Source: Psilocybe azurescens | Lineage: Eukaryota > Basidiomycota > Agaricomycetes > Agaricales > Agrocybaceae | Assembly: GCA_023853785.1 (NCBI GenBank) | Contig: JAJIRX010000893.1 | Coordinates: forward strand, 1-42,673 | Reading direction: 5' to 3' | Length of the DNA stretch: 42,673 nucleotides | Part shown: positions 1-42,673 of the stretch, piece by piece | Layout: each line of letters opens with the position of its first letter | Position numbering within the stretch: the first letter of the stretch is position 1 | Program-made: the position numbers and the translations under genes | The notes under the pieces: model-generated | Told to the model about the DNA's origin: nothing | What the model saw: the letters and a program-made list of their open reading frames with translations, nothing else | Databases searched by the model: none

Positions 1-750
1 CCTGTTTTGCATGCGACAGCGCACCGTGCCCTCTCGGACGGCCGCCCTCCGTTTCGCATATGGTGCCCGTCCCTGCCCCCTTCGGATCGTCATCCCCCTT
101 CATTTTGCATGCGACAGCGTACCGTGCCCTCTCGGATGGCCGTCGCCCTCCGTTTCGCATGCGATACCACGTCCCTTCCCCCATCGGATCGTCACCCCCT
201 CCCCCGTTTTGCATGCGACAGCATCCCGTGCCCTCCGTTTCGCATACGGCACCCGTCCCTGCCCTGGATCGTCATCCCCCGCCGTTTCGCATGCGACAGC
301 ATCCCGTGCCCTCCGTTTCGCCAGGCACCCGTCCCTGCCCCCTTTGGATCGTCATCCCCGCCGTTTCGCATGCGACAGCGCACCGTGCCCTCTTGGACGG
401 CCGTCACCTCCGTTTCGCATATGGTGCCCATCCATCCCCCTTCGGATCGTCACCTGCCCCCATTTCACATGCGGCAGCCACCCCATGCCCTTTGACAGTG
501 CCATTGCCCTCAGTTTTGCATGTCCCACCCATCCTGTCCCATTTCATAGTGCCATTGCCTTCTGTTTTGCGTACTACACCCACCCTGTCCCCTTATGTAG
601 TGCCATTGCCTTCTGTTTTATATACTACATCCACCCTGTCCCCTTATGTAGTGCTGTTGCCTTCCGCTTTGCATACCACACCCACCCCATCCCCTTTTGT
701 AGTGCCATTGCCCTCTGTTTCACACCCACCCTGTCCAATTTCGTAGTGTA
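1..750. repeat. Minisatellite array, ~50-bp units
   Basis: Degenerate tandem repeats fill this stretch. From 1 to about 480 the word GCATGCGACAGC or a variant recurs at 9, 107, 211, 289, 368 and 467 (spacings 98, 104, 78, 79 and 99 bp). Each unit splits into sub-units that begin GTTTYGCAT. From about 497 to 745 the word AGTGCCATTGCC or a variant recurs at 497, 548, 599, 650 and 701, an exact 51-bp period. The two halves share the GTTTTGCAT and TGTCC skeleton, so they look like one family at different stages of homogenisation. Long ORFs cross the array on both strands, but they follow from its composition and I do not call a gene. The array runs off the left edge. Confidence 0.9.
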
Positions 751-997
751 GTTACTTTCCTATACATACATGTTGTAGTTAGCTTTGTTATCTACTATTT
801 TCAAGCTCTCAGAATGTCTGGTTTAGCATAAAACAGAAATTTTCGTCAGGTTGGACTTAGAATATTTTTGAGAACAGCAGTTTCCGGTGAGAAAGGGCTT
901 ATGTAATGTCTGCCCAACTTGACAAGTTGCATGATCTGTTATCTCTTCCTTCATCCACCACCATCTAAGCTCATCCTAGTGACCTAGCCTCCTTACT
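751..997. other. Upstream region of the 998 gene, no gene seen
   Basis: AT-rich single-copy-looking sequence between the minisatellite and the ATG at 998. A short inverted pair (CAACTTGACAAGTTG) lies near 915. I see no convincing TATA box and no ORF. Confidence 0.5.
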
Positions 998-3598
998 ATG
1001 CCTCCCAAAGCTTCCAAGAACACTGCTACTGTCCCTAACTCCCCTCCCAAGACTCGTAGAAGCACCAGAAAGCGGGCCAGGGCTGCATCTGCTGTTGATG
1101 CCTCTGCTGCACCACCTGCCAAGAAGGTTGCTGTTGGGGATGAAGAAGAGGAGACTGATGGTGTGATTGGTGAAGGTGAATCTGTTGGTATCAAGGGCAA
1201 GCCAGTCAAGCAAAACAAGTAAGAAAAATAAAATATTCCTGAATTTGCTGCTAAAATAAATTTGTTGACAGGAAACGTGCAGCAAAAAGGGAATGTGTAT
1301 GTATTTTTCAACTGGTAAATGCATGGATTATGATCTCATGTCTATGGGTGTCTCTATACGTCATGACCTGTAGAGGTCTGCCAGTATGGCCTAATCCATG
1401 CATTTTTCTACTTCTTTTGTTTTCTAAATTAATATAGCTGTGTACTCAAATATATTCTTATTATTAGGAAATCTAGTGGCAAACCTGCCAAGGCTGCAGC
1501 TGAAAAAGCAACAGGACATCTTACTCTGTAAGAATATTTCCTATTTTATTATTTTTAGTTACTTATCAATTTCATCTAGGACGGAGAGTGTTCTTAAGGA
1601 TAGCGGGGTTGCAAAGGCTCCACCTCCTAAGCCTGTTAAAGAGGCAATTCTAGCATCTTCTGTAGCTGCCAATCTCACTCTGTAGGAATTTTTCATTGTG
1701 ATATCATTTTTAATTATTTATCAGTTTATTCCCATGTCATTCAGGACTGAGGACACTACTGTCCGAAAGCCTTTCACTCGTCAGCGTGTCTCTGAAGTTC
1801 AGGAAGAAGAGGTGGAGAGTGAGGATGCGGAGGAGGAGCCAGATAAGGTGAATGAGAAAGACAAGAGCAAGGGTAAAGCCAGAGCTATCAGTGATGGTGA
1901 GAATGAGACTGAGAGTGGAAGTGACAGTGGAGATGATGGTCAGATCCAGGGTGAAGCTCAGGCTGAAAGTGGTAGTGGAGAGGATAGCAGCAAGGATGGA
2001 GAAGGTTTGGAGCAGGCTGTGGCTGAGGGCAAGGGTGAGGGTGAGGGTGAGGGTGAGGGTGAGGTGAGGGTGAGGGTGAGAGTGAGAGTAAGGACGAGGT
2101 TGAGCATGAGCATGAGGTTGAGGTTAAGGGCAAAGATTCAGGTGAAAGCGAGATTGAGAGCAAGGATGGACAAGTTTCCAGTGATGTGGAAATGCATGGA
2201 GTTGATGCTCTTCCTGCTGCTCGGATTTCAACTGCTGCAATGGCAAATACAATTGAGGAGACAGAACCTGAGGGTGAGTAAACTGATATAAGTCAAAATT
2301 GATTTCCTTATTTATCTGTCAATTTTAGCCCTGCATGTCAGTCTTGACCAGCTCCAAGGTGCCAGCAAAATTATTGGTATGTTTATCACTATATTAATTT
2401 ATTTTAATTAAAACTTTTGCTTTGAGGTGGTTTTGCACGTGGTAACGCTATAGGGAATACCTATGAGTTTGGTGATGATCCTGTGGCCAAGCTGCCCGCT
2501 TTGCCTCAGAAAGGCCAGGTCATGATCTTCATTTCAAGTGAAAACCCTGCCTTTGTTGTGCCAACCCAGACACCTCCAAATTTTCAAAGGATTATGCCCA
2601 TCTATCACATGTCTAAGCCTCTTTTTGAGGCTCTGGCCAAGAAATTGCCTACCATCAAGAACTCCGGTATGTCATATTTATCTTAATTGGTAAATCTATG
2701 CTTACATTCTCAAAGAATATATTATATTTGTTCATAACATTGTCTGGGATCTTTTGGGCCCATTTGAGGAGATTACCTCAGCTGATGGAGACGAAGAAAT
2801 TACCTGGCAAGTAGAAAATGACAAGCCAGTCCTTCATGTTCTTTTGGTATGTTTACCTTTATTTTCTTATCCAAATATTGATTTTAATGACATTACCCAC
2901 AGAGCAACTTCAGTTTGCCAACTGCCTCATCCAGTGTCATTAGCCTCTCAGCTGCTGGCATGTTATCTACAAATGCAGGGCTTGTAGTTGCCAACGCAAG
3001 TCAGTTTGTTGCACCTGTTGCTCTGGTCCAGTCTCATGGCCCAGTCAAGATGGCCTTGACCACTGAGCAAATTCAGATGGCCAATGCACTCGATGTCCCT
3101 CCTGAGATGTACCGTACTGGTAATGCTGGGACACTCCAGGAAAACTATGCCCGCTATCTTTGCTTCCTCGAGACTGAGGCCAGATTTGCCCAACTTTGGA
3201 AGGATGGAACTTGGCCAGTCATACTCACGAAAGCCTAGTGGAACAGATATTCAGCGTCTATTTGTTGGCAGATCCAGCTGGCATGACTCTTGGTCCAAGA
3301 CCTTTCCGCTCTTAAACAAGCATCCAGAAATGCAGAAATGGCTTCAGGATGACCCAGACCGCCTCAGTGATGTGGAATTGTGGGGTTCCAACCTCAAGAC
3401 TTATCATTTCCCAGAGTTGATCACATGGGTGCAAAGGGAGGTTTGCTGAAGAAGACAAAGAAAGCAGTGATGAAAGTGGCATCTGAACCTGCAAGCATGC
3501 CAGCAGCCAGCACATCCAAGCAGATGACATCATCTAAGAAGGGAGCAGCAGTCAAGAAGTCAACCTCTGCTAAAGCAGGAAATTCTGGGCGCAAGTAG
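998..3598 (+). pseudogene. Intron-rich nuclear-type protein of unknown function, probable transposon-associated gene, frame-broken
   Basis: Start ATG 998 opens a basic N-terminus with short Lys/Arg clusters. Exons I can phase: 998-1218, 1468-1527, 1580-1681, 1745-2273, 2329-2376, 2427-2666, 2716-2846 (less certain) and 2903-3598. The middle is Ser/Glu/Asp-rich and contains a GGGTGA microsatellite. The C-terminal half is globular (Trp-rich, around 3180-3430) and ends in a Lys-rich tail. Frame breaks lie at about 2061-2067 (microsatellite slip), 3229-3235 and 3432-3438. Translation across these breaks gives a continuous protein, so the copy is recently damaged or mis-assembled. Exons 3 and 4 begin alike (LTES and LTED after similar introns), which suggests exon duplication. 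I do not recognise a domain. Its position just upstream of a KDZ protein suggests a helper or passenger gene; that is inference. Confidence 0.55.
2031..2085 (+). repeat. GGGTGA hexanucleotide microsatellite inside the coding region
   Basis: About eight consecutive GGGTGA-type units code for alternating Gly and Glu. One unit near 2061-2067 reads GAGGTGAGGG, one G short, which throws the downstream acidic segment out of frame. Confidence 0.85.
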
Positions 3599-3823
3599 TA
3601 AGTATACTGACCATGGAAGCTTGCCCAAATGTATCACCACCCTCTCATATCTCATGTGTTTTTTTGTACTTGTAGTATCGAAATTCTATCACCACTGTTG
3701 CTCTGTTTTTGTCTGGATGGTCTTTTCAGCAATTTGGGGACCCTGATTTATCTGCTTGCTTGTACTGCATTGAGATCACAGTTATCTCTGGCATTCTTGG
3801 TGTTACTGTTGATTCCACATGTC

Positions 3824-5976
3824 ATGGCAAGCACCCAGTCTGCTCCTTTTCCTGACATGGTTTTCAAAGACTTCAGTGACTTTATCATCGACAATTTTGG
3901 TCAGAAAATATCACTTCCAACTGTTATCACAGTTTTACTGTCCATGACCAACAACACAGAGCTACTCTCTTTGCATTTTAAACAGGATGCAGGATGTAGG
4001 GCAACATCATGGATTAAATGTTTGGCCCGTGCAATTATTGCAAAACTTGGGCCTGATAATGCAGTTACTCTATTCTCAGAGTCTGAATTATCTTTGATTG
4101 AGACTGCAACCACCAGGAATCAAGATGTTACACTTTTGTCAGTGAAACTGAGCAAATTTTCACCAGTTTTGGGCCTCTACCCATATAATCAAAGACAGAA
4201 ATTCACAGGTACCTTGCAACGTACATCACATAATTCTATCCAACCAGCCCTTCTTATTTGCCCAAACTCATCTGTCTGTTTAACATCAGATTGCAATCGG
4301 TGTTCTTTAACACAAAATACCCGACCTCGGGATATTCCAACTGTGACTTTAATCAAAGGCATAGATGTATTTCAGAATGTCCAGTTGCTCTCTGGATTTT
4401 GCAGTAACTGCAAGACTATTTATTATGCAGATCATGAACGTACACCTGCAACAGATAATACAGAAGCTATGCAATTCTTTCTGAACTCTGCAGTTTATCT
4501 TAAGGTTGGACGGGAACCTTTGGGTAGATCGCAAGTTTTCAGCAGCAGTATTGAGTGGAATATATCATCTCCATGCATCTACATCTGGTTGGGCCAATTT
4601 TTCAATGACACCTATGGCACTGACTGTGTCACACTTTCCCGTCGCCAAGTTCAGGCTGCTTTTGTACATGAATCTATCCGGCAAGCTTCTGAGATGTCTG
4701 GAATAGATTTTATTATCCGAGATGTGGCGTCAATAGATGAAGTGACAGAAGAAGCCTTTACTGTTTTGGGTCATGAGGGTCTCATTCAGCCAGCAAAGGG
4801 TCATGCCTGTGCTGAGTGCTCCCAACCCTACCGAGCAACATCAGATATAATTTCAACCCCTAATGACTCTTCTGCTGTTCTTGGTGTTGACCCTGTGGTA
4901 GCATCTACAGTAGTGCAATCAGGTTCTAATAATCCTGCTGCTCAGAACTCAGTTCAGATGCAGAATGTAACAATGCGGGTAATTGATGGAATGGTTAATG
5001 GCACAAAGGTATTTTTTAAATTCTGATCCATAATAGTAAGATTTAACATTATTATCTAGCATTGTGCATATGATGGTTGCACATCTGATTTAGCAAATTA
5101 CCGAGGAGGTGCCTTTTGTCAAGTGCATGAACATGAATTTGGCAATCGATGCCGTGTTAGAGATTGTACAGGCACTTCAATTCCTTCTACCATGGCTTGT
5201 GAAGCTCATCAAAATGTTTGGAATAAATACAAGCTTGATCACTCTGCTGAAGGGTTATCAGGCTCAAAGAGAATGTTGAACCGTCAGCAAGAAAATTTAG
5301 AGTGGAATCCAAAACATGAGCATGAATATCAGCCACATGACCAGCCACCTGCAGAACTTAAAAAATAAAACACTATTTTGGTCCTGCAACTTTTTATTGT
5401 GTTGAAACAATCTGTTTCCCATGTGGTGTTGTTGAGGCATGGGCAAAATTTGCAAGATCAGAGTCAGATCCAAATATCCTGGCTTTTATAAACAAAGTTT
5501 ATCCAACAAAGGAATCACGCCCTGACTATATCTGCATTGACAAAGCATGTACAGTGCTTAAACATATTGCTGCACAAGGTCACTGGGATGAATGGTCACA
5601 AACAACACGATTTATAGTTGACAGTTATCATTACCAGAATCATCGCAAAACAGATATTCTTTGTCGAACTTGGTGTAATCCAGCTCCCACAGATGGGTCA
5701 GCTCCAAATTTAGTCATAACAGCAACAGCTTCTGATGGGACCACATATCAAAAACGGGCATTTAATACTCAGGTAAAATTCTTTCTAGTCATTGTAATTA
5801 TTTATGTACTGATAGTATAACTGAAATAGGCCTGTGAGCAACTCAATGCATGGCTTGGTGGTTTTGACTCCATTCTCAAGAGAATGACACCTCAAAACTA
5901 TAACTGGTTTATACATACCATGCTTTCTTATCACACAAGGAAGGTTCTCCAACGACAAGCTAAAAAAGAGGAGTGA
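3824..5976 (+). CDS. KDZ-class transposon protein with CxC cysteine clusters
   Basis: Start ATG 3824 gives a folded N-terminus. Exons: 3824-5008, 5060-5772 and 5830-5976, with phase-0 GT-AG junctions. Cys pairs appear from about residue 145 (CPNSSVC, CNRC), about 190 (CSNC) and about 328 (CAEC). Exon 2 opens with a second cluster (HCAYDGC, FCQVH, CRVRDC). These match the CxC5-like and CxC6-like clusters that accompany Kyakuja-Dileera-Zisupton (KDZ) transposases in basidiomycetes. The C-terminal part (YICIDKAC, VDSYHYQNH, CRTWCNP, ACEQLNAWL) matches the conserved core of KDZ transposases with its RNase-H-like fold. There is one frame break in an A6 run at 5360-5365, giving a premature stop at 5366. 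No TET/JBP dioxygenase gene, a common KDZ companion, is visible nearby. Family call is firm; activity of this copy is doubtful. Confidence 0.8.
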
Positions 5977-6147
5977 CAGTCACTGATCAGCTGGAAGCAG
6001 ATGGCAATGATGATGATGACTAGGCTAAATAAATGGCATATAAAGATATAACATGTATATGTAGACTATGGTAGATAGCAGTTGAAAACCTCTCTGGATA
6101 TGGTAATTGGATTTCTTCAATAAAGTCTGCAATTAAACCAATAACAG

Positions 6148-6480
6148 TCCAGTGGAGTCCAGTGGACATCCAGTGGATATCCACTGGACTCCACTGGACA
6201 GAGCACTCTTGGATCTGGTCTAATTAAGTGCTGAGAGTCCGGTGGAAGTCCATTGGAAGTCCATTGGAAGTCCAACGGACTGGACAGTCCGGCCAGTCCA
6301 CCTGTTTTCTGTCTTGAAGTGACTTGACCAGAATTTGACCGAATTTGGCCGGACTCTGACTGGACTGGTACCGGAATTTTTTTCAAGTCCAACGGAATCC
6401 GTTGGGCGTCCAATAGACTGTCCAGCCAGATTCATCGGAATTGGCTGGGTCCGGTGAAAGTCCGTTGGAGTCCAACGGAA
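6148..6480. repeat. Array of short palindromic words TCCNNNGGA
   Basis: At least twelve copies of the 9-mer TCCNNNGGA occur here: TCCAGTGGA and TCCACTGGA in the first 50 bp, then TCCATTGGA, TCCGGTGGA, TCCAACGGA and TCCGTTGGA. The first 50 bp fold as a near-perfect inverted repeat centred on GGATATCC near 6177. Such dense subterminal repeats are typical of DNA-transposon ends, so this may be the 3' end of the KDZ element. Confidence 0.7.
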
Positions 6481-6654
6481 TATGGGGGCACTGTAAAGTA
6501 CACATAGAAAGCAGAGTTCATCAGAGCGTCGATGATGTATCAATGATGTGAAAGATGACAAAGAAAAGGAAAAGAAAAAGAAAAGAAAAGAGAAAAGAAA
6601 AAGAAAAAAGACTTGTCGTAACACTTACCTGTTTCAGCGAGGCCAGCTGCTCAT

Positions 6655-7910
6655 ATTAATCCAAAATCTTTCCTGGGCACTGCCCTGAAAAGTGTGAAGA
6701 AACCTAAGGGCAAATCCAAGAAAACTAAACATGAACCCAGTAGTTCTTCAAGTTCCCCAAGCTCTGAAAATAGCTCTGAATCTTCGGAAAGCTCTTCATC
6801 TAATTCAAGTGATACCTCTGAAAGTTCTGAGTCCAGCCCTTCCTCGGTGTCCACTGAGTCAAGTGATTCTTCTGAAGACCCGCATCATAGATCGGGTAGG
6901 CAAAAGTGGCATACCAAGCACCACAAAACAAAGCCCACATCAGGAGGTGGAAAAGCTTTCAAACCAAATGTGTATGATGGTCGGGCTGACCCCTGAGCTT
7001 ACCATCGATTTGTAAAAGAAAGTAATGCTTACCTGGAAGATAGTGGATTCAGAAAGAAGCAAAGAATACTTGCCCTGTCATACTTTATGGAGGGCAAAGC
7101 ATATGACTATTATCTACAGAAAGCAGCTATACATGAAGAAACCATGTCATTATCCACTTTCTATGAAGAATTATTTAACTACTGTTTTCCTTTTGATTAT
7201 AGACAAATAATAAGAAAAAAATTGAACATGCTACTCAAGGAACTTGACAAGTTAGTGAATATGTTTATTACCTAGAAGAACAATACAACTTACTTGGGTC
7301 ACTGACTGAGAGTGATCTTGTGAGCTGCTTTTGAACGGAGCTTCCAAGTCCATCCAACATGGACTCTGGTGTGATGGGCTACACCCTGACTCATCCACAT
7401 GGGACGAGGTTGTAAGGCCATCTGAAATTATTGAGATTTCCAAAAACATGAGCCGTCATAACAAGGACCGACTCGCAGCCCCACATGATCGCAAAAGGCA
7501 GCTAGAAAATAAGCACCAAGATAAATCACGATCTCGACATAGTGGCAGTTCAAAGACATACCAATCAGATCGCCAAAATGGCAATAAAACCCACTATGAT
7601 TGACCAAAAGGAATTTTAATCAGCGTAATAATCATCCTGGGAATGGTAAAGAAAATACTAGCCAGGAGACCAGGGTGGAATTATCTGAAAAAGAGAAAGC
7701 TGAAAGATATGCATCAGGGCAATGTTACAAGTGTGGTGAACAGGGACACATAGCCCGAAACTGTCCCTGATTAAATAAAGTAAAACATACTGGAAACAAA
7801 CCTCCAGGAATGTCCACATTTAATCTAGAACCTGTGCAGGAAAGTGAAATGAAGTCTGAGTCCTCAGAAGACTTTGTGAAAATTCTAGAAGACTTACCTT
7901 TAGGCTAGCA
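6655..7910 (+). pseudogene. Gag polyprotein remnant with CCHC zinc knuckle
   Basis: A Lys-rich start followed by a long Ser/Glu run (6730-6890) leads into a capsid-like segment (around 6960-7260: Phe/Tyr-rich helices such as AYHRFVKESNAYL). Near the end is a retroviral-type zinc knuckle, CYKCGEQGHIARNC at 7723-7764 (C-x2-C-x4-H-x4-C), which binds RNA in Gag proteins. The frame is broken: DP-stop-A at about 6993 is probably TGG changed to TGA, there is a shift near 7255, and further breaks lie near 7330 and 7600. A stop follows the knuckle directly (near 7769). Not functional as it stands. Confidence 0.8.
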
Positions 7911-7914
7911 ATAA

Positions 7915-9480
7915 GCTTTAACTATGAGGACCCACCATGGATTAATGAAATTCTGCGTTATCCCTGTGAAACATTAGGAGACATGTTCGCAATGAATGCC
8001 GCTTACCTGCTAAAAACATCAGGTCCATACCCGGGTGATGAATACTACCCCAAGAACGGGTTATTGCAAGGGTATTGGGACAATGGACAATTCACTGTGA
8101 ACAAATCATACAATCACAAAGGTTTGTATCATATTAAGGATGAACTTACCCACTTTTGAGTAAATATATCCAAGAAACTACTAGAAAACTCGAAATTTGA
8201 CATTCCCGGATGGTACTCCAAGCGGAGGGAGAAAGCTCTCAGCCTCAAGCACACCAAGCAAAGATGGCATCCATTTGGACAGCCATTCACAGAAATCCCT
8301 GCTTACTTATTATGTGATGGTATTCAAACCAATTACCCGAGCATCAATCCCGAAACTCAGGATGACACCTGTTTCTCAATCTATCCTGTAGATGATACCA
8401 ATCTTTACTGCATTGAAGACATGGACTTAAATTTAAAAACTTACATCCGTAAGCCATTACTTGAGAATCCCGAAACAGACCTAGTCAACTGGTACACAAA
8501 GAGACTTGAACAATATCAATTATACAACCAAAATTATACAAAACACTTACTATGGTTGTGTAATACCATGGAAATGAAAACTCATGAAGAAACATCCCCC
8601 GAGGACAATGAAGAACATATCACGAGGGTTGTTGAATAATCCTAATGGATATTCACATCCCTATGACATCCTTGAAATTCAGCTGCACAGAATTATGAAC
8701 AGATGCACACCATACCTGGGGCGATGACACAGAGCCCTGGACTGAAAGCACATCTAGATTTGCTATACAGAAAGATGGATGTGATAGGTTTGTAATTATT
8801 GATAAGAAAACCAATCTAGAAACCAACCTACATATGATTCGTTTTTGGCATGACATGTTTTCAGTGGGCCACTGGTATGCACTCCAATGTGCAATTGCGC
8901 TGGACAAAATTGCACCATGTGAAGTGGCCAATGACTGGCTTTGCTCAAAGATTATTCATGAAACTATAATAGGAAAACTGTTAGAAAACTACGCTGAAAT
9001 AATATTAAGCACTCACCTGTTGCCTGAGGACAATGAAATCACAGAAAACCCTTTATTTCGAGTACAAAAAATGAAGATAATCCTAGAGTGTTAGAAATAC
9101 ATAACTTGGGACAAGAAATTGAGACCACGATTACCATGTTCCGATCTAGAGAACCCAAATTTCAATTTGATACAATGGTACGAAGGTCACGAAGGTCAAA
9201 TTGCTACATATGAGCTGAGACAGTTAGAAATGCTTGCAATGACCCAAATCATTGATACAAGCACCTCAGAAGGAGTCTGGGCTAGAATCAAAGAATTAGT
9301 CAATTGTCTCATGAGAACCAAACAGTCAAACAGCGAAAATAATGTAGATTACAACGCTGAGACTGTGTCTCATCATGATTATCTACATCTGTGCGGTGTC
9401 CAGGTTGATAGAAAATCATATGCTGGCCTGCAAAGAAATGCTGCGGCCACAAAAGATAAGCGCCGATACTTGCCAAAACC
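7915..9480 (+). pseudogene. Gag-Pol linker region, family-specific, unknown function
   Basis: About 500 codons of readable but interrupted protein lie between the knuckle and the protease. Examples are the segments at 7937-8155, 8200-8636 and 8660-9094, each ended by a stop or shift. They are rich in Trp, Tyr, Asn and Glu and show no motif I know. Because the strand and reading continue towards the protease, I take this as an inner part of the polyprotein, not a separate gene. Confidence 0.5.
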
Positions 9481-9481
9481 A

Positions 9482-9919
9482 GTAATTGTGAAACTCAAGA
9501 TCAATGATCAGCCAGTTAGGGCCCTAATTGACTCTGGTTCCTTGGGAGATTTCATGTCTACCACACTTGCTGATCAGTTAAAAGTTAGACAAGATAAGTT
9601 CGAACAGCCCATAATGTTGCAACTTGCCGTTCAAGGGTTGAGATCTAAAGTAAACACGTCAACAATGGTTCAATTTGAATATCAAAATATCAAGACAACA
9701 CAAACCTTTGACATTGCAAATATAAGCCACTATGACTTAATATTAGGCACACCTTTCCTATACCAGCACTCTGTGTGTATCAGGCTAAACCCAGCCCGTG
9801 TTATCATTGGCAGTAATGAACCCCTACCTATGAAACAGGGTTTGGACACCAAGCCAATGGTGCATGCCATATCACGCAGGCACGATGAAATAGATGCAGC
9901 GCGTGATCTGCTTCGGTAG
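9482..9919 (+). pseudogene. Retropepsin-like aspartic protease domain
   Basis: The reading frame at 9119-9919 contains ALIDSGSLGDFM with the catalytic DSG at 9530-9538. It is preceded by a beta-strand-like VIVKLKINDQPV and followed by a flap-like segment and YDLILGTPFL, the usual ILG near the end of the fold. In Ty3/Gypsy elements this dimeric protease cuts the Gag-Pol polyprotein. The active-site triplet is intact, but the frame stops at 9919 before the reverse transcriptase. Confidence 0.85.
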
Positions 9920-10109
9920 ATACGCTGAGCCACTATGTAAAGACATTAGTGAAACGGAGTTGCCGCCACTACGAGCAATAAATCATACCAGAGCGCTGAT
10001 AGATGAAAATAAAACATATTCCTGGCATCCCTCACAATGCCCAGAAGCTTTCCGTGCTCAATGAGCAGAAAAGCGAGATGCCTATCTCAAATCAGGACAA
10101 TGGAAAATA

Positions 10110-10760
10110 ACATTGTCTGGAAACACTGTACCTATGCTCTTTATCCCAAAACCTCGCAAGGCGAATGAACCACCTGAGTTGAGAACAGTCTTTGATCTAT
10201 GTGAACGCAACAAAAATATGCATAAACTCACCTTGCCAGTGCCAGACATTGAAGGTATACTTTGTCACGTAGCACGACATCAATTCAAATCATCTCTCGA
10301 CGGTAAATCTGCATATGAACAGATTAGAATAGATCCTTTACATGTTAATAGAACTGGTGTAACTACACCTGATGGCAACATGATCAGTTTAGTTGTACAG
10401 AAAGGGGACTGCAACGCCCCAGCAACATACCAGACATTAATGAATCATTTGTTTTCACCCGTATATTGGGGCGATTCATGGACGTTTATCTGGACGGCAT
10501 CCTGATATACTCAAATTTGCTAGAAGACCATGTTAAACATGTTAAAATCATGATAGACATTCTAAAAAGAGAAAAACTATACCTAAGTAAATCAAAACTG
10601 CACTTCCTTGAAACCAAACTGAAGGTGCTGGGACGGCGTCATTGACGAACATGGAATCAGAATGGATAATGACAAAGTTGATTTGGTCATGAGCTGGAAA
10701 GTGCCTATAAACAGAGATCTTCTGTGAGGCTTCCTGGGAGCAGTCGGGTACCTAGCGGAC
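10110..10760 (+). pseudogene. Reverse transcriptase domain with altered catalytic motif
   Basis: 10113-10505 carries the finger/palm segment (FIPKPRKANEPPELRTVFD, then SSLDGKSAYEQIRIDP, the first catalytic Asp). A frameshift near 10470-10480 moves the palm core to another frame. There FMDVYLDGILIYS is read at 10478-10512, with the Y-x-D-D box at 10487-10498 as YLDG. The second Asp of the box is Gly (GAC to GGC), which should abolish polymerase activity. The thumb follows (ILKREKLYLSKSKLHFL). Dead domain. Confidence 0.85.
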
Positions 10761-10889
10761 AATGTTACTGGTGTTAGAATACCAATGGGAGTCCTCAGTG
10801 CACTCACCAGGGATACTGTCCCATTCTGTTAGACATTCACCGAACAACGAGCATTTGAGGATGTCAAACGACTGCGTCAGTGGTGCAAG

Positions 10890-11135
10890 AGGCCATCACA
10901 GAATCCCTCTCAATTATGCGGGAGGGGCGCGCCCGACCATCTGGATGGTCACTGACAGATGCGCCACAAGAATTTCTGGCCTCGTCAGTCAAGGAGACAA
11001 CTGGAAGACAGCAAAAATTGCTGCATTCTACTCAGCCAAGCTGAATTCTGTGCAGCAAAACTACCCCACTCACGAAATTGAAATGTTTGCGGGAATTGAG
11101 ACGATGCTTAGGCATCATGATATTCTGCAGGGTGT
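10890..11135 (+). pseudogene. RNase H domain, truncated
   Basis: The segment IWMVTDRCATRISGLVSQGD, then AKIAAFYSAKLNSVQQNYPTHEIEM and a His-rich RHHDILQG end, matches the RNase H that follows RT in Ty3/Gypsy elements. The Asp of VTD and the Glu of HEIEM are kept. Directly after DILQG the text jumps into the integrase zinc-binding part, so the domain's end and the RT-integrase linker are deleted. Confidence 0.8.
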
Positions 11136-11900
11136 TAGGTTATTACCTTAGAAATCAGGTATGGTGGAAAGACATAGTCTCAGATACTAAGGCTTATTGC
11201 AAAACTTGCTCCACTTGTAAGAGGAGCAAACCCAGCAACCAAAAACCATATGGACTACTGAATCCGTTGCTTGTACCCAGCACACCATGGGAATCAGTAG
11301 GGATAGACTTTATTGGACCATTACCTGAGTCCAAAAATCGCTGATGGCGTATATGATTCCATCACCTTAATAATATGTCTGTTGATAGGACAAATTACAT
11401 GGCTAGACAGATCGCTGAGCTCATGTTTGAACATGTGTACAAACTACACGGATTACCTCGAAACATAATTAGTGATCGAGATGTACTGTTTGTGAGCATA
11501 TTCTGGACTCGCCTTAATCAATTGATAGGCTCAAAATTGAAGATGTCAAGTGTGTATCATCCCCAGACAGATGGATCTACTGAGCAAGCAAATCGGACTA
11601 TCAATCAAATGTTGAGACAATGTGTTAATGATAAACAGACCGACTGGGTAGCTAAGCTCCCGCCATAGAATTTGCCATTAATTCAGCAAGATCCAAAAGT
11701 ACCGGATTCACACCATTTTTCTTGAATAATGGACAAATGCCACGTCCCATGATTTGGAACTCAGCTGATAAATCAGAGTATCCGTCTGTAAGGAACTTCA
11801 TGCTACAGAAAAAATTAGCCATAATGTCGGCTCATGATAGCATTCTGGCGGCTCGTGTAAAACAAACCCAAGACGCCAAATAGGAAGCGTCAAATAGCTC
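11130..11900 (+). pseudogene. Integrase (zinc-binding remnant and DDE core)
   Basis: The zinc-binding segment starts mid-domain (GYYLRNQVWWKDI, then CKTCSTCKRSK), so its His pair is lost. The core has the three acidic residues in order: Asp in VGIDFIGPLP, Asp in ISDRDVLF and Glu in TDGSTEQANR. A stop at 11341 and another at 11666 interrupt it. The remainder (PRPMIW near 11740) continues in a shifted frame to the C-terminal domain. Confidence 0.85.
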
Positions 11901-12351
11901 CCTTCCATGAAGAAGACTTAGTTTACCTTTCTACAAAGAATATAACATTCCCTAAGGGCCTGGCACAGAAACTCATACCTAAATATATTGGACCATATAA
12001 AATTATCAAAGACTATGGAAATCAGTCATACAAACTTGATCTATCAAATTCCCTCAAGCAAAGAGGCATTCACAACGTGTTTCATGTGTCATTATTGAGA
12101 ATACATCAGCCAAACGATTATAGATTATTCCGGGATGACTAGATGAACAAATTAGCATGATTGATATGCCTGGTACTGAATGGGCCATCAAAAATATCAA
12201 GTTGCACTTTGGCTTGGGCGAAGATTCATTCTTTGAAATTGAGTGGAAATCAGGAGATATTACTTGGCTACACTACGAAAGAATTTCAGAGCTACCTGCT
12301 CTCAAAACATATCTTGACCTTCTCGGTGTTGAAAAATACAACAACTTTTGA
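11900..12351 (+). pseudogene. Integrase C-terminal SH3-like part and chromo-like domain
   Basis: PKYIGPYKIIKDYGNQSYKL followed by HNVFHVSLLR (about 11980-12100) is the usual Ty3/Gypsy stretch before the chromodomain. It is followed, after a stop near 12140, by a 64-codon frame at 12157-12351. This has EWAIKNI, a beta strand FFEIEWKSGDITWLHYE and a final helix ALKTYLDLLG. That is the layout of a chromo-like targeting module, which in chromoviruses guides insertion to marked chromatin. Confidence 0.75.
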
Positions 12352-12506
12352 AGGGACACGGAAAACCCATGACCAACAATCCTCAGGTATTTCTACACCT
12401 GATCCATTTTCAGGAACCTAAAAATTCTATAAAAGCCTCCTGTCTACTTGCTCGTTTCTTCACCAAAAATTTCACCCCCTTTCATTGCTTTACCACATCA
12501 TTTATT

Positions 12507-13513
12507 ATGTCTTCCATTCCAGAATCCACAATGGATACCACCCAACCTGACAGCTTTGATTCTAATTTTAATTCTGCTTCTAACTCCATAGATAATGACT
12601 TCAACGTAGACTTCTTCTTCGGTGACAAGAATGCACCTGGAGACTCTTCTTTTGTTCCCAATCCTTCTGTTCTTTCTACCCTTTCCTTCAAGAAAAATCC
12701 CCCTGCTCCATCCACTGCAGTTGCTCCTTCTGAGAACCCAGCCACTCTTGCTACTACACCCAACGTTCCTGTCATGCCCACCAATACCTCCAGCAATTCT
12801 GTCGTGCCCGCCACGAACACCCCGTCTAACATTAACGATGTCACCTCTGTTTATCTGTCTCTAAAGACCATTGCGCACCCTGGTGTCCGCCGCATTGAAA
12901 CCAATCGCTTCGTTATCTTCAATCCTTCTTGTGGATTCACTAGATGTGATGCTCAGCAGGCTCTTATGACCAAACTACTTGCTGCTTACTGTGCCTATGA
13001 CTGAAAACTTCGCCAGCCCTGACAGACAAATCCATCGAGCTTGACTACATACCCTATGGCTACCCCAGCATTTGCAAAACATTCAACGACTATGCCGTCG
13101 GACCCGAACAATTCTCTTACTGGAGCAACACCAGTCAATGTTACATCACAGATGGTCGACCTATCACTATTGCCAAGTTCAAAGCATTGCCCCAGCCTGC
13201 TATACATCACCCAAAACTTGCCAAACAGCAGCCTCCTTTGACAGGATTTGCTCCTCGCTTATCCAACAACTCTGATCCTGCCAATTGTCTATTTAATGAC
13301 ATGATCTTGCTGTCTGCATCTGCCAAAACCACTCGTCACAAGCAATTCGATCATTATTTCCATAAACAGTCCATCAAGCGCCAAAACCAGAAGAGCGCTA
13401 AGATTTGCAAACATCAAGCTCCTCATCATTCAAACGACAGTGTCTTTTCCAATTTCGATTTTGACATGTTAGACAAACCCCAGGCTGGCTCCTCCACTAC
13501 CAACACACTCTAA
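12507..13513 (+). pseudogene. Extra ORF between chromodomain and LTR, unknown function
   Basis: ATG 12507 opens a Ser/Thr/Asn/Pro-rich protein (12507-13004). After the stop at 13002-13004 and a frame change it continues as a more folded stretch (LDYIPYGYPSICKTFNDYAV, then EQFSYWSNTS, about 13030-13200). It ends with a basic tail (to 13513). Most Ty3/Gypsy elements end after the integrase, so a third ORF here is unusual. It could be a second structural protein or an accessory factor; I recognise no domain. It lies directly upstream of the purine tract and LTR, hence belongs to the element. Confidence 0.55.
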
Positions 13514-13574
13514 GACCCTATCTATCAACTCTATTTATTTATTGGGCATTGTCCTACAATACCTGGAGGGCATA

Positions 13575-13922
13575 TGTGACGATCCGACTTTTTCCCACCT
13601 TTGTTATCTTTTCCTTTTATCTTATCTTTCAACTCCATGACTATTTCGTCGACATACCTATTTCCCCCTTTGATTGATGCCTTGAAACTCTTGGTAGATA
13701 CAGTTATTTGTTACCTCTTCTATCCCAACCCTTTTGGACTTTGATTACATTATACAGATCATCTCAATAGTATAAATACAGGGCATATTGTAGCTAGCAT
13801 TCCCCAGTGAATACAGAACACTTTTACCTGTCTATTTGTGCTCTCAAGTTCGCTACCCCTTTTCCTGTGTGCCAGAATGCAGCTATTGACACTTCGTTGT
13901 CACGATAGTCACTTCTGTCACA
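13575..13922 (+). repeat. 3' LTR of the Ty3/Gypsy element
   Basis: The LTR starts TGTGAC and ends GTCACA, a perfect 6-bp inverted terminus, 348 bp in all. Just before it lies a purine-rich GGAGGG, the likely plus-strand primer. A TATA-type word TATAAATA at 13771-13778 would serve as promoter. If a 5-bp target duplication exists, its right copy is CTAGA at 13923-13927. No second copy is seen upstream. Confidence 0.7.
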
Positions 13923-15270
13923 CTAGAGCACCCGTAAACACTTAACATTAACACAGCAGTAACAAAATGGAAACTTGGCTTGATGGCCATTGCTTTGCAT
14001 GGCGTAACAAGTTCTTTTTGTGGGACTGATTTGAACCATCCTTGCTTACTTATGCTTATACTTTTTAGCATCAAAAATTTATAATTACATACACTGAACA
14101 ATTCATTATGCACAATACCAAAAAAAATAGAGAAAAAGGAGCCATTTTACTATGTGGGGCCATATTTTTACCATCCTGCCTCACACTTTATGGCTTCAAA
14201 AATTATAAGCTATATAATGAATGACCTGCTATGCACAATGCAAAAAAACTGGAGAAAAGGGAGCTATTTTGTGATGTCAGAACCTGATTTTGCACTTTTT
14301 AGCACATTCATTACAATATTTTGGCCCTTACATTGAACATAAAAATATAAAAAATTCAGATTAATGTTCATATGAGCTGTCTATATGAGAGTGCTAAAAA
14401 TTAGATTTAACAAAGCTGCAGTTGTGAAGTTATAAATGCAAAGTGTCAATTTACAAACACTGGTGATAGTACAATCAAAATGCTGGATGACAAATGCAAC
14501 GGAATTCAGAATTCATGTCATGTTATCAAAGCGATGGAAGTAGTTGAGACTTGAGTGTGGTTCCACTTGCCCATCAAGTGTGGGAGATTGTGCCAAGTAA
14601 AACCAGGGCTTTGTAAGGCAAATAAAGCAAGAAATTTTAGGCAAAAACCATGTGCAGATTGCAATGAGTTTCCTTGATGAAGGACATGTGAGTACACCCA
14701 AATTTTTCTTCCTCAAACCACCTCCTCTGGAGGAATCCATAAAATTGCACCCACTCACCTCCCAATTCTATTAGAATTTTCTTAATACTTTCAGTGTGTA
14801 TCTGTGTGTAGATACTTAAAGGTCTCCTTCTAGCCTCTTACTAGTGAGTCAACTACGCTATAACACATGCTCAAGGTGACTATATAGGCTAACCACAACA
14901 TAACACGTCTGGCTTCACGTCTCAACTTCAAGTAGTGTAGAATCACATGACCTGAACCCTATGTAGTCACTTTCACCCAACCATACGGAATCACGAGATT
15001 CTGCCTCCTCAAATCATCTGACTCGCTTGAAAGCTCTAGACTCGCCGATTACGAAGCGCATCATTCGGCAAAAATAACTCGGGAGAAGCCGGTTTTACAA
15101 AAGCAATTCACGTTCACGTCACGTTATTAAAGACAAAACAGGAAATATATTCGCACAAAGATAGATTCTTGACATTGCGCCCTCGCTGGGTCCCTGTAAA
15201 AGAACGAGTCTTTACTTACGTAAAGGACTCGTTATCAATCTCCGGAGTCCGCTAGGGAAATTAACTGTAT
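13923..15270. repeat. AT-rich repeat debris
   Basis: Two diverged tandem copies of a ~125-bp unit lie at about 14020-14149 and 14150-14275 (shared words: TATGCACAAT, then a run of A, then GAGAAAA and GGAGC). A third partial copy follows to about 14330. From 14760 to 15180 the sequence runs from TGTGTATCTG to TCTTGACA and could be an old solo LTR, but I have no second copy to prove it. At 15204-15232 ACGAGTCTTTAC pairs with GTAAAGGACTCGT across a TTAC loop. No gene is supported. Confidence 0.5.
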
Positions 15271-16059
15271 CAAGATGGTGTCTCGAGGGATGTTAGACTT
15301 GGGACTACTTTCATTTTGCTTTCATTTTCACTTTTGTATCCTTCCAATGGTAGTCTTCTCAGCTCAATGGAACCACATCCGTGCTCTGTTTCTCTCTGCT
15401 ACAACAATACCCGACAACTGGAGTTCACCGACCGCTCTACAGTTTCACCCAATTATTCTTTGCCTCAGAGATTCTCTGCACCTTCGAATCTCGTCGTACA
15501 AGGACTCTACGCACGGAATGCCTCTGCTCAACACCCGTTCTCACGTGTATTTGAACTATATGATGAGCGTTCGACAGTTTCTCGACAGAGTAAAAAGCAT
15601 TGTTTACGAACAGCGCAAATTCACCGCATGTCTGGTTACTTTGCTTGTCCCGAACGTATATAGTATCCGATACGATGGTTAATGGTCTAATTACTACCCA
15701 TTGAACTCTTCACTCTTTCTGCTGCGCATGCTGAAGGACAAAAGGCGATACATTAATTGGCTGGCTGCCATTGCTTCCCTGGAGCCTGGACACCTAGCTC
15801 AGTTCTTCCTCCAACCCCGAAGCTACTTCGCTTAAGGACTGGTAGTGACATATCCCTGTGCAGTGTGCGTGGCGGGTGGTCACGAAAGGACGACGTATTT
15901 ATGGTCATGAAACTGGGCCGACATGAGCGTATGTTATTCTTGCTTGAACGCTGAGCGCATACTTTGAATACAAGGGGCACGGCGGGCTTTGCGGTACGGA
16001 CCCAATCAGGGTCGATCGGTTTGGTGTTTCCGATTTTGCGAGTGTAACCAAAGACACCT
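15271..16059. other. Region upstream of the P450, no convincing gene
   Basis: An ATG-started frame of 135 codons (15275-15682) and an overlapping one of 115 codons exist. Their sequences show no domain, no intron consensus that would extend them, and no clear codon bias. I leave the stretch unassigned; it may hold the P450's distal promoter. Confidence 0.4.
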
Positions 16060-16065
16060 TATAAA
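16060..16065 (+). promoter_or_regulatory. Probable TATA box of the P450 gene
   Basis: TATAAA lies 48 bp upstream of the ATG at 16113, in ACACCTTATAAACAGGG. The spacing fits a short fungal 5' leader. Confidence 0.5.
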
Positions 16066-16112
16066 CAGGGCGCGGCATTTTCTAACAAACCCAACCTGCT
16101 CCTTCAACCTTG

Positions 16113-19054
16113 ATGTCACTTCCACCAGGTTTAACCTACCTTTTAGGCGCTTTCGTCCACTTTGGCATACCATCGACTGCTACGTATGTCTTGTTGAACT
16201 TTGCGCAAGAAAGGCAAGTACTGCCCATCAATCTCCCTCGCTGGGCTATCGTTTCTATCGCCATTGCTGCACGGCCTATCATCGCTATTGTGTCTAAATA
16301 TCACTCCAAGTGGGCGAACAAGAGAGCAGCGGTCACCAATGGCGCAATAATTGCACCCTATGTCCAGGAATCAACCTTTTCCATCATCCCCGAATTGCTT
16401 GAGAGTCTCCGCAACGGTTATCCAGGTGGGTCCGAGGCTGTGCCATGTTACATACATCATCTAACATTGTTATGCTATTTTCGTCATAGCGGAAGTACTT
16501 CATCGCTGGAATAAGGAATACGGAAATGTCGTCAACTTCGAACTCACGAACACTCCATTTGTGCGTAGATTTTCCTGTCCTTGAATACATAAACGTCAAT
16601 CCTCACACTGGTATATAAGATATTAACGAATGAGCCTGAGCATATCAAGGTCTCTCATTCTCTCTGTACCCACTTACTCCAATCTGAGATACTCTATTCA
16701 AGACCATCCTTGCGACACAATTTGACTCCTTTGCCAAAGGTGGGTGCTTGTAAAACATATTGCGTCCTGGACTATTCAACATTTTGCGATACAGGCTCGC
16801 TGTTTATATCGCAAATAGATTCGCTGTTTGGTGAAGGAGTATTCAACTCTGATGGTACGTTCTACTCTGACCTTGTAAAGATTCTGTTTTGAGGTTTAAT
16901 TCATGCTAGGCGATATGTGGAAGTGCGTATACAAAGTTCGGGTATCTCCCCGGCAATCTGACTGTCTTTGGATATAGATTCCATCGAGCGATGACTCGAC
17001 CTTTCTTTACACGAGAACGCATCAGCGATTTCGAAATATACGATCGTAATTGGAACGTTTCTGTCAAATTGGCAAGGGATCGACTTGCAGAGGGACATTC
17101 TATTGACATCCAGGTATGTCCAGCCAATAACACGCCAAGAATGGCTGATCCGTTAACGAAGTCGATTAATATGTAGGACCTCATCGCGCGTTTCACGCTC
17201 GATTCTGCTTCGGAATTTTTGTTTGGAGGAAACGTCGGGTCTCTCTCCGCAGGTATCCCGTATCATTCGAGCGTTAGCAAGAAGAATACTCGCGAATTCT
17301 ACAACCATCCTTCTACGCCGTTCGTCAAGGCATTCGCTGAGGGCTTGATTTTGTCTACCAAACGCCTGTCGATGGGACCTGAGTGGCCGCTCGCCGAATT
17401 CACTAAAGATAAGGTGTTGCCTTTGCGCAGGATTATGGACGATTTTACGGATCCGCTTATGCGGATGGCGTTGGCTAAGCGGGAACAGGATATGTCTTCC
17501 GATAAAGATGCCACTACTGATGAAAAGGAAGAGTCGACTCTGCTGTCTCATCTAGTTAATCGCACTCAAGGTGAGAGTTATGACTCTACTCTATATTATT
17601 AGTAACAGGCTGACGCCTTCAGATCCGAAAATTCTGAAAGACGAGGTATGTCACCCCGGCCATATTCGCAGCCTTGAGATCACCAATCTGATTGATGACT
17701 TACATATGTATATGTAGCTCATCAATTTCCTTGTAGCTGGACGAGATACGGTATCGTAGCATCCACCATCTAACTTTAGGCTGAAGTTTCAACTGACTTT
17801 ATCCCTGCTTAACTTAGACCATGTGCTTGTTGGCGTTCTCGGTCTACATGTTAGCCGAGCATCCCGATATTGAGAAACGTCTGCGTCAAGAGATTTACGA
17901 GAAGGTTGGATCTACAGAGGCGCCCAAGTATGAGCACATGCGGGAGATGAGATTTATGAGGGCGTTCTTGAATGGTCTGTGTTCAGATTTTGTTTAAAGT
18001 TTATACGACTGACTGTCAGTTTAAATAATGAATTTTGCTAACAGAGGTCCTGCGACTTTATCCGCCTGTGTCAGTATTTTTTAATGGCATAAATGATACC
18101 TACTTTTACTGACTTTCTGTACTGGCTGGCTGTTATAGACCCTCTAACTCCAGGTGAGATTTGTGTTGGGTTTGGTCTAGATAAAGGGTCCGCAATGCTC
18201 ATGCACATTGTTATCTGCGATAACTTTAAGGCAGACCACAAAGCCAGTTGTTTTGCCAGCTGCAGGACCTGGCCAAAAGCCAGTTTACGTTCCTCGGGGT
18301 ACAACGTATGTATTCGATATTTTTCTGATGTTGCGAGTCGACTTTTTTTGATTGGTTGTTTTCTGTTTTCTTCCCTTCCCTTCCCTTCCTTTTTGTAGCT
18401 GCGTGTATACGGTCATTAATATGCAACGCCGAACTGACCTGTGGGGACCTGATGGTATGTGTAGAGCGATTCTTTCTTGTTTACTTTCTAGCATCTTGGG
18501 AGTGAACTGATAGCCTGTAAACGATTCCTTACTCTATATTAGCGCTCAAGTTCGACCCGGACCGCTTCCTCGACGAGAGGGTACAGAAATACCTCGTTCC
18601 GAATCCGTACATATTCTGTCCGTTCAATGCGGGCCCGCGCATATGCTTAGGACAGCAGGTGCGCACATTTACATACGCCCTTGTCTCTCAAGTTTCGACT
18701 CTTTTCCCTTTCTAAAAACACATCCTCTTCCTTAGTTTGCGTACCACGAAGCCTCGTATTATCTCGTACGGCTCCTGCAGAGCTTCACGGACTTCACGCT
18801 GGATCACGGTGCGGCTGGGAATGCGCCGCCCCTGCGCATTGGAAGCACGGGGAGGGGCTCAAGCCGACGGAGAAGATCTGTCCGACGGCGCATCTGACGC
18901 TGTTCGTCAAGGTTAGTGCTTGCTGTCGTTTATCTTCTTCTATTTGGTTCCTACTGAGTTACTGACTGGTTGTGTGGGATTTTGATTACTTGGATTCTAG
19001 GGTGGGCTGTGGGTCCGAATGAAAGAGTTGAAGCCTGAGAGCAGCGAAGTTTGA
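16113..19054 (+). CDS. Cytochrome P450, CYP63-like
   Basis: Membrane-anchored heme monooxygenase, probably oxidising alkyl chains or aromatics with a P450 reductase at the ER. Exons: 16113-16425, 16490-16560, 16620-16649, 16703-16739, 16795-16854, 16910-16922, 16978-17113, 17177-17570, 17623-17645, 17718-17750, 17818-17974, 18045-18069, 18139-18153, 18231-18305, 18399-18454, 18543-18658, 18736-18911 and 19001-19054. All keep phase, for about 594 residues once one frame break is allowed for. Seen: N-terminal hydrophobic segments, I-helix AGRDTT, ExxR as EVLR, FDPDRF, heme loop [10 protein letters not shown] with its Cys ligand, and end VKGGLWVRM. Length and ends resemble CYP63 of white-rot fungi (my recollection of the family). 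One base seems missing in the CCCC run at 18829-18832; otherwise intact. Confidence 0.88.
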
Positions 19055-19507
19055 TCTTTGATTTTGTTGGACGTTCCTTAGGCGCTTGTGGGGCGCCTAC
19101 TGTGTCTCAAGGATTGGTATTCTACAGTCTGCCAGTGTGTTAGCTAGTGTGTACATACAAACTACGCCTCGATCTCACGTTAAGACTAAGACACACGTTG
19201 CATGTGCGCCTGGTCTAACTGATTCACTATATAGTTGTCTTTATCCAACACTTATTTTTGGCTCCTCACCGGATTTGAGAATGATTCTGAGCTGATATCA
19301 AGAGTCAAGAGTCAATACTCTTACAGCTTCATTAGTGGAGCCAATGTTGGACGCTAAGTACGTTACCGTAGGCGCTGGAGCTTAGGTCATATGTACACGC
19401 GGAGTCGAGAAAGAAACAAGGGAGTAATAATAAGGTCACGACTATACAAAGATTCTATGCAATAAATAAACACAACAATTGTAAACCAAGACATTTAGTT
19501 TGTACAT
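19055..19507. other. Convergent 3' ends
   Basis: The P450 (+) and the flavin monooxygenase (-) end here tail to tail with 453 bp between stops. AATAAATAAA at about 19460 could be a polyadenylation element for the P450. No ORF of note. Confidence 0.45.
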
Positions 19508-21412
19508 TCACATTCTATAGCTACGCGCACGGCAAGAGCCGAGCCGAGCCGAGCGCCAAATCTCAGATCTGCACCGCGCCCTCCAAGTCCAAGAATTTCC
19601 CCCCTCGCCGCCCTCCTCCTCGTCCACCTGCCCCTCCCCCCACTCCAACACGCGCCACATCAGATCCACCCACTCCTCCTCCGCCGTTTTCCCACTGCCG
19701 CTGCCGCTGCCGCCGTCACCGGTCCCGACCCCGCGGACCCACGCGTCCGCCTCGCCGCGCGCTTCGAGGAGGCGCCACGCGCGCCGCAGGGCGAGGGTGT
19801 GGATGTGGATGCGGGGCTCCCAAGAGCGTGTTCGGGTGCTCGTGTGTGGGGGGGTGGGGGATGGGGAGAGGGAGAGAGACGCGACGAGGTCGTCGAGCGC
19901 GTCGCGGTACGCGAACTGCTCGAGCGGCTCGAAGTGGTCCCATTCGTGCGAGAGGAAGGTTTGGAGCGCGCGGGATTGTGTTTGTGTGTCTTTTGCGGGG
20001 GTGTTCAAGTTACTGGTGTTGGTGTCGGTGCTTGTGGTCACGCTGGATTGGACTGGGGATTGGGATGGGGATGGGGATTGGACTGTGGGTGGGGATGGGG
20101 ATTTGGGAAGAGAATCGTGGAATTTGGCGGTGAGGACTGCGTGGCGGGTTTGTATGAGGTGGGATTCGTGCGGCCAGTTAATTTGCGGGTGGTGTGGTTG
20201 GGTATCAGTAATAGCGGTATTACCAGTAGTATAAGCATTAGCATTAGAATTGGGAGTGGTGGAAGCGGCGCGGAATACGGCGAGAGCAGCGCGCGCCTGT
20301 GCTTCAACCACCGGAGAGGCGCGACGCGTACTAGGAGGCCGGGGAACGCGATCGACGTGGGCGGTGGGAGTATATGTGATTCGGGATTGGGGTCAGAGGA
20401 GGACGGGGCGAAGCCGCAGTCGGGGAGCCCGAAGAGGTGGCGCGCGAGGGGGAAGAGGGCATAGGACGTGTTTGTGAGGGAGTGGGTGGGGAGCGGGAGC
20501 GGAGAGGTGGATGGGATGAGGGATGAGGATAGGGAGAAGTCTTGCCCCGAGTCATTGGTGGTCGAGGAGGAGGAGGAGGAGGAGGAGGGGAAGAAGGGAA
20601 AGGAGACGGCGTACCCCGTTGCGAGGATGCAGTAGTCGATGTTCTCGGTCGTGCCGTCGGCGAAGTGAACTGTCGACGAGGAGGAGGAGAAGAGGGTCGT
20701 GCGCGGTTTGATGATGCATTTCGAAGGAGGGGTGGGCGGGGCGCCGGAGGAGGTGGAGAGGAAGACGCGCTTGGCGAGCGGGAGGAGCTCGTCGGAGATG
20801 TCGAGACCGCTGGGGCCGCTGCCTATTACTAGGATAGAGGATTGCGCAAGAGGGAGCGGGAGAATGAGACTGGAGGGGTTGCGGTAGGTTACAGAATGGC
20901 TTGCACGTGGGAGTGGGTGTGAGGGGGAGGGAGAGAGCCAGGCGTCGAGCCCGGGGACGGAGGGCATGCGCGGGGTGTTGTGGTGCCCGTTGCACACGAG
21001 GAGCAGAGAGAACGTGTACGACTTCGCGTCGTCGTCGACGCGGACGTGCCAGTGCGGGTGGCGCCATTCGACAGCGGCGACGCGCGTGTTGAAGCGGATG
21101 TGCGGGCGGAGCGTGAACGCGTCGGCGTACGCCTCAATATACGTCTGCACGGTGTGCGCTGGCGGGAACAGAAGTGTGCTTGGGGGAAGGGGAAGGAGGA
21201 GAATGCCATGATCGGGTGGGGCAGGTTCGTGGTGAGCGAGTCGTATAGCGGGGAGGCCGCGGAGGGTGCCATACGCCGCCGACGGTGCTGGACGCTTCGA
21301 ACACGGTGGGCGCCCATTGTCCGCGGGTGTGCTCGTCGCTGTCGAGGATGGTCTTGAGGGCTGCGAGCCCTGCTGGGCCCGCGCCGATGATCCCTATCCT
21401 CAGGCTCGTCAT
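19508..21412 (-). CDS. Flavin-containing monooxygenase (FMO family)
   Basis: FAD- and NADPH-dependent oxygenase; substrate unknown. Start ATG is at 21410-21412 and the protein opens with the FAD loop GIIGAGPAGL. The NADPH loop is ILVIGSGPSGLDI (around 20810), with the family's CNGHHNTPRMP, the SHS..YR segment and LATGY (around 20610) in the expected order. A conserved end (VVEAQARAALAVF) lies near 20300, followed by a Ser/Thr/Pro-rich insert and a Trp/Arg-rich tail. No introns are needed. The frame shifts three times, near 21264-21266, 21182-21186 and 20309-20316. Each is repaired by one extra base beside a G/C run, so assembly error is likely; a young pseudogene is the alternative. It is divergent from the 21563 gene and convergent with the P450, which may form a small oxidative pair. 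Confidence 0.8.
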
Positions 21413-21562
21413 CGATTAGATTGTGGTAAGATGTTGATTAAGCGATTAATTAATCAGTCTGTGTTTGTGCTTGTATACGCGTTGTGTATGCGTGATTGTG
21501 ACAGGCACGTCCCTCGTTATTGCTTACACCCATCCATCCCCCGCTTTTTTTTCTGAGGCGTC
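21413..21562. promoter_or_regulatory. Shared divergent promoter region
   Basis: 150 bp separates the ATG of the FMO (-) from the first ATG of the 21563 gene (+). It contains an AT-rich core (ATTAATTAATC near 21447) and a pyrimidine/T run near 21545. A bidirectional promoter is inferred from the arrangement only. Confidence 0.45.
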
Positions 21563-24500
21563 ATGGACAGGGAACCCATTCCATGGGATCTTTACAATAA
21601 TAAGAAAAACAAGCCAAAGCCAAAGCCCACATTCTCTTCTTCAACCAGATTCAGAAGGCTTCCTCCTGACGATGAGGACCACGCTCAGAGTCACAGGCCT
21701 CCTGCTAGCACAGGCAGTCTCCCAGGCCCGTCGAAAAAAGCCCACCCAGTACTTTTTTCGCGTTTTATTTATAATCCACTTGTGTTCATTGACATGGCTA
21801 TAGAAACCTCCACATCATAACGTATCCAAACCGTCCTCTGTCGCGTTGACGTTCCAAACCACCGCGGTTCCTTCTAGCAAGCCTCCGTCCACAGGCCCTG
21901 GTCGCCCGCCCGTGCCCTCAAAGGTGCTCTTCGACCCCATAGGAAGGCATCGCTCAGTATGTGCCACACGTCCTCGCTCCCTCGTTTACTTAACAAATCC
22001 AGTCACTTCAGGTCCTCTCACTCGCGAAGGCGCGCTTCGCACCGCGCCCTTCCGGTACTATCTCTTCTCCCACGTTCACATCTACACCTGAACCCAAAGC
22101 AAAAATAAATCATCTGCATTAGCACTCGAGCCACGCGCTCCAGCTCCAGCTGCTGCTGCACAAACCGCGGGTCCGTCCAAATCTGCACCCCGTGAGCGAA
22201 CAGCGATGAAGCGCAGACATTCATCTTCGTCAGATGAAGAACAGGAGGAAGGGATGCAAAAGAAAATAGAGATAGGCAGCGATTCAGATGAGGCGGAGGA
22301 GCGCATGAATCAACCTGTGGTGGGCGTGGCCAGTGATTCAGAAGAGGAGGAGGCGCGACCACAAAATGTTGTGGGGGTGATGAACGATTCGGAAGAAGAA
22401 GAAGAAGAAGAAGAAGAAGAAGAAGAAGAGGAGGAGGAGGAGGAGGAGGAGGAGGAGGAGGAGGAGGTGCGACCACAAAATGTTGTGGGGGTAATGAGTG
22501 ATTCGGAAGAAGGAGGGGAGGAGGAGGAGGAGGAGGAGGAGGAGGAGGAGGAGGAGGAGGCGCGAGAGCAACCTGTGGTGGGCATAATCAGCGATTCAGA
22601 AGAAGGAGAGGAGGAGGAGGAGGAGGCGCGAGAGCAACATGTGGTGGGCATAGTCAGTGATTCAGAAGGAGAGGAGGAAGAAGAGGCGCGAGAGCAACCT
22701 GTGGTTGGAGTAGCCAGCGATTCAGAAGAAGGAGAGGAGGCAGAAGACGCGCGAGAGCAACCTGTGGTAGGAGTAGCCAGCGATTCAGAAGAAGGAGAAG
22801 ACGAAGACGAAGTGGCGCGAGAGCAACCTGTGGTGGGCATAGCCAGCGATTCAGAAGAAGAAGAGGAAGAGGAGGAGATACAGCCGCCCTCGGAACGGGA
22901 AATTGAAATTGGCAGCGACTCGACCGACAATGAAGAGATCCAGCCGCCCCCGAGACGCCAAATTGAGATAGGCGTCGACACAGACGAGGACGAGGATGAC
23001 GAGGAGATACAGCCGCCCTCGGAACGGCAGCAAATCGAGCTAGGCTTCGGGACCAGCGATTCGGAAGACGCGGAGGAGGGAGAGACGGAGGAGCGGGTGC
23101 AGTCGGATGTTGAAGTAGGCAGCGATTCAGGAGAGGCGGAGGTGGAGGAGCAGCAGGGAAAGGAAAGGCAAGCGCGAGTGCGGGCTGCACTGGCGAATAT
23201 GGGCGATTCGGACGAGGACGAGGCGGTGCGGGTCGGCAACTTGGAGGCTGAGACGAATGAGAAGTCTGCCGGTGGTGGTGGTGAGTCTCCGAGGGGGCGG
23301 GTGATGGGGATGGTCAGCGATAATGAGAGCGAGAGCGAGAGTGAAAAGGGCGATGACATGAGTAGGGAAGGGGAGGAGGTGGCGGAAAAGGATGAGGAGG
23401 ACGCGAAGATGGAGGAGGATGCGGACATGAATATGGATATTGCGCATGTGCAGAGCCGCACGCAAACACCAGCGCGGACTCCAACTCCGCCTCGAACCGA
23501 AATTCGCGCTCTAGCGCCAGCTCGGGCTCGAACGCGAACGCGAACCCAATTCCCAGCCCCGGATTACTCCCAACCGGCTTCCTTGGCCTTACCTGCCGCG
23601 CAAACGTCGTCGCAGGCTCGAGCTCCTGCGGGTGTGCACCCCGAATCCGGGTCCTCATCCTCATCCTCACCCGCACCCGCACCTGCATTCCACCTCCAAA
23701 CACAAGCACCACCCCCACTCCCCATCGACGAAACGATCACGCGCGTCGAGGAGGACCTGCGCACCGTGCGCGCGCAGTGGGAGGCGCGGTGGGAGTCCAA
23801 GAGCCTGGCGCAGGTGGGCAGGGAGGCGCGCGCGCGCCGGGGATGGTGGGGCGGGACAGGGCGTGGGAGCGGCAGGTGAGAGAGTGGAAGGAGGAGAGGG
23901 CAGGGAGAGGGAGAGGAGGAGGAGCGCGCACGGGAGGAAGGCGCATGGGAGGAAGAACAACGCGAGAAGGCGCGTCAGGAGGAGCTGGAAAATGAACTAC
24001 AACGCGAGCGTGGGCGCGTCGAGCGCGAGCTGGAATACGAAAAAGCGTGTCGCGCCGAGCTGGAACGCGAGCTCGCACAGGAGCGCGAGAAGGCGCGTCT
24101 GGCGGAGCGCGAGCGCGCGCTGGAGAGGGAGCAGGAGAGGGGCGCAAGATGCAGCATGCGCTGGAGATGCAGCGCGTGCAGAGGTTGCACGCGCAGCGCT
24201 CGCTGCTACTAATGCTAGTGCTGCCAACGCCGCCGCCGCCGAGAAGACGGTGGTGTTCCCGCCGGAGATGGAGGAGCGGATCGCGCAGCGCGTGTTGACG
24301 GTGTTGCAGCCTGCGTTGCTTGAGAGCGCGCGTGTCGAGCGGGAGGCGCAGCGGCTGCGTGAGAGGGACGAGAGGGAGGCCAAGGAGAGGACGGAGCGCG
24401 CAGACAAGTCGCGCGCGAAAGAGGAGGAAGCAGCACGCGATGCGCTGGAGAGTGCGCACGAGGAGAGGGAGCAAGCACGGGACGAGCAGAGGGCGTGGGC

Positions 24501-26109
24501 GAGGGAGGAGAGGGAGAAGACGTGGGAGGCGAGGGAGGAGCGGAGGAAGGACGATAGGGAGCGGGACGCGCGGGAGCTGATGCAGGCGTGGGAGGCTAGG
24601 CAGAGGGAGAGTGAGAGGGTGAGGGAGGAGCAGAGGAATAAGCTCTGGGAGGCGGAGAGGGAGAGCGCGCGAGGAGGCGAGGAAGCGCGAGGAAGAATGG
24701 CATAGGAGGGAGGATGAGAGGGAGAGGAAGCGCTGTGAGGATGAGAAGGCGCGTTTTGGGAATTTCGAGAGGAGGATGGACGAACGCGATGCCCAGCGCG
24801 AGAAAGAACGCGAAAAAAGAACGCGAAGAGGAGAGGGAACGGCTGGTGGGCTTTGAACGACGGGCAACAGAGTTTGAAAGCCGAAGCGAGGCACGACGAG
24901 AAGAAGAGCGCGAGGCTCAAAAAGTGAGGGATGAGAAGAGGGATAAGGATGCGAAGGATGTGTATCGTGCACTTGGGCTTCTGGCGGGGCGGGTGGGTGT
25001 GGTGTTGAACGTGCTTGGTGTGGGCAGCGACGGCAATGTTGCTAGTGCCGGGGTCAGTGCCGCAGCTGGCACAGTTGGACCTGAAGACACGTCGTTTGCT
25101 GCTATCGGGAGGAAGAGGAGGAGACTTGCACGCGGTATTCAGGATGAGAATGTTGAAGTCATCGATGTGGACATGGAGGAGACCTCGTCTTCGCGTCCAG
25201 CACAACCGCGCACTGAAAAAGCGGAAGCGAAGAGTGTGCTGGACAGGTTGACGAGTGTCGAAATGGATATCCAGGAGTGTTTGGAGAGGTTGAGGGATCC
25301 GATGGCTGGGTTTAATGCTGAGCCGCAGGCTTTGGCGCGGGCGGATTCAGAGACGGGCGGTGATGGTATGTTTATTCTGTTATTCTGTTAACTGGGTTGG
25401 CTCATCTTTTATTCTTCAGATTCTGGATCTGCGGGTGTTTCTGCTTCTGCTTCTGGAGGTGAAGTTCCTCTCAAGATTAGGCACGAAATGGGGACAAGTC
25501 CTCTACGATCTGGACAAGCGGCTACACCCAAGACGAGGAAACGGAAATTATTGTGGGAAGTGAATGGAGAGGATAATGCTATTGCCCTCGTTGGTTCTAA
25601 AGTTGACGGCCCTTCAATGGAAACCCATCTCCAGCAAAACCAAAACCACGAGATTCAGAAGCAATTGAAGGACATGATGGAACGCATTGGTGCATATGTT
25701 GACTTTCCCTTTTCGGTTTATTGGTTCCTAATCACGGAATTTTAGAGGGCCTGTCTGACTTGATTTACAAGAATGCGCAGATCTCTCAAAAGCAGAATCT
25801 TGAGCTCAAGGACAAGTTTACGAATATGATGGAGCATATGGGTAATTTGGATCTAATTTTTCGTCCCTCTTTTAGCTGAAGGATGAGTTCTAGGGACCAT
25901 TTCATCGAAGATGGGATCATCGATAGCTCATAAAGGACCTCCTGTAAAACAAAAAGAATACGACGGAGATGTGTCGCCAGATGAAGACGAACAAGACGTT
26001 CAAGAGCAAGCACCAAACGACTTGGACGACGTTTTTGGCCCGCTAATCGTCAACTCCTCACCTTACGGGATGCACGGACCGCCACAGGCGACCAAAAAGA
26101 ATTTACCCG
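21563..26109 (+). CDS. Acidic poly-SIM coiled-coil nuclear protein (5' part, possibly of a larger gene)
   Basis: ATG 21563 starts MDREPIPWDLYNN. Phased exons: 21563-21748, 21882-21956, 22012-22054, 22133-25365, 25420-25689, 25746-25841 and 25894-26109. Domains: Pro/Ala-rich start and a KRRH basic spot; an acidic array (22264-23140) with about eight VVG[VI]xSDSEE motifs and several IEIGSDS-type motifs; a Glu/Arg coiled coil (about 23760-24960, with a block EKTVVFPPEMEERIAQRVL); NVEVIDVDMEE near 25155; short helical exons (LKDMMERI, FTNMMEHM). The motifs fit phosphorylatable SUMO-interacting motifs (hydrophobic core plus CK2-type SDSEE). The coiled-coil exon changes frame about six times between 23840 and 24820, mostly at homopolymers. 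The last exon ends in phase 1 at a GTATGT donor, so the gene continues. I know no named homologue; a SUMO-binding role is inference. Confidence 0.65.
22264..23140 (+). repeat. Tandem phospho-SIM repeat array with GAA/GAG microsatellite
   Basis: Protein units [PN]VVG[VI]xSDSEE occur about eight times, each followed by a Glu run and often AREQ. A second group reads (K/E/Q)IE[IL]G followed by Ser/Asp-rich acid. DNA units are about 60-100 bp long. A pure GAA then GAG tract lies at about 22398-22468. Such arrays change length easily. Confidence 0.85.
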
Positions 26110-26986
26110 GTATGTTCCTTTTCCCTTTTCAGAGTCCGTTTTGTGGGCACACCTGTGAGTTAAATGTAATGCTGATTGTGTTCTTCTTTTTCTTGTTTCA
26201 TATTCTTTTTTTGCCTTTCTATATCTTTTTATTCACTTTGCCATTTCTTTGATGGAACAACTTTTCTATTTACCCCAAATTTTTGATCTATTTCTCTATT
26301 TTTGGACTATTTTTCTCTCAAATCGGGACATGCGCATCATTGCGCCACCCCTCGGCTACATCAAAACTCAACTTTCTTTTCTACTTCCGTCACTATTCAA
26401 CTTGCCTTCGCGCGGTTTTTCGGTTACACCTTACCTTTGTATTTGTTCGTTCGTTCTGTGTTTGTGACTATCGGGGCGCACTGATCTTGTAAAATACTGC
26501 TTGCTCTAACTGCGGTTTCTTTGCATTTGTCATCACAAACATTGACCACTTTCTTCGCCGTTTATCATCCATGCTCTGCCGCGCTGTCGATGCCTATGCC
26601 TATGCCGCCGCCACCGCCTCCTCTAATGCCGTCCATGTCGCACTCGGCACGTCCAACGATCGCGGTCACACCACCGACACCGCCGCCGACGCTAACCCAC
26701 GCGCCGCCAACATCGACACACCTGACTCAACCTAAATCGACTCTTCCCATGCCACCGCCGTTACCTCATGCGTCCACCCCGCCTGCATCTGCCCCGTCTC
26801 CGTCTCCGTCTCCTTCTCCCACGTATGCGCATACACCCACGCTCACGACCACCGAAATCCTGACGCACCTCCTGCCCTTCCTAACGCCCGTGGCCGTCCC
26901 GCTCTCGTGGGATCTGGGCGACGATGTCGTGCTGCGGGCCATGTTTGCGGATTTGCTTGGGGATCCGATGCTGTTTGGGGGCACAG
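26110..26986 (+). other. AG-free zone: candidate 877-nt intron or 5' region of the next gene
   Basis: From 26160 to 26984 (825 nt) there is no AG dinucleotide on this strand, although the opposite strand and the flanks are full of them. It starts about 50 nt after a GTATGT donor (26110) and ends at CACAG (26982-26986). Donor phase and acceptor phase agree: the last base G of 26109 plus AT makes GAT, which is in frame with the long ORF. Branch-type words CTAAC lie near 26505, 26691 and 26880, and CTGAC near 26722 and 26858. The first half is T/C-rich. The second half is also an open frame (ATG 26590) whose Ser, Arg, Lys, Gln and Glu codons all avoid AG. Confidence 0.6.
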
Positions 26987-29900
26987 ATGTGAATGGAGGA
27001 ACGGTGGAGAAGAGCGCCGCGCCGGGTGATGCGGGACGGGAGGCTGATGGACGGTCTGCGAAAGGCAAGGGGCGAGTGAGAGATGTGGACGTGGACGTGG
27101 CTATGGATGTGGCTATGGATGATGTGGTGCAGGAGGAAGAGAACAGGACTGCGGATGGTGTGGTGCAGCAGGAAGAGAACAGGACTACGGATGATGTTCG
27201 CGTGGGGCTTCCAGACGAGAGCTCGCTACCGCAGCTGGAGTCGACGCCGCGCTGCGACGTGCCTCCCGACACGGCGAAGAAGAGTGCGCATACACCTACG
27301 GCGACCACACGCACGAGCACGAGATCCGAGTCCAGAGCCGGATCCCGGCCCCTTCGGAAATCGTCCACGGGCCAATTTTCGCCTGTAGACTGGTCGAAAA
27401 CGAGGGCTGTGGCGAACGAGGACGCTCTGGTGCTGAACCTGAGCCCCAACGCCAAACTCGTCCTCGGGCCCCCATCCGCAGTCGCAGTGCAGAGGCGCGC
27501 GTCGAGTCCTAATCCGAATCCCAGCCCGACGAAGGTTCTTGTCACATCGCCATCCGTGGGTGGAAAACCGAAACCGAGCGCAGCGACCACGCCTCCGCGG
27601 GCGTTGGCCGCGAGCCGGTCGTACACGCTGCCGCCGCCGATGGAGGGCTCGATTGCGGCGCTCAGGGAGGTGTCGCTGGGCACTGCGTATACGGACACGT
27701 ATGTGTACGGCGATGCGCTGAGCAGGGATGGGCGGAGCTTTGGAGTGGGTTCGGGAGATGAGAGACTGGTCATGGGTGCCGATGCGGGTGAGAGGATGCT
27801 GAGCCCGGAGAGTGAAGAAGAGAGAGATGAGAAGGTGGATGAGAGGGTGGATGAGAAGGTGGATGAGAAAATGGATGAGAAAATGAACAAGAAAATGAAC
27901 AAGAAAATGAACAAGAATATGGACAAGAAGATGAACGAGAAGATGGATGAGGTGGATGAGAAGATGGGTGACAATGAGGACGAGAAGGTGGACGAGAAGG
28001 TGGATGAGAAGATGGACGAGAAGATGGATGAGAAGGTGAATGAGAAAATGGATGAGAAAATGGATGAGAAAATGGACGAGAAAATGGACGAGAAAACGGA
28101 TGAGAAACCGGATGAGAAGATGGACGAGAAAATGGATGAAAAGATGGTAGAAGACAGTGCTCGCGCCGGATTGAACTCGGTGGCTTCGGTGTCTAAAGCC
28201 TTGACAAGGGCTTTGACGATAGGAAGTGCTATGACGGAAAGGACGACGTCAAGCACATCCTCGCTCTCGACCTTGACCTCTCTTACTTCTACGCCGTCCG
28301 CGGCTGTATCTGTCCTTGGACCTGAAATGCACTCTCCGCCTGCATCACCTGCATCGTCTGTGCCGTCGCCTGTTATCGATTTGCAAGACGTCAAACTCGG
28401 GCCTCACAGCAAGCAAACGAGCCTAGAGCCGGGTTCAGCTACTCAACCCTCCGATGTAGTTGCGCCATTATCGATATCGCATTCTTCCTCGACGACAACG
28501 ATATCTACAGCGACGCCCTTCCCGGGTTCTCAGTCGCAATCGACAGAGGATGACGAAGCCGTTGTGCAGAGCCTGGTGATGGTGGGCTTGCAGGAGCAGG
28601 AAGAGCTGCACGGAGGCGAGGATTCGATGGCCACTGTGCAGGGGATGTATGCGCAGGAACCGACGCCTGTATCCGCTACGCCGCAGAGGGACGATCACAA
28701 CGATGTCATACCTTCTATCCGCTCGTCTCCTGCTGTTGACAAGGGCAAGGCCAGGGCTGTAGATATGGATATGGATATGGAAAGCGAGATGCGCGACGAA
28801 GACGAGGACACGCATATGGGTCAGCCGCTTTTGGGTCAAGCAGAGACTCCCAGTAGTGGGTCGTCTCCGCTGTTCACGTCGCCCTTCCAGCCTCGAGCAC
28901 ACGATGATGTACCACACAACAACAACAACGGCGATGATGATGATGACAACAATATGGATACCGCTACTCTGCCCCATGTCGAGCCTAAAATGGCAGCTGA
29001 GAGTGCCAAATCGCAATCCGACTCTGACGAGCACCCGGAGACGACGCGGATCGTGCAGGCGAAGCGGGAGCTGAACAGTCCTATAACCGTGCCTGCGCAA
29101 TTATCGCATGCGGGGTACGACTATATTCCGTCCGCATCGCCCTCGCCCAGCAGGCTTGCGGGCACGTCTTCGCAACCGGCGACCGCTTCCAAGCCTCTCG
29201 CCGACGACATTGTAGTGGTTGAATTCGACGATCCGCCCCGGACGTCCTTCACGCGCACTTCGCCGCTGAAGAAGAGGATGAGAAAGAAGGGAGAGCGGGT
29301 GAACGCGCTGGCGGCGGTGTCGGCGGCGGCGTCGACGAGTGTCATCTCGATATCCTCCGGGTCCGAGGACGAAGTGCAGCACCCAAAAGCGACGCAGACG
29401 CAGACGCAGAAACAGAAGCAAAAGCAAAAGCAGACGAAGCCCCCGCTTTCGCAGACACCACCGAAGCAACAGCAGCCGAGCGCCACTTTGGAGAACAAAA
29501 GCAGCGCAGTGCGTCCGCGGCCGCGGCCCATTCCTGATGGGCGGCGTAAATCTGCTGTGAAGATCGAGATCTTCGCGCCGCCCCCTGCGGAGGTTGTCGA
29601 TCTCACGACACCTGTGCGCGGTCGCTCTCCTGCGGGCGCTGCGAGTGGCGGCTCTCGACGACGCGCGCTGGGCTCGCCACCTCCTTCGCCCCTGGCGTCG
29701 ATTTCAACGTCCAAGCCCGCTCTGAAGAAACCTGCTGAGAAGGTGCCTGTGCAGGACCAGCCATCGCAGAAGGCCCCCAGTATCAAAGCTGCTACGCCTA
29801 AACCAGAGCCCGCTCCCGAAGGATACTACTCCTCTCCTCTCAGCTCAGCAGAGGATTCGGAAGACGAGGCCATGCCGCCGTCGCTGCCGCTACCATCGTC

Positions 29901-31463
29901 TGCGTTTGACATCGTGAAAAGCACAGCGCGCCTGGCGGCGTTGGACGACGACGACGACGCGGAGATCATCGTCGTCCGGAAGAAAAAGATCGTGCGGGAT
30001 GCACCATCGTCTGCCTCTGGTGCAGGGAGGACCGGTGCGAGCAGCGGCGCGGGCGTCAAGCCCGACCCGGACGCTGATGCTGATGCTGTGGACGGCAGTA
30101 TGGGCGCGGCGAAGACGACGACGCGGATGGCGGAGCTGCTGGCTGCGAAGGGCAAGAAGCAGAGCGCGGCGGCGACGCGGGTGAAGAAGCGCAAACGGAC
30201 GTCGGAGGCGAGCTCGGCCCTTGCGAATGAGGATGCGGGCGGCGGGGCGGACAGCGATGAGGAGGAAGACGCGCAGTACAAGCAGCCGCCTCTGAAGAGG
30301 GCTAAGGCGCGGAGTTCGGCTGCTGCCGCCGCCGCTGAGAAGGATAAGGGGAAAGCGAGGGAGACACGCAGTGAAAGTTTGAAATTTAGGGAGAAGGAAA
30401 AGACGAAGAAGGAGCAAGAGGAGGGCCCGTCGGCGAGATACCCGCACCGTTCGCCGCGCAAAGACCTGTCAAGTATCAGTTCTTCTGGGACGACACCCAA
30501 GAAGAAACGTGCACAGGGCTTGGTGTGGCCGAAGATTGCAAATCCCAATTTTGACTTGGTAAGTTGGTAATTCTCGTGCATATCTGATCTTGCAATTTGA
30601 CTTGCTTTATCTCGTTTGCTTTCATAGTATGTTAAATGCGACTTGTAAGTGCAATACAGTCGATGATTATACTTTTCACTACTCTGATTGCTGACCTGGA
30701 TTATTTGTGGTTGGGCAGGTGTGAAACGTGGTATCATATTGGATGTGTCGGTTTGGGACCTGACGATGTACGCCTGCGGGACACGGAGATATACGAATGC
30801 CCAATGTGCTTGGCGCATATCCCAAAGTGCGTTTCCTACGCCCTCTTTTACTATTTTTCAAATCTGACGGATTTTTCCTTGCCGTTTATCAACCTCAACT
30901 ATTCACAGAGAACGTACGTCTTTTCCCAGTGCCCTCTAAATTTGTGTAACTTATGCTGACCTGAATAATCATCGTAGAATCACCCGCTAAGAAGATCAAG
31001 GACGAAGAAATCAACGGCTCCAATGCACCCTGTGCACGTCCGCATTGCCTTCTCACATACGTCAATAGACGCGGCAAGGGCAGGAAATCGCAACCTCTCG
31101 ACGACTCGTCGTTCGTCGTTGAAGCGTTCGTCGGCCGACATAAGAAGGTCACGGGCGGACATGGCGTCTCGTACGAATATCTGGTCAAATGGCTCAAGTC
31201 AGTGTTTTCCTTCAGTGCTAGCCATGCCTGTTCAACAGATTTTGCTTATTAATCTATTTGTATGATGCAGCTACGGTTATGACGAAGCGACTGTGCAGAC
31301 GATTGCCAGCATGCAGATGTCTAACCCTGGGCCTCTGCTTGAAGCGTTTGAGAAGCAGGCGGCGGCTGAAGGCATCGACCTTGATAACGCGGGCGACACC
31401 GTCCTTCTCCGTGAGGCGGCCGAAGCTGGCTGGACTGATAACCTGGCGTTCGTCAGATCCTAA
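26590..31463 (+). CDS. PHD finger / chromo-like domain chromatin protein
   Basis: Probable histone-mark reader. If a separate gene, ATG 26590 starts a Pro/Thr/Ser-rich N-terminus; if spliced to the upstream exons, coding resumes at 26987. Exons: 26590-30558, 30628-30644, 30719-30826, 30909-30913 (a 5-nt micro-exon), 30978-31197 and 31271-31463. Seen: a helical block (TEILTHLLPFLTPV, LSWDLGDDVVLRAMFADLLG); a 4-residue DEKM/DEKV repeat (27826-28149); SIM-like VISISSGSEDE (about 29340) and VVDLT (about 29597); many Lys/Arg clusters; a PHD half-finger (YVKCDLCETWYHIGC, CPMC); then a chromo-like segment (VSYEYLVKWLNYGYDEATVQ) near the C-terminus. The first Cys pair of a normal PHD finger is not visible. 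The ORF is undamaged over 4 kb, unlike its neighbours. Confidence 0.72.
27826..28149 (+). repeat. 12-bp coding repeat, [MV][DN][EK]K units
   Basis: About 26 units of 12 bp encode a Met/Val-Asp/Asn-Glu/Lys-Lys tetrapeptide. The product is a highly charged helix or flexible spacer between the SIM-containing regions. Units vary (NKKM, DEVD, GDNE), so the array is not brand new. Confidence 0.9.
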
Positions 31464-31750
31464 TGATCCATTGTCCGACGCCGTTCTATCTCCCACTTTC
31501 ATCCTTTCTTCGACTTTTTACCCCCTTGTCATTTTGCACTTTCTTTTTCTTTTTGTAGATTCATTGTCACATACTTATTCTCTCTAATCTTTCTGCCTCT
31601 TATTTTCATTGCATTTTTTTTTCTTTTCAGTTGTCATTATTAGTATTCATTTTATCATCATCCGTCATCGCCCACCAGTTGGAATTATACAAATACTCTA
31701 GGCTATATCTGCTTTTTGACAGTTCTGTTCATGGTCTTCCAAGATCGCTA
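31464..31750 (+). terminator. 3' end region of the chromatin gene
   Basis: T-rich runs (31530-31640) follow the stop at 31461-31463. No sharp polyadenylation consensus can be assigned. The stretch holds no ORF. Confidence 0.35.
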
Positions 31751-31757
31751 TACATTA

Positions 31758-31931
31758 GGGGCGGTTAGAGTGCCCGGCTTTCAAAACGGCTTTCAAAATC
31801 GTCCCAAAAGCGCCTCGAGAGGTGGTTTTAAGGTTTTCAAACCTCTCTGGAGGTTCTTTTTAATGATTTTATTTCGAAAATCCAGGTTGAAATTGTGTCA
31901 AAACTGTGCCACTACAGTCTCTGACCGCCCC
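31758..31931. mobile_element. MITE-like element with GGGGCGGT termini
   Basis: GGGGCGGTTAGAG at 31758-31770 is matched by CTCTGACCGCCCC at 31919-31931, an inverted pair of 13 bp with one difference. The 174-bp body holds a second internal inverted pair (CGAGAGGTGGTTTT against AAACCTCTCTGG). There is no coding capacity. A target-site duplication is not obvious. Confidence 0.5.
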
Positions 31932-32329
31932 CACCGATTTCCAGTTAACGCCCCAGATCCAAACACGACTTAAAGCCTAATCTCGTCCATTGAATTGGAA
32001 TCGGAATAAAGACCTCCTCGTCACTCGTATGAGAGAGCCTCTGCAAGACACCAGCGTATGTACGGCAAGGCTAGGTTCCGTGCGTTTGCGTTTCTCCGTG
32101 TTTGCTATCTTTGCCATTCTAACTTTCCAGAAATTCCAGTTGACTTCACTCTAGATTTGCCAGAGCCCTCAGCAGACTCCGGTGGACGGGTAATGACACC
32201 TCCACGACTCCGCGCACGCAAGGCCCCAAGGTACACATATGTCACGATGGCGGGGTTTGATTTGTGCACTATCGATTGCGATCTCAACCCTCCTTGCTTC
32301 CCAACTCTAACCAACAACCAGCAGACATG

Positions 32330-32800
32330 CTGTGGCCAGCCTATGTCTCCGAAACATTTGAGGCTATTCCTGGAGGGGTGAATGGACCAACCGATGAATC
32401 ACTGTTCTATGGACCATACAACACACTCTTGACCTATCTATTTCCACCAACCGACCATTACATGATATCGCCTCAGTTCAAGCGACCGCCCGAGGACTGG
32501 TCCAACGATTTTATCACTGTCTTCATTGTCCAGAAGGCATTCCACCCCGTATTCTTCCTTGAAATCAAGCCGCCCGGAGACTACACGCGTCGGTCGACTC
32601 GCGCTGCCGCCGACAGTCAAATGAGGACACAATTCTTTGATCTTGCCGATGTCGTGGATCTTCCTGTCATACATGGCGTAAGCGCTCTTGGGACCCGCCT
32701 TTGCTTTTTTTAGACAAGGGTTAATGTGCTTTCTAGTACACCCGAAATCACCACAGGCGTCCATAACGGGCGTTCAAGTTGAGATTCATGAAGTTCATAT
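32330..32800 (+). pseudogene. Repeat-copy protein fragment, possible PD-(D/E)xK nuclease fold
   Basis: ATG 32330 begins MLWPAYVSETFEAI and reads to 32713. The core FITVFIVQ, then VFFLEIKPPGDY, then a helix with RRSTRAAADSQMR, then IHGVSALGTRLCFF is a beta-beta-alpha-beta pattern with an E-x-K. That is the layout of PD-(D/E)xK nucleases, where E and K hold the metal site; a possible upstream Asp lies in the EDWSND segment. Similar short proteins are common multi-copy hypotheticals in Agaricomycetes, from memory. The frame breaks in the T-run at 32701-32710 and only traces follow to about 32800, so the C-terminus is lost. An upstream exon (32130-32230) is possible but not phased. Confidence 0.45.
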
Positions 32801-32952
32801 TATGGCTGTGGTGCATACTCAATGACGGTAAAAATTAGCAGGATATCAAAAGAATGACCTATTCGTTTGTATACTAAAGTTGAAAGTGTTTTTAGACTAG
32901 TGTCAAAAACCATTTTTGGCCGGAGGTCAACCAAGATCTACAATAGGGTGAT

Positions 32953-33119
32953 TCACGGTGGCCCAACTTCGGCCCAACTTGGTTCCCAACTTGGATCCCA
33001 ACTTTGATCAAGTTGGAAATCACAAGTTGGGCTGATTTTGCAAGTTGGGACGCAAATTGTGCTCCGGACCACGATTTGTATCCCAACTTTGACCTCCAAC
33101 TTTGACCTTCAACTTCACC
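32953..33119. repeat. CAACTT/AAGTTG word array
   Basis: Seven CAACTT and three AAGTTG words, mostly as CCCAACTTG(G), occur within 167 bp. The mixed orientation allows several hairpins. It sits just upstream of the transposon accessory gene at 33158 and resembles subterminal repeats of a DNA transposon. Confidence 0.75.
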
Positions 33120-33157
33120 CTCTGTATGCACTTCTTTTCCCACATCTGTATAGTGAC

Positions 33158-33823
33158 AAACATAGTTAAATCTAAGCCAATCAAAGACAAAAAGAAGCCC
33201 TCTGTGTCGAAAAAGAAGGCTGGATCGAAACCAGCAACATGCAGCCCCAACATCAAGTGGGTGAAAAACCCAGACTGGATGTGGACTCTTATCATGTACT
33301 TGACCACTCATGCTAGCTTTTGCATCAAGCTATTCTCTGACTCCACAGCTGATGCAGCCAAAGAGGGTCAAAGCAAGGACATTGCAAAAGATGGAAAGCC
33401 TCAGCAATATGCAGTCCTTGCCAAACACATCTTCAAGGGTGATGAGGAACACAAGGACAGCTATAGATTGAATCCTGGCAGGTTTGCAACCTCAGTTGAA
33501 ATATGTCTACGTCAGTGTGTCCTTTTTCATCCCTTATTGATCTTCCTTATCAATTTTTTCTGATCATGGTTTCAAGGTTGAAGCAAGAATACAGCAAGCA
33601 TATTAAGACTCTCAGAAGCACTGGGGCAGGACTTGATCCTGACAATGTCACTGAGGGGTCAGATCTGGCCAATCTGGTCAGTATGTTGTACAATGTACCT
33701 ACTTTTCTCATATATTTATTGACATTCTGTTATCTATGTGCTCTTTTAGCATCTATTACCACACAGTGGCCATGGTGGAATGAGTTCCACTCCTTTTGGC
33801 ATGAATTCAGCCTTAGCCGCTAG
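33158..33823 (+). pseudogene. Transposon-associated Myb/SANT-like DNA-binding protein remnant
   Basis: The readable protein has a Lys-rich start (KPIKDKKKPSVSKKKAG), then WVKNPDWMWTLIMYLTTH, a helical DNA-binding-like segment with YAVLAKHIFKGDEEHKDSY and an RFATSVEICLR helix. After an intron (about 33508-33576) LKQEYSKHIKTLRSTGAGL continues. After a second (about 33680-33758) the Trp-rich end PWWNEFHSFWHEF follows. The layout matches a family of basidiomycete transposon-linked proteins with a Myb/SANT-like N-terminal domain (inference from pattern). The first intron does not keep frame with a canonical acceptor, so this copy is probably decayed. A stop follows at 33821. Confidence 0.5.
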
Positions 33824-34282
33824 AATACTGTATCAGGCCTGGGCAATTGCCTAAAGTACTTGATACATGCCAGTGGATTAGTGCCCATCCCTCCCAGGGC
33901 CTGTAGAACCAGCCGGGGTGCCGGGGGACTGGTGAGGGTGATTTATTGATGGGTGGGTAATGGTAAATAGTGGTAAACACCACCATTTGCAGTGGGCAGG
34001 GTTAAAAATGGTCTTGCTCATTGTTGGGGGCAGCTACCAATGGTGAAAAAAAATACAGTAGGATTCTATAGCATATCAATAGCCATAATGGGTGTTTGAG
34101 CCAGATGGCAGAGACGGGATGGGGTGGATGCACAAGGGTGAATTTGGATGACACTCTATATTTAGATTATATTTTCCAGATGACGTAGCCATATAATCAA
34201 ATACAGATAAATTTAGAATTGATCATCAATTTTGATTGATCCAAATTATTGATGCCTGATTGACATGAAATGTCAATCAATA
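33824..34282. other. Non-coding transposon debris
   Basis: G-rich then AT-rich sequence with no ORF or clear repeat. It contains short duplications (GGTAAATAGTGGTAAA near 33960). Confidence 0.4.
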
Positions 34283-34722
34283 GACCGGTTGATCTGAGTT
34301 TAAATTGCTATATAGAGCAGATTGGTCCCATGCTGTCATGTGTAGTAAACCTGCCCTGAACAAAGTCCATGTGACACTACAAACATTTTGTAATGAAAAA
34401 AAATTTGTGATTGTGTGGCAACATCAATGCCAACTTGGCTGTCCAAACATCTGTCTCTGCTAACTATTCTTCTGAGCTCCAAGGCCAAAAACTAGGGTGC
34501 ATCATCAGGTGGTTCAAAGTCATTTTTATAAGTCCTGGAAGGGTGTGGAAGTCATACATGGCTACAGAACAGGTGGGAGGACTTAAGCTGCAGAACACAT
34601 AAGTTTCATCATTACAAAATGTTTGTAGTGTCACACGGACTTTGTTCAGGGCAGGTTTACTACATGTGATGGCACAGGACCAATCTGCTCCATATAGCAA
34701 TTTAAACTCAGATTGACTGGTC
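34283..34722. repeat. 440-bp foldback (long inverted repeat)
   Basis: The left arm 34283-34396 and the right arm 34609-34722 are inverted copies at roughly 90 per cent identity by eye; shared words include AACCTGCCCTGAACAAAGTCC and its complement. The loop is 212 bp and non-coding. This fits a foldback or MITE-type element, or a source of hairpin RNA. No clear target duplication. Confidence 0.85.
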
Positions 34723-36454
34723 TGTCTATCGACAGTTTGCCACCCATTTCTTCAACTGTCATAGACAGATTGGTTACTGGTCTAGTCAATCAATAGGTGG
34801 GGTCTGGAACTGATACAGATATGGGGCAACTTCTTGGGCACTCCATGCAGCTTGTGTTAATCAATAATTATGTTCTGTATTAGTGTAGCTTGATCAATAT
34901 AGCTGTATTCAATGAATTCCTCTCAGTACATCATATGTTCTACTCAAGAGTAAAATAATTTCATTACATTATGCTAATGTGCCAGCTTGGCTAGTGTGGA
35001 TGACAATACTCCCTGGAGTATTTACCATTTGCCGGCAAGGCAATACCCCTGGCATGGGAAAATAGCTATTCTTGGCGATTGGCAAAACTCATTATTACAT
35101 AAACTTTGAGATAGTTTTTGTTGTTTTTGAGCATAACTAAGTAGAAACAAAGCAAAAACCATTAAATAAATAAGTTTATGCTACATAACTGGTATGCTGT
35201 CCAGACAGTACAGACATTACACTTTTCAACAACAGGTTTTCTGATTGATCTTGCCAACTTTTGAAATACTCGAGAATAAAGCTGTCTATTGGGTGCCACA
35301 GCCACCAAAAGATGGCATGTTGGCAGAACATATCAAGGAAATTTCAACAAAATTAAGACATGGACTGGCTTCTTGTCGGCATATAGCAGAGTTTGATGTG
35401 TTTGATGGAAATCATTGATGAGCAATCACAAAACAAACAAATGATCAACATGAATATTTAATATTTGTCACCACCTTTTGCCAGGCTGCTTTGACTGGCA
35501 AGTATCGCCATGCGGCAATTGCTGGCAAGGTGAAATGGCGATGTTTTGCCAACAACACTAGGCTTGGCTCAACCTGAAAGCCATGGCTTAGGCTCAGTAT
35601 TTTCAGGCTTGGGCTTTGAGAAATTGAAGCCTGAGCCGCACCAGCAGGCCTAGGCTGGCTTGGGCTCAGCTTAGGCCTAAGCCACAGCCTGTGGGAGAAT
35701 TTTGGGTGGGGCAGGAGGCCCCACTTATTCTGTGTATTCCGAGGCATTGGCTGGATGGATTCTGGTGAAACATGTTTTAAATAGAAAGTAGGATGGTATA
35801 CAACAATTCCTGATATTTTATTTACATGTAGCTAAACATGAGTGAATGCAATAATTATAAAAACAGGTCTCTTAGCTAGTTTACAATGAGTTATCTGCTT
35901 CGTTATTGTTGTTGATGTTTTGAACAATGAGATGCAACTTTAAATTTGTTGGAAACAATAATATATCATCATAAGGCATCACACCCAAATCTAGGTATTG
36001 GACTTTCAATAGGAAAAAAATATATTTGGGGATGTACAAGAGCAGTGTGTATGTTTGCAATATGCAGATAAAGTAATGAATCACAACTAAGTAGAGTATT
36101 GTAGAAAATTTCAGTGATCAATACTAGCAGAAAATTGAAACTCAGTTTGAAAAGTGAAAACAGGAATGTACCAACATGAGGTTAATGGGAATGGTAATAT
36201 AATCTATGAACACCTACTTTTTCTGACGCCTCCTCTTTGATGTTGCTGTCCCAGATTGTTTTGGCATGGTTTTATTTGGAGCACATTGACATTGTTTTGC
36301 AGAAGGCATGGTTGAAAGAGGAAGTAGCATCTGCCAATGTGCTTTTGGTGCATTTTTCTGTGCTCTTCTTTGCTGGTGTCTTGACATTGGAGTGGAGTGC
36401 TTTGATTGCATTCTTGATGGCGAGTCATCTTGAACCAGTACTTTACAGTGCCCC
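34723..36454. other. AT-rich region with palindromic-word clusters and small ORF scraps
   Basis: Words of TTGCCRGCAA type cluster at about 35020-35090 and 35470-35560. AGGCTTGGGCT or AGGCCTAGGCT words cluster at 35558-35692 (including CTTAGGCCTAAG). At 35251-35416 a stretch reads as protein (LPTFEILENKAVYWVPQPPKDG), perhaps an exon scrap of a transposon. A basic C-terminus can be read on the minus strand at 36214-36456 (ends SKRRRQKK). Neither is enough for a gene call. Confidence 0.45.
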
Positions 36455-37190
36455 ACTGGTACCAGTCAGAACTGGTTGGAACTATTTGGACCCAGTCGGA
36501 ACTGGTTGAAATCCAGTTGGAATCTATAATATAAGAGACGGTTTTTCTAAAAAAGGAAGGAGCAAATTACTTAAGCACATGACTAATTATTATTAAGCAG
36601 GCTGCTTTGTTTTGGGGCCCACATCGCGGGGCCTTTTGAAATAAACAATGTAAATTAAACCGGGAACTTTGAGAGCCCACGGAGCTCGGAGCCTTTTAAA
36701 ATAAACAACCAGTGGCTAATGGCAAACAACGAATTTGGTGCCATGAAGCAACCATGAGGTTTGCTGCAGCAACGCTGCTTTTCATCCCACACACCCTAAA
36801 AAAAATCCTCTGTGTCTACAATCCTGAGAATAACACATCCATTAGCCATCTTTGGCCAAATTGAAGCTGTTCTGAGTGGTTATTGGCTTTGGTGAGTGTT
36901 CTATGACACTTTTAGCTCTATGCAAGTTCTCAAACCCATGCAGACTGTAGTTTTCTGCTCTCTCTTCGCTTTTTTCCTTCTTTTTTTTGGTGAGTAAAAG
37001 TCCTTATACCTTATTTCTGACTGTTCTAAATTCTACATAGTCTGTTTTCTGTGTTCCTTTGGTTAGTAATAAGTCTAATAACCATTCTGACTGTTCTTTC
37101 TCATCTTTTGCAGAACCCTGCCCCCTCTTTTTCTGTGTTTGGATTTGGTGGTGGTAGTGATTGTGCTGTTCAAATAAGACTTCTGAACCA
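36455..37190. repeat. GGAACTGGTTGG words and a ~55-bp direct repeat
   Basis: 36455-36530 holds three to four copies of (G)GAACTGGTTG or its complement. 36617-36651 and 36672-36708 are two copies of GCCCACNNNGCNNGGGGCC or similar followed by CTTTTRAAATAAACAA, about 55 bp apart. The 5' terminus of the Helitron may lie in here, but I cannot fix it. Confidence 0.45.
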
Positions 37191-37235
37191 TGTATGTTTT
37201 CTTTAATGTTATTTGATTTAGAGGGCAAGCTGATC

Positions 37236-38270
37236 AGTATTTTTAAAGGCCTGAAACTCCTCCAAATACTCCAAGTCGTGTTCGTATTGCTGCACAGAGA
37301 TCTGAACGTGATGCCCGTGCTCTGGAGAGCCCTCAAGCCCGTCGCACCCCACGTCATGATCAAATGCCCCATATTGAACCACTAAGATTTGAAATTCCTG
37401 ATCTTTTAGCTGCACTGCCTGTTCCTGTTCCTGTTCCTGCTTTTAATCCTCCTGCCTTGCCTGTTCCTGCTGATCCTGCTCCTGCTCCTCTTCTGCAGCC
37501 TGCTGTGTTTAATGGAGTTCAGTATAATAATTTACCTGCAAACTTAGCTCAGCTTTTAGCAGCTGTTCCACCAGCTCCTTTACCACTACAACGAGGGTAG
37601 GTGTCATGTCTGTCCTGTACCTGCACCTGCACCTGCACCTGCACCTGCACCTGCACCTGCACCTGCACCTGCACCTGTACCTGCACTTGCACTTGCACCT
37701 GTACCTGCACCTGAACTTGAATTTGAACCTGCACCTGCACCTTTTCTGCAGCCTGCTATATTTAATGGAATTCAGTATAATAATTTGCCAGCAAATTTGG
37801 CTCAGCTTTTAGCTGCTGTTCCACCAGCTCCTTTGCCACTACAACAAGGTGGTCATCATGTCCATGCTCAACCCTTTCCTGTATGTGTTTTAAATCTTTG
37901 TGAGTTTGAATATGATATTGATAAAGAAATAGATACTTCTTCCTGTACTTCCTGCACCTCTGCAGCCTCAAGACCCCAATGCCCAACCTCTTTTACTTGC
38001 TGCCCGAAAGCCCTTTAGCCATGACTGGCCTGTTCATAATTTAGGAAAAATGGATATAAAATGTCGAAAGTGTGGTGCTTTACACTGGATGGCAGAGCGC
38101 ATTTCACATTCATCTGATCGCTTTCCCACATTTGGAATGTGCTGCTTTAGTGGGAAAATTGTTCTTCCAAAGCTGGATTATCCTCCTCAAGAATTAGATG
38201 CATTGCTTAGGAATAATGTACCCCAATCCAAAACTTCCTCAGTCATATCCGGCAGTACAACAATGCTTTA
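37236..38270 (+). pseudogene. Helitron N-terminal region with Pro/Ala repeat and CxxC
   Basis: A Pro/Val/Ala-rich segment (37400-37600) ends in NGVQYNNLPANLAQLLAAVPP. It is followed by a CCTGCA expansion and then a second copy of the same segment (37740-37850), so an exon has been duplicated. Downstream, in another frame, KMDIKCRKCGALHWMAERIS (38047-38106) is the zinc-finger-like start typical of Helitron helicase-like proteins. A probable intron is 37879-37939. The frame breaks after 37600 and near 38220. Confidence 0.7.
37606..37740 (+). repeat. CCTGCA hexanucleotide expansion
   Basis: About twelve perfect CCTGCA units followed by variants (CCTGTA, CTTGCA). In the coding frame it extends a Pro-Ala dipeptide tract. 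Confidence 0.9.
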
Positions 38271-41200
38271 GCCATGACCTCATTGGGAGTCACTGTTGAT
38301 CATGCAATTAACAATAGGCCTGGACCTTATGTATTCAAAGTCCAAGGAAGGTTAACACATCGAGCTGGACCTCTTCTTCCTCAGATTGGTGTTACACCTT
38401 TATATGCTCAGCTATATATTTTTGATCCTGCTGAAGCTCTCAATTTCCGCATGCAGCATCCTGCAAACTCTGGGCTGGATAGAACCACTATGAGCATTCT
38501 TCAAGATATGCTATATCGTTCCCATTCAGTTGCACGACTATACAAGCAAGCATTTGAAATAACACGTAACATGCCTATAGATCAGCAATGCACAATTGCT
38601 CTTCGCTATGAACGTGAAACTGATTGCAGGCGCTATAATGAACCATCAGCTGGATCCAATGAAGTGGCTATAATCCTTCCTGGAGATGGTGATGAAGTAT
38701 ATCCCAATGGCAGAGATATTGTCCTGAGACGAAGAGCTGGAGAAAGGCTGGAAACAATCAGTGAACTGCATCCCCTTTATCTTCCACTTCATTATGTTCT
38801 TCTTTTTCCAACTGGGCAGTTAGGCTGGCATCCTAACATTCCTTTTAATGAGGCTGCAGAAATTGATGATGATCCTCCAGCTGTTGAGCAGGCTCCTAAT
38901 GAGGATCAGGATGAGGATGCTATTGAAGCTCCACGGCCAAAAAAGTGGAAATACATCACACAAACAGAATATTTCCGCTATCATCTTCATCCAAGAGAAC
39001 CAACAAATGAATCTCAACATTTGTTTTTGGCACAAAAACTTCTTCAGGAATTCATTGTAGACTGTTGGGCAGCTTCAGAACAAAACAGATTACGGTGGGT
39101 TAGACAAAATCAGCAGAAGTTCAGAAATGATACACATCAAGGTCTTATGGATGCTGTTGCAGCTGATCCTAATGCTGAAGGTGCCAATGTTGGCCAAAGG
39201 ACTATTTTGCCCTCTTCTTTTGCTGGAAGCACACGAAACATGATTCAGAACTGCCAAGATGCTCTTGCTATCAATCGCTATTTTCATGGAGCTGATTTAT
39301 TTATCACTGCTACTGCCAACCCAAGCTGGCCAGAAATCAAAGAGGCTTCTTCCTGGACAACAGTCTTCTGATCGTCCAGATTTGGTGGTCAGAGTCTTTC
39401 ATGCAAAAATGAAAGAGATGCTCAATGATATTTGTAAAAATGGCATTATGGGTAGAGCAGTTGCAAATGTGTGGACAATTGAGTTTCAAAAGCGAGGCCT
39501 GCCACATATGCATATGATTGTATTTTTGCATCCTGACCACAAGCTTCGCACACCTGAAGATGTTGACAGCCTTATTTCAGCTGAATTTCCAGATAAAGAG
39601 GAAGAGCCAGAACTCTTTGAATTGGTCAAGAAATTCATGGTCCATACTCCATGCAATGGTGATACCGCTGCTCAATGTCATGTGAATGGAAAATGTTCAA
39701 AATGTTTTCCCAAGCCTTATCGTGACCAGACCACTGTCAATGAAGACTCTTATGCAAATCTCAGGAGACATGACACTGGAAAGGAGTTTGACATTGGTGG
39801 TGGAAAAAAGGTTGATAATCGCTGGGTTGTTGCTCACTGCCGTTATCTTATCTGGAAATATCGCTGTCATATCAATGTTGAATCTATTGCTTCTATCAAG
39901 GCCATCAAATATATCTACAAATATGTCTATAAAGGCCATGACCGCATTACTATGCAGTTTGGACGCTGTGAAGATGAGGTCAAGCTGTATCTTGATGCAC
40001 GATATGTTTCTGCATGTGAAGGACTTTTGGTGCATTTTTCACTTCCACATGCATCAAGAACATCCACCTATTGTTTGCCTTCAGATTCATTTACCTGATC
40101 AACAAATGGTTACATGGAATGAAGACCAGGCACTAAATGCTCAGGAGGTTTTGGATCGCAATGCAGGTAAAGACACCAAGCTTACTGCTTATTTCAAAGC
40201 CAATATACAATATGAAGAAGCCAGAAATACTCTTTATCAGGATTTTCCTGCCAAATTTGTCTGGAAGGGAAAGCAGCGCAAATGGGCTCCAAGAAAGCAA
40301 CAATTTGCAATTGGGCGGATGTACTATGCTCATCCAAGTTCAGGAGAGCGCTTTTATCTCAGAACTCTGCTGACCTGTGTCAAAGGTGCTACATCTTTTG
40401 TTGATCTCTGATCAGTTGATGGCATTGTATATGAAACATTTCGGGAGGCCTGTATACATCGAGGACTTTTAGAGGATGATAATGAGTGGAAGCAATGTCT
40501 GGAAGAGGCTGGATATATGGCAAGTGGACGACAACTTCGTAACCTTTTTGTGACTATTCTTCGAGACTGCACACCATCAAATCCTGCTGCACTCTGGGAA
40601 CAATTTAGAGACAAAATTTGTGATGATCTGCGACATGCTCTTATCTCCAAACATATCCAACAAGACCCCACTGAAGCACAAGTGTTTGATTATGGCCTTT
40701 TTCTCATTGACCAACTTCTTCGCACTACCAACAAAAACTTGAAGAGTTTGCAGGAATGCCATTGCCTCAAGAAGATTGGGCTGCTGCTATAGGAAATAGA
40801 TTGATTGCAGAGCAGAGAAACTATGACAGAGACAATCAATCTGTTCTGGCTCAACAGCAAATTCCTACTCTCAATCATGGGCAACATTCAGCATTTGATA
40901 CTATTGTGGCAGCAGTTGAAAGCAAGAGTGGTCAATGTTTCTTTCTTCATGGTCCAGGAGGTACAGGAAAAACCTATGTGTACAACACTCTGTGCTACTT
41001 TCTGCGTGGTGAAGGAAAAATAGTGCTTTGTGTGGCTTCATCTGGCATTGCATCTCTACTTCTTATTGGTGGTCAGACATCACATTCCACCTTCAAAATT
41101 CCTATCAATATTCATGAAGACTCTACATGCAGTATTGGTCGCAGTTCTGATTTGGCAGAGCTTATTCAACGTACTGATTTGGTGATATGGGATGAAGCTC

Positions 41201-42272
41201 CTATGCAGAACCGTTATATTCACGAGGCTGTGGACCGCACATTCAAGGATATCCGTAACTCTGACAAGCCATTTGGAGGACTTACTGTTGTGTTTGGTGG
41301 AGACTTTAAGCAAATTCTTCCTGTTGTTGTGAAAGGATCAAGAGCACAAATTGTTGGAGCATGCATGCAGCGGTCACAACTTTGGGGACACATCAAAGTA
41401 CTCAAGTTGACTGAGAATATGCGTCTGAACACTGCACATGATGAAGAACAGAAATTTGCACAATGACAGTTGGATATTGGTCTGGGAAAACATACAGATG
41501 AATCTGACAACACAACACTTCCTGATCATTTCAAATGTGCCAATAATACTGTTGGATCTCTGATTGATACAATATATCCTGGAATCCAGCGGACCACTGG
41601 GCATGATGACAAATATTATGCTGAGCGGACAATTCTGTGTAGCAGGAATGATGATGTGGATGATCTGAACAAAACTATTCTCAACAAATTTCCTGGAGAA
41701 GAAAAGGTGTTTCACAGTGCTGATAGCATTTTGAATAATCGGGGACATGGTGATGAAGGAATTCTGATGTATCCAGTGGAGTATCTGAACACAATCAACT
41801 GTTCAGGTCTTCCTTGGCCAAGCTTATACTTAAAGTTGGTTGCCCTATTATGATTTTACGGAATTTGAATGCAAGTGAGGGAGTGTGCAATGGATCGAGA
41901 GGGATTGTGACAAGAATGGGAACCGTGTTTTGGAAGTTCGACTATTGACAGGAGATAGAGCAGGGGAGACAGTTTTTATTCCACAGATTGGGCTGACACC
42001 AACGGACACACAAGTTCCATTTGAATTTTGCCGACGACAATTTCCTGTGCGACTGGCATTTGCTATGACGATCAATAAAGCACAAGGACAATCTGTTTTA
42101 CATGTTGGACTAAACCTTATTTCTTCACCTTTGCACATGGACAACTATATGTTGCTATTTCACGAGTAACATCTGTGCACAACATCAAGGCTATTTGGGA
42201 TGAGAGTTCTGGATTAAGTATAACAAAAATATAGTGTACCCTGAAGTTCTTTCTATTGACCATAGTGACTGA
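38271..42272 (+). pseudogene. Helitron Rep-helicase (HUH nuclease and Pif1-type helicase), decayed
   Basis: Rolling-circle transposase. Order: Helitron-like N-terminal domain (38274-39371); Rep core with the metal-binding His pair HMH (39505-39513), a KCFPKPY segment, and the Tyr pair in YIYKYVYKG (about 39910-39936); a linker; and a Pif1/SF1 helicase with Walker A GPGGTGKT (40951-40974), VIWDEAP (about 41184), GGDFKQILP (about 41299) and the late AFAMTINKAQGQS and YVAISRVTS. Breaks: a frameshift near 39347, one near 40026, DL-stop at 40409 (probably CGA to TGA), a shift near 40740, Q-stop at 41464 (TGG to TGA), and shifts near 41815 and 41920. The last coding codons end near 42272. All key catalytic residues survive, so decay is recent, but the copy is not functional. 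Confidence 0.88.
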
Positions 42273-42673
42273 TTTTTATTTAATATATAAAGTGTTTGTA
42301 TTATATAAAATTAATTATTTTATAAGGAGTGCATGAGCTCATCTCCCCCAAGACATTATATAATCAATTGGTATTATTAATATTTTTAATGAGGTGCAAA
42401 GTGCTGATAAGAGGGGGAATGAGCGAAGCTCATTCCCCAAAACATTACATATATATTTTTAATGAGGTGTGAAGTATTGATAAAGGGGGGGATGAGCGAA
42501 GCTCATTCCCCAAGACATTATAATTGTGACTGCTATTATTTATTTTTCAATGAGGAGGCGCAGGGCGCCGACAAGCGGTCTGGGGGGCGCAGCCCCAGCG
42601 AGCTGTTGACCCTGCCGTGAAGCACAGGGGGTGAGCGAGCGAATCCCCCGACACGTAGCGGCGGGTCATAAAG
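42273..42673 (+). repeat. Helitron 3' tail: serial hairpin repeats
   Basis: A ~73-bp unit (AATGAGG, then GATAAG, then a G-run hairpin, then CATTA) is repeated. Hairpins: 42414-42438 (11-bp perfect stem GGGGAATGAGC, loop GAA) and 42487-42511 (same stem, one G-T pair). GC-rich relatives are at about 42580-42598 (GGGGC/GCCCC) and 42627-42649. A weaker one is near 42333. Helitrons carry a hairpin close to their 3' end, and this may be an expanded version. The window ends inside the array, so the CTRR terminus is not seen. Confidence 0.7.

What the first reader, a model, noticed from the sequence alone, without database searches (positions are those of the whole stretch)
26160..26984. 825 nt without a single AG dinucleotide
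Reading line by line I find no AG on the + strand between 26159 and 26985. At the local composition two to three dozen would be expected, so chance is very unlikely. The zone begins after a GTATGT donor and ends exactly at an acceptor-like CACAG. It crosses from T-rich sequence into an open frame, where Ser, Arg, Lys, Gln and Glu codons all avoid AG and G-rich stretches still lack it. AG exclusion between branch point and 3' splice site is known, but usually over tens to a few hundred nucleotides.
Basis: seen in the sequence. Interest (0 to 1): 0.93.

Follow-up and report, generated by a model that had tools for sequence, protein, structure and literature searches.

The report
AG-free intron hiding a first exon
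An 825-letter stretch of a fungal chromatin-protein gene contains no "AG" at all, likely because it is an intron whose cutting machinery would stop at the first AG it meets, while the same stretch also encodes a peptide shared with another mushroom that is predicted to be an alternative start of the protein.

Summary
In detail: no AG from 26159 to 26985. About 25 are expected. The run beats composition-matched windows (minimum 14 AG) and codon-preserving recoding of its coding part (P about 1e-5). CT, the opposite-strand equivalent, is near normal, so the effect is strand-specific.

Relatives explain the place. In Cyclocybe, Hebeloma and Gymnopilus models, upstream and downstream sequence form one protein in which the zone's peptide is not detected; the Psilocybe cubensis model is short and begins with that peptide. 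The last upstream exon (to 26109) has a GTATGT donor. Of 8 AGs tested ahead of it, only CACAG at 26986 is both YAG and opens into the long downstream frame. A branch-like site (CTGAT, 26172) and pyrimidine tract sit at the zone's 5' end.

Best reading: an 877-nt intron of a long isoform, enclosing a predicted promoter and alternative first coding exon of a short isoform. AG is excluded because the first AG after the branch point would become the splice site. Human exclusion zones that I saw reach 438 nt. No RNA or relatives' DNA was available; splicing and promoter are inferred.

The parts
26160..26984 (+). 825-nt zone without AG (827 nt counting the flanking G and A)
26110..26986 (+). predicted 877-nt intron of the long isoform, GTATGT...CACAG, in frame (phase 1) with both flanking exons
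   Evidence: inferred, no RNA
26110..26115 (+). 5' splice site GTATGT
26155..26160 (+). second donor-like GTGAGT, 45 nt on and in the same phase; its AG is the last before the zone
26172..26176 (+). branch-site-like CTGAT, A at 26175, 810 nt before the A of the acceptor AG
   Evidence: use inferred
26177..26245 (+). T-rich pyrimidine tract after the branch-like site
26481..26885 (+). seven further CTRAY sites (26481, 26506, 26623, 26692, 26722, 26860, 26881), 501 to 101 nt before the acceptor
26590..26985 (+). predicted first coding exon of the short isoform: Pro/Thr/Ser-rich start, then a segment similar to the P. cubensis N-terminus (TTTEILTHLLPFL...LLGDPMLF); exact start codon uncertain
26982..26986 (+). 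CACAG: predicted 3' splice site of the long form, ordinary codons in the short form
25894..26109 (+). last upstream exon (DVFGPL motif)
   Evidence: weak match to Hebeloma P0004 (E 0.062 there, 8e-4 uncorrected)
24714..25841 (+). preceding upstream coding stretch, similar to P0003, P0004, P0005
26987..30558 (+). large shared exon of both isoforms
30628..31463 (+). five last exons with PHD finger and chromodomain, separated by short introns

Best explanation
The AG-free stretch is likely the branch-point-to-splice-site part of an 877-nt intron (26110-26986) in a PHD/chromodomain gene, and it likely also holds the promoter and first coding exon of a shorter form of the same protein. In the long form, the exon ending at 26109 would be spliced from GTATGT through a branch point near 26175 to the first AG downstream, which is CACAG at 26986. 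Any AG arising in between would be taken as the splice site and break or alter the protein, so selection would remove AG from the whole interval, codons included. In the short form, transcription would start inside the zone, translation at about 26590, and CACAG would be read as ordinary codons. Because the zone has no AG acceptor, its peptide could only serve as a protein start, so the two forms would be mutually exclusive. Shown: absence of AG, strand specificity, open frame, similarity of the peptide to one relative, fused or short models in relatives. Inferred: actual splicing, the branch point used, the promoter, and selection.
For: (1) AG absence is beyond composition and codon nulls while CT is near normal, pointing to a constraint on the transcript. 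(2) Three relatives' protein models (P0003 Cyclocybe, P0004 Hebeloma, P0005 Gymnopilus) hold upstream-half sequence (E 1e-8, 7e-10, 2e-14). The same proteins hold downstream-half sequence: the stretch after 26986 in P0003 (E 4e-10) and P0005 (E 4e-24), the PHD/chromo part in P0003 (E 3e-53) and P0004 (E 7e-49). The zone peptide is not detected in any of these three. (3) P. cubensis P0001 is a short model that starts with the zone peptide (42% over 97 aa, E 1e-17) and aligns on through 26986 with one 2-residue gap. (4) Of 8 AGs tested ahead of the donor, up to 27014, only 26986 and 26998 open more than 200 codons, and only 26986 is YAG. (5) Unspliced, the upstream frame runs into T-rich sequence and stops at 26252. 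(6) A branch-like site plus pyrimidine tract lies at the zone's 5' end, with AGs at 26131, 26133 and 26158 just upstream, as in verified distant-branch-point exons (PMC1431707, passages). (7) In 7 of 8 short introns of this gene model the acceptor is the first AG after a branch-like site. (8) Sde2 and Cactin, which aid branch-point-distant splicing in fission yeast (PMC9508853, passages), have matches in this genome.
Against: No RNA data and no DNA of relatives were available. An 810-nt branch-to-AG distance is about twice the longest I saw (up to about 400 nt); a nearer branch site (101-501 nt) is possible. The local acceptor context (TTTGGGGGCACAG) is poor in pyrimidines. Folding gives no sign that structure shortens the distance (z 0.61; 17 of 20 shuffles fold at least as well). 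One short intron (25842-25893) seems to skip earlier AGs. The exon before the donor matches only P0004, weakly (E 0.062); P0004 matches the stretch just after 26986 only at E 0.075. The upstream coding part changes frame at least twice among its long ORFs, so the long form may be decaying or misassembled. Fused models in relatives could be prediction artefacts; P0005's N-terminal part matches other loci of this genome. The Agrocybe short model has an N-terminus with no detectable similarity to the zone peptide (shuffle P 0.65), so the peptide is supported by one species only. T-rich sequence in this genome can be AG-poor by itself.
Confidence: 0.57

Rival explanations
1. Two separate neighbouring genes: the upstream coiled-coil gene ends before or within the T-rich stretch, and the zone is just terminator, promoter and the first exon of the PHD/chromodomain gene; AG absence is composition, amino-acid choice and chance.
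For: P. cubensis and Agrocybe models lack the upstream half. Pro/Thr/Ser-rich N-termini use few Lys, Glu and Gln codons. T-rich stretches here can be AG-poor (313 nt).
Against: Even with the amino acids fixed the coding part has P about 1e-5 and composition-matched windows hold at least 14 AG. The upstream exon has a strong donor and no stop before T-rich sequence. Three relatives' models fuse the halves.
Confidence: 0.22
2. AG exclusion is real but serves only the nearer part: a branch point inside the zone (CTAAC 26881 or CTAAC 26506, for example) is used, and the far 5' part is AG-free only because several weak branch sites compete or by chance.
For: Seven further CTRAY sites at 501 to 101 nt from the acceptor, two of them CTAAC after 26600; shorter distances are easier for the spliceosome (PMC9508853, passages).
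Against: The AG-free run begins just before the first branch-like site (26172), not before a later one.
Confidence: 0.13
3. The zone is AG-free to protect the short transcript's promoter and first exon from capture by read-through transcripts of the upstream gene carrying an unpaired donor; the fusion splice is noise, not a product.
For: Unpaired GTATGT (26110) and GTGAGT (26155) donors stand just upstream.
Against: The first AG is still an in-frame YAG that joins both coding halves, and relatives' models use such a fusion.
Confidence: 0.08

Closest known systems
AG dinucleotide exclusion zones / distant-branch-point exons (human PTB exon 11, its nPTB equivalent, alpha-tropomyosin exon 3; PMC1431707, passages seen)
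   Same: Long AG-free run ending at an acceptor AG, branch-like site plus pyrimidine tract at its 5' end, AGs just upstream, link to alternative transcripts.
   Different: 825 nt here against 381 (PTB) and 438 nt (nPTB) there; in a fungus whose other introns in this gene model are 52-82 nt; the zone contains coding sequence and a predicted promoter.
Alternative first exons / intronic promoters (general knowledge, recalled)
   Same: A first coding exon inside an intron of a longer transcript, sharing downstream exons.
   Different: Here the exon runs directly into the shared exon with no donor between, lies wholly between branch-like site and acceptor, and is written without AG.
Branch-point-distant 3' splice sites dependent on Sde2, Cay1/Cactin and Tls1 in Schizosaccharomyces pombe (PMC9508853, passages seen)
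   Same: Same step, second-step use of a far AG; Sde2 and Cactin matches exist here.
   Different: There only about 40 of about 5250 introns have 30 nt or more between branch point and acceptor; here hundreds. Dependence not testable here.
Stwintrons (nested fungal introns; recalled)
   Same: Complex fungal intron removed by the spliceosome.
   Different: No AG inside the zone, so no internal GT-AG intron can end there.

Membership tests
[quoted passage not shown]
   827 nt
AG exclusion zone with distant branch point | Branch-site consensus and pyrimidine tract near the 5' end of the zone | tested here: met
   CTGAT 26172 and T-rich tract; seven further CTRAY sites also lie in the zone
AG exclusion zone with distant branch point | Normal AG frequency upstream of the zone | tested here: met
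   48 AG in 25400-26159, 0.95 of expectation; AGs at 26131, 26133, 26158
AG exclusion zone with distant branch point | The AG at the end is used as 3' splice site | not testable with these tools
   no RNA; frame and relatives' models agree
AG exclusion zone with distant branch point | The distant branch point is used | not testable with these tools
   needs lariat mapping
Alternative first exon | Conserved coding sequence that starts a protein and continues into the shared exon | tested here: met
   P. cubensis P0001; one species only, Agrocybe not
Alternative first exon | Own promoter and transcription start | not testable with these tools
   no 5' end data
Alternative first exon | Absent from the alternative, longer transcript | tested here: inconclusive
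   zone peptide not detected in P0003-P0005, but these are models predicted by others
Stwintron | Internal GT-AG intron nested in the outer intron | tested here: not met
   no AG in 26160-26984

The most novel reading that the evidence does not exclude
Probability: 0.5. Interest if true: 0.85.

Novelty: new variant of a known kind. Interest (0 to 1): 0.7.

Why it matters
It would nearly double the longest AG exclusion zone I saw described and give a natural test of how far the spliceosome can search from branch point to AG in a fungus with short introns. It would also be a sequence constraint in which splicing of one transcript fixes the codons of another. Scanning genomes for long AG-free runs that end in frame at a downstream exon could find more.

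Tried and rejected
Separate-gene reading: after the P. cubensis hit my first model was that CACAG is only coding and the zone is plain promoter plus exon. The fused Cyclocybe, Hebeloma and Gymnopilus proteins turned me from it; it is kept as the main rival.

RNA structure bridging the intron: no signal (z 0.61). Tandem repeats as cause: seven rows, short arrays only, in 26000-27100. Second copy in the genome: none by DNA; by P0001 protein only a weak hit with 5 stops on C255 besides this locus. Relatives' DNA: the search tool holds no relatives of this genome; viral contigs gave no relative and plasmids no match. Upstream-half homologue search: none at E <= 0.001. The query was rich in coiled coil and only the 7981 candidates sharing most words were scored, so it missed P0003-P0005, which the other search had found. 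Forced-AG dipeptides ([KEQ][ADEGV] cannot be coded without AG): the P. cubensis N-terminus has none before residue 113 (8.2 expected at the density of the rest), but shuffles of its own composition give none in 46% of cases, so this is only compatible. Agrocybe N-terminus as a homologue of the zone peptide: not supported.

Full report
What is there. The five relatives found for this gene are all from mushroom fungi: Psilocybe, Agrocybe, Cyclocybe, Hebeloma, Gymnopilus. The AG-free run is as reported: AG at 26158-26159, AG at 26985-26986, none between.

Is it chance? Base shuffles expect 25.3 AG (minimum 11 in 20,000 shuffles) and block shuffles 23.1 (minimum 5 in 20,000). Recoding the 132 codons of 26590-26985 with the codon usage of the following exon gives 8.8 AG on average and an exact chance of none of 1.0e-5. 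For the T-rich part, the A-to-G rate of pyrimidine-rich stretches elsewhere in the window, 0.145, gives 6.8e-6. Of 155 overlapping composition-matched windows from 8 sequences, the lowest held 14 AG. AG-free runs of 567 and 418 nt exist in the sampled genome, but in tandem-repeat sequence, the first with 4% A. A T-rich stretch with almost no tandem repeat has 313 nt. So T-rich sequence can be AG-poor here, which weakens the non-coding half of the argument but not the coding half. CT stands at 0.88 of expectation. A mutational bias acting on both strands would deplete both, so an effect at the RNA level is the natural guess.

What the surroundings are. Downstream, an ORF of 1349 codons (26521-30570) continues through five introns of 69, 74, 82, 64 and 73 nt into a PHD finger and a chromodomain. 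Upstream on the same strand lie acidic and coiled-coil coding stretches. The last upstream exons can be joined as 24894-25365, 25420-25689, 25746-25841 and 25894-26109. Joined through 26110-26986 to the downstream exons they give 1722 codons with no internal stop. Eight AGs from 26132 to 27014 were tried as acceptors for the 26110 donor. Those at 26132 and 26134 give introns of 23 and 25 nt and stops within 10 codons. The one at 26159 gives a frame of 103 codons through T-rich sequence. 26986 and 26998 stay open for more than 200 codons. 27009, 27012 and 27014 stop within 22 codons. Of the two open ones only 26986 is a YAG.

What relatives say. Upstream-half sequence matches P0005 (E 2e-14), P0004 (E 7e-10) and P0003 (E 1e-8); the last upstream exon matches only P0004, weakly (E 0.062). 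The same proteins carry downstream-half sequence. The 304 residues after the junction match P0005 (E 4e-24) and P0003 (E 4e-10), and P0004 only at E 0.075. The PHD/chromo part matches P0003 (E 3e-53) and P0004 (E 7e-49); P0005 gives no match there and seems to end before it. The zone peptide is not detected in these three (shuffle P 0.18 to 0.39; E 1.9 or worse). P. cubensis P0001 starts with the zone peptide (42% over 97 aa, E 1e-17), shows no significant match to the upstream half, and aligns on through CACAG with one 2-residue gap. Agrocybe P0002 is also short, but its N-terminus is not detectably similar. These models are predictions by others; fusion or truncation artefacts are possible. 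The N-terminal part of P0005 matches other loci of the window's genome.

Mechanism. Verified human distant-branch-point exons show the same anatomy: branch site and pyrimidine tract at the 5' end of an AG-free zone, AGs normal upstream, and an inserted AG taken as the splice site (PMC1431707, 12 passages). Here CTGAT begins 62 nt after the donor and is followed by a T-rich tract. Seven other CTRAY sites lie 501 to 101 nt from the acceptor. With several possible branch sites, AG would have to be absent from the first one onward, which is what is seen. Long branch-to-AG spacing weakens splicing in fission yeast, where Sde2, Cay1/Cactin and Tls1 promote it (PMC9508853, 12 passages). Sde2 and Cactin matches exist in this genome. 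No structural shortening is evident.

Literature. 'AG exclusion zone' with 'alternative first exon' gave 0 papers. 'Distant branch point' with 'alternative promoter' gave 3, 'AGEZ' with 'fungi' 9, 'AG exclusion zone' with 'fungal' 3. Broader searches were seen as capped listings. In the titles and abstract starts listed I saw no zone of this length, in a fungus, or containing a first exon; subscription literature is largely absent from that library. Beyond listings I saw passages of three papers: PMC1431707, PMC9508853 and PMC2991248 (exclusion zones of 101 to 291 nt in the passages shown).

Verdict. A distant-branch-point intron whose AG exclusion zone also houses an alternative first exon is the best account. 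It is inferred, not shown, and rests on one species for the conserved peptide and on predicted models for the fused form.

Noticed in passing
window 22206-25391: Long ORFs of the acidic/coiled-coil part change frame at least twice (22206-23879, 23632-24705, 24714-25391) in GA-rich DNA: decay, introns or assembly indels.
   Followed up: partly
window 1-812: 737 nt without AA (1-737), with 347 nt without GG and 318 nt without GA nearby (474-820, 495-812): repetitive ORFs at the contig's left end.
   Followed up: no
window 25842-25893: A short intron needed to keep the frame seems to skip TTTTAG and two more AGs after a CTAAT site; use of the first AG would give an early stop.
   Followed up: partly
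window about 27800-28260: Run of DEKM-type repeats inside the large exon; AG-free for 359 nt on the other strand.
   Followed up: no
window 38274-41466: ORFs resembling Helitron-type replicase/helicase pieces (recalled resemblance, no domain search made).
   Followed up: no
L019 3059-3371: T-rich stretch of 313 nt without AG in another contig, hardly repetitive; could be a second, smaller case or plain composition.
   Followed up: partly
G000 C41:28421-28796 and C582:316314-316689 (L026 for C41): Two alike matches to the N-terminal part of Gymnopilus P0005, whose source name mentions an RFX-type winged helix: this relative's model may be chimeric, or the assembly holds two copies of another gene.
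   Followed up: no
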